This document shows, in pieces, positions 1 through 58,060 of a DNA stretch of 58,060 nt (position 1 is its first letter; each line of letters opens with the position of its first letter). The stretch is from positions 1 to 58,060 of the forward strand of contig JABIAY010000067.1 in NCBI GenBank assembly GCA_018653085.1, written 5' to 3'. Origin of the DNA: Nitrospina sp. GTDB lineage: Bacteria; Nitrospinota; Nitrospinia; Nitrospinales; VA-1. The notes beneath the pieces are model-generated. The model had not been told where the DNA came from. It saw only the letters and a program-made list of their open reading frames with translations, and did no database searches. The translations under genes were made by a program, and so were the position numbers.

Positions 1-798
1 AGCAAACAAATCGTTTTTGCCATTCTATTAAACTGGCAAACGATGGAAAATATTTCAGAAAAAAACCACGAACGGTGCAAAGAAGTCGCCGAGCGTATGT
101 TGCGGGTCAACGGCTACAGCGTCACCTTCAGCATCAATCTATACTCCAAAGACCAGGAACTCGAACGACAATGCGAGGAAATTGACCAGATCTACCAGAA
201 AGCCGGCCTGCCCGGTGACAAGCAATACAAAATCCGGGTCAGCCCCGCGTTTCCCATCGTAGGAGAGGAAACCAACACCTATCTGCCAATTCGGGACTTC
301 CCAAAAGTCGGAAAGAAAATGCTGAGCATTATGCAACGGTTTCCGCAATTATGTTTTCGCTTCGACTGCTCCCTGCCGCCTTGCTTTCTGGATGACATCG
401 GCGAAGACCAGATGTCACTCACGGACCGGATTTATTTTCACGGCAACAAACAATTGCCACCAATGGAGGAATGGAAGCGCGATGAGTATTACTTCGGCTG
501 TGCGGATGGAAGCCCCATGGATATTGACTCCAAAGGCGACTGCTTCAACTGTTTTCCCTTTCACAATTTGAAACTGGGAAATGTCGCGGATTTCAAAGAG
601 GTGAATTCTATCGCCATGGCCAAGATGGGAGCTAAATTTCTGAACACGGTGTTTGAGAAGACTGAGGCGAAAGAACCTTGCCGGTCCTGCCCACACTATA
701 TGGTCCGATGCTCAAGCGGTTGCTTTGCTTACAATTTTGTCGGAGAAAGCGGCGAACCGCCGCAGGGTACTGGGCAAGGACTCGTTATGCCGAAATAA
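1..798 (+). CDS. Radical SAM protein, C-terminal SPASM-type part (5' end outside window)
   Basis: The frame is open back to base 1, so the gene begins upstream; the ATG at 43 is an internal methionine. The visible part has the cysteine-rich tail expected of an auxiliary Fe-S cluster (SPASM-like) domain: one cysteine group around residues 155-175 (GCADGS, then DCFNCFPFH) and a final CX2CX6CX3C group near residue 225 (CRSCPHYMVRCSSGC). The CX3CX2C SAM motif would lie in the missing N-terminal half. Its substrate cannot be told from this fragment. The last eight to fifteen residues (ending GQGLVMPK) are encoded by intergenic-repeat sequence, and the TAA stop lies inside a repeat module, so the natural C-terminus was probably altered by repeat insertion. 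Confidence 0.7.
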   Translation, partial: SKQIVFAILLNWQTMENISEKNHERCKEVAERMLRVNGYSVTFSINLYSKDQELERQCEEIDQIYQKAGLPGDKQYKIRVSPAFPIVGEETNTYLPIRDFPKVGKKMLSIMQRFPQLCFRFDCSLPPCFLDDIGEDQMSLTDRIYFHGNKQLPPMEEWKRDEYYFGCADGSPMDIDSKGDCFNCFPFHNLKLGNVADFKEVNSIAMAKMGAKFLNTVFEKTEAKEPCRSCPHYMVRCSSGCFAYNFVGESGEPPQGTGQGLVMPK

Positions 799-949
799 CT
801 CTTTGCTCGCCAAATAAAACGACGGCACACTGGCCCACGCCTAATGGCCCCTTAGCAGGGGAGGCAAATAGCAGGGACTTGATTGCGCCGAGTTAACTCT
901 TTGCTCGCCAAATAAAGCGACGGCACACTGGCCCCACGCCTAGTGGGGG
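751..949. repeat. Mosaic intergenic repeat R1 (two tandem units)
   Basis: Two copies of the unit TAACTCTTTGCTCGCC followed by AATAAA, a CGGCACAC stretch and the core TGGCCCCACGCCTAGTGG lie about 98 bp apart (796-851 and 894-949). A CTTAGCAGGGG segment and a TTGATTGCGCCGAG segment separate them. The first core is degenerate (831-847) and the second is exact (929-946). The element fills the gap between the convergent radical SAM and parvulin genes and overlaps the 3' end of the former. Confidence 0.85.
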
Positions 950-1345
950 TTAAAGAATTCTGTCGAGTTTGACTTCCTGGCAAATGATTCCTATATGAAA
1001 TCCTTCATGGGACTCAACCGGACCAAACACTCTGCCTTTGTGCAAAGTCATTTTTTCAAGCCCATCACGAATAAAATCGTCCAAATCGTCATAGTTTAAT
1101 TTAGTAAAACCGCCGCGTGGTTGTCGGGGATCGCTCTTATTCCAGCCCACTTCCAACCAGCCCAGGTTGCCTCCATCGTCTTTGGAAGCAGAGCAAATGC
1201 TGTATTTTTCAGTTAGCTTCATCAGCATTTGAATCCGGCCTGTTTCCCCAGGGATGCTTTCGATCGTCTCCCTGAGTAAATCCGCCACTTCCTTTTTTTC
1301 GACTAGAATATGTCGTATCTGAATTTGATGTGTCGCGCCCGCCAT
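950..1345 (-). CDS. Parvulin-type peptidyl-prolyl isomerase domain protein
   Basis: This 131-residue protein is essentially one PpiC-type rotamase domain. It opens with IRHILV, the usual first strand of the fold, continues with a KYSICSASKDDGGNLGW stretch (equivalent to the family's S-x-D/C...GGDLG loop), and ends with GPVESHEGFHIG, matching the F-x-T-x-x-G-x-H-I region. No signal peptide is visible, so it is probably cytoplasmic. The family catalyses cis-trans isomerisation of X-Pro bonds. The last codons run to a TAA immediately next to repeat R1. It differs from the periplasmic SurA-like protein at 4805-5815, which has an N-terminal chaperone domain. Confidence 0.75.
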   Translation of the reverse strand: MAGATHQIQIRHILVEKKEVADLLRETIESIPGETGRIQMLMKLTEKYSICSASKDDGGNLGWLEVGWNKSDPRQPRGGFTKLNYDDLDDFIRDGLEKMTLHKGRVFGPVESHEGFHIGIICQEVKLDRIL

Positions 1346-1419
1346 GCCAGTCCCTCTGGGTTAAAGCTTTCTTGTATTGTATGAAGTGAAACAATATATA
1401 GGATTTGCCTCCCAATTAC

Positions 1420-1707
1420 CACTGCTAGCCACAGGGGCAACTGGCAATAACTCGTCAGACTGGTAACGGCTCATCTCGGCTCAATCAAGCCACTGCTATC
1501 TGCCCCCCAATTACCGCCAGCGTGACGCTGGACTCAAAGGCCAAAGGTTCTTCAAGCCGAGATAATTCTTTGCCACCAACAAAACTGCTGATTTATACAA
1601 ACCCCCTTTATCCCCCTTATCAAGGGGAATCATTAAAGCATTGTGCTTGAGTATTCAGTCCGCTTTACGGGCAATGCAGTACTGGCCCCACGCCTAGTGG
1701 GGGGGGG
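1420..1707. repeat. Mosaic intergenic repeat R2
   Basis: The roughly 400-bp gap between the parvulin gene and maf is mostly repeat sequence. It holds a CTAGCCACAGGGGCAACTGG segment, a CTCGGCTCAATCAAGCC segment, the perfect palindrome CCAGCGTGACGCTGG (1517-1531), a GCCGAGATAATTCTTTGCC module, a CCCCCTTATCAAGGGG hairpin, a GGGCAATGCAGTACTGG segment and the exact core TGGCCCCACGCCTAGTGG (1683-1700). This is the one large copy that lies at the 5' ends of both neighbours. No additional gene is visible in the gap. Confidence 0.8.
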
Positions 1708-1745
1708 TTGATTCAGGTTTTTGTTTCCGGTATGTTGCGGGGTCT

Positions 1746-2333
1746 ATGACTGAGAATACAGCAAAACTTATTCTGGCATCGCAATCTCCCCGCCGACTGG
1801 AACTATTAAAACAGGTTACCGACCAGTTTGAGGTCGTCCCAAGCTCAGTAGAGGAGAAACTGGATTATGGGTTGCCTCCAGAAGAAAACGCCCGGGCTCT
1901 GGCCCGCACCAAGGCCGAAAGTGTTGCTGAAAATTATCCCCACGACTGGGTCATCGGTGCCGACACCCTTGTAACTTTGGATCACGAAATATTTGAAAAG
2001 CCTGTAGATGTTCCCGATGCACAAAGAATTCTTCGCCGCTTGAGTGGCAGGGAGCACTTTGTCATCACCGGCATCTGCGTTGTCAGTCCGGGAAAAACCC
2101 TCGACAAGGCCGTCACCTCAAAGGTCCACTTCAAACCTTTGTCGCAGGAAGAAATATCAAACTACATCGAAACCGGCGAACCCATGGACAAAGCCGGAGC
2201 CTACGCCATTCAAGGCAAGGGCAGTTTTATGATCCGTGAGTTTTCCGGCTCACGTTCCAACATAATTGGACTCCCCATCGACGAATTAAAAATCCTCCTG
2301 AAAAAAACCGGCTTCCCGGCAACCCCAAAATAG
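1746..2333 (+). CDS. maf: Maf family nucleoside triphosphate pyrophosphatase
   Basis: The 195-residue length is typical of Maf proteins. The N-terminus LILASQSPRRLELLKQ carries the S-x-S-P-R-R signature of the phosphate-binding loop. VIGADTLV near residue 70 and the segment ending YAIQGKGSFMI match the conserved D-T and Y-x-I-Q-G-x-(G/A) motifs. The family hydrolyses non-canonical or modified nucleoside triphosphates and is linked to septum formation arrest. The ATG follows a repeat and a G-rich stretch without a clear Shine-Dalgarno sequence. The gene stands alone between repeat R2 and the zinc-ribbon gene. Confidence 0.93.
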   Translation: MTENTAKLILASQSPRRLELLKQVTDQFEVVPSSVEEKLDYGLPPEENARALARTKAESVAENYPHDWVIGADTLVTLDHEIFEKPVDVPDAQRILRRLSGREHFVITGICVVSPGKTLDKAVTSKVHFKPLSQEEISNYIETGEPMDKAGAYAIQGKGSFMIREFSGSRSNIIGLPIDELKILLKKTGFPATPK

Positions 2334-2366
2334 CCCCTTTCCTCAAACAAGGCATGCGAAAAACCC

Positions 2367-2396
2367 TTGACATTTCAATGGGATTGAGCGTTTTAA
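2367..2396 (+). promoter_or_regulatory. Candidate sigma-70 promoter upstream of 2490-4722 gene group
   Basis: A perfect TTGACA (2367-2372) is followed at 18 bp by a weak TTTTAA (2391-2396). It lies in the 156-bp gap before the translationally coupled trio. The -10 match is poor, so this is only a candidate. Confidence 0.22.
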
Positions 2397-2489
2397 ACAT
2401 TGCTGTTTTGTAGAATTTGCTTGCGGATTAAGGCTCTTTGTAATTTAATTTATAGGTAGGGTCCATCAATCAATGATCGGAAAAGGTGA

Positions 2490-2720
2490 ATGCACAAATC
2501 TAAAAACAATATGGAGATTCACGGTCAGTGCTCGAAGTGCCAGGGCCCGATTTTCCTGAACAGCAGTATGGACTGGTACGGCAATACCGTGCTGAGCCTC
2601 AATTGCTGGAATGGGCATTACCAGTGGATCAACATAGAAGATATTGAGAAGTCCAAGGACCTTGCACCAGAAACCAAGCGGGACCTTGTCGCTCATATCG
2701 GATTTTTTGATTTGTTATGA
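2490..2720 (+). CDS. Small zinc-ribbon-like protein, function unknown
   Basis: This 76-residue protein has a CSKC pair near residue 14 and a CWNGHYQW segment near residue 39, a pattern compatible with a single zinc-ribbon-like metal site; metal binding is inference. I do not recognise the family. A second possible start is the ATG at 2511, but GGAA upstream of 2490 favours the longer form. Its TGA overlaps the ATG of the FGE-fold gene in an ATGA (2717-2720), which implies translational coupling and supports it being a real gene. Confidence 0.6.
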   Translation: MHKSKNNMEIHGQCSKCQGPIFLNSSMDWYGNTVLSLNCWNGHYQWINIEDIEKSKDLAPETKRDLVAHIGFFDLL

Positions 2721-3508
2721 CATCCAGGTGCGCCAGACCTTATCACCTATTTGCATTCCTCCTTTTTTCTGCGGTCATTTTTCTTCACTCTCTCGCACGA
2801 GCCCAACCTGAACCTCCTCCGGGAATGATCTATATTCCTCAAGGGTATTTCCAAATGGGTAGCTCTTCAGGAAAAGAAGATGAAAAGCCCGTGCATTTTG
2901 TTTTCACTCCCGGCTATTTCATCGATAAATATGAAGTGAGCAATAAAGACTATGGCGCGTTCATGCAGGCCACCGGACACCAACCCCCGAAGTTCTGGAA
3001 AGACTCCCGGTTCAACGAGGCGGACCAGCCCGTTGTCGGAGTAAGTTGGCACGATGCTATGGCATACGCAAAATGGAAAGAACGAAGACTGCCTACAGAG
3101 GCGGAATGGGAAAAAGCCGCAAGGGGAAACGATGGCCGCCTTTGGCCCTGGGGAAGAAAATTCGATAAGGGCATCAACTTTTTCTTCGTCAATATTTTTG
3201 GCGAGAATGACAACTATCCTTACACCGCACCAGTGGACTATTACCATTCCGGCGTCAGCCCTTTCGGGTTATACAACACCGCCGGAAATGTCTGGGAATG
3301 GTGTATGGACTGGTACGACAAAGACTATTATCGCGTCAGCCCCGAAATAAACCCGGAAGGCCCCCAAGGACCACTGAAAATGAAAGTGCTCAGAGGGGGA
3401 TCCTGGGTCAATAGCATTGAAGGCATAAAAGTTATCAAACGCGCACGCAACTTCCCCCATATAAAAAACGAAATTTACGGGTTCCGCACCGCGCTATCCT
3501 CCCCGTGA
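2717..3508 (+). CDS. Exported FGE-sulfatase-fold (SUMF1-like) protein
   Basis: This 263-residue protein has an N-terminal signal peptide (hydrophobic residues 8-26 ending SLARA). An FGE-sulfatase fold follows: GMIYIPQGYFQMGSS, ISxxEVSNKDYGAF-type block, VGVSWHDAMAYAKWKERRLPTEAEWEKAARG, NVWEWCMDWY and VLRGGSWVNS. The two active-site cysteines of true formylglycine-generating enzymes would fall just after GGSW; here that stretch has no cysteine, so sulfatase activation is unlikely. The domain is widely reused for other binding or enzymatic roles. The start overlaps the upstream stop and the end overlaps the next start (GTGA), so the three genes form a tight operon. Confidence 0.85.
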   Translation: MTSRCARPYHLFAFLLFSAVIFLHSLARAQPEPPPGMIYIPQGYFQMGSSSGKEDEKPVHFVFTPGYFIDKYEVSNKDYGAFMQATGHQPPKFWKDSRFNEADQPVVGVSWHDAMAYAKWKERRLPTEAEWEKAARGNDGRLWPWGRKFDKGINFFFVNIFGENDNYPYTAPVDYYHSGVSPFGLYNTAGNVWEWCMDWYDKDYYRVSPEINPEGPQGPLKMKVLRGGSWVNSIEGIKVIKRARNFPHIKNEIYGFRTALSSP

Positions 3509-4722
3509 GCCCGCCCCCCAACAGACTCGCAATCTTCTCCTGGGGCCTTTACGATTTCGCCAACACCATTTTTTCCATGAACGTGATCTCTCTGTATTTC
3601 GCGTTATGGGTTACGGTGGATCACAGCGGTCAGGACATTTTATACAGTACCGCTCTTTCACTTTCCATGCTGGCAGTAGCCTTGAGCGTTCCTGTTTTTG
3701 GAACCCTTTCAGACACTACCGGCAAACGCAGGGTTCCTCTGATCGGGCTCACCTTGCTATGCGTTTTCGCCACCGGACTGATCGGCACCACCGATCACTT
3801 ATTGACCGGTCTGATTTTATTCATGGTAGCCAATTACGGATATCAATCGGCATTGGTTTTTTATAACGGCATGCTCCCCTCCATTTCACAAGGTAGCCAT
3901 GTCGGCCTTGTTTCAGGATATGGAGTGGCCCTTGGTTATCTGGGTTCCATCGCCGGCATGTTAATGGTACAGCCGTTTGTGGAGGAAAGTGGTCGTTCCG
4001 CCGCGTTTTTCCCTACCGCCACACTGGTTTTGGTTTTCGCTCTTCCCTGCTTCCTTTTCGTTAAAGACCCTGAAATCCGAACCGCCTCTTCTGTTCGTGT
4101 CAGGGAGGCGTTCAAAACACTCAAAGAAACTTTTCTTCGCGCCCGGCAATACCGCTCTCTGTTTCGATTTATCCTGATTCATTTTCTGGTTCTCGATGCG
4201 GTGAACACCATTATTGCTTTCATGTCCGTGTATGCCAGCAAAGTGATAGGATTCAGCGGTGGTCAGATCATGAAATTCCTGATCTCCTCGACCGTGGGCG
4301 CAATGATCGGGTCACTGGTCATCGGCATTCTGGTTAAGCATAAGGGGGTCATCTGGTCTTACTGGCTGGTACTGGGAGCCTGGATTGTATCTCTCTTCCT
4401 GGCCGCCATAAGCCAGAGCGAAACCCTGTTCTGGGTGGTGGGCCCCATTGCCGGAATAGGTATGGGAGGGGTCTGGGTGGTCAGCCGGGCTTTCATCATA
4501 GAACTGTCTCCGCCTGAAAAAGTCGGAGAGTTTTTTGGATTGTACGGGTTCGCAGGTAAAGCGGCATCTATTCTGGGCCCTATGCTTTGGGGATCGGTGG
4601 TTTGGGCCCTGAACTCAACAGGGACGCTCAAATACCGGGTTGCCGTAACCGTGTTGCTGGGTATCGTGGTTGTGGCCGCCTTCCTGTTTCGCGACCTGAC
4701 CCGGCAAATGCAACAGCAATAA
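3505..4722 (+). CDS. UMF1/Atg22-like major facilitator superfamily permease
   Basis: This 405-residue polytopic protein starts at a GTG that overlaps the upstream stop. The opening AIFSWGLYDFANTIFSMNV is the hallmark of the UMF1 (unknown major facilitator 1) family, related to the yeast vacuolar Atg22 permease. Around twelve hydrophobic segments are visible, with an MFS-type loop GTLSDTTGKRR near residue 73 and a central hydrophilic loop near residues 195-215. The family is thought to export small metabolites; the substrate is unknown. Coupling to an exported FGE-fold protein is unusual but does not name the cargo. Confidence 0.82.
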   Translation: MSPPPNRLAIFSWGLYDFANTIFSMNVISLYFALWVTVDHSGQDILYSTALSLSMLAVALSVPVFGTLSDTTGKRRVPLIGLTLLCVFATGLIGTTDHLLTGLILFMVANYGYQSALVFYNGMLPSISQGSHVGLVSGYGVALGYLGSIAGMLMVQPFVEESGRSAAFFPTATLVLVFALPCFLFVKDPEIRTASSVRVREAFKTLKETFLRARQYRSLFRFILIHFLVLDAVNTIIAFMSVYASKVIGFSGGQIMKFLISSTVGAMIGSLVIGILVKHKGVIWSYWLVLGAWIVSLFLAAISQSETLFWVVGPIAGIGMGGVWVVSRAFIIELSPPEKVGEFFGLYGFAGKAASILGPMLWGSVVWALNSTGTLKYRVAVTVLLGIVVVAAFLFRDLTRQMQQQ

Positions 4723-4804
4723 ATCGGTTGACATCGAGAGGTCGAATGATTAATTCTAATGGCACCATTAACAAATTAAAAGCCGCATAGAAAGGTTAAC
4801 CCCT

Positions 4805-5815
4805 ATGGCACGATTCGTTTCCTTGAGTTTATTTTTGTTCCTGCTGGGCGCAGGATTTTTTGTTTCCACCTACCCCACAACTGTCTGGGCGCATTCCGAC
4901 CATAAACACGATGAACTGAAAATCAAGCTCCCCAAAGTGGTGGCCCAGGTTAATGGTGTGGATATCAGCGGAGATGCCATCTCCCGCGAGCTAAAAAAAG
5001 CCGCAGGGCAATACAAAAAACGCGGCATGCCCCTCAATGCAAGCCAGGAAAAATCCGCCGCAAAAAAACTGATCGATGATGAAGTCGGGCGCACCCTGTT
5101 GGTTGTAAAGGCCAAGGACTCCGGCATCAACATAACAAAGGATATGCTGGAAAAACGGCTTAAGGAAGTGCAGGCCAAGTTTCGCTCGGATGCCGTTTTC
5201 GCACATAAACTCGCCGACCAGGGCATGAGCCTGGGCCAATATAAAGCAGAACTTGAAACCGATTTATATATGGATCAGATCATCAAAAAAGAAATCGAAC
5301 CCAAAATCAAAATTCCTGAGAACAACATCCGCGATTACTACGAAAAAAATAAAAACAAGTTCGAGAACCAGGAAACCGTCCGGGCGAGCATCATTCTGTT
5401 AAAATTTAATCCGTCGCAGGGAAAAGCGGGAGAGCAGGAAGTCCTTAAAAAGTTCGAGTCCATTCTCAATCAAGCCAAAAGTGGGACCGAGTTTTCGGCA
5501 CTGGCCATGAAGTTTTCCCAGGACAGTCTGGCTTCCAAAGGAGGAGACCTGGGGTTCTTCACCAAGAAGCAAATGCTTCCGGCTTTCAGTAGCAGGGCTT
5601 TTAAAATGAAGGTGGGCGAAGTCAGCGATATTTTCCGTACCGGGCACGGATTTCACGTGCTGAAAGTCACGGACAGAAAACCGGCGGGGACCAGTCCTTT
5701 TCAGGCAGAAAAAGAAAAGATCAAAAACTTTCTCATCCAAAAGAAAGTTTCACAAGCTACTCGCGACTACATTGAAACCCTGAAAAAACAGGCAAAAATA
5801 AAAATCTACTTCTAG
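4805..5815 (+). CDS. SurA-like periplasmic chaperone / PpiC peptidyl-prolyl isomerase
   Basis: This 336-residue protein has an N-terminal hydrophobic signal (residues 5-28, ending VWA) and a short His-rich stretch (HSDHKHD). An N-terminal SurA/PrsA-type helical domain spans about 35-165. A PpiC domain at about 190-295 starts VRASIILLKF and contains FSQDSLASKGGDLGFF and GHGFHVLKV, and a C-terminal helix completes the chaperone lobe. It should fold outer-membrane or exported proteins in the periplasm. The TAG stop lies in a CTAGCCAC sequence that is also found in other copies of the intergenic repeats, directly before repeat R3. Confidence 0.85.
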   Translation: MARFVSLSLFLFLLGAGFFVSTYPTTVWAHSDHKHDELKIKLPKVVAQVNGVDISGDAISRELKKAAGQYKKRGMPLNASQEKSAAKKLIDDEVGRTLLVVKAKDSGINITKDMLEKRLKEVQAKFRSDAVFAHKLADQGMSLGQYKAELETDLYMDQIIKKEIEPKIKIPENNIRDYYEKNKNKFENQETVRASIILLKFNPSQGKAGEQEVLKKFESILNQAKSGTEFSALAMKFSQDSLASKGGDLGFFTKKQMLPAFSSRAFKMKVGEVSDIFRTGHGFHVLKVTDRKPAGTSPFQAEKEKIKNFLIQKKVSQATRDYIETLKKQAKIKIYF

Positions 5816-5846
5816 CCACGAGCCGCCACTAGGCGTGGGGCCAATG
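5816..5846. repeat. Mosaic intergenic repeat R3 (short copy)
   Basis: A short copy starts within CTAGCCACGAGCCGCC next to the SurA-like stop and contains the reverse core CCACTAGGCGTGGGGCCA (5826-5843). No other modules are attached. Confidence 0.75.
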
Positions 5847-5902
5847 AGCATTTGGATCTCGAAAATATTTTTTCAGACAAACATCTACTTGAGGATAAAA
5901 AA

Positions 5903-6532
5903 ATGAAGAAGCTGCTGACTCTTGGTTGTTTAGTTATGGTAGGTCTCTTTATAACAATGAGTTTATCCGGCTGTGCAACAGTCGTAACCTCTGCGGCACA
6001 AAAGGCATGGGAAAGCCGCAGTACCGAAGACCAGGTTACCGACTCAAAAATTCATACTGAATTTCTGAACAAGCTGAAGAATAAAGACAAAGGCCTGCTT
6101 CTCGATGTAAGCATTGATGTCTGGGAACAAAGGGTGCTTCTTACAGGAACCCTGGACGATTCGGGGTTGCGCTCTGAAGTAGAAAGTCTGGCCAGAGAGG
6201 ACTCACGCATTAAAATCCTTCACAGCCATATCCAGATAGTTACACCGGAAGAAAAAGAAGCACAACGTAAGCAAAAAGAAGGCGGCGATAAAAAGGATGA
6301 GGAAGGTGGCGCTGTCACTAATTTCTGGATTGAGACAAAAATAAAAGCACAATTATTGACCCAGTCCAATGTCACCTCGGTCAACTATTTCTATCGATCC
6401 GTTTTAAACAAGGTATATGTAATTGGTGCGGCGGCTAACAGCGTTGAGAAAACTTTGGTTCTCTCCATCATCCGTGAAACCGAAGGGGTCCAGTCGGTTC
6501 AGGAGTATATTGCTGTTGCCGATGGTTACTAA
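5903..6532 (+). CDS. BON-domain lipoprotein (OsmY/DolP-like)
   Basis: Starting at the ATG at 5903, preceded by GAGG at good spacing, the protein has 209 residues. It has a lipoprotein signal (hydrophobic core followed by LSGC at residues 20-23). Two BON-type domains follow, about 40-115 (DSKIHTEFLNKL...LLTGTLDD) and 140-207 (ETKIKAQLLTQSNV...YVIGAAANSVE), with a charged Lys/Glu linker between. BON domains bind phospholipid and are typical of envelope-stress proteins such as DolP. It is probably anchored to the outer membrane facing the periplasm. An upstream in-frame ATG at 5852 would put a hydrophilic stretch before the signal peptide and is rejected. Confidence 0.85.
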   Translation: MKKLLTLGCLVMVGLFITMSLSGCATVVTSAAQKAWESRSTEDQVTDSKIHTEFLNKLKNKDKGLLLDVSIDVWEQRVLLTGTLDDSGLRSEVESLAREDSRIKILHSHIQIVTPEEKEAQRKQKEGGDKKDEEGGAVTNFWIETKIKAQLLTQSNVTSVNYFYRSVLNKVYVIGAAANSVEKTLVLSIIRETEGVQSVQEYIAVADGY

Positions 6533-6657
6533 GCACCCGGCATGACGGGAGGAGCCTAAAAAGCCATGCAGTCCGTTCCTACGAGAAGGGGTTCACAATA
6601 AATCCTGAGCCCCTGCTCGCCGACGTGGTATTCAACCTTTCTCCTGCTACGTAGCGG

Positions 6658-6831
6658 TTATTTTTTCTTGGATTTTCCGCCATCGACCTGACTGATTTTG
6701 CGTTTAACGGTTTTTTGCTTGTCTTTGTCGAAATCGACTTTCAGATAAACCGTTTTGGTAAATACCTTATCTACTGTCGCGTCTTTTTTCTTCCCGGCAA
6801 AATCAATTTTAATTTTGTCCCCAACTTTCAT
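6658..6831 (-). CDS. Small Lys-rich hypothetical protein (57 residues)
   Basis: An ATG on the minus strand, preceded by GAGAGGTGA at good spacing, opens 57 codons ending in TAA. The product begins MKVGDKIKIDFAGKK and ends GGKSKKK. It is highly basic, with alternating hydrophobic residues (VYLKVDF) that suggest a small beta-barrel-like fold; this is inference and I recognise no family. It lies in the roughly 600-bp gap between the BON lipoprotein gene and priA. Apart from the repeat at 6989-7064, nothing else is visible there. Confidence 0.55.
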   Translation of the reverse strand: MKVGDKIKIDFAGKKKDATVDKVFTKTVYLKVDFDKDKQKTVKRKISQVDGGKSKKK

Positions 6832-6988
6832 AGCTTCACCTCTCCCTGAAAATAAAAACCTGTTCGTAACCCAACGTCTTCAATCACTGTGTTTTGAAAA
6901 CGTTGAGACTAGAGGAAAATACCCAGCGAGTCAATGTTTTCTTCCCCTTGGCAAGGAGGCCTTTGCGTAAGTCGATAAAGGGAGAAGC

Positions 6989-7064
6989 GAGATGCTTCGA
7001 CAAGCTCAGCATGACAATAAAGGGCTATTTTGTCATTCTGAGGAACAAAGTGACGAAGAATCTC
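6989..7064. repeat. Imperfect inverted repeat upstream of priA
   Basis: GAGATGCTTCG...CTCAGCATGACA on the left is mirrored by TGTCATTCTGAG...CGAAGAATCTC on the right, around a short A/T-rich centre. The arms are about 30 bp with a few mismatches. The TTCGACAAGCTCAG...ATGACA type of sequence is a palindrome known to recur between genes in many environmental bacterial genomes. It is unrelated to the R1-R13 family here. Confidence 0.6.
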
Positions 7065-7131
7065 GGGTTCTGCAAAGCTCTTCCTATCAAGGAGTGGTAC
7101 AATTTGAGAAATTTTTGAAAGCCCTGCCCTG

Positions 7132-9417
7132 ATGAATACCAAGACCCAGCTCGAAATTGAATCTTTTGAATCGAATCCCTCCCCTGCGCAGTTTGCCGAA
7201 GTGGTGTTCAACCTTCCCCTCCGGGAAGCATTTACCTATAAGATTCCGCCACAATTGCTGGGCAAGGTCCGTGTCGGTATGCGGGTTCTGGTGCCTTTTG
7301 GCAGAAGGCAGATTACCGGGTATGTGGTCAACCTTGTGGACAAGTGGGACAAACCCATACGCCTCAAGACCATCATCGACCTGCCGGACACCGAACCCAT
7401 CGTGAACGCAGAGATACTGTCTCTCACCCGGTGGTTGGGAGAATATTACCAGTCCACTTGGGGCGAGGCCATCAGTGCCGCTCTTCCTGCCGGACTCGAT
7501 AAGGCCGGCTACCAGCTTGTCAAATCGGTTCGCCTTGCCAATTCTTTACCTGACGAGAAAGAAATAGAGCGTCTGCTCAAACGCAGTCCCAAACAAAAGT
7601 CAGTGTTCGATCTAATAAGGCAAGGGGAAATCAATCTGTCGGAACTGAAAACCCGGATTCCGGCAAGTGACTCTGCGTTACGCGCTCTTAAAGAAAAAAA
7701 TCTGGTGGAAGTGGTTACCGGGAAAAAAGAACGTGAAACTTTTGTTCCTGAAGATGCGATGAACCAGGCCTTTGGTTCATCCCTGACTTTCACTCCCGAA
7801 CAGGAAGCGATATTCAAGGAACTCACATCGGCTATTGAGGCGGGCCGGTTCCAGACTTTTCTACTGCATGGCGTAACAGGAAGCGGAAAAACAGAAGTGT
7901 ACATCCGTTGCATTCAACGCATTCTGGAAAAAGGACAAACCGCGATCATGATGGTTCCGGAAATTTCCCTCACCCCGCAAACGGTGGAGCGGTTTCGTCA
8001 GCGGTTCGGCGACCGGGTGGCTATTCTGCATAGTGGTTTATCGCAAACCGAACGCTACCTGGAATGGAAAAAAATCCGCGAGGAAAAGGTATCGATCGCG
8101 GTCGGAGCCCGCTCGGCGGTGTTCGCTCCCTTTAAAAATCTGGGCATGATAGTTATAGATGAAGAACATGATGGCTCTTACAAACAGGACTCCAATCCCC
8201 GCTACCACGCCCGGGACACTGCTGTCATGCGGGCTCAGGCATTGAACGCCGTTGTTCTTATGGGATCGGCAACCCCGTCTCTGGAATCAATCCAAAATAC
8301 CCGGCTGGGAAAATATAGTTACCTGTCCCTTGAAAACCGAATAGGCGAGCGCATGTTACCCATCGTGAGCCTGGTGGATATGAGACGTGAGCGCAAGGAG
8401 TTTAAAAATTTTGCCATGCTTTCCGGAACCCTGCGTAGCGCAATTCGCGACAGGCTTTCCCGCAAAGAACAGGTTTTCCTGTTTCTCAATCGACGCGGAA
8501 CAGCTCGATTTGTTTTTTGCCCTGACTGCGGCTACGTATTAGAATGTGCCCATTGCAGTGTCACCCTCACCTTTCACGGCAAGGAAGACCGCCTGCTCTG
8601 CCATTATTGTAATTTCACAGCGCGAATGCCTGGCCACTGCGTGGAGTGTAATGGGGCAGTGATTCGTTTCAGTGGTTTTGGCACACAAAAACTGGAGGAA
8701 GAAGTCACAAAACTGTTCCCGTCAGCCCAGATAACCCGGCTCGACCGAGACACCACCCGAGGACGCGACTCTTTCGCCGCCATGCACCGGAACATGAACG
8801 CGGGAAAAATCGACATCCTCATCGGCACACAAATGATTACCAAAGGACATGATTTTCCTAACGTCACTCTGGTCGGCGTGGCACATGCTGATTTGTCCCT
8901 GAATATACCGGACTTCAGATCGTGCGAGAGAGCATTCCAGTTGTTGACCCAGGTCGCAGGACGGGCGGGACGAGGAGAAGTTCCCGGAAAGGTGATTATC
9001 CAGACCAATAATCCCGACCACTATATGTTTGAGTTTGTCCGGGAACATGATGTGAATGCTTTCCACGAGAAGGAATTAAAGCTGAGAGGGCAACTCAATT
9101 ATCCTCCGTTCACCCGGCTTATTGCTGTCGAAATTGTCAGCGCTAATGAATCGCTGGGAAAAAGCATGGCTGAAAAACTGGGACGAGCTCTGGCACAACA
9201 AGCAACCCGCAAAAAGGGAGTAGAACTATTGGGTCCGTCCAAGGCCGCCTTGTATCAGATCCAAAACAAATTCCGCTGGCATTTGATATTGCGCGGCCCT
9301 AATATGCAGACTCTGCAAAGTATTCTGGCAGACAGTCAGGAACTCAGTGAGATCAAGTCCACCTCTGGCAAAAAATTCAAACTTTCTGTCGATGTAGACC
9401 CCTTCAACCTCCTATAA
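7132..9417 (+). CDS. priA: Primosomal replication restart helicase PriA
   Basis: This 761-residue protein matches full-length PriA. The N-terminal 3'-DNA-end-binding domain is at about 18-115 (FAEVVFNLPLREAFTYKIP). The helicase core has Walker A GVTGSGKTE near 247-255, the DEEHD box at 343-347, and the late motifs GTQMITKGHDFP and QVAGRAGRG. The zinc domain has paired cysteines from about 463 to 505 (CPDCGYVLECAHC, CHYCNF, CVEC). PriA reloads the replisome at collapsed forks. No clear Shine-Dalgarno precedes the ATG at 7132; a start nearer FAEVV is possible but no better. Confidence 0.96.
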   Translation: MNTKTQLEIESFESNPSPAQFAEVVFNLPLREAFTYKIPPQLLGKVRVGMRVLVPFGRRQITGYVVNLVDKWDKPIRLKTIIDLPDTEPIVNAEILSLTRWLGEYYQSTWGEAISAALPAGLDKAGYQLVKSVRLANSLPDEKEIERLLKRSPKQKSVFDLIRQGEINLSELKTRIPASDSALRALKEKNLVEVVTGKKERETFVPEDAMNQAFGSSLTFTPEQEAIFKELTSAIEAGRFQTFLLHGVTGSGKTEVYIRCIQRILEKGQTAIMMVPEISLTPQTVERFRQRFGDRVAILHSGLSQTERYLEWKKIREEKVSIAVGARSAVFAPFKNLGMIVIDEEHDGSYKQDSNPRYHARDTAVMRAQALNAVVLMGSATPSLESIQNTRLGKYSYLSLENRIGERMLPIVSLVDMRRERKEFKNFAMLSGTLRSAIRDRLSRKEQVFLFLNRRGTARFVFCPDCGYVLECAHCSVTLTFHGKEDRLLCHYCNFTARMPGHCVECNGAVIRFSGFGTQKLEEEVTKLFPSAQITRLDRDTTRGRDSFAAMHRNMNAGKIDILIGTQMITKGHDFPNVTLVGVAHADLSLNIPDFRSCERAFQLLTQVAGRAGRGEVPGKVIIQTNNPDHYMFEFVREHDVNAFHEKELKLRGQLNYPPFTRLIAVEIVSANESLGKSMAEKLGRALAQQATRKKGVELLGPSKAALYQIQNKFRWHLILRGPNMQTLQSILADSQELSEIKSTSGKKFKLSVDVDPFNLL

Positions 9418-9439
9418 ACCTTATATTGAAATCACATCC

Positions 9440-10027
9440 ATGAAACTTATTCGATCCATGTACGACTGGGTCCTGCACTGGGCCGCTACCCCTTATGCGC
9501 TTCCGGCATTATTTTTTGTTTCGTTTGTTGAATCATCCTTTTTCCCGATCCCGCCCGATGTTTTATTGATCGCCATGACGGTAGCGGTACCGGCACTCTG
9601 GATCAGGTTTTCCTTCTTCTGCTCTGTGGCCTCTGTTTTGGGAGGCATGTTTGGTTATTTCATCGGCTACCAATTCATGGACCTGATCGGCAGTCGTATC
9701 GTGGAGTTCTACCACTTGCAGGCCACGTTTGAAAAAATAGGCGGGCTCTACAACGAACACCAGGGCTGGGCCGTCGCCGCGGCGGGCTTCACACCTTTAC
9801 CTTATAAAATTTTCACTTTGGCGGCAGGGACGTTCAAAATTGATTTCCCGACTTTTGTCCTGGCATCAGCAATAAGTCGATCGGCCCGATTCTTTCTGGT
9901 CGGGTTTATAATTTACAAATTCGGACCGCCCATTAAGATAGTGATCGAAAAATATTTCAACCTGTTCAGCATTGTATTTTTCATTCTGCTTGTTTTAGGA
10001 TTTTATCTATTAAAATTTGTGCTTTGA
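9440..10027 (+). CDS. YqaA/DedA-like SNARE-associated (VTT) membrane protein
   Basis: This 195-residue protein has four to five hydrophobic segments. The pattern FVSFVESSFFPIPPDVLLI near residues 25-43, with an acidic residue before a Pro-rich re-entrant stretch, and AAGFTPLPYKIFTLAAG near 115-130 match the VTT/SNARE-associated family, YqaA branch. DedA-type relatives support lipid carrier flipping or membrane-potential homeostasis; the exact role of this branch is unknown. It lies 22 bp after priA and 12 bp before cutA, so priA, this gene and cutA may be co-transcribed. Confidence 0.85.
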   Translation: MKLIRSMYDWVLHWAATPYALPALFFVSFVESSFFPIPPDVLLIAMTVAVPALWIRFSFFCSVASVLGGMFGYFIGYQFMDLIGSRIVEFYHLQATFEKIGGLYNEHQGWAVAAAGFTPLPYKIFTLAAGTFKIDFPTFVLASAISRSARFFLVGFIIYKFGPPIKIVIEKYFNLFSIVFFILLVLGFYLLKFVL

Positions 10028-10039
10028 TGGAGCCTTGTT

Positions 10040-10366
10040 ATGAGTGAACATTGCGTAATATTCATCACCGCCGGATCGAAAGAGGAAGCAGATAAAATAA
10101 GCCAGGGGCTGGTCGAGGACAAGCTGGCGTTCTGTGTCAGCATCGTTCCAGGAATTCAGTCGACTTATTACTGGGAAGACAAAATCCATGTTGACGAAGA
10201 ATTCCTTTTAATCGTCAAAACCCGGAAGGACCGTTATGATGTGCTGGAAACCTGGGTCAAAATCAACCACAGCTATGAAGTTCCGGAAATCATTGCCCTG
10301 CCTATCGACCGGGGTCTCCCTGCATACCTGTCTGGGATTGATGACTGGGTTACAAAAAAAGACTAA
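10040..10366 (+). CDS. cutA: CutA divalent-cation tolerance family protein
   Basis: This 108-residue protein covers the whole CutA1 fold. The opening HCVIFITAGSKEEADKI, the central CVSIVPGIQSTYYWEDKI and the closing VPEIIALPIDRGLPAYLSGI are the conserved blocks. The family forms a very stable trimer related to PII proteins and is implicated in copper or other divalent-cation tolerance, although the biochemical role is uncertain. It ends 6 bp before msrP. Confidence 0.92.
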   Translation: MSEHCVIFITAGSKEEADKISQGLVEDKLAFCVSIVPGIQSTYYWEDKIHVDEEFLLIVKTRKDRYDVLETWVKINHSYEVPEIIALPIDRGLPAYLSGIDDWVTKKD

Positions 10367-10372
10367 ATCGTC

Positions 10373-11341
10373 ATGGCCCATATCCATATAAAAGAGGAAT
10401 GGAAAATTTCGGAAAACCTGGCCACGCCGGAGTCGGCATATATGCGTCGGCGGGAATTTCTCAAAGGCACGGCTCTGACCACCGCCGCCACTGTGGGAGC
10501 CCTTTATGGTTGCGGTCCTTCTTCTTTACCGAAGGTTCTTCCTGAAGTCGCGTGGAGTGAGCTGGAAAAATCCATCTACCCCGCCAAAAAAAATCCGCAT
10601 TACGAGTTGGACCGACCTCTGACTGCAGAACGAATCGCCGCCACCACCAATAATTTTTATGAGTTCGGATCCGAAAAATCCGACCCGGTGCATTACGCGC
10701 AGAAACTTAAAATCCGTCCATGGACCCTTGAGGTAGGCGGATTGGTAAACAAACCGAAAACTTTCGCCGTGGAGGACTTGCTAAAAACCATGCCCCTTGA
10801 AGAACGCCTGTACAGACTGCGTTGCGTAGAGGCCTGGGCCATGGCAGTGCCCTGGACCGGGTTCCCGTTACACGAACTTCTCAAACAAGTCGAACCAAAA
10901 CCGGAAGCCACACATGTGAGACTGGAAACTTTTTATGCCCCCTTCACCGCCCAGGGCCAACTGGAGTTCTGGGAACCCTGGCCCTATGTAGAGGGATTGA
11001 CCCTCAACGAAGCCATGAATGAACTGGCATTTTTAGCCACCGGAATTTATGGGCACCCGCTTCCCAAGCAACATGGTGCCCCGGTCCGGCTGGTCGTTCC
11101 CTGGAAATACGGGTTCAAGAATATCAAGTCCATTGTGAAGATCGAACTGGTCAACTATCGTCCCGCAACTTTCTGGAACACACTGCAAGGACTGGAATAC
11201 GATTTCACCGCCAACGTGGACCCCGGGGTTCCACACCCTCGCTGGCCCCAGACCCGTGAGAAAATGATCGGCACCGGAGACATCCGACCCACCCTGCTTT
11301 ATAATGGCTACGAAAAATTTGTCGCCAACTTATACTCATGA
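10373..11341 (+). CDS. msrP: Protein-methionine-sulfoxide reductase catalytic subunit MsrP
   Basis: This 322-residue protein has a twin-arginine signal RRREFLKG at residues 25-32, so it is exported folded to the periplasm. The molybdopterin-binding sulfite-oxidase fold includes the molybdenum-ligand cysteine C151 in RLRCVEAWAM, then KYGFKNIKSIVKIEL and the closing RPTLLYNGY, all characteristic of YedY/MsrP. It repairs oxidised periplasmic methionines. E. coli MsrP also carries about twenty residues before its RR motif, which supports the 10373 start over the ATG at 10442. The usual membrane partner MsrQ is not beside it. The stop overlaps the next start (ATGA, 11338-11341). Confidence 0.93.
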   Translation: MAHIHIKEEWKISENLATPESAYMRRREFLKGTALTTAATVGALYGCGPSSLPKVLPEVAWSELEKSIYPAKKNPHYELDRPLTAERIAATTNNFYEFGSEKSDPVHYAQKLKIRPWTLEVGGLVNKPKTFAVEDLLKTMPLEERLYRLRCVEAWAMAVPWTGFPLHELLKQVEPKPEATHVRLETFYAPFTAQGQLEFWEPWPYVEGLTLNEAMNELAFLATGIYGHPLPKQHGAPVRLVVPWKYGFKNIKSIVKIELVNYRPATFWNTLQGLEYDFTANVDPGVPHPRWPQTREKMIGTGDIRPTLLYNGYEKFVANLYS

Positions 11342-11673
11342 GGAACATGATGCCAGTAAAAGTAATTGCTTTTATTTTTTGCACCTTACTGCTTTTCCCA
11401 TGCACTGCATGGTCGGTGGAGGAAGATGGAAAGAAGCCAAACGAAAAAAAAATCTATACGGTCATTGAGTTCGAGTCCACTTTCATGAACCGCAAAAAAG
11501 AAGACTTGTTAAAAGCTCTCGGCGAACCGGACCTCAAGTCGGAACACAGGGGCCATGAAGTTTGGCAGTACCATCGGATCATTAAAGAGCAAGGAAAACT
11601 TTGGGACCAGAATATCCTGTTCAATTTCGGCCGGGTCAATCAAATGTGGGGCACCCCCACTGGACGCCACTAG
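11338..11673 (+). CDS. Small periplasmic protein with BamE/SmpA-like motif
   Basis: This 111-residue protein has a signal peptide (hydrophobic stretch at residues 6-22, ending AWS). A segment follows that resembles the BamE/SmpA fold: KEDLLKALGEPDLKSEHRGHEVWQYHR, that is, a helix ending G-x-P and then a strand with a W-x-Y pattern, and then ILFNFGRVNQMW. Family assignment is tentative. Translation is coupled to msrP. The C-terminus GTPTGRH and the TAG stop (11671-11673) come from repeat R4: the stop is the TAG of the repeat core CCACTAGGCG. Confidence 0.65.
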   Translation: MRNMMPVKVIAFIFCTLLLFPCTAWSVEEDGKKPNEKKIYTVIEFESTFMNRKKEDLLKALGEPDLKSEHRGHEVWQYHRIIKEQGKLWDQNILFNFGRVNQMWGTPTGRH

Positions 11674-11910
11674 GCGTGGAGCCAGTGTGCCATCGCTTTT
11701 TACTGCAAGCAAAGAGTTATCTCGGCTTATAGAAAAATATTCGTTCGCTTATAGGTAGGAAAACCAAACCCCCTCTATCCCCCTTCTCAGGGGGAACATT
11801 AAAAGTATTACCCCTTCGGGGCACGAGAGCTTAGGAAAAATATCACGTGCGCTTGAGGACTTGGCCTGCTTGACGGACAATGCAGTACTGGCCCCACGCC
11901 TAGCGGCGGT
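11650..11910. repeat. Mosaic intergenic repeat R4 between convergent genes
   Basis: The left end has the reverse core CCACTAGGCGTGGAGCCA (11667-11684) and the reverse of the CTCTTTGCTCGCC module (GCAAGCAAAGAGTTATCTCGGC). The middle has a CCCCCTTCTCAGGGGG hairpin and a CCCCTTCGGGG hairpin. The right end has a GGACAATGCAGTACTGG segment and the core TGGCCCCACGCCTAGCGG (11889-11906). Both flanking convergent genes end in the TAG of these two cores, so the element closes two reading frames at once. Confidence 0.85.
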
Positions 11911-12217
11911 GGAAGAATTGTTCGATTTGTGCGCCAATGAAACCGGCGATGGCACCTCCGCTTCCGGCGGCGATAATGAGGATATCCCGATCCCCGGTTC
12001 GATAGCCCAAAACAGCCCCGACTAAAACCCCCAGGCAGATGATGACCATATAACGTCTGCCACCCAACCAGCCGACAAACCCGCCTATCATCAAACCCAA
12101 TAACCCGGCGACGGTCATTAGAAGCGGGCTGTGCACCACCCAGCCCATAGCCAGACCGGTGGCACCCATCAACCCCATACCCAGATAAATTGTGCTTTTG
12201 CTCTGCGATTCAGGCAT
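11900..12217 (-). CDS. Small glycine-rich membrane protein, unknown function
   Basis: This 105-residue protein has three to four hydrophobic segments rich in glycine and alanine (MGLMGATGLAMGW, AGLLGLMIGGFVGWLGG, ICLGVLVGAVLGY, AAGSGGAIAGFIGAQI). The pattern resembles glycine-zipper membrane proteins. I recognise no family. It lies upstream of the pnt genes' 3' end and is transcribed in the same direction. Its last residues HRR and its TAG stop are encoded by the core of repeat R4. Confidence 0.55.
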   Translation of the reverse strand: MPESQSKSTIYLGMGLMGATGLAMGWVVHSPLLMTVAGLLGLMIGGFVGWLGGRRYMVIICLGVLVGAVLGYRTGDRDILIIAAGSGGAIAGFIGAQIEQFFHRR

Positions 12218-12270
12218 GGGAAATTATTTCACCTCCAATAGCAATGGCAATCGGGCCTCCATAAATTCCC

Positions 12271-12311
12271 AAAAAAAATCCCCCCTGCCGCTTTTTACAA
12301 CGACAGGGGGG
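12271..12311 (-). terminator. Rho-independent terminator of pntAB
   Basis: On the minus strand an 8-bp perfect stem CCCCCCTG...CAGGGGGG (12304-12311 with 12280-12287) is followed by ATTTTTTTT. It sits about 20 bp beyond the pntB stop. Confidence 0.82.
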
Positions 12312-12332
12312 AAACGAAAAAACACTCAATCT

Positions 12333-13727
12333 TTAAAGATTTTTGAACACCTCATCCAGGCTGGCTCGGGCATCACCAAACAGCATGCGGGTATTTTCTT
12401 TAAAGAATAATGGGTTTTGTACTCCCGCATACCCTGTCGCCATACCCCGCTTTAGCACAATAGTGGTTTTACCTTTCCAGGGCTCCATAACCGGCATACC
12501 CGCGATGGGACTGTCTGGATCGGTCTGCGCAGAAGGATTGACAATGTCGTTGGCACCAATAACGATTGAAACATCAATATCAGGAAAATCGTCATTGATT
12601 TCATCCATCTCATAAACGATATCGTAGGGAACCTTGGCTTCCGCCAACAAAACATTCATATGCCCCGGCATTCGCCCCGCAACCGGGTGGATACCAAAGC
12701 GCACATTTATTTTCTTGGCTCGCAATGTTTTGGTGATCTCGCACACGATATGCTGAGCCTGGGCTACCGCCATGCCATAACCCGGAATGATCATAACTTC
12801 CTTGGACTCTGCCAACAGGTTGGCAACTTCGGGAGCTTGCAACACAACCACTTCACCCTGTTCTTCCGCTGAGGCCGAAGAGGCACCACCGCCTGTCGTT
12901 GTGCCGAACCCACCGGCAATGACCGCAATGAACTTTCGATTCATGGCGCGACACATGATGTAACTCAGGATAGCACCACTACTGCCGACCAGTGCGCCGG
13001 TCACAATAAGCAGATCGTTACTGAGCATGAACCCGGTAGCCGCCGCGGCCCAACCGGAATAACTATTGAGCATGGAAACCACCACCGGCATATCGGCCCC
13101 GCCGATAGCCATGACCATATGAATCCCGAACAGCAAAGCAATTCCCGTCATGATCAGCAGAGGCATCATTCCACCGCCAGCGGCGGATTCCTCGACAAAA
13201 CTGCCGCACAACCAGATGGAGATAATCAACAGACCTAAATTGAGCCAATGCCGTGCCGGCAATAACATGGCGTTGCCACCGATTTTCCCGCTGAGTTTTC
13301 CAAACGCAATGATGGAACCCGAGAACGTGACCGCCCCGATAAGAACTCCCAGATAGATTTCAACATTGTGAATGGTGAGCTCCACTCCGGAAAAATGCGA
13401 CTCCGGGTCCATGAAGCTGGCATACCCGACCAGAACAGCGGCCAACCCTACGAGGCTGTGCAGACTGGCAACCAGTTCGGGCATTTGGGTCATTGCAATC
13501 CGCTTTGCCAGGATCAGGCCAATGCTACTGCCGATGAGCAACGCCACCAGCAAAAATACCATATTGCCCGTAACCCCGGAAATGGTTGCAACCAGAGCAA
13601 TGGCCATACCGATCATGCCATAGAGGTTGCCCCGCCTTGCGGTTTCCTGATTGCTCAACCCACCTAACGCTAGAATAAAAAGAATGGATGCCCCTATATA
13701 AGAGGCGGTGATTATACCCTGACTCAT
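12333..13727 (-). CDS. pntB: NAD(P) transhydrogenase subunit beta
   Basis: This 464-residue protein has an N-terminal membrane domain of about eight helices (residues 1-260). The NADP(H)-binding domain III follows from about 290: [14 protein letters not shown] is its nucleotide-binding loop, and [40 protein letters not shown] and [14 protein letters not shown] are diagnostic. With PntA it uses the proton-motive force to drive hydride transfer from NADH to NADP+, supplying NADPH. It starts 11 bp after pntA ends and is followed by a strong terminator. Confidence 0.96.
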
Positions 13728-13738
13728 TTCATCGCCTC

Positions 13739-15292
13739 CTATTTGCGAAACATTTCAAGCATGCGGCGCGTTACCGCGAATCCGCCTACAATATTAATGG
13801 ATGTTATCAACACCGCAAACACCGCCACCCACATGAGCAGCTTATCCCCTGAACTGACCTGCAAAATCGCACCAACAATAATGATACTGCTGATCGCGTT
13901 GGTCACGCTCATCAACGGCGTATGCAAAGCCGCTTTCACATTCCAGATGACCATATAACCCACAAAGCAGGCCAGAACAAAAACCGTAAAGTGCGCCATG
14001 AAGGACACAGGCGCAACCGCACCCAGCCCCAATAAGGCCGCGGCTCCCACCCCGAATGTAATAACGGGTCCCAGTACTGAAGGTTTTTCTTCCTCAGGCT
14101 CTGCAACCGGTTTAGCAGGCTCGGCAGGTTTGGCCGGTGCCGCCGAAAGTTTCGGTGCAGGAGGCGGGAAGGTGATCTCACCCTCCTTGACAGCCGTGGC
14201 TCCGCGAACTACTTCATCGTCAAAATCGACCACAACATTGCCATCCTTGTTCGGGCACATATCCGTTAAAAGATGGCGCAAATTTGTTCCATACAGCTGG
14301 CTGGCTTGCGCCGCCATCCGGCTGGGCAAGTCGGTGTAGCCGATGATCGAAACGCCATGAACCTTGACCACTTTTCCCGCTTCAGACAACTTGCAGTTGC
14401 CTCCCCGTTCGGCGGCAAGGTCAACGACCACGCTACCGTCTTTCATGGCGACAACATGTTCTTCCAAGATCAGCTCTGGTGCAGGTTTGCCAGGAATCAG
14501 AGCCGTGGTGATGATGATATCCACTTCCTTCGCCTGTTCCGCAAACAGAGCCATTTCTGCTGCAATAAATTCTTTACTCATCACCTTCGCATATCCACCG
14601 GTACCCGAACCATCTTCCTCAAAAGCAACTTCCAGGAATTCCGCATCCATGCTCTCGATCTGCTCTTTCACTTCCGGCCGGGTATCAAAAGCCCGCACAA
14701 TGGCACCCATGCTCTTTGCCGCACCAATGGCGGCAAGGCCCGCAACCCCTGCACCGATGACCATGACTTTAGCAGGTGGAACTTTACCTGCCGCCGTGAT
14801 CTGCCCGGTGAAGAACCTGCCAAAATGCTGAGCGGCCTCAACCACTGCCCGATAACCAGCAATATTTGCCATCGAACTGAGCGCATCTAGTTTCTGAGCC
14901 CGGGATATTCGCGGGATCATGTCCATCGCCAAGGCGGTGACTTTTTTCTCAGCCAACTTCTTGAGCATTTCCGGATTCTGCGCCGGCCAGAGAAAAGTAA
15001 TCAATATCTGATTTTCATGTAATAAATCGATTTCTTCTTTTTTCAGCTCCGGATGCATCTCCGGCACACAGACTTTTAAAATAATATCGCTGTCTGTCCA
15101 TACCTCCTGGGCATTTTTGATGACCGTTACGCCTGCTTCCACATAAGAAGCATCCGAATAATGCGCGGCAGCACCGGCACCAGCCTCAATCGCAACTTCA
15201 AAACCCAGTTTGATAAGCTGCTTCGCGACATCCGGGGTAGTAGCCACCCGCTTTTCGCCAGCATGAATTTCTTTTGGGATACCTATCTTCAT
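13739..15292 (-). CDS. pntA: NAD(P) transhydrogenase subunit alpha
   Basis: This 517-residue single-chain alpha subunit has the E. coli-like arrangement. The NAD-binding domain I ([20 protein letters not shown], then [20 protein letters not shown] near residue 175 and [11 protein letters not shown]) is joined by a Pro/Ala-rich linker (about 380-405) to a C-terminal segment with about four membrane helices. In many related lineages these are split into PntAA and PntAB, so the fused form is informative. It is the first gene of the pntAB pair. The gap upstream (15293-15489) holds repeat R5 and no clear promoter. Confidence 0.96.
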
Positions 15293-15384
15293 CGCTCTTC
15301 TCTCTCACTTTTAAGAATGGGTTGGGGGAATATCAAAGCGCATAAGCCTACCATAAAATCCGGATTTTTTCTAACCCCTTAACA

Positions 15385-15496
15385 CCCACTCCCGTGGGAG
15401 GGAATAAGGCAAAAGTTTGGTTGAGCCAAGATCACTCTTTGCTCGCCCAATAAAGCTATTGCAATTTGCCACCGGCGGCTCGCCGGGGCCTAGCGG
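15385..15496. repeat. Mosaic intergenic repeat R5
   Basis: It holds the palindrome CCCACTCCCGTGGGAGGG (15385-15402), a CTCTTTGCTCGCCCAATAAA module (about 15436-15455) and a GC-rich CCACCGGCGGCTCGCCGG palindrome that runs into GGCCTAGCGG. The CTA of the last part is the reverse complement of the TAG stop of the ThyX-like gene (15490-15492). Confidence 0.8.
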
Positions 15497-17160
15497 TCTT
15501 GGTCATCGAGGAGGTTGGAGGCGAGGCTTTTGCGGGCTGTGCGGGCTTCTTGATCCGCGCGGGTGATGCCGCCATCGTAGTCATTGTAGTCGACAAATTG
15601 CAGAACCGGTTCCATCTCCGGGTGGCGTTTGAGGTAGAGACGGGCCATCATTTGCGCCGTGCGCCGGTATTTGGGATGACCGGCTTTCTGGGTACGCAGT
15701 TCCACAAAATGCCCCAACTCCCTGAGGTTCATGCCCATATTCCAGCGGATGAAGTGATTGAACAAGGTGGCGTATTGCGCTTCCTGCTCCATGCCTGCCC
15801 GCTTCAGGTCGCGGTGCAGGGACTCGGTGCGCTCGAAACATTCCTGCACCTTTTGGCCCATGCCAATTTCTTCAATTTCCTCCGGCACTGAATAACCCAG
15901 GTCGACTCCCAGGTCCTGCCTTTGCTGGGTGAGCATGCGGTGGCGTTGCAGATCACGGTACTCGGCGAACCCGGCACGAATATCAAACTGAATGGGATAA
16001 CCATATTCCAACGCCCTGCCAGCACGGTCGCGCTTGCTCTGCCGCGACCCGATATAAGTCTCAAAGATTTGCTTTCTGCGTTCTTCGGGTAAAGACCTCA
16101 CGATTTCACGAATCTGACAGGAGGAATGCCGGACGTAAGGGAAAACCATATTGGCCAGCAGGTTGACCCACTGGTCTTGAGGGTTATCCTCCAGCAATTC
16201 CACTTCTGCTGATGTTTCGATCTGCACCGATGCAAAAAGCTCGCGGCATAGTTGCCGCATTTTGCCGTGATTTTCCACCTGATAAGAGTTGCGCCCCGCC
16301 CGCTTGATAAATGTGGGAATTTGGGTATTGAGGGCTTTTCGAATCGCCTCGGCAAGCCCATGCGCCTCTGATAAATCGTGGGACAACAGTTTGCTGATCA
16401 AGCCGGAGTAATACCGCCCGTTACCCACCAACCCGACATTGGCCTGGGTGCAAGCGGGAAGGATACAGCGGATCACATCGCACGCCGCACTGCGGATGGT
16501 GAAACCGTAGGCAATACGATGCGCCTTGATTTCGTTCTCGTCTTGCAGGGATTTCAATCCCGCTTTTTGAATCTTTCCATCCCGCTCCACTTCAATCTCA
16601 AACGCATCAGCAGTGAGACGCTTGCGGAACAACGTCTGCATGGGTTCCACCATTGAGGCATACGTCTCAAAAATAAAATCCATGTTAGCCACAAAAGCAG
16701 TACCAAGACCTGACTCCTTGATATTATCCGGGCACACATAACGCCAGCGACCGTTCTTCTTGGCGTCATAAAGAACATAGCGGGTCGACTCTTCGATGGG
16801 TGAGCCGCCAATCCTGCAATCCTCGATGACTTTGGTCATCAGGTTGGAAATTTCTTCAATACATAGAGGAGCAACAGCCAGCTCGGCCACCGATTCATCG
16901 CCGAACTTGTTGACCACCCGGTCGATCATCTGAGAACCTTTGACATCGTTGGGACTGCCATCCGGATTCAAAAACTCACGCGCCACCGTTTCCTTGAATC
17001 CAGTAGGTGCCCGGCTGTAACGAGCCAGAGCCCCGCCGATCACTTCCGGGTTCAGGTTTTCCAGCGCAAACACATCCGCATTCACATCCGAAAGATAGGG
17101 CTTTAACAGCTCCCGCTCCCGGTCAGTTAATTCATCAGATCGTTTTGGTTTATCAGTCAT
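15490..17160 (-). CDS. Tandem-domain ThyX-like (FAD-dependent thymidylate synthase family) protein
   Basis: At 556 residues this is about twice the usual ThyX length, and two ThyX-like halves can be traced. The first (about 30-290) has GDESVAELAVAPLCIEEISN and GGSPIEESTRYV. The latter aligns with the end of the ThyX motif RHR-x7-S-x-R-Y, but the RHR part is replaced. The second (about 330-540) has YRDLQRHRMLTQQRQ, which keeps RHR but lacks the S-x-R-Y end. So each half holds a different part of the catalytic signature. It could be a thymidylate synthase with a composite site or a relative with another function. No thyA is in the window. The TAG stop lies in repeat R5. Confidence 0.7.
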   Translation of the reverse strand: MTDKPKRSDELTDRERELLKPYLSDVNADVFALENLNPEVIGGALARYSRAPTGFKETVAREFLNPDGSPNDVKGSQMIDRVVNKFGDESVAELAVAPLCIEEISNLMTKVIEDCRIGGSPIEESTRYVLYDAKKNGRWRYVCPDNIKESGLGTAFVANMDFIFETYASMVEPMQTLFRKRLTADAFEIEVERDGKIQKAGLKSLQDENEIKAHRIAYGFTIRSAACDVIRCILPACTQANVGLVGNGRYYSGLISKLLSHDLSEAHGLAEAIRKALNTQIPTFIKRAGRNSYQVENHGKMRQLCRELFASVQIETSAEVELLEDNPQDQWVNLLANMVFPYVRHSSCQIREIVRSLPEERRKQIFETYIGSRQSKRDRAGRALEYGYPIQFDIRAGFAEYRDLQRHRMLTQQRQDLGVDLGYSVPEEIEEIGMGQKVQECFERTESLHRDLKRAGMEQEAQYATLFNHFIRWNMGMNLRELGHFVELRTQKAGHPKYRRTAQMMARLYLKRHPEMEPVLQFVDYNDYDGGITRADQEARTARKSLASNLLDDQDR

Positions 17161-17170
17161 GGATAGTTAG

Positions 17171-18145
17171 TTATTTTTTTACTTCAGGGAGCACGGATCG
17201 GGCACAGCGAAAACCCGTATCGTTAAACTTGACGTCGGGTTGACTCCACCTGCGAAAAGCACTCCTGAGAGTATCAGAGTTATTGACCCAGGATCCGCCA
17301 CGAAGGGATTTATATTCCCCGTCTTCCCAGCCCTGCGGATTTTTTTTGGTTCCTTGTCTGTAATAGGTACGGCTATACCAATCATCCACCCACTCCCAAA
17401 CATTCCCCGCCATATCATGCACACCATAAACAGAGACTCCGCCAGGGTAAGTGCCAACATTGGTCATGGTATAGAGCCCTTTCCATTTTCGCCTGTATGA
17501 GGCCTTGCCCTTAGGCGAACCATTACCCCACGGATACATGCTCCCGCTGGGACCTCTAGCGGCCTTCTCCCATTCTGCTTCGGTAGGCAAACGCTTGCCC
17601 TTCCATTTGCAGTAGGCATCGGCATCATACCAGCTCACCTGTGTAACAGGCTGACGGCGGATGACAGTGGGAAAAGAATCCCCTTTCCATAAATTTCCTT
17701 CCCGGCACGCATCGGTGGTGCAGGAATCATCCAGAGCAGGAGGGTGCCCGGTTGCTTTCACAAACTCCAAATATTTTTCATTGCTCACTTCGTAAATATC
17801 TATCAGGTAAGTTTTCAGTGCTACCAGTTCAAGGGGGTATTCATCGGAAAACCACCAGAGCTTGCAGGATTTATCAAATTTTTTGCACCTTTTAAAGGCC
17901 TCTTTATTCTGCTCAAAATTAGAACCACGAACAAACTTACCCCCTCGGATATAAGCCATATCAGAAACATCTGTCACACCGGGCTGGATAGCACTTAATT
18001 TCTCAAGGTGATCGGGCTTTTTATACGATGGATCATACGTTTTCCTGTCCCGCTCTGCCTGATCAGCAAACGATGAAGCCATGCACGCTCCGAAAAAAAT
18101 AAAAAAAGCGGCACCTGCCAGAGTTCGTTTAAGAAGGGATATCAC
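17171..18145 (-). CDS. Exported FGE-sulfatase-fold (SUMF1-like) protein, second copy
   Basis: This 324-residue protein has an N-terminal signal (hydrophobic residues 9-27, ending SSFA). The FGE fold follows: DMAYIRGGKFVRGSN, LIDIYEVSNEKYLEFVKATGHPP, QVSWYDADAYCKWKGKRLPT, NVWEWVDDWYSRTYY and KSLRGGSWVNNSDTLRSAFR, ending DTGFRCARSV. As in the copy at 2717-3508, the stretch after GGSW lacks the two catalytic cysteines of formylglycine-generating enzymes. An extra CKKFDKSCKLWW loop and a DSCTTDACREG loop may form disulfides in the periplasm. The gene overlaps the stop of the DUF4149-like gene by four bases and is probably co-translated with it. Confidence 0.85.
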   Translation of the reverse strand: MISLLKRTLAGAAFFIFFGACMASSFADQAERDRKTYDPSYKKPDHLEKLSAIQPGVTDVSDMAYIRGGKFVRGSNFEQNKEAFKRCKKFDKSCKLWWFSDEYPLELVALKTYLIDIYEVSNEKYLEFVKATGHPPALDDSCTTDACREGNLWKGDSFPTVIRRQPVTQVSWYDADAYCKWKGKRLPTEAEWEKAARGPSGSMYPWGNGSPKGKASYRRKWKGLYTMTNVGTYPGGVSVYGVHDMAGNVWEWVDDWYSRTYYRQGTKKNPQGWEDGEYKSLRGGSWVNNSDTLRSAFRRWSQPDVKFNDTGFRCARSVLPEVKK

Positions 18146-18693
18146 GGTCCAATGTCACGCTGGTCACGCCTGGTGTGGAAACGTGCCATCTCTTTGCCAT
18201 TAATGTAGAACAACGTCATACCCAGGATCATATTCACCGTATAGATCCAGGTCAATTTGGAATGGTAACGATCAAACTGGATTTGCAGTTTCTGGTCTGC
18301 GGGATTGGCCTTTTTGAGTTTGTCCATGGCGTGCATCTCCGGCCTGAGAACACTGCCAATATACAAAGCCAAAACTATCATAATCGCCAGGCATACCTCC
18401 CGGGTATATTTACGTTTGGTCACCACTTGCGGTTCGTAACCGGCGGAACTGTATTTGGCTACCAGAAATTTAATCACCTCGGCCAATACCATAAACGTGA
18501 TGCAGGTATAAATGATATGGACATTGAAAACATCCATGATCTTGTTCATGATTGAGCTGGCAACTTGTGGCTGGTCCTTCAGGTTAATCCGCACCATGAT
18601 TTCTACCAGAATGCCGAGCAGGAACATGCCTCCCGTCCACAGGCAGAGAGAAAACAGATAAAACCAGTTCGAAATAAATATTAATCGTTTCAT
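18142..18693 (-). CDS. DUF4149/TMEM205-like membrane protein
   Basis: This 183-residue protein has four hydrophobic segments (about 8-30, 55-78, 95-115 and 148-168). The N-terminal pattern SLCLWTGGMFLLGILVE and the third-helix region IMIVLALYIGSVLRPEMHAM fit the DUF4149 (TMEM205-like) family, whose function is unknown. It is the upstream member of a two-gene unit, its stop overlapping the start of the exported FGE-fold gene (ATGA). Repeat R6 lies immediately upstream. Confidence 0.65.
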   Translation of the reverse strand: MKRLIFISNWFYLFSLCLWTGGMFLLGILVEIMVRINLKDQPQVASSIMNKIMDVFNVHIIYTCITFMVLAEVIKFLVAKYSSAGYEPQVVTKRKYTREVCLAIMIVLALYIGSVLRPEMHAMDKLKKANPADQKLQIQFDRYHSKLTWIYTVNMILGMTLFYINGKEMARFHTRRDQRDIGP

Positions 18694-18730
18694 TTCAGCA
18701 AACCTGAATAATGTAAACCGTTCTATTCGT

Positions 18731-18925
18731 CATGAGAGGGGAGAAATTATCAAAGTGTTGCGCTTGAGTGCTCAGCCTGCTTGACGAGCAATGCAGTACC
18801 GGCCCCACGCCTAGTGGCCCCTTAGCAGGGGGTGCAACTGGGCAAGGGCTTGATTGCGCCGAGATGAGTGTTGCCAGCCCAAAAAAGCTATTGCCAGTTG
18901 GCCGCATGCCTAATGCCCGCCGGAG
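18731..18925. repeat. Mosaic intergenic repeat R6
   Basis: It carries GCTTGAGTGCTCAGCCTGC, GCAATGCAGTACCGG, the core CGGCCCCACGCCTAGTGG (18800-18817), CTTAGCAGGGG, CAACTGGGCAAGGGCTTG, ATTGCGCCGAGATGAG, AAAGCTATTGCCAG and a degenerate second core TGGCCGCATGCCTAATGC (18899-18916). The module order matches R1 and R2 combined. The CTA of the second core is the TAG stop of the 97-residue minus-strand gene. Confidence 0.85.
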
Positions 18926-19203
18926 ACGCGTTTGCGCAAGGCTTTAAAGCTTTCTTTAATCTCCGCTTCTTCTCGTTCTCTGGCATCAATAATTGCCTTA
19001 CTATCTCCGCCAAACCAGGTTTTAACAGTGACCCCGGTCCTTTCTCGATTGATCTCATTGAGAATGGATAAATAGACGATCCCGTAAAAAACAGCGATCC
19101 CGTACAGGACATAAGGAATAAGCGATCGCAGACGCTGTTTTTCTTTTACTGACCGATGATCCCACAATCGGTACCATAAAGACCCCTTTTCATCCCCGGA
19201 CAT
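18910..19203 (-). CDS. Small single-pass membrane protein, unknown
   Basis: This 97-residue protein has a basic N-terminus (RSVKEKQRLRS), one hydrophobic segment (IPYVLYGIAVFYGIVYLSIL, about residues 29-48) and a charged C-terminal helix (DAREREEAEIKESFKAL) that could form a coiled coil. I do not recognise it. The last residues SGGH and the TAG stop come from the degenerate core of repeat R6. No partner gene is obvious. Confidence 0.5.
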   Translation of the reverse strand: MSGDEKGSLWYRLWDHRSVKEKQRLRSLIPYVLYGIAVFYGIVYLSILNEINRERTGVTVKTWFGGDSKAIIDAREREEAEIKESFKALRKRVSGGH

Positions 19204-19311
19204 ACCCGCTCCCCACTACAAAAAATCCTTTAGATACATAGAGATAACCGAACCCCTAGCAAAACCTCAAGAAAACCTGATCATATCAGAATCCCCTAAA
19301 CGAAACAACCG

Positions 19312-19402
19312 CGACTGGGCGTGGGGCCAGCGTGCCGTTGCTTTATCTGGCGAGAAAGGAGTTCTCTCGGCACAATCAAGCTCTTGCCCAGCTGCCACCC
19401 TT
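19312..19402. repeat. Mosaic intergenic repeat R7
   Basis: Reverse orientation: a variant core CGACTGGGCGTGGGGCCA (19312-19329), then GCCGTTGCTTTATCTGGCGA, a GTTCTCTCGGC module and CAATCAAGCTCTTGCC. It lies in the 299-bp gap between the divergent 97-residue protein gene and aroA. A T-rich stretch (CTTTTTTTGACC) follows near 19480; no convincing promoter was found. Confidence 0.75.
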
Positions 19403-19502
19403 GCCAAGGGGTGTGTTATATTGTAAGAAACCTGTGGTAATTCAACAGTTCTGATTTTGGCAATTCATCTACCCTTTTTTTGACCCTCAAATTCCCCAGA
19501 CC

Positions 19503-20756
19503 TTGATAGAAGTCAAACCCTTACAGAATCTTCAGGCAACCGTTACCGTTCCCGGTTCCAAAAGTTATACCAACCGGGCATTGCTGATCGCGGGACTCAC
19601 CGATGGCGAATGCCGGTTGGAAAAACCTCTGGTCAGCGATGACACGAAGTACATGATCCGTGCCTTGAAGGCCTTCGGTGTCTCGGTTCAGGAGGGAAAA
19701 GACGTTTTCATCGTTTCCGGCAGTGGCGGAAAACTGTCCACCCCCAAGGAAGATATTTTTATCGGCAACGCCGGAACCGCCATGCGGTTTTTGACCACCT
19801 TTTCGGCACTGGCCCCTGGCAAAACTAGACTGGACGGTGATGAACGGATGCGCCAGAGACCTCTGGCAGATCTTTTAGATTGCCTCACGCAAATGGGAGT
19901 CAAAGCGGTATCGGCAAATGGCAATGGTTGTCCTCCTATAGATATTGCAGGCGGGGAGGTACCGGGCGGAGACATCCAACTTGCCGGTGACAAAAGTAGT
20001 CAGTATCTCACTTCCATTTTACTTTCGGCTCCTTACTTTAAGGACGACACCTGCATTCATATCCAGGGAGACCTCACTTCAAAATCTTATGCCGACATTA
20101 CACTCGACATCATGAAGACCTTTGGCGTTCATGTGGATAATGAGAGCTACCAGCGTTTCAAAGTCAAAGCGGGAGATTACTATAAAGCCCAAACCTACCA
20201 GGTGGAAAGCGACTGGTCGAGTGCCTCTTATTTTCTGGCGGCGGCGGCAGTGACCGGCGGGGAGGTAACTCTCACCGATATCAACCCCCACAGCGTCCAG
20301 GGGGACGCGCAGTTCACCTCCGTTCTGGAAAAAATGGGTTGCCGGGTAGAAAAAAAAGCCAACGCACTGCATATTAAAGGAAACCCTTTGCGGGGGATTA
20401 CCATCAATATGAATAATATGCCGGACGCAGTGCAGACCTTGGCGGTAATAGCCCTTTTTGCCGAAGGGGAAACCGTGATCGAGGGAATCGGCAACCTGAG
20501 GATCAAAGAAACCGACCGCATCTCTGCCCTGGCTAACGAGTTGACCCGTCTGGGAGCAGGGGTCGAAGCGGGAGAAGACTTCCTCATCATTCGACCGGGA
20601 GACTATAAAGGAGCCGAAGTCGAAACTTACGACGACCACCGCATGGCTATGAGCTTCGCAGTGGCCGGATTAAAAATTCCGGGAGTCCGCATTAAAGATC
20701 CCAAATGTGTGGAAAAATCGTTTCCAGATTTTTTCCAGCGCTTTGCCAACCTTTAG
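19503..20756 (+). CDS. aroA: 3-phosphoshikimate 1-carboxyvinyltransferase (EPSP synthase)
   Basis: This 417-residue protein begins at a TTG; there is no ATG between it and the conserved N-terminus. TVTVPGSKSYTNRALLIAGL near residues 13-32, NAGTAMRFLTTFSAL near 88 and DGDERMRQRPLADL near 112 are the substrate-binding signatures. IKETDRISALANEL and YDDHRMAMSFAVAGL near the end complete the family pattern. It condenses shikimate-3-phosphate with phosphoenolpyruvate on the chorismate pathway. It is followed 33 bp later by the DUF255 gene. Confidence 0.95.
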   Translation: MIEVKPLQNLQATVTVPGSKSYTNRALLIAGLTDGECRLEKPLVSDDTKYMIRALKAFGVSVQEGKDVFIVSGSGGKLSTPKEDIFIGNAGTAMRFLTTFSALAPGKTRLDGDERMRQRPLADLLDCLTQMGVKAVSANGNGCPPIDIAGGEVPGGDIQLAGDKSSQYLTSILLSAPYFKDDTCIHIQGDLTSKSYADITLDIMKTFGVHVDNESYQRFKVKAGDYYKAQTYQVESDWSSASYFLAAAAVTGGEVTLTDINPHSVQGDAQFTSVLEKMGCRVEKKANALHIKGNPLRGITINMNNMPDAVQTLAVIALFAEGETVIEGIGNLRIKETDRISALANELTRLGAGVEAGEDFLIIRPGDYKGAEVETYDDHRMAMSFAVAGLKIPGVRIKDPKCVEKSFPDFFQRFANL

Positions 20757-20779
20757 TGCGGAAAACCCTTACCCCGCAC
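20756..20779 (+). other. Intercistronic hairpin after aroA
   Basis: GTGCGG and CCGCAC form a perfect 6-bp stem around a 12-base loop, starting on the last base of the aroA stop codon. No U-tract follows, so it may modulate read-through or mRNA stability rather than terminate. Confidence 0.4.
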
Positions 20780-20789
20780 ACTAGAAAAA

Positions 20790-22868
20790 ATGGTTGAACA
20801 CGCTTACACAAATTCGCTCGTCAACGAAAAAAGTCCCTACCTTCTGCAACATGCGCACAATCCCGTCAACTGGTACCCGTGGGGCGATGAACCGTTTAAG
20901 ATCGCCAAAGAGAAAAATCTTCCGGTTTTAGTGAGCATCGGTTACGCCACTTGCCACTGGTGCCATGTGATGGAACGCGAATCGTTTGAAGACCCTGTTC
21001 TGGCGGCGGTGCTCAGTGAAAACTTTGTAAGCATCAAGGTAGACCGCGAGGAAAGACCTGATGTCGATAGCATTTATATGCAAGCCGTTCAGGCTTTGGG
21101 CCAGCAGGGTGGATGGCCGCTCAACGTGTTTCTGACTCCGGATGGAATTCCTTTTTATGGGGGCACTTATTTCCCGCCCGAACGCCGGTACAACCTGCCC
21201 TCTTTCCTCGACGTTCTTCAATTTCTCACCAATACATGGAAGAACGAGCAGGACAAAATTGACAAGCAGACCCAAAACGTAATGGCCTACATCCGCCAGA
21301 CTTCCCTGCGCGAACAAAGTTCCGCCGAATCAGATGACTTGAGCTTCGAAGGGGAAGATAAGGCCGTTGAGCTTTTTGAAAGACATTACGACAGTCTCAA
21401 TCACGGTTTTCAGTTTCAACAGCAAAACAAGTTTCCGCCTTCGATGGGGCTCTCTCTCCTGCTCAGGCAGTACCACCGCACCGGTCACCGCAACAGCCTG
21501 ACGATGACGGAAAACACGCTCAAGGCTATGAAGTTCGGAGGGATTTATGACCAGATCGGCGGCGGCCTTTCCCGTTACAGTACGGATTACAAATGGCTGG
21601 TGCCGCATTTTGAAAAAATGCTCTATGACAACGCCTTGTTCACCACCGCCCTGATCGAAACCTATCAGGTCACCGGCAAAAAAGAGTTTGCCGATTTTGC
21701 CAACGATCTTCTGCACTATATCGACCGGGACATGACTTCTGCCGAAGGCGCTTTCTTCAGCGCCGAAGATGCCGACAGCGAAGGGGTGGAAGGCAAGTTC
21801 TATGTGTGGACCCAGGAAGAAGTCGAACAAATTCTGGGAAGAAAAACAGCCAGTGCGGCCATTCCCTATTACAACATTACCCAGGCAGGAAACTATGAAG
21901 GGAAAAATATTCTCAACATTACCCGAGAGGCGAAAATCGTCGCCAAAGAAGTGGGCATGCCCGAAACCGATTTCAAGGCCGAAGTGAAGATCGCCCGTGA
22001 CAAGCTACTGGAAGTTCGCAGTCGGCGCATTCGCCCCCTGCTGGACGACAAGGTACTCACCTCCTGGAATGCCCTGATGATCAGTGCCATGGCTAAAACA
22101 GGAAGGGTGCTGGACGATGCCGACCGGATACAAAAATCTGCTCGCGCTATGGAGTTCCTTCTCTCCCGGTTACGCACACCCGAAGGAAAAATCCTGCGAC
22201 GTTATCGCGATGGAGAAGCCCGCTATGATGGTTACCTGTACGATTACACAGGCACCGCCACTGCCTGTCTGGACTTGTATGAGGCCACCTACGAACCACA
22301 TTATATTCAAACAGCTCGCGAATTGATGCAACGGGTAGAGGATAAATTCCACAGTGATAACGGGACATTTCACGAGACCGCCAGCGATGGAGAAGAACTG
22401 CTGGTGCGGCAAATCAGTGGCTACGATGGAGTGGAACCTTCTGGGAACAGCAACGCCGCTCTGGCCTTTCTGCGGCTTTCCGCCTATCTGGCCGAACCCG
22501 CCCTGGCCCTCAAAGCAGAAAAAATATTTTTAAATTTTAATGAAGAACTGATGGAATACGGCCTCAACTCGGCATTCATGCTCCAAGCCCTGCATTTGTA
22601 TCTCGGGGGACTCAAAGAGGTCGCCGTGGTGGGAAAGAAAAACGATCCGGCGACGCAAGAATTACTCAAAACCCTGCGCCAGGGGTTTTATCCAAATGCG
22701 GTTTTCGCCTTCGCCTATGAAGATGAAATTGAAAATGCATCCATCCCCCTGCTAAAAGATCGGAAGCTGGTAAATGGGAAAGCCACCGCTTATGTCTGCA
22801 AACAGGGGACCTGTCTGGCCCCTGTCCATTCTGTGGAAGAATTGGTGAAATTATTGAGTTATGAATGA
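20790..22868 (+). CDS. YyaL/DUF255 thioredoxin-domain protein
   Basis: This 692-residue protein has the two-part layout of the YyaL/SPATA20 family. An N-terminal thioredoxin-like domain starts [18 protein letters not shown] and contains the CHWC pair near residues 53-56 ([16 protein letters not shown]). An (alpha/alpha)6-barrel-like region resembling glycan epimerases follows, with [29 protein letters not shown] and [13 protein letters not shown]. The family is widespread but its reaction is not established. It follows aroA closely and precedes bioB, so the three may share a transcript. Confidence 0.9.
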
Positions 22869-22920
22869 AGAAGCACTATGATAAGGCCCTCATTTAAATC
22901 TCTGGAGAACGACAAATTCA

Positions 22921-23913
22921 ATGCGAACTGAATTGATAGATAATATGGTCGATACCGCCTCAAAAGGCGAGTCGATATCCTATGAGCAGACTTTGCAACT
23001 TGAATCCCTGACCCGTGAAGAACTGGACTATCTCTTTATTGGAACCGACCGCATCCGCGACCAGTTTAAAGGAAAGGACGTTAAAATCTGCTCCATCGTC
23101 AATGCGAAAGCCGGTCGGTGCGTAGAGGACTGTTCCTTCTGCGCCCAGTCCAGCTCGTTTCAAACCGATTCGCCGGAATATGAATTGATGGATGTGGAAG
23201 AAATTGTTTCCGCCGCGAAAGAAGCCGAAGCTTTCGGCGCCAATGAATTCTCTATCGTTGCCTCAGGAACTTCCCTCGATGACCGCAAGGAACTGGACCG
23301 GGTGATCGAGGCCGTCAAACGTATCAAAGCTGAAACCCAGCTTGAAACCTGTTGCTCACTGGGGCTGATGCCACTGGAACATTTAAAAGAACTGAAAGAA
23401 GCCGGGCTGGATCGGTGCCACCATAATCTGGAAACCGCACAAAGCCATTTTGATAAAATCGTTTCCACTCATACTTATGAGGATGAAGTAAATGCCGTGC
23501 AAAATGCCAAGGACGCGGGATTAGACGTCTGCGTAGGCGGTATCTTCGGGATGGGGGAATCGTTCGCCCAAAGGGCCGAACTGGCCTTTTCCATTCGCGC
23601 GTTGGGCACGCAATCGTTTCCTGTCAATTTTCTCAAACCGGTTGCGGGAACCGGGCTGGACCATCTAGAACCCATGCCGCATTATGAAGCCCTCAGAACC
23701 ATCGCCCTTTTGCGCCTGGTTTTACCGGATATCGACCTGTTCATCTGTGGAGGACGCGAAGAGGTGCTGGCCGATCAGCAGGAGCAACTTTTCAAAGCCG
23801 GTGCCAACGGAATTCTGGGCGGGAACTATCTCACGACCAAGGGTCAGGACCCAAAAAGGGATATAGAAATGATTGAAAACCTGGGGCTGAATCCAGTTCA
23901 CACCTCTATTTAG
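22921..23913 (+). CDS. bioB: Biotin synthase
   Basis: This 330-residue radical SAM enzyme has the 4Fe-4S motif C67-x3-C71-x2-C74 in CVEDCSFCAQS. The biotin-synthase blocks NEFSIVASGT, DRCHHNLETAQSHFDKI, GGIFGMGES and NFLKPVAGTGLD are all present. It inserts sulfur into dethiobiotin in the last step of biotin synthesis. A GGAG lies about 13 bp before the ATG. No other bio genes are in the window. The convergent trxA gene shares a bidirectional terminator with it. Confidence 0.94.
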   Translation: MRTELIDNMVDTASKGESISYEQTLQLESLTREELDYLFIGTDRIRDQFKGKDVKICSIVNAKAGRCVEDCSFCAQSSSFQTDSPEYELMDVEEIVSAAKEAEAFGANEFSIVASGTSLDDRKELDRVIEAVKRIKAETQLETCCSLGLMPLEHLKELKEAGLDRCHHNLETAQSHFDKIVSTHTYEDEVNAVQNAKDAGLDVCVGGIFGMGESFAQRAELAFSIRALGTQSFPVNFLKPVAGTGLDHLEPMPHYEALRTIALLRLVLPDIDLFICGGREEVLADQQEQLFKAGANGILGGNYLTTKGQDPKRDIEMIENLGLNPVHTSI

Positions 23914-23938
23914 AGGGGTTAAGTATTCTCTAACAAAA

Positions 23939-23968
23939 AACCCCTTTTCCCGACTGGGAAAAGGGGTT
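23939..23968. terminator. Bidirectional terminator between bioB and trxA
   Basis: A perfect 13-bp stem AACCCCTTTTCCC/GGGAAAAGGGGTT surrounds a 4-base loop, with an A-run on the left and a T-rich tract on the right. It can serve both convergent genes. Confidence 0.88.
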
Positions 23969-24008
23969 TAATTGTTTGTTTTCAATGCTGTGCAGAAAAC
24001 CGGGCAAT

Positions 24009-24341
24009 TTACGCCAACAGGTTTTCCTCGATGACCTTTTTAATTTCCGCTTTCGATTTTACCCCTACGACCTGCTGAACCACTTGCCCTCCCTTGATGA
24101 AAAGGAGAGTGGGGATACCGCGGATGCCATAGGTAGTTGCTGTACCGGGGTTATCGTCCACATTTAACTTTCCAACCAGGATTTTATCTTCAAAATCCCC
24201 GGCAAGTTCTTCAATCGTAGGCGTGAGCATTTTGCAGGGCTGGCACCATTCGGCCCAGAAATCCAGCATAACCGGTTTGTCAGACTTTAGAACCGTTTGC
24301 TCAAATTCCGCATCGGAAACCGTAACCACTTTGGCTGACAT
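24009..24341 (-). CDS. trxA: Thioredoxin with WCQPC active site
   Basis: This 110-residue thioredoxin starts at the ATG at 24341, which has AAGGAG seven bases upstream; a TTG six bases earlier is not needed. It has the normal fold landmarks: VMLDFWAEWC, NVDDNPGTATTYGIRGIPTLLFIKGG (with the cis-proline IPT) and GVKSKAEI. The redox motif reads W-C33-Q-P-C36-K instead of W-C-G-P-C-K. Changing the residue after the first cysteine is expected to shift redox potential or partner choice. It should reduce protein disulfides in the cytoplasm. Confidence 0.92.
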   Translation of the reverse strand: MSAKVVTVSDAEFEQTVLKSDKPVMLDFWAEWCQPCKMLTPTIEELAGDFEDKILVGKLNVDDNPGTATTYGIRGIPTLLFIKGGQVVQQVVGVKSKAEIKKVIEENLLA

Positions 24342-24398
24342 AAACAACTCCTTAAAATAAAAAGAAATAATCCCTCTTGAATCGGATTCTATAGAGAA

Positions 24399-24427
24399 AT
24401 TTTAAAACTTTTATACAGAATTTGCAA
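24399..24427 (-). promoter_or_regulatory. Candidate sigma-70 promoter of trxA
   Basis: Minus-strand TTGCAA (24422-24427) and TAAAAT (24399-24404) are separated by exactly 17 bp, about 58 bp before the trxA start codon. The -35 has four of six matches and the -10 five of six. Confidence 0.4.
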
Positions 24428-24601
24428 GAATCGCCTGATTCTGAAAACTTTCTTCAGTCAAGCTGAAAATGACGATCACATAGGAATGATTTTTTGATAC
24501 TATCATACTCCCCCATACCCAGCAAGTTCTTTGCCGGGTACTTTGAGGGGGAAATCAAATAAAGCCCCTAAGTTAAATAACTTGGGACAGGAGATTTAAT
24601 A

Positions 24602-25075
24602 ATGGCTGATGTCGTCAATTTTTTCGCGTATGGAGAATTTATCAACGAAGATTATTTTAAAGAGAAGGGACTGGAGTATATATCCAAATCTTCAGTAACT
24701 CTCTCGGCATGGCGACTGGCTTTCAACAAAGTCCCCATCGACAACGGGGGAATGGAAGGGTTGGGAGACGTGAACATTGAGCCCACACCGGACAATGCCG
24801 GAATGATGCATGGAGAACTTTATGTAATGGATGAAAAGTTTCTGCCGAAACTGGATGAAATATTTGGTCACCCCGATGAATACCAACGTAAAGTCCTGCG
24901 CTTCAACCGCCATGATTTCATTTTGATAAATGGACTGACTTATATCGCCCGGCCCGATAAAATCGCGAAAGGACTCAAACCCAGCAAAGCCACTATGAAA
25001 ATCTTCAGGAAAGCAAAAAAGTTTTTTCCCATGCTTTATTTCTCCCGGCTGATGAACACCCCCACCTGCGATTAA
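24602..25075 (+). CDS. Gamma-glutamylcyclotransferase (AIG2/GGCT)-like protein
   Basis: This 157-residue protein begins VVNFFAYGEFINEDYF, which corresponds to the family's F-x-Y-G-(S/T)-N substrate loop, here YGEF. VNIEPTPDNAGMMHGELYVMDEKFLPKLDEIFGHPDEYQRKVL matches the V-x-G-x-L-(Y/F)-x-(I/L) strand and the acidic catalytic region in several segments. Related enzymes release pyroglutamate from gamma-glutamyl peptides or amines. Substrate loop variation makes the reaction uncertain. AGGAG precedes the ATG. An imperfect CCTAAGTTAAATAACTTGGG palindrome sits just upstream. The gene ends 14 bp before the DDAH-like gene. Confidence 0.72.
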   Translation: MADVVNFFAYGEFINEDYFKEKGLEYISKSSVTLSAWRLAFNKVPIDNGGMEGLGDVNIEPTPDNAGMMHGELYVMDEKFLPKLDEIFGHPDEYQRKVLRFNRHDFILINGLTYIARPDKIAKGLKPSKATMKIFRKAKKFFPMLYFSRLMNTPTCD

Positions 25076-25089
25076 AGCGGGAGTCCCTC

Positions 25090-25869
25090 ATGCACGCATT
25101 CACAGCATTGGTGAGAAAACCTGGACTAAAATTCCCCCAGGCTTTATCGGAGCATCCACAAAAAAATAATATCGACTTGGCTCACGCTCTGCGGCAACAC
25201 GAAGGCTATGTCAAGGCTCTGCAAGAGGTCGGAGGCAAAGTGGAGCATCTGCCTCCTAAGGATCATTTGCCGGATGCCACGTTTGTAGAAGATACTGCGG
25301 TTCTTCTGGAAGATAAAATTCTGCTTTGCCCGATGAAAGAACCCTCGCGACAAGAGGAAGTCGAGTCCACTGCCGCCGTACTGAAAAAATATCGAGATTG
25401 CGTGACCCTGGATTCCCCCGCAACTCTTGATGGCGGAGATGTGATGAACACTCCCGATGCGATTTTTGTCGGTCTTTCAAAACGTACCAATCTGCGAGCG
25501 ATACAAGCACTCGCCAAACTCACATCCAAAAGAGTAATCCCGGTAGCCGTAACAAAAGGATTGCACCTCAAAAGCGCGACCACCTTTCTTGGCAACGATC
25601 TTTTAATCATCGACCCTTCCCGGGTGGATTCTTCCAACCTGAAACAGTTTGACTGGATTGAAGTAACCGAAAGCGAATCGTATGCCGCCAACTGCCTGGC
25701 ATTCGAAGACGTTGTGCTGATGCCAGCTGGATTCTCAAGCATCAGCGACAAAATTCGTGCTCATGGATTAAAACCCCTTGAACTGGAAATGAGCGAATTC
25801 GAAAAAGCCGATGGCTCCATCACCTGCCTGAGCCTGATCATCCCGCGGCGAGCCGCCGCTAGCCGATAG
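25090..25869 (+). CDS. Dimethylargininase (DDAH)-like hydrolase of the amidinotransferase superfamily
   Basis: This 259-residue protein has the guanidine-modifying fold. D62-ATFVEDT is the substrate-guanidinium and first acidic block, LDGGDV near residue 117 is a conserved turn, H159 in TKGLHLKS is the catalytic histidine and C246 in GSITCLSL the nucleophile. DDAH hydrolyses methylated arginine to citrulline and an amine; arginine deiminase-type substrates are also possible. It is paired with the GGCT-like gene. The C-terminal RRAAASR and the TAG come from a GC-rich repeat palindrome (GGCGAGCCGCCGCTAGCC), so the tail appears to be repeat-derived. Confidence 0.85.
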   Translation: MHAFTALVRKPGLKFPQALSEHPQKNNIDLAHALRQHEGYVKALQEVGGKVEHLPPKDHLPDATFVEDTAVLLEDKILLCPMKEPSRQEEVESTAAVLKKYRDCVTLDSPATLDGGDVMNTPDAIFVGLSKRTNLRAIQALAKLTSKRVIPVAVTKGLHLKSATTFLGNDLLIIDPSRVDSSNLKQFDWIEVTESESYAANCLAFEDVVLMPAGFSSISDKIRAHGLKPLELEMSEFEKADGSITCLSLIIPRRAAASR

Positions 25870-25945
25870 CAAAAACATCTCAAGCCGAGAAAAACGGTTG
25901 CTAGCCAGTAAAAGCTATTGCACGCTGGCCCCACGCCTAGTGGCT
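25848..25945. repeat. Mosaic intergenic repeat R8
   Basis: It starts inside the DDAH-like gene with GGCGAGCCGCCG, continues with CAAGCCGAGAAAAACGGTTG, CTAGCCAGTAAAAGCTATTG and ends in the exact core TGGCCCCACGCCTAGTGG (25926-25943). Confidence 0.8.
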
Positions 25946-25979
25946 GGTTCCACCAAAACGGCACTATATTAGGTAGGAA

Positions 25980-26027
25980 AAAAATATTTAATCCGTCAGC
26001 CTGTATAAGTTTTTATGCAGACTGACG
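25980..26027 (-). terminator. Hairpin with minus-strand T-tract in the DDAH-phnD gap
   Basis: CGTCAGCCTGTATAA and TTATGCAGACTGACG (25994-26027) form a 15-bp stem with two imperfect pairs around a GTTT loop. Read on the minus strand it is followed by ATTAAATATTTTTTTCC, as in a rho-independent terminator. It lies 18 bp past the end of the minus-strand ORF at 26045-26278. Confidence 0.5.
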
Positions 26028-26044
26028 AGCCCACCTCAAATAGC

Positions 26045-26278
26045 CTATTTCCCCATACCTGAACAATATCCATACTTTATGGGAGCGGTTTCGCTTTCAT
26101 CCTGATTGGATTTCAGGTGCTCGCGCAAATGTAAAATATCAAGACACTCCTTTGTAAAAACAATATAGTCCGCCTTTTGAACCGTTTGCAGACCATGTCC
26201 ATCGTATCTTGTAACGGGCATCCCACGGTTAGCGGAACTAGAGATTATTGCCCTATTAAGGAAAAAACCATGACTCAT
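26045..26278 (-). CDS. Possible small minus-strand hypothetical protein
   Basis: This 77-codon frame fills the gap before the phnD-like gene and is followed by a terminator-like hairpin in the same orientation. Its C-terminal half (ADYIVFTKECLDILHLREHL) looks like an amphipathic helical protein. The first ATG would overlap the phnD-like start; the ATG at 26221 would not. No Shine-Dalgarno is clear and no family is recognised, so it may be spurious. Confidence 0.3.
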   Translation of the reverse strand: MSHGFFLNRAIISSSANRGMPVTRYDGHGLQTVQKADYIVFTKECLDILHLREHLKSNQDESETAPIKYGYCSGMGK

Positions 26279-27262
26279 CCAATCTCTCGATTAATTGACC
26301 AATTTTTTTCTGCACAACTGGGAAAATACCGATTGCCTGTAATTTGCCTGCTTTCGCTATTCATGGTGGCGGGATGCGACTCTTCCGATGAAACTACGGT
26401 GGTCCACCTCAACGAACCCGCTGGGGATATTAAGTCTACCCCACCTGGCAAACCAGACTCGGCCAAAAATAAGTATCAGTTTGGTTTTGACCTGCGTAAC
26501 AGTCCGCAGGAAGATGCCGCCCAATACCTGCCCTTTTTGAGCTACCTCGAACAGGAGACAGGCTACAAGTTCAAGCTTCGGTTCACCTCCAAAAATAAAT
26601 CTTCCGAGGATGACCTGGGGCAAGGCATTACCCAGTTCGCCGCTGTCGGAGCAACGGCCAGCATTCATGCCACGGAAAGATACGGGGCGATTCCTCTGGT
26701 ACGTGGCATCAACAGCATTGGCAAGGCCAAATACCGGTCCATGATTGTCGTTGCACCAGACAGCAAACTCAACAATGTGGAAGAGCTCCGGGGAAAACGA
26801 TTTGCTTTTGGTTCAGACAACTCGACACAAGGGCACCTCATCCCCCGCATCATTCTTCTCAACAAAGGAATCATGCTTCAAGACCTTGGCTCCTATTCGT
26901 ATACCGGGTCGCATCGAAATTGCGCCAACGCAGTGGTTTCCAGAAAGGCGGACGCATGTGGAATGCAGGACACGCTGGCAGTAGCAATGGAAGAACAAGG
27001 GGTTTTACGGATCCTCTACACCTCGGACTATTACCCCTCCAGCGGCATTGTCGCCAACAAAGATGTGCCACCTCAGGTACGGGAAAAAGTCAGGCAGGCT
27101 CTGCTCAACTTTGACCCCAAGGGTCGGCACAAAGAAAGCCTTTACCATTGGGACAGGACGGAGATGCCAAATGGATTTGTTGCCACCAATGAAAAGGACT
27201 ACCAACCCCTGAAGGAATGGATGACTAAATTAGGCTTTTTGAATCCAGAGGAAGCATCATGA
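26270..27262 (+). CDS. PhnD-like phosphate/phosphonate-type periplasmic binding lipoprotein
   Basis: Starting at the ATG at 26270, with AAGGA upstream, the protein has 330 residues. The lipoprotein signal ends VAGC with the lipidated cysteine C36. The rest is a PhnD-type periplasmic-binding fold: FGFDLRNSPQEDA-like entry, GITQFAAVGATASIHATE, a RSMIVVAPDSKLNNVEELRGK-type block, FAFGSDNSTQGHLIPR, and SRKADACGMQDT. No transporter genes adjoin it. The stop overlaps the start of a sensor kinase (ATGA), so it is more likely the ligand sensor of a signalling system than a transport component. Confidence 0.85.
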   Translation: MTHPISRLIDQFFSAQLGKYRLPVICLLSLFMVAGCDSSDETTVVHLNEPAGDIKSTPPGKPDSAKNKYQFGFDLRNSPQEDAAQYLPFLSYLEQETGYKFKLRFTSKNKSSEDDLGQGITQFAAVGATASIHATERYGAIPLVRGINSIGKAKYRSMIVVAPDSKLNNVEELRGKRFAFGSDNSTQGHLIPRIILLNKGIMLQDLGSYSYTGSHRNCANAVVSRKADACGMQDTLAVAMEEQGVLRILYTSDYYPSSGIVANKDVPPQVREKVRQALLNFDPKGRHKESLYHWDRTEMPNGFVATNEKDYQPLKEWMTKLGFLNPEEAS

Positions 27263-29097
27263 AACTTCCTTTTCAAATCATGTTGTATTTCGCCGGTTTT
27301 GGCCTGTTGTTCGGCTTGCTGTCGGTATTTGGGACAGGGCGTACACTTGAAACATTCATTACTGACAGAGAATTGAAACAAGGAAGCCTCATATCACAGA
27401 TCATTGTCAAATCCATTTCCAGGGACACCATCAATGGGGACATCATTCCTGCACGAGACACGCTGAAAAGTCTTGTTGATAAACACGATCTTATCCACTA
27501 TGCCTTTATAACGGATTTTGATGGACGTCTCTTTGCGCACACTTTTCCAGGCCAGTTTCCCGCGCAATTGGCCGAACTCAAAGACATTTCTGGCGGACGA
27601 TATTTAACCCTCGCTCCGCAGGGTATAAAAATCCTACAGGACTCCTATCCATTGATCCCTGGCATGGAAGCCCGCCTGAATGTGGGTCTCAACCAGACCG
27701 GCAACCTGAGCTTTATTAAAAATGTAAAAACTCGAATTGTAGAAATCTCCGCCGTTGTTGCGCTTTTCGGCCTTGCCATCGCGTATGTGTTCTGTAGGAG
27801 AATCTGCCGCCCTCTGGAGAAGTTGACCAACCACATTCGCGCCTATGGCCGGGGAGAACTACAGGAAAAAGTCACAATTGACAAGAGAACCCTTGAGGTT
27901 TCTCAACTCGCCAATGAGTTCAACCAGATGATTGATCAACGTGGCAAAGCCGAGGAGTTATCGCTTCGACTGGGCCGCATCATGGACCAATCATTCAATG
28001 AAATATTTATCTTTGACGCCGAAACCTACCGCTTCATCCAGGTCAATCAAGGGGCCCTCAATAATTTAGGCTACAGCATGGAAGAAATGACTCACCTGAC
28101 TGCCCAAGGCATAAAACCAAAAGTCACCCCGGAGCAGTTTGACAATATGGTCGAGCCTCTGCGCACCGGGGAAAAGCAGATGATTGTGTTTGAAACGGTG
28201 CACAAACGCAAGGACAGCACTATGTATCCGGTTGAAGTTCGTCTCCAACTCATGCACGATGAAAATCCTCCCATCTTCGTAGCCGTCATTCAAGACATCA
28301 CCCTGCGCAAAAAAGCCGAGCAGGAACTGGAAAACCATCGCAACCATCTTGAACATCTTGTTAATGAAAGAACCGCCGAGCTAAAAGAAACCAGCGAACA
28401 GTTACTGCATTCGGAAAAACTGGCCGCAACGGGAAAGCTCGCCGCCTCTTTTGCCCACGAGTTCAACAACCCTCTTTACGGGGTAACAAATGTTCTGGAA
28501 GAAGTTAAAGACGGGGTCACTATGGATACGGACTATCAGAATCTTGTCGATATTGGGATTAAAGAATCTCATCGCATGGCTGGCTTGATTAGAAACCTGC
28601 AGGACTTCCATCGGCCGACCTCAGGAATGCTCATACCTTTCAATATCCATGAGGCCATCCATGACATGACTCTATTACTCGGGAAAAAGCTCAGCCAACG
28701 AAATGTTGACCTCGAGATGAATCTTGCCGATGACATGCCGAAAATAGCCGCCGTACCGGATCAGATCAAGCAGGTGGTGTTGAATATTCTGCAGAACGCC
28801 GAAGAGGCGACCCCTGATAGGGGAACCATTACAGTTTCCACAGAGGTCCGGGATTCGACCATCAAGCTCCACATTCGGGATACAGGTCCCGGCATTTCTC
28901 CCGAGAATATCAAAAAGGTTTTTGATCCGTTTTTCACCACCAAGTCTGCAGTCAAGGGAACTGGACTGGGCCTTTCGATCAGTTATGGAATTATCAAAAC
29001 CCACGGGGGCAACATCGATATACAGAGTGCCCCTGGAGAAGGAACAACTATGAGCATCACTCTACCTATTTACAGGAACGGCCATGAAGACACATAA
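27259..29097 (+). CDS. Membrane sensor histidine kinase with HAMP and PAS domains
   Basis: This 612-residue kinase has a first membrane helix at about 5-23, a periplasmic domain (about 30-160), a second helix (about 163-180), a HAMP linker, a PAS/PAC domain (about 230-355; DQSFNEIFIFDAET, PVEVRLQLM), a coiled coil and a HisKA domain with phospho-acceptor H400 in SFAHEFNNPLYG. The HATPase domain has NAEEAT (N box), DTGPGIS (G1) and GTGLGLSISYGI (G2). It is translationally coupled to the PhnD-like lipoprotein, probably reading its ligand state. It overlaps the next gene by 14 bp. Confidence 0.92.
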   Translation: MKLPFQIMLYFAGFGLLFGLLSVFGTGRTLETFITDRELKQGSLISQIIVKSISRDTINGDIIPARDTLKSLVDKHDLIHYAFITDFDGRLFAHTFPGQFPAQLAELKDISGGRYLTLAPQGIKILQDSYPLIPGMEARLNVGLNQTGNLSFIKNVKTRIVEISAVVALFGLAIAYVFCRRICRPLEKLTNHIRAYGRGELQEKVTIDKRTLEVSQLANEFNQMIDQRGKAEELSLRLGRIMDQSFNEIFIFDAETYRFIQVNQGALNNLGYSMEEMTHLTAQGIKPKVTPEQFDNMVEPLRTGEKQMIVFETVHKRKDSTMYPVEVRLQLMHDENPPIFVAVIQDITLRKKAEQELENHRNHLEHLVNERTAELKETSEQLLHSEKLAATGKLAASFAHEFNNPLYGVTNVLEEVKDGVTMDTDYQNLVDIGIKESHRMAGLIRNLQDFHRPTSGMLIPFNIHEAIHDMTLLLGKKLSQRNVDLEMNLADDMPKIAAVPDQIKQVVLNILQNAEEATPDRGTITVSTEVRDSTIKLHIRDTGPGISPENIKKVFDPFFTTKSAVKGTGLGLSISYGIIKTHGGNIDIQSAPGEGTTMSITLPIYRNGHEDT

Positions 29098-30718
29098 AAT
29101 ACTTTTAGTGGACGATGAAGATTCGATACGCCATACCCTGAAGTTCAACCTGAGCAAACTGGGCTACTCGGTGGATACAGCCAATTCCGGCAGGGAAGGA
29201 TTCGAAAAGTTTCAGGTTACGGGATATGACCTGGTCATCACCGATATCATGATGCCGGAAATGACAGGCATCGAATTGTTGCAGGAGATTACCAAAGTGA
29301 ACCCAGAGGCCATGGTGATGCTCCTTACCGGGTTTGGCTCCCTGGACACTGCGGTTCAGGCATTGCGCCTGGGCGCTCAGGATTACCTTCAAAAACCTTG
29401 CAACAGGGAGGAACTGGCTCTCAGGGCAAGTCGCTGTCTGGAAAAACTGGATTTAAAACTGGAGCTGAAAAGTCAAACAAAAAAACTAAAACAAGCGCAT
29501 GACCTTCTGGAAATTCGTGTGGAGGAACGGACCCGCGACCTGCACAAAGCTAAGGAAGATGCGGAGAAGGCCAACCTGGCCAAATCGGAATTCCTGTCAC
29601 GGATGAGCCACGAACTGCGAACCCCCATGAACGCCATACTGGGTTTCGCCCAATTGCTGGAATTCTCTCCCAAAGAGCCGTTGACGAAACGCCAGAAGAG
29701 CAACGTCGGGGAAATCCTCACGGCGGGACAACATTTGCTCGACCTGATCAATGAGGTGCTGGACCTCGCACGAGTTGAATCTGGCGAACTCACCTTGTCT
29801 TTGGAAAGTCTCGACCTGATACGCCTGATCAGGGAAACGGTTTTCCTGATCACCCCCCTCGCGAATGAGAAAGATATTCAGTTCATTAATCCTGCAATTG
29901 AATCTCAGAGTTGGTTCGTTTTCGCCGACCGGGTCCGATTGAAGCAGGTACTACTCAACCTCTTTTCCAATGCAGTCAAGTACAACAGAGAAAATGGAAC
30001 CATCGAGATGAGCTACGATAAAACTCCCGATGGCCGGGTTTTGGTCAACATTGCCAACACCGGGGCAATTATCCCCGCTGAACACCAGGAGGCGATTTTC
30101 GAGCCCTTTAACAGGCTCGATGCCGATACCACCGAAATAGAGGGGACGGGAATCGGGCTCAGCCTGACCCGCCGGTTGCTGGAAATCATGGATGGGGCCA
30201 TTCGGCTCGAAAGCACCGAAGAAAAAGGCAATTGCTTTACCATCGACCTGCCGGGAGCGGAGCCACCGCAAATTTCTGCTGAGGAAAACAATAAGCTGGC
30301 AGAAATAGAATTGGCAATGGATCCAGAAAAATACCAGGGGAAATTAACGGTGCTTTATATTGAAGACAATCCGGCAAACCTGAAATTGGCGCAAAGCATC
30401 TTTCAGCGATTTTCTCATGTTCAATTGTTAGCCGCCCACGAACCGAAACTTGGAATCGAACTGGCAAGAACCCATGTCCCAAACCTGATATTGATGGACA
30501 TCAACCTGCCGGGAATGAACGGCATCCAGGCATTCAAACAACTGCAGACTTTGGATAAAACCAGGGATATACCCGTCATTGCCCTCAGCGCCAACGCAAT
30601 GGATAGAGACATTAAAAAAGCGATGTCCGCAGGTTTCCATTCCTATATCACCAAACCCATTAATATTCCTCGCTTCCTAGAAACCATTAAAGAGGTCCTG
30701 GGGGATAACTGTAAGTAA
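29084..30718 (+). CDS. Hybrid kinase: receiver - histidine kinase - receiver
   Basis: This 544-residue cytoplasmic protein has an N-terminal receiver (LLVDDEDSIRH, phospho-acceptor D54 in VITDIMMPE, lysine in LQKPCN), a coiled coil (about 125-160) and HisKA with H176 in RMSHELRTPMNAILG. An HATPase domain (NAVKYN, then GIGLSLTRRL) and a C-terminal receiver follow (LYIEDNPANL, D472 in LMDINLPG, ITKPI). It has no DNA-binding output, so it is a phosphorelay intermediate. The partner response regulator is not in the window. It is the last gene of the three-gene PhnD-like/kinase/hybrid unit. Confidence 0.93.
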   Translation: MKTHKILLVDDEDSIRHTLKFNLSKLGYSVDTANSGREGFEKFQVTGYDLVITDIMMPEMTGIELLQEITKVNPEAMVMLLTGFGSLDTAVQALRLGAQDYLQKPCNREELALRASRCLEKLDLKLELKSQTKKLKQAHDLLEIRVEERTRDLHKAKEDAEKANLAKSEFLSRMSHELRTPMNAILGFAQLLEFSPKEPLTKRQKSNVGEILTAGQHLLDLINEVLDLARVESGELTLSLESLDLIRLIRETVFLITPLANEKDIQFINPAIESQSWFVFADRVRLKQVLLNLFSNAVKYNRENGTIEMSYDKTPDGRVLVNIANTGAIIPAEHQEAIFEPFNRLDADTTEIEGTGIGLSLTRRLLEIMDGAIRLESTEEKGNCFTIDLPGAEPPQISAEENNKLAEIELAMDPEKYQGKLTVLYIEDNPANLKLAQSIFQRFSHVQLLAAHEPKLGIELARTHVPNLILMDINLPGMNGIQAFKQLQTLDKTRDIPVIALSANAMDRDIKKAMSAGFHSYITKPINIPRFLETIKEVLGDNCK

Positions 30719-30737
30719 TGTGACATTCGAAAAAGCC

Positions 30738-30866
30738 GATGGCATACTGACCCCACGCCTAGCCCACTCCCGTGGGAGGACATATAGCCATTACTTTTTA
30801 AGCCGAGATAACTCCTTGCTCGCCTAATCAAACTATTGCCAGTCGCCATCGGCCGCTGGCCGATTA
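30738..30866. repeat. Mosaic intergenic repeat R9 between convergent genes
   Basis: It contains a variant core TGACCCCACGCCTAGCCC (30748-30765) fused directly to the palindrome CCCACTCCCGTGGGAGGA, a GCCGAGATAACTCCTTGCTC module, AAACTATTGCCAG and a CGGCCGCTGGCCG palindrome. The TAA stop of the minus-strand Lon-like gene lies in its right edge (30864-30866). Confidence 0.82.
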
Positions 30867-31547
30867 GTTCCAGCGGGCGGAGTCGGGAGTGACGTTACGA
30901 ACTTTGGAGAGGTGGATGAGGTCGATTTTCATTTTAAGGAACTCGTGAAGGAACTCCGCGCGGCAAAGTACATCCTGTTCTTCAAGAAAAGTTTGTTTTT
31001 GTTCGAGGGAAAGATCCAGCCGATACGCGAACCGGTCCACAAACTGACTGAGTTTGTGACCCAGGTTCCAGTCGAGTTCCTTTTTCAACGCATTGTTCTC
31101 AGGGATCAGGCTGGTGAAATCCCGATACCGTTTAATCAAACTTTCTCGGACCGTATTGGATTCTTCACCAATTCCCTGTTCATTCTGTTCTTCGAGCAGA
31201 TCAACTTCCGCACGGCGGTAGGGTTTTCCATCCACTTCCTTCAAGATGCGAAACCGACGCAACCCAACCAGTGTAAAATCATATTTCCCATCCGGGTGGC
31301 GGGTTTCTTTTTCAATGCTTCCCACGCAACCTATGGGAAATAAATCTGGCCGGTCGAAATAGGACGCTTCCCAATCTGGTTTTAGAAGAACCATGCCAAT
31401 TTTGCGCTCACCTTCCAGAGCATCGGCGGTCATCTGCCGGTACCGGGGCTCAAAAATATGTAGCGGCAACGGCGTACCGGGGTAAAATACGGTTGAGGGC
31501 AAAGGGAACAGGGGAATGAGCCCATCCTGCTGTGAATCTTTTTCCAT
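30864..31547 (-). CDS. Lon N-terminal (LON substrate-binding) domain protein
   Basis: This 227-residue stand-alone protein has the LON-SB/PUA-like domain: LIPLFPLPSTVFYPGTPLPLHIFEPRY in short blocks at residues 10-36, IGMVLLKPDW, GCVGSIEKE and FTLVGLRRFRIL. The AAA+ ATPase and protease domains of Lon are absent. Such proteins (YcaM-type LON-domain) are common, and their function is unknown; peptide or substrate binding is plausible. It is divergently transcribed from the 466-residue protein gene, with an 80-bp gap between. Confidence 0.85.
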   Translation of the reverse strand: MEKDSQQDGLIPLFPLPSTVFYPGTPLPLHIFEPRYRQMTADALEGERKIGMVLLKPDWEASYFDRPDLFPIGCVGSIEKETRHPDGKYDFTLVGLRRFRILKEVDGKPYRRAEVDLLEEQNEQGIGEESNTVRESLIKRYRDFTSLIPENNALKKELDWNLGHKLSQFVDRFAYRLDLSLEQKQTFLEEQDVLCRAEFLHEFLKMKIDLIHLSKVRNVTPDSARWN

Positions 31548-31627
31548 GCGTTCCTCATCTAAGTGATTGCATTATAACGTGAACATTGTAACATCTAATA
31601 AGACTATTGTTTTTATTCTAAAGACGT

Positions 31628-33028
31628 ATGATTACCCAACCTGAAAATATTTGTACTGAAATCCAGACCTCGCTGACCCGTTCCGGTTTATTTTCGGATA
31701 CGGAAGATTCTGGAAACAGCTGGCGGATTTCGCCGGAACCGTTTTTTCTCTCCTCAGAGGATGTAGAGTTTTTCCATCAGTTGGGTCCTCATCTGCTCAA
31801 ATTTTACACTGCCTGGAACAAACTTTATCTGGAAAGTGCAAAAGGGACTTGCCCGGAATGGTTCGCGCAGTATCTGGATGCGGGGAAACCCCGGGAGTTG
31901 GTCGAGTTTGGCAAAATGAAGCGGTTTCGCCGGACCTTGCCGTCACTGCTTCGACCCGATGTGATTGTAACGGAAAATGGATTTGCTGTGACCGAACTGG
32001 ACTCGGTTCCTGGTGGATTCGGCCTGACGGCTGAACTCATGTCCCTTTATAAAGACCCCTCCTGGCAGATTGTTGGGGACACCGAGGGCGGGATTCCTAC
32101 TTTGTTTTACAAAATGGCCGCATCCCTCGCCAAAGAGGAAAAACCCTGTGTCGCCATTGTCGTTTCTGATGAGGCTGGAGACTATCGTAGTGAGATGGAA
32201 TGGCTCACAGCCCTCTTGCGTAAAAAGGATTTGCCAGTCTACACGGTTCACCCCAAAGAGGTGCAGTTCCGCGAGGAGGGTTTGTTCATCCTGAATGAAG
32301 GGAACTGGCTGAGGGTCGATATCCTGTATCGTTTTTTTGAGTTATTTGACCTTAAAAATATCCCCAAATCCGAATTGATGATGTATGCGGCAAAAAAAGG
32401 CCAGGTCGTGACCACTCCTCCTTATAAAACCTGTTTGGAAGAAAAACTCAGCTTTGCATTGTTCCATCATCCTTCCCTGAAACCGGATTGGGAAAAAGCC
32501 CTGGGTTCTGAAACTTTTAGCACCTTATCTCATCTAATTCCTGAAACCTGGATACTGGACTCCCGTGCAATACCCCCTTATGGGGTGATCCCGGGATTGG
32601 AGTTAAAAGGCTCTCCGGTTCAGGATTGGCAGGAATTGAGGGGTTTGACTCAAAAAGAGCGGGAAATGGTGATCAAACCTTCAGGTTTCTCGCCAGAATC
32701 ATGGGGAAGCCGGGGAGTTGTGGTGGGACACGATGTTTCCGGAGAAGTATGGCAGGAAACTCTGACGAAAGGTTTGCAAGGTTTCCCCGACCAAACTTCG
32801 ATTTTGCAGAAATTTTATAAGGGAAAACGGGTGCCGGTTTCCTATCTGGACCAAAACTCTGGAAAAATGGAAACCATGCAGAGCCGGGTACGGCTGACAC
32901 CTTATTATTTTGTGGTGGAAGACACCACACATCTGGCGGGCATTCTGGCTACACTTTGCCCACAGAATAAAAAGAAAATTCATGGAATGACGGATGCAGT
33001 GATGATGCCCTGCGCCATAAAAGAATGA
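31628..33028 (+). CDS. Unrecognised 466-residue cytoplasmic protein, ATP-grasp-like features
   Basis: I do not recognise the family firmly. The protein has no signal or membrane segment. Blocks that look conserved are FAVTELDSVPGGFGLTAELM near residue 118, EMVIKPSGFSPESWGSRGV near 348 and SRVRLTPYYFVVED near 420. A lysine-containing VIKPS strand with a following Gly-rich loop, and a later R-x-TPY strand, are reminiscent of ATP-grasp or circularly permuted glutathionylspermidine-synthase-like enzymes; this is inference. The gene stands alone, followed by about 200 bp with a weak CCGC/GCGG hairpin and repeat R10. Confidence 0.55.
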   Translation: MITQPENICTEIQTSLTRSGLFSDTEDSGNSWRISPEPFFLSSEDVEFFHQLGPHLLKFYTAWNKLYLESAKGTCPEWFAQYLDAGKPRELVEFGKMKRFRRTLPSLLRPDVIVTENGFAVTELDSVPGGFGLTAELMSLYKDPSWQIVGDTEGGIPTLFYKMAASLAKEEKPCVAIVVSDEAGDYRSEMEWLTALLRKKDLPVYTVHPKEVQFREEGLFILNEGNWLRVDILYRFFELFDLKNIPKSELMMYAAKKGQVVTTPPYKTCLEEKLSFALFHHPSLKPDWEKALGSETFSTLSHLIPETWILDSRAIPPYGVIPGLELKGSPVQDWQELRGLTQKEREMVIKPSGFSPESWGSRGVVVGHDVSGEVWQETLTKGLQGFPDQTSILQKFYKGKRVPVSYLDQNSGKMETMQSRVRLTPYYFVVEDTTHLAGILATLCPQNKKKIHGMTDAVMMPCAIKE

Positions 33029-33170
33029 ACGACTCCGCCGCAAGCGGACAGGGTATCCGGTAAAGATTTTTATTTAAAAACCGTGGCAACAAGGCTACGC
33101 CTTGAGGAAACGCGGATAGGTCATAATAATACGCCAACAAAGCCTGCTTGCTTTTCGATTATAGGTCTGT

Positions 33171-33212
33171 TGGCCCCACGCCGAGTGGGGGAATAAAGCC
33201 CACTGGTGGGAT
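33171..33212. repeat. Mosaic intergenic repeat R10 (short copy)
   Basis: The core TGGCCCCACGCCGAGTGG (33171-33188) has the TAG changed to GAG. It is followed by AATAAAGCCCACTGGTGGG just before the glutaredoxin gene's ribosome-binding site. Confidence 0.65.
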
Positions 33213-33227
33213 TAAGGTGATTTTTTA

Positions 33228-33467
33228 GTGATGAAGCTTTATAACATAGATGGCTGTGGTTACTGCTCAATGGTCAGGGATGTTCTGACCCAAATGAGTC
33301 TGCAATATGAAAAAATTGATGTGCCCTGGTCCCATCAACAACGTAAAGAAGTTTATGATGTATCGGGGCAGACGACCGTCCCGGTTTTGGTGGATGGGGA
33401 TGTCATCCTTGACGATGAATATGAGATCATCGACTATCTGAAAAAGACCTATACGGTCAATTCTTAA
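33228..33467 (+). CDS. Glutaredoxin-family protein
   Basis: This 79-residue protein is one glutaredoxin fold. It has the dithiol motif C10-G-Y-C13 in DGCGYCSMVRD, the cis-proline loop TTVPVLVDGDV and the closing DDEYEIIDYL. AAGGTGA lies seven bases before the GTG at 33228 and ten before the ATG at 33231; either start is possible and the product differs by one residue. It probably reduces mixed disulfides or binds an iron-sulfur cluster. Confidence 0.85.
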   Translation: MMKLYNIDGCGYCSMVRDVLTQMSLQYEKIDVPWSHQQRKEVYDVSGQTTVPVLVDGDVILDDEYEIIDYLKKTYTVNS

Positions 33468-33474
33468 TCTCCCC

Positions 33475-33622
33475 CCACTAGGCGTGGAGGCCGTGATATC
33501 CCCATCATTACCTTCATGCCCCGGAGGGGTAAACTGGCAAGGCTCGTTTGAGCCATCATGAACGATTACTAGCAAGCAAAAGTTATTGCAAATTGAGCCC
33601 AGCATCACGCTGGCCACAAAGT
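33475..33622. repeat. Mosaic intergenic repeat R11
   Basis: Modules in order: reverse core CCACTAGGCGTGGAGGCC (33475-33492), TTCATGCCCCGGAGGGGTAA, CTGGCAAGGCTCGTTTGAGCC, CTAGCAAGCAAAAGTTATTG and the palindrome CCAGCATCACGCTGG. The order is nearly the same as in R13. Confidence 0.82.
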
Positions 33623-33633
33623 AAGGAAAAAAC

Positions 33634-34764
33634 ATGGAGCCTTGGCAAAAACAACTCAGCCAGAGCGCAGTAAAAATTGAAGACCTGCCGTTTATTCCCG
33701 AATCTCCTGCATATCGGGACCGGCTTAAGAAAGTGGGGGAGCTCTATCCCATACGAATCAATTCTTATTTCTTGAATCTCATTCAAGGCCCCAATGACCC
33801 GCTATGGAAACAGGTGGTTCCCACCATCGAAGAGTTGGACGACTTTATCGAAGGAGAAAATCTGCTCGCCGACCCGCTTAATGAGGAAGTCGACATGCCG
33901 GTGCCGGAACTGGTTCACCGCTATCCGGACCGGGTACTGCTGATGATCAACAATCAGTGCCCGATTGTCTGTCGGTTTTGTACAAGAAAACGTAAAATCG
34001 GTTTTGCCGGAATCGTCACACGCGAAACTCTGCGACAGGGCATTGAATACATCCGCAACAATCCTGAAGTCCGTGATGTGGTCATGTCTGGCGGAGACCC
34101 CCTTCTTATTCCGGATAAAGAACTGGACCGAATCCTCGGTGAACTGCGGTCCATCCCGCATCTGGAAATAATTCGCATAGGCACGCGGGTTCCCGGAGCT
34201 TTGCCAGCCAGAGTGACGGAAAACCTCTGCTCGATATTGAAAAAATATCATCCCCTGTATTTCAACATGCATTTTAACCACCCGGCGGAGATCACTCCCG
34301 AAGTGGAAAAAGCCTGTGCCATGCTTGCCGATGCGGGAATTCCGCTGGGCAGTCAGACCGTTCTTTTAAAAGGCGTCAATGACAACGCAGAGGTCATGAA
34401 AGAGTTGATGCTGAAATTGCTGAAGAACCGCATTAAGCCCTACTATATTTATCAGGCCGACATGACGGAGGGGACAGACCATTTCCGCACATCCGTACAA
34501 AAAGGACTCGACATACTGAAAGACCTCATGGGCCACACTTCAGGGATGGCAGTACCCTATTTCGTGATTGATGCTCCAGGCGGAGGCGGTAAAGTAAGAC
34601 TGCTCCCCAACAGTGTTGTTGAACACAACAAACACGAAGTGGTGATCACAAATTACGAAGGCAAAGTGTTTCGCTATCAACAGTCCAACGGCAACAATGG
34701 CTCTTCCAGCGAAAACAGCAAATCAAACCTCCAAAAACAGGATATGTGCCAACTGCCTGCCTGA
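33634..34764 (+). CDS. kamA: Lysine 2,3-aminomutase family (KamA/AblA-like) radical SAM protein
   Basis: This 376-residue protein has the radical SAM motif C109-x3-C113-x2-C116 in CPIVCRFCTRKRKIG. The family blocks RYPDRVLLMINNQ, VVMSGGDPLLIPD, IRIGTRVPGALPARV, NMHFNHPAEITPE and LKGVNDNAEV are present, as is YYIYQADMTEGTDHFRT for PLP and substrate binding. It interconverts L-lysine and beta-lysine in osmolyte or lysine metabolism. EpmB (elongation factor P modification) is the alternative, but length and the absence of nearby epmA or efp do not favour it. The partner ablB is not seen. The C-terminus has an Asn/Ser-rich tail (SNGNNGSSSENSKSN). Confidence 0.85.
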   Translation: MEPWQKQLSQSAVKIEDLPFIPESPAYRDRLKKVGELYPIRINSYFLNLIQGPNDPLWKQVVPTIEELDDFIEGENLLADPLNEEVDMPVPELVHRYPDRVLLMINNQCPIVCRFCTRKRKIGFAGIVTRETLRQGIEYIRNNPEVRDVVMSGGDPLLIPDKELDRILGELRSIPHLEIIRIGTRVPGALPARVTENLCSILKKYHPLYFNMHFNHPAEITPEVEKACAMLADAGIPLGSQTVLLKGVNDNAEVMKELMLKLLKNRIKPYYIYQADMTEGTDHFRTSVQKGLDILKDLMGHTSGMAVPYFVIDAPGGGGKVRLLPNSVVEHNKHEVVITNYEGKVFRYQQSNGNNGSSSENSKSNLQKQDMCQLPA

Positions 34765-34810
34765 GCAAACCCAAACACTCCTTCCAGCATTTCTGACTTC
34801 CTGATAGAAT

Positions 34811-34937
34811 CCACTAGGCGTCCGGCGAGCCGCCGGTGGCTGTGATCTCCTCTTCATCAGCTTTCATGCCCCGCAGGGGTAAAAGAGTTATCTCGGCTTA
34901 AAAAGTAATTTCCCTACTCCCTCCCACGGGAGTGGGC
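34811..34937. repeat. Mosaic intergenic repeat R12
   Basis: Modules: CCACTAGGCGTCCGGCGAGC continuing into CGCCGGTGGC, TTTCATGCCCCGCAGGGGTA, AAGAGTTATCTCGGC and the palindrome CCCTCCCACGGGAGTGGG ending at about 34937. The last module lies 12 bp before the ATG of the next gene. Confidence 0.82.
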
Positions 34938-34949
34938 CAGGCTAAACCT

Positions 34950-36443
34950 ATGAACCGTTACCACATCCTCAGAGAACCCATTCTCCTGTTTTTGGTAGGA
35001 ACCTGCCTGAGTGTCTCGCAATTCGTGATGATCCGTGATTTTGTCACCATCTTGTACGGAGAGGAGGTGGTGATTATCCTGGTAACGGCAGCTTTTTTTC
35101 TCGGGCTCTCCATCGGTTATTTTCTGTCGCTGAAATTTTCAGAGAAATTTTTTAAAACCTCGTTTCTCGCCATCGCTTTTCTCCACCTGACATTTCCTTT
35201 CTCCTACAGGATGTTCGCGGTAGGGATCGCAAAACTCGACCTGAACGGAGCCTGGTATGTGGTTTTAATGTTTATCTACGCCTTGATATTCAGTTCCATC
35301 TTCGCGGTGTTTCTGCCACGACTGATAAATGAAAGAATCTCAAATCCGGATAACGCCACACAAAAAATGAAAATTCTTTATTCCATGGAACTGATCGGTT
35401 TTGCGGCAGGGTTTGCCATCGTCGGCCTGAGCTGGAATAAAGGTGTCGACTTTATCCTTCCCATCTATTGGGCTCTGCTCGCGATTGTCATTCAACTGGC
35501 ATTGCAGAAAAAATCCTGGACGGTGGTGTTTGTACTAATGGCTATTGTCGCTGGCAGCTCCATCAAGCAAATAGACCGGCGCACCACCGCCCTGCTGTAT
35601 GAGAATAAACATTCCCTGGATACCGCCACCACCCTGTTATCGATCAACTCCGCCTACCAAAAAGTGGAGGTGATGGAAGACGAGGATAAAGAACGCTACC
35701 TTTATCTGGACGGACTCCTCAATCTCAACGCCTCGGACCTGGAAGATTTGAATTACTATATCGCCGAAATTCCAGCCACACTCATCAAACCTGAAAAAAC
35801 TCTGATTATCGGAAACGGCACCCTATCTTCCATCGCCAAAGTTTATCCCCATTCACGATTCGTACAATCGGTTGAACTCGATGCCGGGGTCCTGTTGGCA
35901 GGACAACGGTTTTTCACGCCTGTTGAAGAGCTGTCCGGATTCGAGAACTGGAACCTGACCGTTGATGATGGAAAACATTTCCTGAAAACCACCGACGAAA
36001 AATTTGACCTGATCATTATGGACATCCCCTCTCCTCTTACCATTCAGGAAGCCATCCTTCACACAAAGGAGTTCTACCAACTGGCAAAATCCCGGATGAC
36101 AGTAAAAGGAACCATCGCCGTACAACTGAGTGGTCCATTGCAGAACAATAACCGCACACCTGCCCGGGTCGTTGCGGCTTTATCAAAAGCCTTTAAGCAA
36201 GTCATGGTGCTCGACAGCGAACAGGCCGATCGAAGTTTCGCCTACGCCTCAGACAACCTTCCCCTTAATGAGTCGAATGTGAAGCAAGCGACAAGGGACT
36301 ATGAAGAAAATTTAACAATCTTGGCCTCCGCTGATGTTCCGTCTTACCTTACCGAAGCCGTGCCTCTGGCACTGGATAATCTGGATCTGGTGCTTAGAAG
36401 AGGATGGGAACGTTTTACAGGAAGGTACTTCGATGATGATTAA
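34950..36443 (+). CDS. Membrane-anchored spermidine-synthase-like protein
   Basis: Starting at the ATG at 34950 (an upstream GTG lies inside a repeat palindrome and is rejected), the protein has 497 residues. Six or seven hydrophobic segments occupy the first 215 residues (FLVGTCLSVSQFVMIRDF, FLGLSIGYFLSL and others). A Rossmann domain like that of spermidine synthases follows: KTLIIGNGTLSSI, SVELDAGVLLAGQRFF, LTVDDGKHFL and FDLIIMDIPSP. The polyamine enzymes have GGGDGG where this has GNGTLSS, so the aminopropyltransferase reaction is doubtful. The family of fused membrane forms is uncharacterised. It overlaps the next gene by 11 bp. Confidence 0.75.
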   Translation: MNRYHILREPILLFLVGTCLSVSQFVMIRDFVTILYGEEVVIILVTAAFFLGLSIGYFLSLKFSEKFFKTSFLAIAFLHLTFPFSYRMFAVGIAKLDLNGAWYVVLMFIYALIFSSIFAVFLPRLINERISNPDNATQKMKILYSMELIGFAAGFAIVGLSWNKGVDFILPIYWALLAIVIQLALQKKSWTVVFVLMAIVAGSSIKQIDRRTTALLYENKHSLDTATTLLSINSAYQKVEVMEDEDKERYLYLDGLLNLNASDLEDLNYYIAEIPATLIKPEKTLIIGNGTLSSIAKVYPHSRFVQSVELDAGVLLAGQRFFTPVEELSGFENWNLTVDDGKHFLKTTDEKFDLIIMDIPSPLTIQEAILHTKEFYQLAKSRMTVKGTIAVQLSGPLQNNNRTPARVVAALSKAFKQVMVLDSEQADRSFAYASDNLPLNESNVKQATRDYEENLTILASADVPSYLTEAVPLALDNLDLVLRRGWERFTGRYFDDD

Positions 36444-36954
36444 ATTCCCTGCATACGCCTTCCTGACCGGGTTGTATTTCTCCATCTTGCAGTTTAGCTA
36501 TTTGATCCTTTTGCAAATCAATATCTCTTCCGCTTATCTGACGTACATGGTCATCACAGCTTCCTGGCTCACCGGCTCCATCATCGGACTGTGGCTGGAA
36601 AATCTGGATAGAAACATCGGGGTAGGGCTCGGCCTGTTCTGTTACTACGGTGTTTACGCGCTGGTCTCGAATATGCCGTTCTCAAGCTTTACTCTCGCGC
36701 TCGCATCGGTGGGTTCGGGCATAACGGGTCTGTGGGCCGGACGCTTCTTCATCTTCGTCCTGCACCAGTACAAACAAGTAGACCGGATATTCTTTCACGA
36801 GAACAACGGTTTCTGGGTGGGAATCGTAACGTTTTTTCTGGGGTTCACTCTGCTGGGCAGGCCCTTCATTTTCTGGGCACCCATGACACTGGCGGGCCTG
36901 CTATTTTCAAAACATACCTGGATCAAGGGAGAGAATAAACAGCCGAGTCAGTAG
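36433..36954 (+). CDS. Integral membrane partner of the spermidine-synthase-like protein
   Basis: Using the ATG at 36433, preceded by AGGAAGG, the protein has 173 residues with five hydrophobic segments. FLTGLYFSILQFSYLILLQI at the N-terminus echoes the first helix of the upstream protein (LVGTCLSVSQFVMIRDF), so it may be a duplicated membrane half without the Rossmann domain. Translation is coupled to the upstream gene. The stop overlaps the end of the convergent exported-protein gene by 7 bp. Function is unknown. Confidence 0.6.
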   Translation: MMIKFPAYAFLTGLYFSILQFSYLILLQINISSAYLTYMVITASWLTGSIIGLWLENLDRNIGVGLGLFCYYGVYALVSNMPFSSFTLALASVGSGITGLWAGRFFIFVLHQYKQVDRIFFHENNGFWVGIVTFFLGFTLLGRPFIFWAPMTLAGLLFSKHTWIKGENKQPSQ

Positions 36955-37658
36955 AGACAGTTGTTCGCCTTGCTATCGTCTTCCAGGAGGACTTCGCTGA
37001 TGAAGATATTACCGAGGACTTGTCCCCTCAGCTTGAAGCCGCAACTGTCGCAATCTCCCATCTTATTTTTCACGGTACCTGATGTGATGATGTCAAAATC
37101 GAATTGAGTTCCTTCGAAAAAACGGATATCCACATCGCCAGTTGAAAGGCTGGTGATTTTAAGTTCAGTGCCGCCCAAAGGCTCCCGACAGTAATAAACT
37201 TTGAGATTGCCTGTATCCGTTTCAAACTTCCCCTTCTTGGTTAATCCTTTGGTGAAGGAATCGCCACTACCTGTATCGACATTGACATCGGGGGAGGTCA
37301 CCTCGGTCCAGATACTTCCCGTGGTGCTGTGCACCCAGACTTTGTTGGTCATGCCCTTGATGGTAACGAATCCATGGTTGGCGCAGAGTCCGTACTTGTC
37401 CACTTCGGGATTGCACTCATCTCCACTGCCACTGCCGCCACTACCACCACCGCCGCCCTTTTTTTTGCCGTCTTTATCTTTGTCTTTGTCGTCCTTTTTT
37501 GCCAGAGCCGTGGTGGTAAGTGAGATGTCAAAGAGCCCCAGGATTCCGACTCCATTGGACAGCAGGAAGGCTACAGCGAGAGCCATAATCCAGATCGGGC
37601 GCTGAAAAACCCGCCTCGTTGCGCGGCTTTCATTTTTGGTGTGGTGTCGTTCAATCAT
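36948..37658 (-). CDS. Exported Lys/Asp-rich protein, paralogue A
   Basis: This 236-residue protein has a long N-terminal signal or anchor (RPIWIMALAVAFLLSNGVG, residues 20-38), then a charged repeat (KKDDKDKDKDGKKK) and a Gly/Ser run. The C-terminal globular part has six cysteines (ECNPEV, LCANHG, YYCREP, DCDSCGF, NNCLY), likely disulfide-bonded outside the cytoplasm. I know no family. The N-terminal 55 residues are closely similar to the neighbouring upstream gene, with which it overlaps by 8 bp, so the two are tandem paralogues with diverged C-termini. Confidence 0.6.
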   Translation of the reverse strand: MIERHHTKNESRATRRVFQRPIWIMALAVAFLLSNGVGILGLFDISLTTTALAKKDDKDKDKDGKKKGGGGGSGGSGSGDECNPEVDKYGLCANHGFVTIKGMTNKVWVHSTTGSIWTEVTSPDVNVDTGSGDSFTKGLTKKGKFETDTGNLKVYYCREPLGGTELKITSLSTGDVDIRFFEGTQFDFDIITSGTVKNKMGDCDSCGFKLRGQVLGNIFISEVLLEDDSKANNCLY

Positions 37659-38400
37659 CTTCGCCGTCTCCCTGGATCGCTAAGTCTCTTGGCGCGCGGA
37701 GCTCTATGATCATTTCACAGGTTTCGGTTTTGCCTTTGGCGTCCGTCAGTATGTTGACCTTGCCTCCCGTGGTGCCGATCTTGTATCCACATTTCTTCCC
37801 CCCACTGACGATGGCCAGATCGACCCGGCAGAAACTCGCATCGTCCCATCCCTGGATGGTTATGTTTGGAGCTCCAGCATTCGGGGTGGAAAGGAAGTTC
37901 GGATCATATAAAATCTGCAATTTATTTATACCGGAACATTCGATAACGGAACTGCAAGCGGAAACGCCGTAGACGAAATCATCATCGTTCAACACGCAGG
38001 GAACCTCGGTGGTGTCGCATTTCCCCACAGTATCGGCGTGGTTATTAACATGAGCGGCAACCGCATCCGATCCGACACACAAGTTCTGCGGATTGGCCGG
38101 GTTCCCAGGTGGATAATGGCAGATCGCAACTTGCTCATCATCCTCGCAACCATTGTCTTTGTCTTTATCTTTGTCTTTATCTTTGTCTTTTTTGTCTTTG
38201 TCTTTGTCTTTGTCGGATTTTTTTGCCCAGGCCGTTGAGGTAAGCGAGAGGTCGAGCAAGCTCAGGACGCCAACTCCGTTGGACAGGAAGAAAGCTAAAG
38301 CGAGGACCACGATCCAGATCGGGCGATGGGAAACCTGCCTTTCCCCGCGCCTTTCTTTCGCCTCTAAGGCTGTAGACCTGAAATGCCTGCCGATTCGCAT
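37651..38400 (-). CDS. Exported Lys/Asp-rich protein, paralogue B, with CHxPPGNP motif
   Basis: From the ATG at 38400 the protein has 249 residues (a TTG six codons earlier is less likely). It shares with paralogue A the segment HRPIWIVVLALAFFLSNGVG and a long (Lys-Asp)n run (KDKDKDKKDKDKDKDK). VAICHYPPGNPANPQN near residue 100, followed by VAAHVNNHADTVGKC, is a C-H-x-PPGNP...H-x3-H-x-D motif that occurs in many secreted bacterial proteins of unknown function. Several cysteines lie downstream. It is the first gene of a two-gene unit divergent from the pilus operon and may be a surface or pilus-associated protein; that link is only positional. Confidence 0.6.
   Translation of the reverse strand: MRIGRHFRSTALEAKERRGERQVSHRPIWIVVLALAFFLSNGVGVLSLLDLSLTSTAWAKKSDKDKDKDKKDKDKDKDKDKDNGCEDDEQVAICHYPPGNPANPQNLCVGSDAVAAHVNNHADTVGKCDTTEVPCVLNDDDFVYGVSACSSVIECSGINKLQILYDPNFLSTPNAGAPNITIQGWDDASFCRVDLAIVSGGKKCGYKIGTTGGKVNILTDAKGKTETCEMIIELRAPRDLAIQGDGEDD
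38155..38214. repeat. Hexanucleotide microsatellite encoding (Lys-Asp)n
   Basis: About ten near-perfect TTTGTC/TTTATC units encode the Lys-Asp run of paralogue B. Because the unit is six bases, slippage would change run length without changing frame. Confidence 0.8.
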
Positions 38401-38544
38401 CTTCCAAACACCTGTCAAAAAAGTTAATGATCTAAACTAATTATAAATCTTGTTGGACCAGAGACAAGGATAAAAGAACTGTTGACGACCGATTTTTCAT
38501 AACATGCGGGTTTACAAGCCTTTTGAAAACAGAGATTTCGCGCT

Positions 38545-38573
38545 TTGACATCCTGTAAATACGGAACTATAAT
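38545..38573 (+). promoter_or_regulatory. Perfect sigma-70 consensus promoter of the pilus operon
   Basis: TTGACA (38545-38550) and TATAAT (38568-38573) both match consensus at every base and are separated by exactly 17 bp. They lie about 75 bp before the first prepilin-like gene, in the 250-bp divergent gap. Confidence 0.85.
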
Positions 38574-38648
38574 TCTAATGGGACCCCTGTTTAAATAAAC
38601 GTAAGATATTCAATCGTTGTCCCTCTTGAGCAGAACTTTTATTTCAGC

Positions 38649-39113
38649 ATGTCGATGGTGATAATAATGCGCCGACATATCAAAAATTCCAGAGGATTCA
38701 CTTTAATAGAAATCATCAGCGTGATTCTTGTCCTGGGAATCATCGCGGCGGTTGCCCTTCCTAGTTTTGACAGATCCGGCATTGATGCGGCAACCTGGGC
38801 GGCAACTATAGAGACAGATATACGTTACGCGCAGGAACTAGCTATGTCACGGAACCCTGCCTCGGGAAGTCCGATAACAATTGCTTTCAGTCCCGCCGGC
38901 ACCGGCACCAATTCATACTCAATCGTTGACCCGTCCGGGGTTTTTAGTGATGTGTCGCGAAAATTGGAAGGGGCCAATATTGTTAATGCCATATCCATTT
39001 CATTCAACCGTTTTGGCGAAGCTGTTCAGTTCGGCACTGTTCAGATTACAGTTGGCGGAAACACTCAAAATATTGCCGTGGAACAATATACCGGAAGGGT
39101 AACGGTGTCATGA
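38649..39113 (+). CDS. Prepilin-like protein, GspH/FimT (MshC) type
   Basis: This 154-residue protein has a type IV prepilin signal: a short basic leader, cleavage at SRG|FTLIE with Glu at +5, and a hydrophobic helix (IISVILVLGIIAAVALP). The rest has the GspH/FimT pattern (IETDIRYAQELAMSRN). The start could instead be the ATG at 38667, which has GGTGAT upstream and gives a ten-residue leader. It is the first of four minor pilin genes overlapping by four bases each, matching the mshC-D-O-P order. Confidence 0.82.
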   Translation: MSMVIIMRRHIKNSRGFTLIEIISVILVLGIIAAVALPSFDRSGIDAATWAATIETDIRYAQELAMSRNPASGSPITIAFSPAGTGTNSYSIVDPSGVFSDVSRKLEGANIVNAISISFNRFGEAVQFGTVQITVGGNTQNIAVEQYTGRVTVS

Positions 39114-39532
39114 TCCAGATAAAAAAACCTTGTTTGCGGCGTTGCCTCCTGGCTAGGGAGAGTGGTTTCACTCTGGTGGAAATTATCCTCGCCATTGTGG
39201 TCATCGGGATTGCCATTCCATCGATCATGATTCCTTTTTCCCAACTCGAAGACACCAAGCGGCCCGAGTTAACGGTTCAAGCTTCTTTCCTTGCACTAAA
39301 ACATATAGAGAGTATAGCCAGTAAAACGCGCAACGTTTCTCCCTGCGCCGGTATTACTGTAACGTCTGAGGAAGGTTACACCATAACTTGTGCCGAAATA
39401 AATGTCGCTTCCACAGATCTGGACACCGACACGGGTGCTACCAGTTTTGCCAAAAAAGTAACTCTCACAATCACTCACCCTGAGATAGTGGGCGACCTGA
39501 AATTTTTTACTTTATTTGCTTTGGACGCATGA
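39110..39532 (+). CDS. Prepilin-like protein, GspI/PilV (MshD) type
   Basis: This 140-residue protein has a basic leader and the prepilin site ESG|FTLVE, followed by IILAIVVIGIAIPSIM. The C-terminal part has a cysteine pair (SPCAGITV, TITCAEI) likely forming a disulfide. Its position second in the cluster fits an MshD/PilV minor pilin that primes pilus assembly. The ATGA overlaps at both ends show tight coupling. Confidence 0.8.
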   Translation: MIQIKKPCLRRCLLARESGFTLVEIILAIVVIGIAIPSIMIPFSQLEDTKRPELTVQASFLALKHIESIASKTRNVSPCAGITVTSEEGYTITCAEINVASTDLDTDTGATSFAKKVTLTITHPEIVGDLKFFTLFALDA

Positions 39533-40074
39533 TGATTATCCATCGGTTCACAACAGAGCCTGACTCAAAGAGGCGTAAAGCAGGCGCGGAAAGTGGTTTC
39601 ACGCTGGTTGAAATCGTTATGGCCATGGTTGTCATGGGCATCCTGGGAGTGTTCAGCGTACAGCTTATTTCGAATGCTGCCCGCACCAGTCAACTCTCTG
39701 CCGGACAGAAAGACCTTGTAGACGAAGCCAAGCTGGCCATGGAGTTTATGATCCGTGAATTGCGCATGGCCGATAACAGGGTAGATGCTATTACCCTAAC
39801 CGCCACGTCAATCCAGTTTACCAAGCTGAGTGCCTACGAACAGGACACGAACCTCTCACAAATTTTATACAGCTACAACAGCGGGACTGGAAAGATAACG
39901 CGCACTAGTAATGCGGTAACAACCACCGTGGCTACACAGGTCACCGCTTTTGTCATCACTGAAACCACAAACAACGATAGCAAGGCTTATTACACAATTA
40001 GAATGGAATTAACAGGAGCCAACGGCGAAAACTTTACGCTGGCATCAGGAGTGGTTCCGCGAATCGGGATATGA
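39529..40074 (+). CDS. Prepilin-like protein, GspJ/PilW (MshO) type
   Basis: This 181-residue protein has the prepilin site ESG|FTLVEIVMAMVVMGILG. AARTSQLSAGQKDLVDEAKLAMEFMIRELR, split by short loops, is the helix expected in PilW/GspJ-type pilins. The rest is beta-rich without cysteines. It is third in the cluster, as MshO is. Confidence 0.8.
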   Translation: MMIIHRFTTEPDSKRRKAGAESGFTLVEIVMAMVVMGILGVFSVQLISNAARTSQLSAGQKDLVDEAKLAMEFMIRELRMADNRVDAITLTATSIQFTKLSAYEQDTNLSQILYSYNSGTGKITRTSNAVTTTVATQVTAFVITETTNNDSKAYYTIRMELTGANGENFTLASGVVPRIGI

Positions 40075-41288
40075 TGAACAAGAAAAAATCATTTAGCTGT
40101 TGGTCTCGTTCCTTTATAAAAAATGAGGACGGTGTGGCGGCGTTGATGGCAGTCATCTTTGCGGTGATCATCATCGGTAGCATAGCCACCAATTTTCTGG
40201 CCGAGAGCCGACAGAAACAAGCAGGTGGCGCGCTCACCTACACTTCGACCAACGCCTTTCTGGCCGCAGAGGCGGGGCTTCGTTTTGCCGAGAAATGTCT
40301 GCTGGAAGGAGGAACCACCGAAACAGGCTGTCCCTGCACCAGTTGGACAGGGGGGTGTGACGATTGGGTCACGGCACCTGCAAACTTCCCTTCTGATATT
40401 CCTTTTGGCAACTCAAGAGGTTCGTTCGAAATTCAGGTGACGGCTGTCGACTCAACAGAAATCAAAGTCACGTCCATTGGAAAGTTTGGCGGTGCTCTGC
40501 GATCCTTTTCAAAAACCGTTGCCATTACCTGTGCCCTGAGCACCAACGCGATCACCAGTTGTCAGCCGATCACCAACGTCAACAACTCCAGTGTAGAACC
40601 CGCTACTGCGACCACTGAGGGGGGTGCTTGCGATGTTCCGGCCCTGCCGGCCCTGCCGACCTTTCCAGACGACCCGGCGACTGATTGCCCGGGGGGTACA
40701 GGTAATTACTTCAACCTGACCGCCGGTGGCAACACATACACAAGTACTAATGTGCAGATATGTAACTGGACTCAATCTTCCGGAATCACGACCTTTGGCT
40801 CTGATGGAGGCACCACCACCGTGTGGGTAAATGGGGACATCACCTTGTCCAGCACCGCCGATGTGCAGATACTGGGAACCGTGAAGTTCTATGTCACAGG
40901 CAATGTATCGATAACCGGCCAGGCCGAATTTCTCATTGGTAACACGACCCCGGTCGATGGGACCATGACAATGCAAAATAACGGTAGCTTCAACATGGCA
41001 AATAATTCAAAGGTCAACCGTGTCAGAGACGATGCCGCAGATGTGCTAGTGCTGATCGGCGGACAGGGAACATTCGAAAACAATATCCTGTTCACTGGCG
41101 GCATCTACGGAGACCAGTTGGATTTCAACCTGCAGAACAACGCCGAGTTCAAAGGTTCCATCGTTGCCAACTCGGTCGATCTTTCCAACAACGCCACACT
41201 CACCTTCGACGAAACCGCAGGACTGGACTCCGATGCTTATGACTTCTGCGGGGGCGGGGGAAATGCCTCAGTTCCGCAGGAATCTTGA
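40071..41288 (+). CDS. PilX/MshP-like pilus tip protein with beta-helix-like C-terminal domain
   Basis: This 405-residue protein has an N-terminal hydrophobic helix after NEDG (VAALMAVIFAVIIIGSIA) without the Glu+5 of major pilins, as in PilX/MshP. ALTYTSTNAFLAAEAGLRFAEKCL follows in short blocks, typical of the family. The C-terminal half repeats short strands (NGDITLSSTADVQILGTVKF, GNVSITGQAEFLIG, NGSFNMANNSKV), as in beta-helix or polymer-forming domains, making this protein two to three times longer than a usual PilX. It may form an adhesive or structural tip. It is the last of the coupled minor pilins. Confidence 0.75.
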   Translation: MMNKKKSFSCWSRSFIKNEDGVAALMAVIFAVIIIGSIATNFLAESRQKQAGGALTYTSTNAFLAAEAGLRFAEKCLLEGGTTETGCPCTSWTGGCDDWVTAPANFPSDIPFGNSRGSFEIQVTAVDSTEIKVTSIGKFGGALRSFSKTVAITCALSTNAITSCQPITNVNNSSVEPATATTEGGACDVPALPALPTFPDDPATDCPGGTGNYFNLTAGGNTYTSTNVQICNWTQSSGITTFGSDGGTTTVWVNGDITLSSTADVQILGTVKFYVTGNVSITGQAEFLIGNTTPVDGTMTMQNNGSFNMANNSKVNRVRDDAADVLVLIGGQGTFENNILFTGGIYGDQLDFNLQNNAEFKGSIVANSVDLSNNATLTFDETAGLDSDAYDFCGGGGNASVPQES

Positions 41289-41445
41289 TCTGGCAACTCT
41301 CTCTACCGAATCGCACCCTGAAACCCCACGCTCTTTCTAAAAATAACTCCCATAAAATCAAAAAGTTGTGCGATAATCGGCATGATGGCCTTTGTTGATT
41401 TTTATCTGAACATGATGAGCATTTTATCTTTTCCAGGAATAGGTA

Positions 41446-43200
41446 ATGGGTAAAGAGCAAACAAGTATTGGGCTGGATATCGGGTTCCACGACATCAAGA
41501 TCGTGGAACTGGTGAGAAACGAAGAGGGATTCCAGATCACCAAATTTGCCATCCGGGAAATTCCCGCCGCCATCCTTCAGCAGAAAGACCGGGCCGGTTT
41601 ATTGGGGGGCATGATTAAAAAAATGTTCTCCGAAGCCAAGATCAAAAGCTCAACGGTTTACCTTTCTATCACCGGCCATAATGTCATCATCCGTAACGCC
41701 TCACTTCCTAAGATGCCTCCTGAAGAACTGATCGATGCCGCAAAATGGAACGCCAAGGAAGAAGTACTGTTCGATCTGGATAAGGCGGTGGTTGATAATT
41801 ATGTCATGGCCGAAACCGACCAGGACGGCGCAACATTTCTCGATATTTTGAGCGTCATTGTACGCGAAGATGTGGTGGACTTTATAGTTTCCATCGCCAA
41901 AGGTGCAGGTCTGCGCCCTGCCGGGGTCACCGTTGTTCCTGTCGCATTGTGGGATTATGATACAGCTGTCGCAAAACTGGAACCTGGAACTGTAACCAGT
42001 TATGTCGACATGGGGGCAGAGCGTACGCGTATTTATTTTGTCTGCGATGGGCATATCCTGTTTTCCCGGGAAATTCCTAACGGCGGTAAAAACCTGACAG
42101 AATGCCTGGTAGGCGAATATGAGCTGGAAGCTGGGAAAACCGCAGTCATTGATGCGGTACGCGCCGAACAACTTAAAAAAACATTCGGCTACCCTGCCGA
42201 AGACGCGGAGGGAAAGACAGAGGAGGGAATTCCTTTACCACTGATCCGTGAACGGTTTGAACCGATCCTCGTCAAACAGGTGACGGAAATCGACCGTTCT
42301 ATCGAATATTTCAAAAACCAATATCGCAAAGGTGCGGTGGACCGCCTGATTCTTTCCGGCGGAGGGGTCGGGCTGAGTGGCATGTACCGGTTTTTAAAAG
42401 AAAACCTGCAACTGGAAATTGATCGTTGTAATGTTTTCATGCAGGCAGGTGTTCAGGATGACTCCCTCTCCAAGGAAGAAATGAAACTCTACGGTCCCAG
42501 CTTAACCGTTGCCGCCGGGCTGGCTCTGGGAAAATGTGACAAGATCAATATCTTGCCGGAAAAATACCGGCCCTCCATCAAAAAAACGCTGGTCAAGCTG
42601 GTACCTTTGGCGGCTGTGCTCGTCTTGTTTGCCGCTTTATATGGCTACAGCTCTCACCTGAGGGGTGAAGTTGTAAAAAAGAAACAATTGCTCACTGATC
42701 AGAAAGTCGCGTTGGCGAAATTGCAGATTCAGGCTCCAGAGCTGGAAAAACCCATTCAACAGTTAAAAGGTTTTAAAGAAACTAAAAAAGCATTGAGGAA
42801 GGAGAAAAACCAACTCCCGGGAAGCACTCCTTTTCCATTCGACTTCGATCGGGTTTTTTCTGAGCTCTCTCTCCTGATTTCGAATAATACCGCGATTTCC
42901 CAAATCACCTATGCCGCAAAAGGGAGCGTGGAAAAGGAAGGCGCAGAAGCGAGCCTGGCCCGTAGTGGAAGTAAGGCGGATATCTCTAACAAGGAGCGGG
43001 TAAGGATAGAGGGACAAATTTTTGGTTCAGGACTGAAAGTTCAAAGTTCTCTGAGAGTTCTGCTTCAGGATTTAAAACACTCTCCGGTTTTCACCAACGT
43101 CAAACTTATTAAATCAAGCCCTTTGAAAGAGGAAGCATATAATAGTCCCGGAATAAAGTTTGAAATATACGTTTTTCCAGCTCCTGCCCATTCTGCTTGA
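41446..43200 (+). CDS. PilM-PilN fusion (MshI-like) pilus inner-membrane protein
   Basis: At 584 residues this joins two usual proteins. Residues 1-350 are an actin-like PilM/GspL cytoplasmic domain (SIGLDIGFHDIKIVEL, SYVDMGAERTRIYFVCDG, LILSGGGVGLSGMYRFL). One membrane helix at about 385-403 (LVPLAAVLVLFAALYGY) and a coiled-coil periplasmic PilN-like part follow (LLTDQKVALAKLQ, FDFDRVFSELSLLISN). The family connects the assembly ATPase to the periplasmic alignment complex. AGGAATAGGT precedes the ATG. The position after the minor pilins and before PilO matches mshI. The 157-bp gap upstream holds no clear promoter. Confidence 0.85.
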   Translation: MGKEQTSIGLDIGFHDIKIVELVRNEEGFQITKFAIREIPAAILQQKDRAGLLGGMIKKMFSEAKIKSSTVYLSITGHNVIIRNASLPKMPPEELIDAAKWNAKEEVLFDLDKAVVDNYVMAETDQDGATFLDILSVIVREDVVDFIVSIAKGAGLRPAGVTVVPVALWDYDTAVAKLEPGTVTSYVDMGAERTRIYFVCDGHILFSREIPNGGKNLTECLVGEYELEAGKTAVIDAVRAEQLKKTFGYPAEDAEGKTEEGIPLPLIRERFEPILVKQVTEIDRSIEYFKNQYRKGAVDRLILSGGGVGLSGMYRFLKENLQLEIDRCNVFMQAGVQDDSLSKEEMKLYGPSLTVAAGLALGKCDKINILPEKYRPSIKKTLVKLVPLAAVLVLFAALYGYSSHLRGEVVKKKQLLTDQKVALAKLQIQAPELEKPIQQLKGFKETKKALRKEKNQLPGSTPFPFDFDRVFSELSLLISNNTAISQITYAAKGSVEKEGAEASLARSGSKADISNKERVRIEGQIFGSGLKVQSSLRVLLQDLKHSPVFTNVKLIKSSPLKEEAYNSPGIKFEIYVFPAPAHSA

Positions 43201-43221
43201 ATAAAAAATGAGACCCTGACC

Positions 43222-43812
43222 ATGGCCGAAACCCCAAAATTTGATTTAAGCAAGATGAGCGTCCGGGAAATCGTGATCGTTGTCGGCACCCTGCTCTCTG
43301 CCGTTGGTTACGGGTTTTACCAGTTTGAGTATCAGGTACAAACAAAAAAAGTCGCACTACTGGAACAACAATCAAGAGAGACTCAAGCCTCGATAGGAGC
43401 CTTCCAGAAAATCCTGATCAACCCGTCTCGCGTCAAAAAAACCAAAGCCCAGATAACAAAAATAAAAAATGAAATCGTTGAATTACAAACCACCATCAAG
43501 AAAACCAAAAACCGTCTGGAAGGACAGGGCACGGAAATTCTCGGCGAGCTTCAGAACGAAGCCGACTTTTATGGGGTGTTTTTAAAGTCCTTGAAAACCA
43601 ATGAAAGGCGTCTTTCCCGAGCCGGTCTCCGCTTGAAGGAAGTTTCTCTGGTCATGGAAATTGAAAGTGATTACGACTCACTGAAAAATTTTATAGCTTC
43701 ACTAAAAAACTTTCCCGCTGTCATTACCATTCAAAGCCTTGAAACCACCCGAGATGAGAAAATCCTTCCCAAACTGGAATCTCGCCTGCATATCAAAGTT
43801 ATAGTATTATAA
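43222..43812 (+). CDS. PilO/MshJ-like pilus assembly protein
   Basis: This 196-residue protein has one N-terminal membrane helix (EIVIVVGTLLSAVGYGFYQF, about residues 17-36), a coiled coil (KAQITKIKNEIVELQTTIKK) and a C-terminal ferredoxin-like domain (VMEIESDYDSLKNFIASLKN). This is the PilO architecture. It should pair with the PilN part of the preceding protein in the inner-membrane alignment complex. It lies 21 bp after that gene. Confidence 0.82.
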   Translation: MAETPKFDLSKMSVREIVIVVGTLLSAVGYGFYQFEYQVQTKKVALLEQQSRETQASIGAFQKILINPSRVKKTKAQITKIKNEIVELQTTIKKTKNRLEGQGTEILGELQNEADFYGVFLKSLKTNERRLSRAGLRLKEVSLVMEIESDYDSLKNFIASLKNFPAVITIQSLETTRDEKILPKLESRLHIKVIVL

Positions 43813-43865
43813 TTGGACTTCCCGGACTGCCCTGGGGAGGGAGATGAAACCGTTTTTGGAGAGCC

Positions 43866-44240
43866 ATGACTTTGAATCTCCCAGGCCCATATAATTTTCT
43901 GCTTACTATTCTGCTTACTTTCATTGCACCGGGAACCGCTTCTGCGGCAAATGATATGGAGCCGCGCGCGAACCCTTTCGAACTCCCACCGGGCATTTAT
44001 TCCAAAGACAATATTCCCGCAGCACTGCCACAAAGGCTGATATTGCAGGCGATCTTCGATGTTAACGGTAAACGCATCGCCACGATCAGCGGGGAAAATT
44101 TCATGAAAGGTGACTTCGCATTTGGAAAACGGGTACTCAGCATTCTTGACAACCGGGTCATTCTGGATGCAGGCGGAAAGGAAGAAATCCTGGTCCTCGA
44201 AAAAACCAGATTCAAGTTGCGAAAGCACAACCGAAAATAA
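43866..44240 (+). CDS. PilP/MshK-like periplasmic pilus protein
   Basis: This 124-residue protein has a signal peptide (LLTILLTFIAPGTASA). A short N-P-F segment (RANPFELPPGIY) typical of PilP and GspC homology regions follows, then a small beta domain (LILQAIFDVNGKRIATISGE, VILDAGGKEEILVL). It would bridge the inner-membrane PilN-PilO complex and the secretin. It is fourth in the I-J-K-L order of MSHA loci. Confidence 0.78.
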   Translation: MTLNLPGPYNFLLTILLTFIAPGTASAANDMEPRANPFELPPGIYSKDNIPAALPQRLILQAIFDVNGKRIATISGENFMKGDFAFGKRVLSILDNRVILDAGGKEEILVLEKTRFKLRKHNRK

Positions 44241-44375
44241 TGCCTCGAATTAGAATATAGCGATTCAAAATTTCCCCACCCAAACACCCATAAACACACA
44301 GATTTCATTAGACTTATGGCGTTTTTCGTTGTACATTAACTTAGTATAAATTTGTTTAAATTCATAGAAACTATC

Positions 44376-46214
44376 ATGCCCCTTAAAAATACATTCACAC
44401 CGGCATTTCGGCGTGTAGGAATTCTGGCTTTGAGCTTGGCCCTCGTATCGTGTTCTGCGTTGGGTTTATCCAAAAAAGGGGACATTATACCCAGCCAAGC
44501 TCAAAAGGACCGTGCGGAAAAACCTAAAACCCGCGAGGTCACAATTCCTCTTGAAAAAGCAAAACCCGCCAAAAACGAATTGCCAGAGGAGTTGACAGAA
44601 ATCCAACCCTCCCTGGAACCTAGAGAACAGGAAGAAAAAGGACTTCGTTTCACCATGTCGGCCCGGGGAGTAGATATCAAAAATGTACTGTTCGCCCTGT
44701 CTCAGGAAATCGAGCAGAACATTATCATTGCTCCGGGTGTGAACAAACTGGCGTCTGTAGATCTTAAAAACGTAACACTGGAAGAAGCCCTGAAAAGTTT
44801 ACTGCCTCCTTTGCATCTGGAATATGAAATCGATGGGAATTTCATCCGTGTTCGGCGTGAAGAAATGCAAACTCGCACCTTTTTTCTGAATTACGTAATT
44901 TCCAAAAGGGCGGGAAGTAGCGTATTAAAATCCAGTTCCGGAACTTCTGGCACGACCTCGAGCTCCGGTGGGTCCTCTTCCGGGGAAAGCGATGCGAATA
45001 CCCGATCAACGAGTTCAGTAGAAGCATCTGAGGAAACCGATCTCTGGACCGAAATATTAAACGGACTAAAAAACCTGGTAACACCTTCTGCCTCAACAGC
45101 GGCAGATGGTGAAAGTTCAAGTGAAGATTCCGCAAGCGCCGATTCATCGGATTCTGGAGGGAGCGATTCATCAGACCTGGTTGCAAGCTTATTGGGAGGA
45201 GGCGGAGACTCCTCTTCTACAGTGGAAGAATCTTCCGGGTCTGCTGATGAGAGCTCGACTTCTCCCGTTGCCCAGCAAGAGGACAAAGAAAGAGCTTTCC
45301 TGATTGTCAACCGGCAAGCCGGAATGGTCGTGGTAAAAGATTATCCAGAGGTTTTGCTTCAGGTAGCGGCGTTTCTGGAAGCGATAGAAGGTTCCGTTCA
45401 ACGGCAGGTTTTTATCCAGGCGAGAATCATCGAAGTAACTTTAAACGATGATTACCAACTGGGAATCAATTGGGGAAATGTGAGCCCGTTCACTATTTCG
45501 CACCCAGGGGGAACAAGCCCAGGGCAGATAAGCCTGGCCGGTGCCGCCGACTTCGCCTATACCCTTGCTTCCGGCGATTTCAGCCTTGTTGTCGATGCTT
45601 TATCCAAACAGGGGCAGGTGAGTGTACTTTCAAGTCCAAAAATAGCAACCCTGAACAACCAGCGTGCCGTGATCAAGGTGGGAACCGAAGATATTTTCTT
45701 TAGGCCGGAAGTCACTGCGGCGACAACAACATCCGCCGCCACAACCGAATACATCCCCGAAGCAATCACCATCGGGATCGTGCTCGATGTTGTTCCCCAG
45801 ATCAACCCGAACGGGCAGATCATGATGAGCATCAACACCAGCATCACGGAACAATCCGGCGAAAGAACCTCTCCTGACGCAATAAACGTAGTGCCTATTC
45901 TTGATGTGCGCGAATCCAACAATATCGTTCTGGCGCAGAGCGGACAGACCATTGTTATCGGTGGCCTGATGAAAACCAAAAAAGAAGTCGATGACAATTC
46001 CGTTCCCCTTTTAGGTGCCCTTCCTTATGTGGGGCGACTGTTCCACTGGAACCAGGAAACGGTGGCCAAGACAGAGCTGGCGATTCTGCTGACCCCGGAA
46101 ATCATGGTAGGCAAAGCCATTGACGATAAATTTTTAAGTACGAAGAGCCAGCTAAGAAACTCAGGATACGATGTTGTCACGGACCGCGTAGTGACTCCCT
46201 CATTCAAAAGGTAA
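44376..46214 (+). CDS. mshL: Pilus secretin (MshL/PilQ-type) lipoprotein
   Basis: From the ATG at 44376 the protein has 612 residues. A lipoprotein signal ends LVSC. A secretin N-domain (RFTMSARGVDIKNVLFALSQ, about 90-180) is followed by a long Ser/Gly/Asp/Glu-rich insertion (about 185-305) interrupted by TDLWTEILNGLKNLV, a layout known from MSHA secretins. The secretin pore domain (RQVFIQARIIEVTLNDDYQL, DALSKQGQVSVLSSPKIATL, QTIVIGGLMKTKK) ends in ELAILLTPEIM. It forms the outer-membrane channel for the pilus. A TATAAA at 44345-44350 with a weak -35 could be an internal promoter. Confidence 0.9.
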   Translation: MPLKNTFTPAFRRVGILALSLALVSCSALGLSKKGDIIPSQAQKDRAEKPKTREVTIPLEKAKPAKNELPEELTEIQPSLEPREQEEKGLRFTMSARGVDIKNVLFALSQEIEQNIIIAPGVNKLASVDLKNVTLEEALKSLLPPLHLEYEIDGNFIRVRREEMQTRTFFLNYVISKRAGSSVLKSSSGTSGTTSSSGGSSSGESDANTRSTSSVEASEETDLWTEILNGLKNLVTPSASTAADGESSSEDSASADSSDSGGSDSSDLVASLLGGGGDSSSTVEESSGSADESSTSPVAQQEDKERAFLIVNRQAGMVVVKDYPEVLLQVAAFLEAIEGSVQRQVFIQARIIEVTLNDDYQLGINWGNVSPFTISHPGGTSPGQISLAGAADFAYTLASGDFSLVVDALSKQGQVSVLSSPKIATLNNQRAVIKVGTEDIFFRPEVTAATTTSAATTEYIPEAITIGIVLDVVPQINPNGQIMMSINTSITEQSGERTSPDAINVVPILDVRESNNIVLAQSGQTIVIGGLMKTKKEVDDNSVPLLGALPYVGRLFHWNQETVAKTELAILLTPEIMVGKAIDDKFLSTKSQLRNSGYDVVTDRVVTPSFKR

Positions 46215-46220
46215 GTTTTA

Positions 46221-47795
46221 ATGTACGAAAATTTTTACCGGTTCAAGGAAAAGCCGTTCAGCCTGACCCCGGACCCGAAATTCCTTTACATGAGCAAGCA
46301 ATACCAGGGGGCGCTGGATCATATGCTCTATGGCATCAAACAGCGGGAAGGGTTTATGGTCATCGCTGGTGATGTCGGAACCGGGAAGACAACACTATGC
46401 CGGTGCCTGTTGGACAGGCTTGATGAGAAAGTCGAAGTCGCCCTCATCCTGAATCCCATGCTTTCTGACATGGACCTTTTGCGAAACATTATTCAAGACC
46501 TTCGCATTAAATCACTCCATGCAAGACAGCCTGTGGGTGTGGTCGAAGATGGTTACACCGGCGAGGAAATTTCTATCGAACTGGACCCTGCCCCCTCTGA
46601 AGATTCAGTGAAAGCAGATCCTACCTGGATAAACAGTGCCTCAAAAAAAGAACTGATCGATGCTTTGAACGTATTCCTCCTGAATCAGCATGAACAAGGA
46701 AAATCTACGGTGCTGATTATCGATGAAGCGCAAAACCTGTCTCTTGATGTCATGGAACAGCTTCGGATTCTATCCAATCTCGAGACCGAAAAAGACAAGC
46801 TTCTGCAAATCATTTTCGTAGGGCAATTGGAACTGAACGCAAAACTGAAGCTCCCCACTTTGAAACAGTTGAACCAGAGAATTTCAATCCGCTATGAAAT
46901 TGCACCTTTGACCCCGGAAGAAGCAGGGAATTATATTTCCCATCGAATTCTCGTAGCTGGCGCGGCTTCCCAGGTTAGCTTTGCCAAATCAGCTCAGAAA
47001 GAAATTTACAAATATTCAATGGGCTACCCCCGTTTGATAAACCTCGTTTGCGATCGCGCCCTGCTTGCAGGATACAATACACAGGTCGATATAATTGACC
47101 GGCAACACGTGCGGGAAGCCATTCGAAGTCTCCTGGGCCAGGAAAATAAAAATTACTTTTTAAAACGCTTCCTGCAAACACAACTGCCCTTGTTCGCTTC
47201 CCTGCTATTTTTTATTGCCGGACTGACATTCTTCATCTTCGCTAAAATGGAACCGGGGAAAATAAGTTTTGCCCTTTTACCAATGTTTCAAAAGGAAAGC
47301 CCTGCCCCTCTCGCTAAAGCATCCACCGGGGACAGAAAGAGGTCTGTGACTCCAGAGCCTTCGACACCCAGGCCTGAGCAAAGCAAACCGAAAGTTTTAC
47401 CTGTCCCTTCCCAGGCTCCAACCGTAGCGGAACCTGTGGAACCCACGTTGGCGCAGTCCGAGGAAGAAACCGTTCAACCGGCTTCCACTCCAACAGCGAC
47501 TACGCCCCGGGAACCGTCCAGCACCGGGAATCCTGGTGCGGCGAGCAAGCGTGGAGGGAACTACCGCATTCAGGTCTACTCACTTAAAACGCAAGCGGAA
47601 GCGGATGAATATGTAACAGAGTTGATAGCCGGCGGCTTTGACACGTTCTGGAAAAAAGCAGTCTCAGCCGGGCAAGATTGGTATATTGTTTATGTGGGTC
47701 CGTTCAAAGATCTTAATTCCGCAAAAGTTAACTTGAAAGCCTTAAAATTTTCAGGCCGGAAGCCCATACTGTTATCCGTATCCACCGCCGGTTGA
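46221..47795 (+). CDS. ExeA/MshM-like AAA+ ATPase with C-terminal SPOR domain
   Basis: This 524-residue protein starts FYRFKEKPFSLTPDPKFLY, the ExeA/MshM signature. It has Walker A GDVGTGKTTL (about 54-62), Walker B VLIIDEAQNL (about 172-181), and RISIRYEIAPLTPEEAGNYI. One membrane helix (about 316-338), a Pro/Thr-rich periplasmic linker and a SPOR domain (YRIQVYSLKTQAEADEYVTE, WYIVYVGPFKDLNSA) complete it. SPOR binds denuded peptidoglycan, and ExeA homologues help place secretins in the cell wall, so this should guide the secretin. It starts 6 bp after mshL. Confidence 0.88.
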   Translation: MYENFYRFKEKPFSLTPDPKFLYMSKQYQGALDHMLYGIKQREGFMVIAGDVGTGKTTLCRCLLDRLDEKVEVALILNPMLSDMDLLRNIIQDLRIKSLHARQPVGVVEDGYTGEEISIELDPAPSEDSVKADPTWINSASKKELIDALNVFLLNQHEQGKSTVLIIDEAQNLSLDVMEQLRILSNLETEKDKLLQIIFVGQLELNAKLKLPTLKQLNQRISIRYEIAPLTPEEAGNYISHRILVAGAASQVSFAKSAQKEIYKYSMGYPRLINLVCDRALLAGYNTQVDIIDRQHVREAIRSLLGQENKNYFLKRFLQTQLPLFASLLFFIAGLTFFIFAKMEPGKISFALLPMFQKESPAPLAKASTGDRKRSVTPEPSTPRPEQSKPKVLPVPSQAPTVAEPVEPTLAQSEEETVQPASTPTATTPREPSSTGNPGAASKRGGNYRIQVYSLKTQAEADEYVTELIAGGFDTFWKKAVSAGQDWYIVYVGPFKDLNSAKVNLKALKFSGRKPILLSVSTAG

Positions 47796-47807
47796 GAGGG
47801 GCACCCC

Positions 47808-48140
47808 TTGAGCCTGATCGCAGACAGCCTTAAGAAGGCCGTAAAAGAAAAATCATTCAACCTCAGTCCGGGAATCAACCTTCTCAAGAACCTGGGCTCC
47901 AAAACCAGGTCTTCTGCCAGGTTTGACTCCAAAGAAGTAAGACGGTTTGTAATTCTTATCGTTATACCAGCCTCGATCCTGGCATATCTACTGCTGGCGA
48001 ATCCTTTAGGTCACAATAAAAGGCAGAGCTCGTCACCTGTGGTGGCAAAGGCCCCTGCCCCTCCTGTTAAACCAGTTCCTCCGCCAGTTCTCCAGAACAC
48101 GGTTCCTGCAAAAAAACCCGGCAATGTCCCGATACTCTAA
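47808..48140 (+). CDS. MshN-like protein, N-terminal anchor part (split by in-frame stop)
   Basis: A TTG start 12 bp after the ATPase gene gives 110 residues. MSLIADSLKKAVKEK is followed by a membrane helix (FVILIVIPASILAYLLLA, about 46-63) and a Pro-rich linker (APAPPVKPVPPPVLQ). It ends at a TAA at 48138-48140. The following TPR-containing frame is in the same phase, two codons later, and continues the same Pro/Lys-rich linker composition. The two therefore look like one MshN-type gene of about 409 codons broken by a single stop. On its own this product is only an anchor. Confidence 0.6.
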   Translation: MSLIADSLKKAVKEKSFNLSPGINLLKNLGSKTRSSARFDSKEVRRFVILIVIPASILAYLLLANPLGHNKRQSSSPVVAKAPAPPVKPVPPPVLQNTVPAKKPGNVPIL

Positions 48141-48146
48141 CCGGGA

Positions 48147-49034
48147 ATGAAAGAAGTTCCTGTTCTGGAAAATGAGGAAAAGGTAGTCAAACCCAAGCTG
48201 GTACCTGGGCCTAAAAAGAAGTCTTCTACGGAAAAAGCCAAAGCACAGGAACCAGCGCGTGTTGCCGAAGAGAAGCCTTCAACTCCACAAAAAGCCCCGG
48301 TAGAGATAAGCCCGCCCGCAGAAGAAAAACCTGCTGTAAAGGTCCCTGAAAAAATGAAAACAGCAGAACCATCAAAAAAAATCAAGCCATCAACTTTTGT
48401 CAGGATTCCCACCACACCCAAAACCAACGAACCGTCATTTCCGACTACACCGGAACCGGATATTTTTAAAAATAGTGATTATTACTTCAATCGGGCAATT
48501 TTTTATCAGCAGTCTCGAAGCTGGGAAAAGGCTTTGACAAATTATTCCAAAGCCGTGGAACTTGATACCAAAAACCCCGATATTTACAATAATATAGGGG
48601 TGATCTACAAAGAATTGCGCCAATACGACCGTGCTATTGAAGAGTTCCTGAGGGCTATTTATTTAAACCCTAATTATGCCAAGCCTTATAACAATATTGG
48701 CGTGGTATACTATGCGAAAAAAGATTTCCACGGGGCGATTCGCAATTACCAGAAAGCGATCTCAATTGATCCTAAGAATCTGGAAGCATTGAACAATCTG
48801 GCGGTAGCCTATAAACGCATAGCCCAGTTGGAAAAGTCCAAATCCATTCTGAATCAGGCTCTTAAAATTAACCTGGCTCATGCGGGCACCCATTATAATC
48901 TGGCCGTTTTATATGAAGAGGAAGGGAACTTAAAGTCCGCGATTCATTTTTACCAGCGCTTTATTGATCTGGGCTCAACCAGTCATCCGGCATTGTCCGG
49001 TAAAGTCAAAAGACATATTGAGACCCTGAAATAG
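48147..49034 (+). CDS. MshN-like protein, C-terminal TPR part (split by in-frame stop)
   Basis: This 295-codon frame begins with linker sequence rich in Lys, Pro and Glu (EEKVVKPKLVPGPKKKS), followed from about residue 105 by four or five tetratricopeptide repeats (YYFNRAIFYQQSRSWEKALT, IYNNIGVIYKELRQYDRAIE, PYNNIGVVYYAKKDFHGAIR, ALNNLAVAYKRIAQLEKSKS). No Shine-Dalgarno stands at good spacing before the ATG at 48147, so independent translation is doubtful. If the upstream stop is real, the TPR domain loses its membrane anchor. TPR proteins at this position (mshN) are thought to scaffold the pilus machine. Confidence 0.7.
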   Translation: MKEVPVLENEEKVVKPKLVPGPKKKSSTEKAKAQEPARVAEEKPSTPQKAPVEISPPAEEKPAVKVPEKMKTAEPSKKIKPSTFVRIPTTPKTNEPSFPTTPEPDIFKNSDYYFNRAIFYQQSRSWEKALTNYSKAVELDTKNPDIYNNIGVIYKELRQYDRAIEEFLRAIYLNPNYAKPYNNIGVVYYAKKDFHGAIRNYQKAISIDPKNLEALNNLAVAYKRIAQLEKSKSILNQALKINLAHAGTHYNLAVLYEEEGNLKSAIHFYQRFIDLGSTSHPALSGKVKRHIETLK

Positions 49035-49062
49035 ATGAAAAGCAGACCACGGGAATTCAGTC

Positions 49063-49707
49063 ATGTTCAAAAAAGCATTCAAAAAAAATCTGATCGCTGG
49101 TTTGTTGGTAACCATTCCAGCAGGCCTGACCTACATGATTCTGTCTTTCGTCATCACCCGCGTGGACAAAGCCATGACGCCTGCGATCAAAGGAATCTTT
49201 GGATCTCGGGGCCTGAATTTAATGCAAGAGTGGCATATCCCGGGCATGGGATTTCTCCTGCTTGGCCTGTTTATTATTGGGGTAGGACTGTTTGGAACAA
49301 ACTTTATCGGGAAAAAAGTTGTGGCTTTGGGAGAAAAAATTCTCCACAAAATCCCGGTGGTCCGGGTTATTTATACAAGCATCAAAAAGGTCGTGGACAC
49401 CATCTCCCTGACCGAAACTGCCAATTTCCAAAAAATGGTGCTTATCACCTACCCCCGCGAGCCATTAAAAACACTCGGGATTGTATGCTGTAACACTCCA
49501 GAAAACATCAAAGATGCGTCAGGCGAAAAAATGCTGAATGTATTTGTTCCCACATCACCCAACCCAACGACAGGGTTTCTTTTCATGGTCCCGGAGAAGG
49601 ATGCCGTTGCCCTGAAAATGTCCGTGGAAGAAGGATTGAAGATGATCATATCTTTTGGCATGACCAATCCGGAACCTCAGGATACCGCCAAAAGCTTGAA
49701 GAGCTAA
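49063..49707 (+). CDS. DUF502 family membrane protein
   Basis: This 214-residue protein has two membrane helices (about 9-32 and 60-82). The DUF502 blocks LIAGLLVTIPAGLTYMIL, IPGMGFLLLGLFIIGVG, KIPVVRVIYTSIKKVVDTIS and VFVPTSPNPTTGFLFMVP are all present. The family is widespread with no established function. It follows the mshN-like gene by 28 bp and is the last + strand gene before the flagellar cluster. Its stop is followed directly by repeat R13. Confidence 0.9.
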   Translation: MFKKAFKKNLIAGLLVTIPAGLTYMILSFVITRVDKAMTPAIKGIFGSRGLNLMQEWHIPGMGFLLLGLFIIGVGLFGTNFIGKKVVALGEKILHKIPVVRVIYTSIKKVVDTISLTETANFQKMVLITYPREPLKTLGIVCCNTPENIKDASGEKMLNVFVPTSPNPTTGFLFMVPEKDAVALKMSVEEGLKMIISFGMTNPEPQDTAKSLKS

Positions 49708-49711
49708 ATGG

Positions 49712-49857
49712 CCCACTCCCGTGGGAGGGTGTGATCCTCTTCCCTGATCTTCATGCCCCGGAGGGGTAAACTGGGCAAGAGCTCTTTCAGCCGAGACAAC
49801 TCTTTGCTAGCAATAAAACGCTATTGCAAGCTGAGTCCAGCGTCACGCTGGTGGCTA
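49712..49857. repeat. Mosaic intergenic repeat R13 between convergent genes
   Basis: Modules in order: CCCACTCCCGTGGGAGGG (49712-49729), TTCATGCCCCGGAGGGGTAA, ACTGGGCAAGAGCTC, GCCGAGACAACTCTTTGCTAG, AAAACGCTATTGCAAGC, the palindrome CCAGCGTCACGCTGG (49837-49851) and GTGGCTAG. The final CTA is the reverse complement of the motE-like TAG stop (49855-49857). Confidence 0.85.
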
Positions 49858-50514
49858 GTTGTCAGGGGAACCAGACATCGGTTTATCTCTCTTACCTGCC
49901 ATATTTTCACTGATTCGTTTCGCGACTTTAACATCCAGATTACTTAAAACCTGCCCTGCGATTTTACTTTTCATTCCCGAAATAATTTGTAACGCGAGGC
50001 CTTCATCGATGGCCTCAACCAGGTTAGCCGCTTCTTCCGGTTTCATGCTGGAATAAACTTTGATCAAAGCCTCGACATTTTCCTTGGTCTTTTCGTCTTG
50101 AATTCCCATCTGCGCTTTCGATTCGGAAATATTTTTCTCAATTTTATCCAGGTCTTTTCGGACTTTGGCCTCCAACGCCTCAACCCGGGTTTCCCTGACG
50201 CGTAATGCCTCTTCCCGTTCTTTCAGTTCCCGGCTCTTATTTTCTATGGTTTCTATCATTCTAAACGTCTCGGGGCTGACCGCAGGCATCTGGCCCGGCA
50301 ATTTTAGTTTTTCTTTTTCCTTCATCTCCTCTTTCTGCGCTTCCATCGGGAACAACTTTTTCTTCTCCCGGGTCTTTTCAGTCTCTTCATTGAGCTGTTT
50401 CACCTGGGCATAAGCCACGCCGGGCTCCAGGTTTCCGGCAAAGTATTTGTCGGAGCTTCCAGCCAGAAGGAAAACTACAGCAAGCATAAAAACAAAAATT
50501 ATTTTAAATTTCAT
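49855..50514 (-). CDS. MotE-like periplasmic flagellar protein (MgtE_N/FliG-related domain)
   Basis: From the ATG at 50514, with AAGGGG upstream, the protein has 219 residues. A signal or anchor segment (IIFVFMLAVVFLLAG, residues 4-18) is followed by a long coiled coil (about 75-155; ESKSRELKEREEALRVRETR). A C-terminal domain of the MgtE_N/FliG-middle type completes it (VYSSMKPEEAANLVEAID, ALQIISGMKSKIAGQVLSNL). This matches MotE, a periplasmic chaperone of the stator protein MotB in other bacteria. It is the last gene of the fliF-H-I-J unit. Its TAG stop abuts repeat R13. Confidence 0.78.
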   Translation of the reverse strand: MKFKIIFVFMLAVVFLLAGSSDKYFAGNLEPGVAYAQVKQLNEETEKTREKKKLFPMEAQKEEMKEKEKLKLPGQMPAVSPETFRMIETIENKSRELKEREEALRVRETRVEALEAKVRKDLDKIEKNISESKAQMGIQDEKTKENVEALIKVYSSMKPEEAANLVEAIDEGLALQIISGMKSKIAGQVLSNLDVKVAKRISENMAGKRDKPMSGSPDN

Positions 50515-50524
50515 GATGCGCCCC

Positions 50525-50959
50525 TTATAAATTTCTTCCCCAGAGATTGGAAGCCACCTCATCCAGAATTGCCGTTTCTTTCTTTTCTCTGATTTTTCGC
50601 TCTTTCAAGGCATCTCGGTCTTTCAAAATTTCCAAGGTTCTGCGTTTGCGCATGGCCTCAACCACTTCTTCTCGCTTAGCCTCAAGCCTGGTGGTAATTT
50701 CTGAGATTATTTTACCCTGTCTCTCTTCTTGAGCCTGGGTTCCCTGAAAAAAATTATCATACAGAATCATTGTTCCAAGACCGACATTCAATCTTTTCTT
50801 CTGATTCAATTCATTCCTGCTTTTCTCGGTAGCGTCCTGCACAAACTGCCTTTGATCCTGTTGCTGTTGGTAGAGAGTGTTGATCAGCCCCATATCCTTC
50901 TTCAGAAGGTCTTCTTTATTCTTTCTCAAACGAAGTATGATGTCGAATCGAAAGCTCAA
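50525..50959 (-). CDS. fliJ: Flagellar export chaperone FliJ
   Basis: This 144-residue, almost entirely helical protein starts FRFDIILRLRKNKEDLLKKD, the usual FliJ opening, and continues as a coiled coil (FVQDATEKSRNELNQKKR, EVVEAMRKRRTLEILKDRD). FliJ is the stalk of the flagellar export ATPase, resembling the gamma subunit of F1. It lies 2 bp after fliI. Confidence 0.85.
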   Translation of the reverse strand: MSFRFDIILRLRKNKEDLLKKDMGLINTLYQQQQDQRQFVQDATEKSRNELNQKKRLNVGLGTMILYDNFFQGTQAQEERQGKIISEITTRLEAKREEVVEAMRKRRTLEILKDRDALKERKIREKKETAILDEVASNLWGRNL

Positions 50960-50961
50960 GT

Positions 50962-52281
50962 TTAATCCTCCAGAATCTTTTTCAATTCATTCATACTGGT
51001 TCGCCAGTCAATTCCATCAAAAATTCCCTGCTTGAGGTAGGGCATCATGAGGTCATGTTTTTGAATAGCCTGATCAATTTTGGGATTACTGCCACGTGTG
51101 TAAGCCCCGATATTGATCAGGTCTTCAGCCGACTTATAAGTCGCCATAATATCCTTGAACTTCATGGACAAATCATAGTGTTCCTTGGAGACAACATCAA
51201 TCATCAAACGGCTGACACTATTCAGAACATCAATGGCAGGATAATGGTTATGCATAGCCAGTTCGCGGCTTAGCACAATATGTCCATCGAGAATGGCTCG
51301 CACGGCATCTGATATGGGCTCGTTCAAATCATCCCCTTCCACCAGTACCGTATAAAGGCCGGTTATCGAGCCTTCGCTTGATGAAGTTCCGGCACGCTCC
51401 AGTAATTTAGGCAGCAAGGAAAATACCGAAGGCGTAAATCCTCGTGTGGCGGGAGGCTCTCCAACAGAAAGGCCAATCTCCCTTTGCGCCAGGGCAAAAC
51501 GGGTGACCGAATCCATCATCAGCATAACATCGTTTCCCTGGTCACGAAAATATTCAGCAATGGTCGTTGCAATATAAGCCCCGCGAAGCCGGACCAGCGG
51601 AGGCTCATCGGAAGCCGCGGCAATCACCACGGACCGCTTCAAACCTTCCTCGCCCAGGTTTTCATCAATAAATTCCTTGACCTCCCTGCCCCTTTCACCA
51701 ATGAACGCAATCACATTCACATCGGCATTGGTGTTTCGGGCAATCATTCCCATCAGAACCGATTTACCCACTCCGGTTCCAGCAAGGATTCCCAATCTCT
51801 GACCTTTGGCAAAAGAAAGCAGTCCATTGAGAGCCCGCACCCCTACGTCCAACGGCTCCCTCAAGCGTCTTCGATCCAGTGGATTCACCGGACTGCCCAT
51901 CAGTGGATATTCACTCCCAAAAGGAATCGGTCCTTTGCCATCAATAGGCTGACCGTTACCATCGAGGATTCTCCCAATCAATCCATCACTGGGTTTATAG
52001 GTAGGGGATTCTTCTGTGGCTTCAATAAGGCTTCCTGGCTCAATTCCAAGCATATCTCCAAGAGGCATCAACAAAGTACTTTGATCTCGAAAACCTACCA
52101 CCTGTGCTTGAATAGGCGGCCGGTTACTCGGGTAGATAGTGCAAAGGCTTCCCACTGATACCGCCGGGCCATCCCCTTCAAGGACCAGGCCAATAACCCG
52201 ATTCACTTTTCCCGTTTTCTTTACGAAATCGGTTTTCTTGATAAATGAACTGTATTTTTTAAAATCAATAACGGTATCCAT
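50962..52281 (-). CDS. fliI: Flagellum-specific export ATPase FliI
   Basis: This 439-residue protein has the F1-beta-like fold. Walker A is GTGVGKS at residues 168-174, and DVGVRALNGLLSFAKGQRLG precedes it. The Walker B region MLMMDSVTRFALAQREIGL and the FliI-specific SVFSLLPKLLERAGTSSSEG, then LSRELAMHNHYPAIDVL, follow. It energises export of flagellar rod, hook and filament subunits with FliH and FliJ. It lies 6 bp after fliH. Confidence 0.95.
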   Translation of the reverse strand: MDTVIDFKKYSSFIKKTDFVKKTGKVNRVIGLVLEGDGPAVSVGSLCTIYPSNRPPIQAQVVGFRDQSTLLMPLGDMLGIEPGSLIEATEESPTYKPSDGLIGRILDGNGQPIDGKGPIPFGSEYPLMGSPVNPLDRRRLREPLDVGVRALNGLLSFAKGQRLGILAGTGVGKSVLMGMIARNTNADVNVIAFIGERGREVKEFIDENLGEEGLKRSVVIAAASDEPPLVRLRGAYIATTIAEYFRDQGNDVMLMMDSVTRFALAQREIGLSVGEPPATRGFTPSVFSLLPKLLERAGTSSSEGSITGLYTVLVEGDDLNEPISDAVRAILDGHIVLSRELAMHNHYPAIDVLNSVSRLMIDVVSKEHYDLSMKFKDIMATYKSAEDLINIGAYTRGSNPKIDQAIQKHDLMMPYLKQGIFDGIDWRTSMNELKKILED

Positions 52282-52287
52282 AATTAC

Positions 52288-53253
52288 TCAATTCGTTTCT
52301 TCAGGGGATTCGGTTTCTGGATCGTTTTCCTGCGCCGGGGTTTCGCCCTGCTCTTCCTCGGCGACTTCTTCAGTACTCGTTGCGGAATCCTGCGCCGGGG
52401 TTTCGCCTGGCTCCTCCTCGGCAATTTCTTCTTCAGTACCCGTTGCGGAATCCTCTTGAAGGGTTGACGCAGAAATCAACTCGTCAGGAGGTGGTGGAGC
52501 GAGGTTCAGGATGCGGTCCATCTGTTCTCCCAGCTTGTCCATTCTGGCATCAACCACGCCAAAGTTAGTTTCCACAACACAGCCACCCCGCTCTACTCCG
52601 GAATGCGCCTCAAAGGTAATATTTTTAATTTCACTGAACAGGTGGTGCAACTCAGGGCGAAAGCTTTCCGCATAACCTTTATCCGCAGGGTTAATCTTGA
52701 TGACCATCGACTCACGGTCCAGCACCGATTGAACAGCCAGTCGGATCATCTCCTGTACCGCATCATCCCGTGTGGAAAACTCGAAATGGATGACCTTTTT
52801 CGCGAGGTCAACCACCATTTCGATCATCTCTCTCTCCCCCTTGTCATACATATTTTTGCGAAAAACGGTCAAATCCGCAATCAGACCCTGTATCGTTTCC
52901 AGAAAAGGACTGAATTCTTTTTTGGCGGCTTCTTCTCCCTTTTTAAATCCTTCATTGTAACCCTCATCGTGACCTTCTTTTTGGGCATGGGTCCTGATTT
53001 CCGCAGATTGCCTTTTTGCCTTGTCCAGGGCATCCTTGAGAAGTTCTTTTACCCCCTCCTTGGCTGTCTTGACATTGCCCTGATCAAAGTTTCGGGCATT
53101 TTCCGAATCATAGGTAAAACCACGCCTCATGGAAGAATCCTGGATATTCAGTTCATCCAGCTCAAAAGAACGTACCTCCTGTGAAGAGGCGCTTTCTTTT
53201 TCCTGTTCCGGTTCAAGATTACTTTTGGTAAATGTACTGCTTGGGTCAGACAA
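52288..53253 (-). CDS. fliH: Flagellar assembly protein FliH
   Basis: This 321-residue protein uses a TTG start that overlaps the tail of the fliG remnant. The central FliH region has KRQSAEIRTHAQKEGHDEGY, NEGFKKGEEAAKKEF and MVVDLAKKVIHFE, then GVERGGCVVETNFGVVDARM. At 321 residues it is longer than most FliH proteins because of acidic low-complexity tails. The C-terminal tail contains a tandem 60-bp duplication (52329-52448) encoding two copies of a SAT-x-TEE...GETPAQ unit. FliH regulates FliI and docks it on the C-ring; its usual partner FliN is not in the window. Confidence 0.88.
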   Translation of the reverse strand: MSDPSSTFTKSNLEPEQEKESASSQEVRSFELDELNIQDSSMRRGFTYDSENARNFDQGNVKTAKEGVKELLKDALDKAKRQSAEIRTHAQKEGHDEGYNEGFKKGEEAAKKEFSPFLETIQGLIADLTVFRKNMYDKGEREMIEMVVDLAKKVIHFEFSTRDDAVQEMIRLAVQSVLDRESMVIKINPADKGYAESFRPELHHLFSEIKNITFEAHSGVERGGCVVETNFGVVDARMDKLGEQMDRILNLAPPPPDELISASTLQEDSATGTEEEIAEEEPGETPAQDSATSTEEVAEEEQGETPAQENDPETESPEETN

Positions 53254-53352
53254 TGGCTTCTCCTTGGCCTATAATGATTTTTCCATCTTCTTCCAATTTC
53301 TTGCACACGGCAATGGTTTTTTACCGAGTTTTTCCTGCTCGCTGATTCTCAT
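53246..53352 (-). pseudogene. fliG: fliG remnant (C-terminal about 36 codons, frameshifted)
   Basis: Between fliF and fliH, where fliG normally lies, one frame reads MRISEQEKLGKK. After a six-A run (53317-53322 as T on the plus strand) another frame reads TIAVCKKLEEDGKIII, then GQGEAIV and a TGA that overlaps the fliH start. Joined, these match the extreme C-terminus of FliG (R-x-S-x-x-E...I-x-x-x-x-x-LEE-x-G-x-I-x-I). The other roughly 300 codons are absent; the fragment starts 12 bases after the fliF stop. Either fliG was deleted, or an assembly lost it. Confidence 0.78.
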
Positions 53353-53364
53353 AGCCAACTTGCT

Positions 53365-54963
53365 TTAACTTTTAGCTGGTTTAGGTTCTTTTTCCCGCAT
53401 CCATTTTCGGATCACGCTGGCAGTGTATTTGGGATCATTAGAAACAAACTCTGCCACTGAATCACGAATATGAGCCGACTCGGAAGCCATTTCACTAAGG
53501 CGTTGTTTCTCTTCATCCACTGCGTCAAATTCCGTTGCGCCCAGTTGATCTGCTTCCGGCATCACTTCCACCGTCATCGTCATCCAATTGATGATAGGCC
53601 GGATGACCCGGGTGAAAAACAGAATAAGGAATATCAGACCCACCACCAGTTTTCCGATTTCCATGCCCAGGTCAATCTGTTCGGACCGGGCGATATCTTC
53701 CTTCTGCATTTCCAACTCGGACCGATCAAATTGAATGTTCTCAACCTGAATGATATCTCCCCGGTCCTGATCAAACCCCACAGCAGACTGAATGATTTGC
53801 AGGTACTTGTCCATGTCCTCCTGAGATCGCGGCTGATATTCCGGCGGGTCTCCCGCCATGGAGCCATCGACCATCACTGCGACACTGAGTTTTGAAATCT
53901 CGCCGACCGGTTTCGAAACCCTCCGGACAACCTTGTTTATTTCATAATTTGTAATAGCATTCGATTTATTCCGCTTGGCCGCTTGGCCAACGGTTCCACC
54001 TGGAGATGCACCCGATGGGACCAAAGCCTGAACACCCGGAATCCCTCCTGGAGGCGTAGCACCTGTAGAGGACTCAGTAACCTGGTTTTCACTTCTCACA
54101 ACCTGAGAGTCTGGATCATAAATTTCCTCGGTTCTTTCCACTTTTTCAAAATCCAACTCTGCCGAGACTTTGGCGATCACTTTTCCCATCCCCAATGCAT
54201 CTTCCAGCATTTTAATAATACTTTGTTGAAGTTTTCTTTCCACCCGCGTTTTATGTTTGAAATTGGATGACGACATCATCGCTTCAACAGAGGATTCCAT
54301 ACCACCGGAAAGCAGATTACCCTTCACATCGACCACCACCACATCCTTCGCAGAAATACCCCCGACACTCGCTGAAACTAGGTGGACGATTCCCTGCACC
54401 TGGGTTTCCGTCAGGGTTTTACCGGATTTAATTTTCAACGTCACAGAAGCCTTGCCCTTGGGCTTACCCTTGCGAAACAGATTGTCCTTGGGGATAACCA
54501 GATGAATCCGGACTTGGGCCACCGCGTCCAGGGTTTTGATAGTACGAGTCAGCTCACCCTGCAAGGCTCTTTGGAAATTTAATTTTTGTACAAATTCCGT
54601 CATTCCTAATGGGGTATCATCAAAAATTTCCAAGCCAACATCGGAACCCTCCGGCAACCCTTCGCTGGCTAATTGCAGGCGGACTTCATGCAACTGGTCC
54701 GAAGCAACGCGAATCGTCCGGCCCTGGTTTGAAAGCTCAAAAGGAATTTTCTGGGATTTCAGTTTATCCACAATCGCTCCCGCGTCCTCAGTAGAGAGGT
54801 TGGCATAAAGAAGCTGATAGTCTGGAGTCTTCAACCACAAGGACATCACCAACAGAGATGCCAGGGCCAAAGCGACAAGAGACAGGGCCGCTATCTTCTT
54901 ACCTTGTGAAAGTTCGCCAAACCGTTCGCCAAACTGTCTTAAAAAATCCAGAAAATTTTCCAT
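53365..54963 (-). CDS. fliF: Flagellar MS-ring protein FliF
   Basis: This 532-residue protein has the standard FliF layout. A first membrane helix lies at about 25-45. The YscJ-like ring domain has YQLLYANLSTEDAGAIVDKL, EGLPEGSDVGLEIFDDTPLG and RTIKTLDAVAQVRIHLVIP. The periplasmic domain follows, then a second helix (about 435-455) and the cytoplasmic FliG-binding tail (FVSNDPKYTASVIRKWMREK). The tail is intact, although the fliG gene that should supply its partner is reduced to a fragment immediately downstream. fliE, usually just upstream, is missing; only 27 bp separate fliF from flgC. Confidence 0.95.
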   Translation of the reverse strand: MENFLDFLRQFGERFGELSQGKKIAALSLVALALASLLVMSLWLKTPDYQLLYANLSTEDAGAIVDKLKSQKIPFELSNQGRTIRVASDQLHEVRLQLASEGLPEGSDVGLEIFDDTPLGMTEFVQKLNFQRALQGELTRTIKTLDAVAQVRIHLVIPKDNLFRKGKPKGKASVTLKIKSGKTLTETQVQGIVHLVSASVGGISAKDVVVVDVKGNLLSGGMESSVEAMMSSSNFKHKTRVERKLQQSIIKMLEDALGMGKVIAKVSAELDFEKVERTEEIYDPDSQVVRSENQVTESSTGATPPGGIPGVQALVPSGASPGGTVGQAAKRNKSNAITNYEINKVVRRVSKPVGEISKLSVAVMVDGSMAGDPPEYQPRSQEDMDKYLQIIQSAVGFDQDRGDIIQVENIQFDRSELEMQKEDIARSEQIDLGMEIGKLVVGLIFLILFFTRVIRPIINWMTMTVEVMPEADQLGATEFDAVDEEKQRLSEMASESAHIRDSVAEFVSNDPKYTASVIRKWMREKEPKPAKS

Positions 54964-54990
54964 GAGAATTATTGTTTAAAGGTTTTTTAT

Positions 54991-55434
54991 TTAACGACCC
55001 AGATCGATCGCTCGAATGGCCATGGCCTTGGAAGCATTGAGAGCTGTGATATTCGCCTCAAACGACCTTTGCGTGGTGACCATATTCACTATTTCCGTCA
55101 TTTGATCAATATTAGGCATCGCAACATAACCCAGATCATTGGCATCGGGGTGGCTCGGGTTATAAACCAAACGCGGTTCCGACTGATCCTCGACCACATC
55201 CGCGACCTGCACCTTGGTCAACTTATCACCCAACGCATTTTTAAACGTGTTGCCAAATTCATCTGCCAGGGGAACCGCAGTAACCAGAACATCTTTCCGG
55301 CGATAGGGCCCTCCTTCCGGAGTCCGTGTGGTTTCTATATTGGCCAGATTGCTGGAGATGGTCTCCATCCGCTTGCGTTGAGTTGCCAAGCCCGATGAAC
55401 TGATTTTCATATTTGTCAGAAAGTCCATAATCAT
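54991..55434 (-). CDS. flgC: Flagellar basal-body rod protein FlgC
   Basis: This 147-residue protein has the rod-protein N-terminus (MKISSSGLATQRKRMETISS, then NLANIETTRTPEGGPYRR) and C-terminus (VAMPNIDQMTEIVNMVTTQR, then SFEANITALNASKAMAIRAI). The start may be the ATG at 55428, two codons on. FlgC forms the proximal rod with FlgB and FlgF. flgB normally precedes flgC, but the 300 bp upstream show no FlgB sequence. Confidence 0.93.
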   Translation of the reverse strand: MIMDFLTNMKISSSGLATQRKRMETISSNLANIETTRTPEGGPYRRKDVLVTAVPLADEFGNTFKNALGDKLTKVQVADVVEDQSEPRLVYNPSHPDANDLGYVAMPNIDQMTEIVNMVTTQRSFEANITALNASKAMAIRAIDLGR

Positions 55435-55734
55435 TCTCTAAAAAAGTTTGTTTTTTATAGAAGGCTTTTGCCTCCAATAATGCGTTCAGGTTAAATAAAG
55501 CAAGTTTCATACCATAGGAAGCCAAAAGGGGGAAAGAACAGCGATGGCAACAAAAACCCTTTATCTATAAAGAGTTATGTGGATAAGAGCGGAGGTGGGG
55601 AAGTGGTGAATTTTCCCGGCATGGGCAAAATCCGTCATAATTTTGGCCCTTGCCAGTGAGCTACCGGCATGGAGTGTAACCTGCCCTCATCTTTGCGAAA
55701 AAGCCTTTTTAGGTAACAGGGTACAGATTGCGTT
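55435..55734. other. 300-bp gap between the NtrC-type regulator and flgC
   Basis: No gene, repeat R-family module or clear sigma-54 (GG-N10-GC) promoter was found. One exact DnaA-box-like TGTGGATAA lies at 55578-55586 and a small AGGC/GCCT hairpin near 55460-55475. If the flagellar genes have their own promoter it should be here. Confidence 0.5.
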
Positions 55735-57111
55735 CTACTCGCCCTCGTTATATTCGTTGAGTTTGTTGCGCAAGGTGCGGATGCTGATGCCCAGAGATTC
55801 GGCGGCTTTGGTTTTGTTGTCACTGAACTCTTTCAGTGTTTGCAGGATCAATTCTTTTTCCATTTCAGAAATCGTTCCGGTGAGTCTTGCACCAGCCGCA
55901 TTTTTTCCGGAAGAGAGCGGCTCATCATCGAAAAACAGATGCGCGGGAAGCAGAGTATCACCCTGGCACATCAGGCATGTCCGTTCGATGATGTTTCCCA
56001 GTTCCCGAATGTTGCCGGGCCAGCTATATTTTTTCAGCAGGGCCAGGGTCGCCGGATCCATCTTGACGGGAGAGCGGGAGTTTTCCTGGCAAAACTGGTT
56101 CATAAAATGTTCCGCCAAAATTGGAATGTCATCCTTTCTTTCACGCAGGGGAATTAAATTCAAAGGAATCACATTTAACCGGTAATACAGGTCTTCGCGG
56201 AATTCCTGATCCTGAATTCGGCGGCGGACATCACTGTTGGTCGTAGCAATCACCCTCACGTCCACAGGGATAGGGGCCTTACCGCCCACCTTATCCACCT
56301 CATGTTCCTGCAAAACCCGCAGGAGTTTGGCCTGTAGAGGCAGACCCATCTCTGTGATCTCATCCAGTAGAAGTGAGCTTTGGTGAGCCTGCTGAAACTT
56401 TCCTTCCTTGTTTTCCGTGGCTCCGGTAAAAGACCCTTTTTCATGACCGAATAGTTCCGACTCCAGCAGACCTTCGGGCAAAGCGGCGCAGTTGACAGCC
56501 ATAAAGGCCTTTCCAGCTCGGGGACTGCATTGATGGATATAGCGCGCAAATAATTCCTTTCCGGTCCCGGTCTCTCCCATAATGAGGACAGTCGATTTAC
56601 TGTAAGCAACATTCTCAGCAAATTTCAGGAGTTTTTTCATTTCCTCATTCTGGGTCACGATTTTTTTTGTGATGATCGAATCGGCCTTGTCGATAAAACC
56701 CATCGGGCGAACTGGAGGAACATAATCCTGTGGATTTAAAAATGCACGCTTCACCGTAGAAACCAGCACATCAGCAGAAAACCCGGACCCTTTTATCAGA
56801 TAATCGAAGGCACCTTCCTTCATCGCCTCGACCGCATTGTCGATCGTTCCATATGCGGTCATCATGACTACGGGTATCTTGGGTGAACGTTCCTTGACCG
56901 CCCGCAACAATTCCAATCCACTCAGTTTTGGCATGCGCACATCTGTCAGAACCAGGTCAAACGCGTCATCCTCAAACAGGTCCAGTGCCTGTTTACCGTC
57001 TTCCGCGCAAACTAGTTGATAGTCCTCGCGCTTCAGGGTTGTTTCCAACGCAATCCTCATTTCGGATTCGTCATCAACAATCAGTATTTTTTTGGAAGAA
57101 TTATTTTCCAT
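55735..57111 (-). CDS. NtrC-family sigma-54-dependent response regulator (FlrC/FleR-like)
   Basis: From the ATG at 57111 the protein has 458 residues. It has a receiver domain (ILIVDDESEMR, phospho-acceptor D57 in VLTDVRMPKLSG) and a sigma-54 AAA+ domain (Walker A GETGTGKELF, the loop GSFTGATENKEG, VNCAALPEGLLESELFGHEK, DLYYRLNVIPLNLIPLRERK). A Fis-type helix-turn-helix follows (NKTKAAESLGISIRTLRNKL). Its start overlaps the kinase gene's end by 11 bp, so it is the cognate regulator. Its position before flgC suggests control of flagellar genes, as with FlrC; direct targets are inference. Confidence 0.9.
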   Translation of the reverse strand: MENNSSKKILIVDDESEMRIALETTLKREDYQLVCAEDGKQALDLFEDDAFDLVLTDVRMPKLSGLELLRAVKERSPKIPVVMMTAYGTIDNAVEAMKEGAFDYLIKGSGFSADVLVSTVKRAFLNPQDYVPPVRPMGFIDKADSIITKKIVTQNEEMKKLLKFAENVAYSKSTVLIMGETGTGKELFARYIHQCSPRAGKAFMAVNCAALPEGLLESELFGHEKGSFTGATENKEGKFQQAHQSSLLLDEITEMGLPLQAKLLRVLQEHEVDKVGGKAPIPVDVRVIATTNSDVRRRIQDQEFREDLYYRLNVIPLNLIPLRERKDDIPILAEHFMNQFCQENSRSPVKMDPATLALLKKYSWPGNIRELGNIIERTCLMCQGDTLLPAHLFFDDEPLSSGKNAAGARLTGTISEMEKELILQTLKEFSDNKTKAAESLGISIRTLRNKLNEYNEGE

Positions 57112-58060
57112 CGAAATCCTCATCCCAGCAGGGAATCTTAACCTTAAAAGATGTGCTCTTGCCTTCTTCACTCATGGCTTCAATCGTCCCCTGGTGGGCT
57201 TTGATAATATTATGCGATATGGCCAACCCCAGTCCCGTCCCCTTATCCTTGGTAGTAAAAAAGGGATTGAAAATTTTGGTAAGGTCATCGGCAGAAATCC
57301 CCCCACCCGTATCGGTAACAGTAACGGCGATAAATTTACGGGCTTCCTTCCCACTTTCCGACCCGGACACCGGTATCAAAGCTTTCTCAGTTTGCAAACG
57401 CAGTTCGCCTCCACCCGGCATGGCCTGAATAGCGTTACGGATCAAATTGGGAAAAACCTGCCGCAATAACTCCCGGTCGCCGTTTGCCAGCATCTCTTCC
57501 TTGCCAAAATCGCGCACCACCTTAATATTGCCTGGCACTCTGATATCGTCCAGACCGTCCAACAATTCCGTCAATAAAAGATTGATATCACATTGCTGGC
57601 GGGATGGCTGAGCCGACTTGGCAAATAACAGAAGTGTAGATATGATTCGGTCCATGTTCTGCACACCCGCACGGATATGCTGGACCAGCTTCGCTTTTTC
57701 AGGATCTCCTTCCAGGTCTTTCTTAAGCAACGAGGCGAACAGTTCTATACTACCCAGCGGATTCCTGATTTCATGTGCGATTCCTGCCGCCATTTCTCCC
57801 ATTTCCCTTAGCCTCTGGTTACGATGGGCAAACTCCTCCAGTCGGCGTAAGTCAGTCCTGTCCTGAAGGATCAACACGGTTCCTATCTGGCCGCCATGAT
57901 TGTCCCATACGGGAGATGCGGAAACACGGGCATGGATTATTTTCTTTTCGGGAGTGGTAATATCCTCATCCCGGCTGATCGTTTCCTTATGGTTTTTTTC
58001 CAGTCTGGATACCAGGTTTTCAAACAAGTCGAACGGAAAAACTTCTTTCAGGGTTTTTCC
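57101..58060 (-). CDS. PAS-containing sensor histidine kinase (FlrB/AtoS-like), N-terminus outside window
   Basis: The frame is open to the window edge, so the N-terminal part is missing; the 319 visible residues begin GKTLKEVFP, a PAS-domain sequence. After VILQDRTDLRRLEEFAHRNQ comes HisKA with the histidine in GIAHEIRNPLGSIELFASLL. The HATPase has NAIQAMPGGGELRL, DTGGGIS and GTGLGLAISHNII. It should phosphorylate the overlapping NtrC-type regulator. Cytoplasmic PAS sensing fits FlrB-type flagellar kinases. Confidence 0.88.
   Translation of the reverse strand, partial: GKTLKEVFPFDLFENLVSRLEKNHKETISRDEDITTPEKKIIHARVSASPVWDNHGGQIGTVLILQDRTDLRRLEEFAHRNQRLREMGEMAAGIAHEIRNPLGSIELFASLLKKDLEGDPEKAKLVQHIRAGVQNMDRIISTLLLFAKSAQPSRQQCDINLLLTELLDGLDDIRVPGNIKVVRDFGKEEMLANGDRELLRQVFPNLIRNAIQAMPGGGELRLQTEKALIPVSGSESGKEARKFIAVTVTDTGGGISADDLTKIFNPFFTTKDKGTGLGLAISHNIIKAHQGTIEAMSEEGKSTSFKVKIPCWDEDFDGK

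Follow-up and report, generated by a model that had tools for sequence, protein, structure and literature searches.

Two processes familiar from bacterial genomes bear on the locus described here. In paralogue replacement, a form of gene relocation in bacterial operons, a duplicate outside the operon takes over and the original decays in place with the flanking genes remaining intact. The second is the deletion of sequence between short direct repeats by strand slippage, which is likewise a known process. We analyzed a flagellar locus in which the fliG gene of the operon is reduced to a remnant, and like the pseudogenes left by paralogue replacement it appears to combine an outside duplicate which takes over, a decaying operonic fliG and intact flanking operon genes. 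It differs from such pseudogenes in general in that several lineages have ended with nearly the same short 3′ remnant, a shared end point that was apparently determined by a direct repeat, to which the overlapping start of fliH perhaps contributed. Like strand-slippage deletions the junction lies at an imperfect 27-nt in-frame repeat, the two copies of which are 891 nt apart; unlike those deletions which have been observed, the present one is read from the sequence alone.

Two fliG genes in one genome have been described for Borrelia burgdorferi where, according to the accessible part of the report, FliG1 acts in torque generation and flagellar synthesis requires FliG2 (PMC7225975). To that extent the case is similar, as two fliG homologues per genome are also found in three genomes of the genus studied here (G007, G011, and G012) and in five of the nine genomes of the sister genus g9. 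Unlike in Borrelia, where both copies are kept with different roles, 7 of the 11 genomes that could be read at this place have no more than a remnant of the operonic copy, and the genome analyzed here, being one of the seven, has a single full-length fliG in place of the two of Borrelia. In the accessible parts of the literature on fliG and flagella of Nitrospina, on FliG paralogs, on fliG pseudogenes with a second copy and on gene loss at direct repeats no report of this fliG arrangement was found. The kind of event is familiar; its apparent recurrence with a common junction is the interesting part. With a probability of about 0.87 we interpret the locus as a paralogue replacement, in which fliG was duplicated, the constrained orphan copy supplies the FliG ring and the operonic copy decayed to a stub by repeated deletion.

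The fliG remnant between fliF and fliH

The window, that is the whole stretch of DNA analyzed, is contig C28 (58,060 nt) of a 3.16-Mb draft genome of 78 contigs, whose closest named relatives as judged by FliF are metagenome-assembled Nitrospinaceae/Nitrospina. Between 49.8 and 55.4 kb the minus strand carries flgC, fliF, a gap, fliH, fliI, fliJ, and then a gene with a weak MgtE_N match. The rod gene at 54991-55434 (PF00460, PF06429) is by sequence and place what we take to be flgC. It is followed on the same strand by fliF (53365-54963), which with 532 aa and both of its domains (PF01514 and PF08345) is intact, as the initial annotation had stated for its FliG-binding tail, and by fliH (52288-53253, PF02108), fliI (50962-52281; ATP-synt_ab and T3SS_ATPase_C, the name being given from family and place), and fliJ (50525-50959, PF02050). 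In the region 54963-55735 flgC directly precedes fliF, and fliE is located on contig C4 of the same genome and not between them; by eye, without a dedicated flgB search, no flgB-like open reading frame was noticed before flgC. The gene after fliJ (49855-50562) gave an MgtE_N-type match with an E value of 1.4e-4, which is below the cut-off, and presumably could by its place be a flagellar chaperone of the MotE kind.

From the stop codon of fliF (53365) to the TTG start codon of fliH (53253) the gap measures 111 nt. We aligned the region 53246-53364 locally with the intact operonic fliG genes of congeners and compared the scores with those of 1000 dinucleotide-block shuffles. Over their full extent positions 53246-53352 on the minus strand align with the terminal 108 nt of the operonic fliG of G014 (nt 892-999 of 999), with 90 of 110 columns identical and a score of 116, the largest shuffle score being 34. 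The scores with the operonic fliG of G012, G007, and G011 are 84, 89, and 81 (shuffle maxima 38, 28, and 34), so that all four congeners, with scores of 81-116, lie above all shuffles, which did not exceed 38 in any of six remnant comparisons; the homology of the fragment to FliG is thereby confirmed. The orphan fliG of the same genome yields a score of only 40 (57 of 81 columns, shuffle maximum 36), which identifies the remnant as being of the operonic type.

In the remnant the start codon region is joined to the final 36 codons of operonic fliG; the remnant is one base short and is read in two frames. The ATG at 53352-53350 opens MRISEQEKLGKK in a frame that stops at the TAG at 53271-53269. 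The reading frame changes at a run of six A (53317-53322, minus strand), and after this run the sequence reads TIAVCKKLEEDGKIIIGQGEAIV up to the TGA at 53248-53246, which overlaps the start of fliH (TTGTCTGA). One base is missing at the six-A run relative to the intact tail, and this single missing base could be a consensus error. The open frame and the domains are lost, with 107 nt left compared to 999 nt in an intact operonic fliG. Thus the description in the initial annotation of a frameshifted C-terminal end of fliG between fliF and fliH, with a frame change after the six-A run and the remainder of the gene gone, agrees with the alignments. Searches with the FliG_C and FliG_N profiles gave no match on C28, and the remnant does not have FliG_N, FliG_M, and FliG_C in one frame as a functional FliG would. 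A tblastn search with the orphan FliG had no match in the gap of any of the remnants found in the genus either, and these were shown by sequence alignment instead. Judged from these alignments, 53246-53352 is a pseudogene of the original operonic fliG.

Since the contig analyzed belongs to a draft and its frame breaks at a six-A run, it could be argued that the assembly or the consensus is wrong and that the real genome contains an intact fliG at this place. However, six further assemblies of the genus also have a remnant at the corresponding position, which in five of them is of similar length; this makes it unlikely that the deletion is an assembly artefact, and there is no second FliG_C match anywhere in the genome itself. 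We therefore rejected an artefact, to which we assign next to no probability.

An intact fliG outside the operon

The initial annotation had predicted that motility is lost unless another fliG exists. This proviso applies, as the search of the whole genome with the FliG_C and FliG_N profiles matched exactly one gene, an intact fliG on contig C25. It encodes 335 aa in one open frame with FliG_N, FliG_M, and FliG_C above cut-off and matches a chain with solved FliG structure with an E value of 1.1e-66. The sequence EHPQ, which we take to be a motif of FliG, is present and is aligned with that of the solved proteins. The dN/dS values of this gene versus the other ten orphans are between 0.02 and 0.13, which indicates that it is under strong purifying selection. 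The orphan is located on a separate contig of the draft and is tied to the organism by the agreement of its tree with that of FliF. Very probably the orphan FliG does the job of the operonic copy.

A broken flagellar motor, with the loss of fliG marking the loss of motility in this lineage, is suggested by the absence of an operonic fliG and by the observation that G001 of the same genus is without a FliF or FliG match, so that real loss may happen nearby. Against this stands the intact and constrained fliG elsewhere in the genome. Furthermore, FliF, FliH, FliI, and FliJ are open with their domains, and the genome encodes FliM (C55) and FliE (C4) and has eight matches of the flagellin type, of which seven exceed the cut-off. 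Among the flagellar genes searched, which are part of the full set, there was no sign of a dead flagellum. We rejected motility loss, since a full-length fliG under purifying selection is present in the same assembly, and consider a broken motor very improbable; because of the complete second fliG swimming need not be lost.

We also compared the related genomes, as had been proposed. A FliG_C match was obtained in 12 of the 16 genomes of the genus, and 11 of these 12 have an orphan-type fliG. The exception is G014, for which we do not claim a reciprocal loss leaving the operonic copy only, as the contig ends within its orphan locus (C67:49850). The orphan is adjoined by an ACT-domain gene, which is whole in 10 of the 11 genomes and a fragment in G005. 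What follows fliF could be read in 11 genomes; G015 was left out of this count, since its fliF lies at a contig end and FliH gave no match. Operonic fliG is intact in four of them (G007, G011, G012, and G014), the first three of which have both copies in full length, and a remnant in seven (the window's genome G000 and G003, G004, G005, G008, G009, and G010), so that six other genomes combine an operonic remnant with an intact orphan fliG. The remnant of G004 is different; it is larger, contains a run of N and has FliG residues of about 189-226 before the tail. It scores 84-96 with the four operonic FliG, and none of 1000 shuffles scored as high.

In the sister genus g9 five of nine genomes have both types of fliG, two have the orphan only and two have none; one of the five with two copies has a run of N in the operonic copy. 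A frameshift in the operonic fliG of G038 is not claimed, as there is a run of N. In G034 fliF is found without a FliG_C match, and its fliG is cut by a contig end.

Some further observations were made in the same genomes. G001, which is 98% complete, has FliE, FliM, and a single flagellin match, which is interrupted by a stop (C11, C5, and C24); a FliH search, which had no positive control, gave no match in addition to the lack of FliF and FliG, and the flagellum of G001 may truly be decaying. In G011 there are two copies of fliF on separate contigs (L021/L035 and L030/L040), each followed by the start of an operonic fliG, one of which is cut by the contig end; possibly this is due to strain mixing (4% contamination). 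In another genus of the family G020 encodes a second, very divergent FliG (L157, G020:C67:46-996), which is about 54% identical to the window's orphan and has a branch length of 1.03; neither fliF nor fliH was found in the 3,000 nt examined.

History of the duplication and of the operonic copy

In a tree of 59 FliG rows a branch (95/92) sets apart the 17 orphans, together with G043a, a row of unknown context, and the nine operonic rows from g1 and g9 group as one clade (100/96). As the genus and g9 each have both types, the duplication is older than their split. Tree and synteny place the duplication of fliG in the common ancestor of the genus and its sister genus in the same family, with one copy beside the ACT-domain gene. 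In three genome pairs with both copies the dN/dS values are 0.061, 0.125, and 0.134 for the operonic gene versus 0.020, 0.030, and 0.032 for the orphan; by this measure both copies are constrained, the operonic copy less so.

In a tree of FliF and FliI the seven remnant operons need three changes, and none of 200 bootstrap trees gets by with one. A tree in which the remnant operons form one clade is rejected (AU test, p 0.0007). The deep branches of the genus have no resolution in this tree, and the well-supported branches on their own force only one change; the six similar stubs could descend from fewer deletions. The orphan FliG tree places G004, which has a remnant, beside G007, G011, and G012, which have intact operonic genes (98/89). 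Because the remnants do not form one clade, the loss of operonic fliG probably recurred, that is the gene was probably lost more than once within the genus.

The nearly identical junction in six of the seven remnants could also be accounted for by a single old deletion, after which some genomes regained an intact operonic fliG through recombination of the operon. The rejection of one remnant clade by the AU test is at odds with a simple single loss and cannot on its own tell regain from repeated loss. G004, however, has a different remnant, and synonymous divergence between G011 and G012 does not signal a transferred operon: dS of fliF (0.43) is in line with the values for the ACT and CBS genes beside the orphan (0.47 and 0.40). 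The two fliG genes of this pair differ, with dS values of 0.67 for the operonic and 0.26 for the orphan copy. Taken together these values do not seem to indicate an operon transfer in this pair, and a single deletion followed by regain appears quite unlikely to us.

The deletion junction and the start of fliH

All remnants except that of G004 share the same pattern, in which a start codon region is followed by roughly the final 36 codons. Measured from the region of the fliG start to the position of its stop, these six stubs are 96-112 nt long (in G005 109 nt from its last ATG); in intact operonic fliG the stretch beginning with the C-terminal MKIS codons and ending with the stop is 108 nt long. 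Intact operonic fliG contains an imperfect in-frame repeat, which encodes MKINGPEKA at the start and MKISEVEKA near the end. In G014 the copies are ATGAAAATCAATGGACCGGAAAAAGCC at the start and ATGAAAATCAGCGAAGTTGAAAAGGCC at nt 892; the repeat has a length of 27 nt with 10 identical nt, and its copies are in frame. The likely deletion junction in the window is located at 53341-53352 on the minus strand (ATGAGAATCAGC) and is equivalent to the direct repeat ATGAAAATCA, which is found at the start and near the end of the G014 gene. Measured in present-day intact genes and not in the sequence at the time of each deletion, the repeat copies are identical in 20 of 27 positions in G014 (2 of 1000 codon shuffles as good), 20 of 27 in G011 (0 of 1000), and 18 of 27 in G007 (17 of 1000), and in these three genes no other segment matches the first 27 nt as well as the repeat copy does. 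In G012 the repeat is no better than chance, with 16 of 27 positions, a tie with two other places and 320 of 1000 shuffles as good. The equivalent segments of operonic genes outside the genus, comparable in 7 of the 11 genes examined, match in 12-15 of 27 positions. A deletion between the repeats is therefore likely. At codon 4 the stub of the window has AGC like the C-terminal copy, and four other stubs have AAT like the start copy, which is a hint at separate events.

The 3′ end of the stubs coincides with the start of fliH. In the window AAGGAG at 53260-53265 (minus strand), the candidate ribosome-binding site of fliH, lies inside the remnant six nt before the TTG of fliH, and the other five stubs have GGAGA or GGAGG at the same place. 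The complete overlap TTGTCTGA is found in five of the six stubs; G005 has TTGTCAGA. The last 20 columns of the stubs, which comprise the fliH start region, match the intact tails with 0.81 versus 0.66 elsewhere. As a middle block of the stubs is equally well kept (0.86), we do not claim selection on the start of fliH.

These features raise the question whether the remnant is kept as a functional mini-ORF or leader coupling the translation of fliH to that of fliF. Start codon, GGAG box, and fliH TTG are kept in six of six stubs, and in four of them the frame from the start codon is open up to the fliH start (G008, G009, and G010) or just past it (G005); in the window it ends 15 nt short of fliH. 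On the other hand the frame ends before fliH in the window and early in G003, and the stub of G005 has one extra base and no fliG stop. To see how well the stubs are conserved the gap was compared with 23 other 100-nt windows, the two pairs with G010 being compared without six windows beyond its contig start. Between G008 and G009 (L037 and L036) the gap differs by only 5% (0.95 identity), less than 22 of the 23 other windows, which differ by 3-16% with a median of 10%. This pair is the only one of the kind; for the other five of the six genome pairs the gap belongs to the windows with the lowest conservation, and conservation of the stub as a whole was rejected. Moreover, all five nucleotide differences between the G008 and G009 stubs, which by eye fall into four codons, change the encoded residue. 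A kept leader, though compatible with the pseudogene explanation, is thus unlikely. The economical view is that of a decaying remnant whose 3′ end houses the start of fliH and which may in addition have a leader role. As a tentative and bolder idea, operonic fliG might be a recurrent deletion hot spot, where the repeat allows independent lineages to shorten the gene, in frame, to a leader which maintains the translation of fliH, a protein gene being repeatedly turned into a cis-acting translational leader after the takeover by the paralogue.

Returning to paralogue replacement as the preferred explanation, the following course of events can be envisaged. fliG was duplicated before the split of the genus and its sister genus, with one copy now lying outside the operon. 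The orphan has stayed under strong constraint, and the motor would obtain its FliG ring from it. In genomes that have kept it the operonic copy evolves faster, and it was probably lost more than once in the genus. Slipped-strand or recombinational deletion between the direct repeats would leave the start region and about the last 36 codons. Since the likely ribosome-binding site of fliH and the fliH start lie within the stub, the expression of fliH would be unaffected by deletions ending at this point. In the window the remnant would have lost its frame after the deletion.

A core motor gene missing from the main flagellar operon is thus not equivalent to a non-motile cell, which corrects a tempting wrong reading of such loci. 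In these uncultured Nitrospinaceae the departure of a flagellar gene from its operon can be followed in a natural series, with both copies intact, with the operonic copy partly deleted and with a stub. The end point of gene decay may in such a case be set by a direct repeat together with an overlapping downstream gene.
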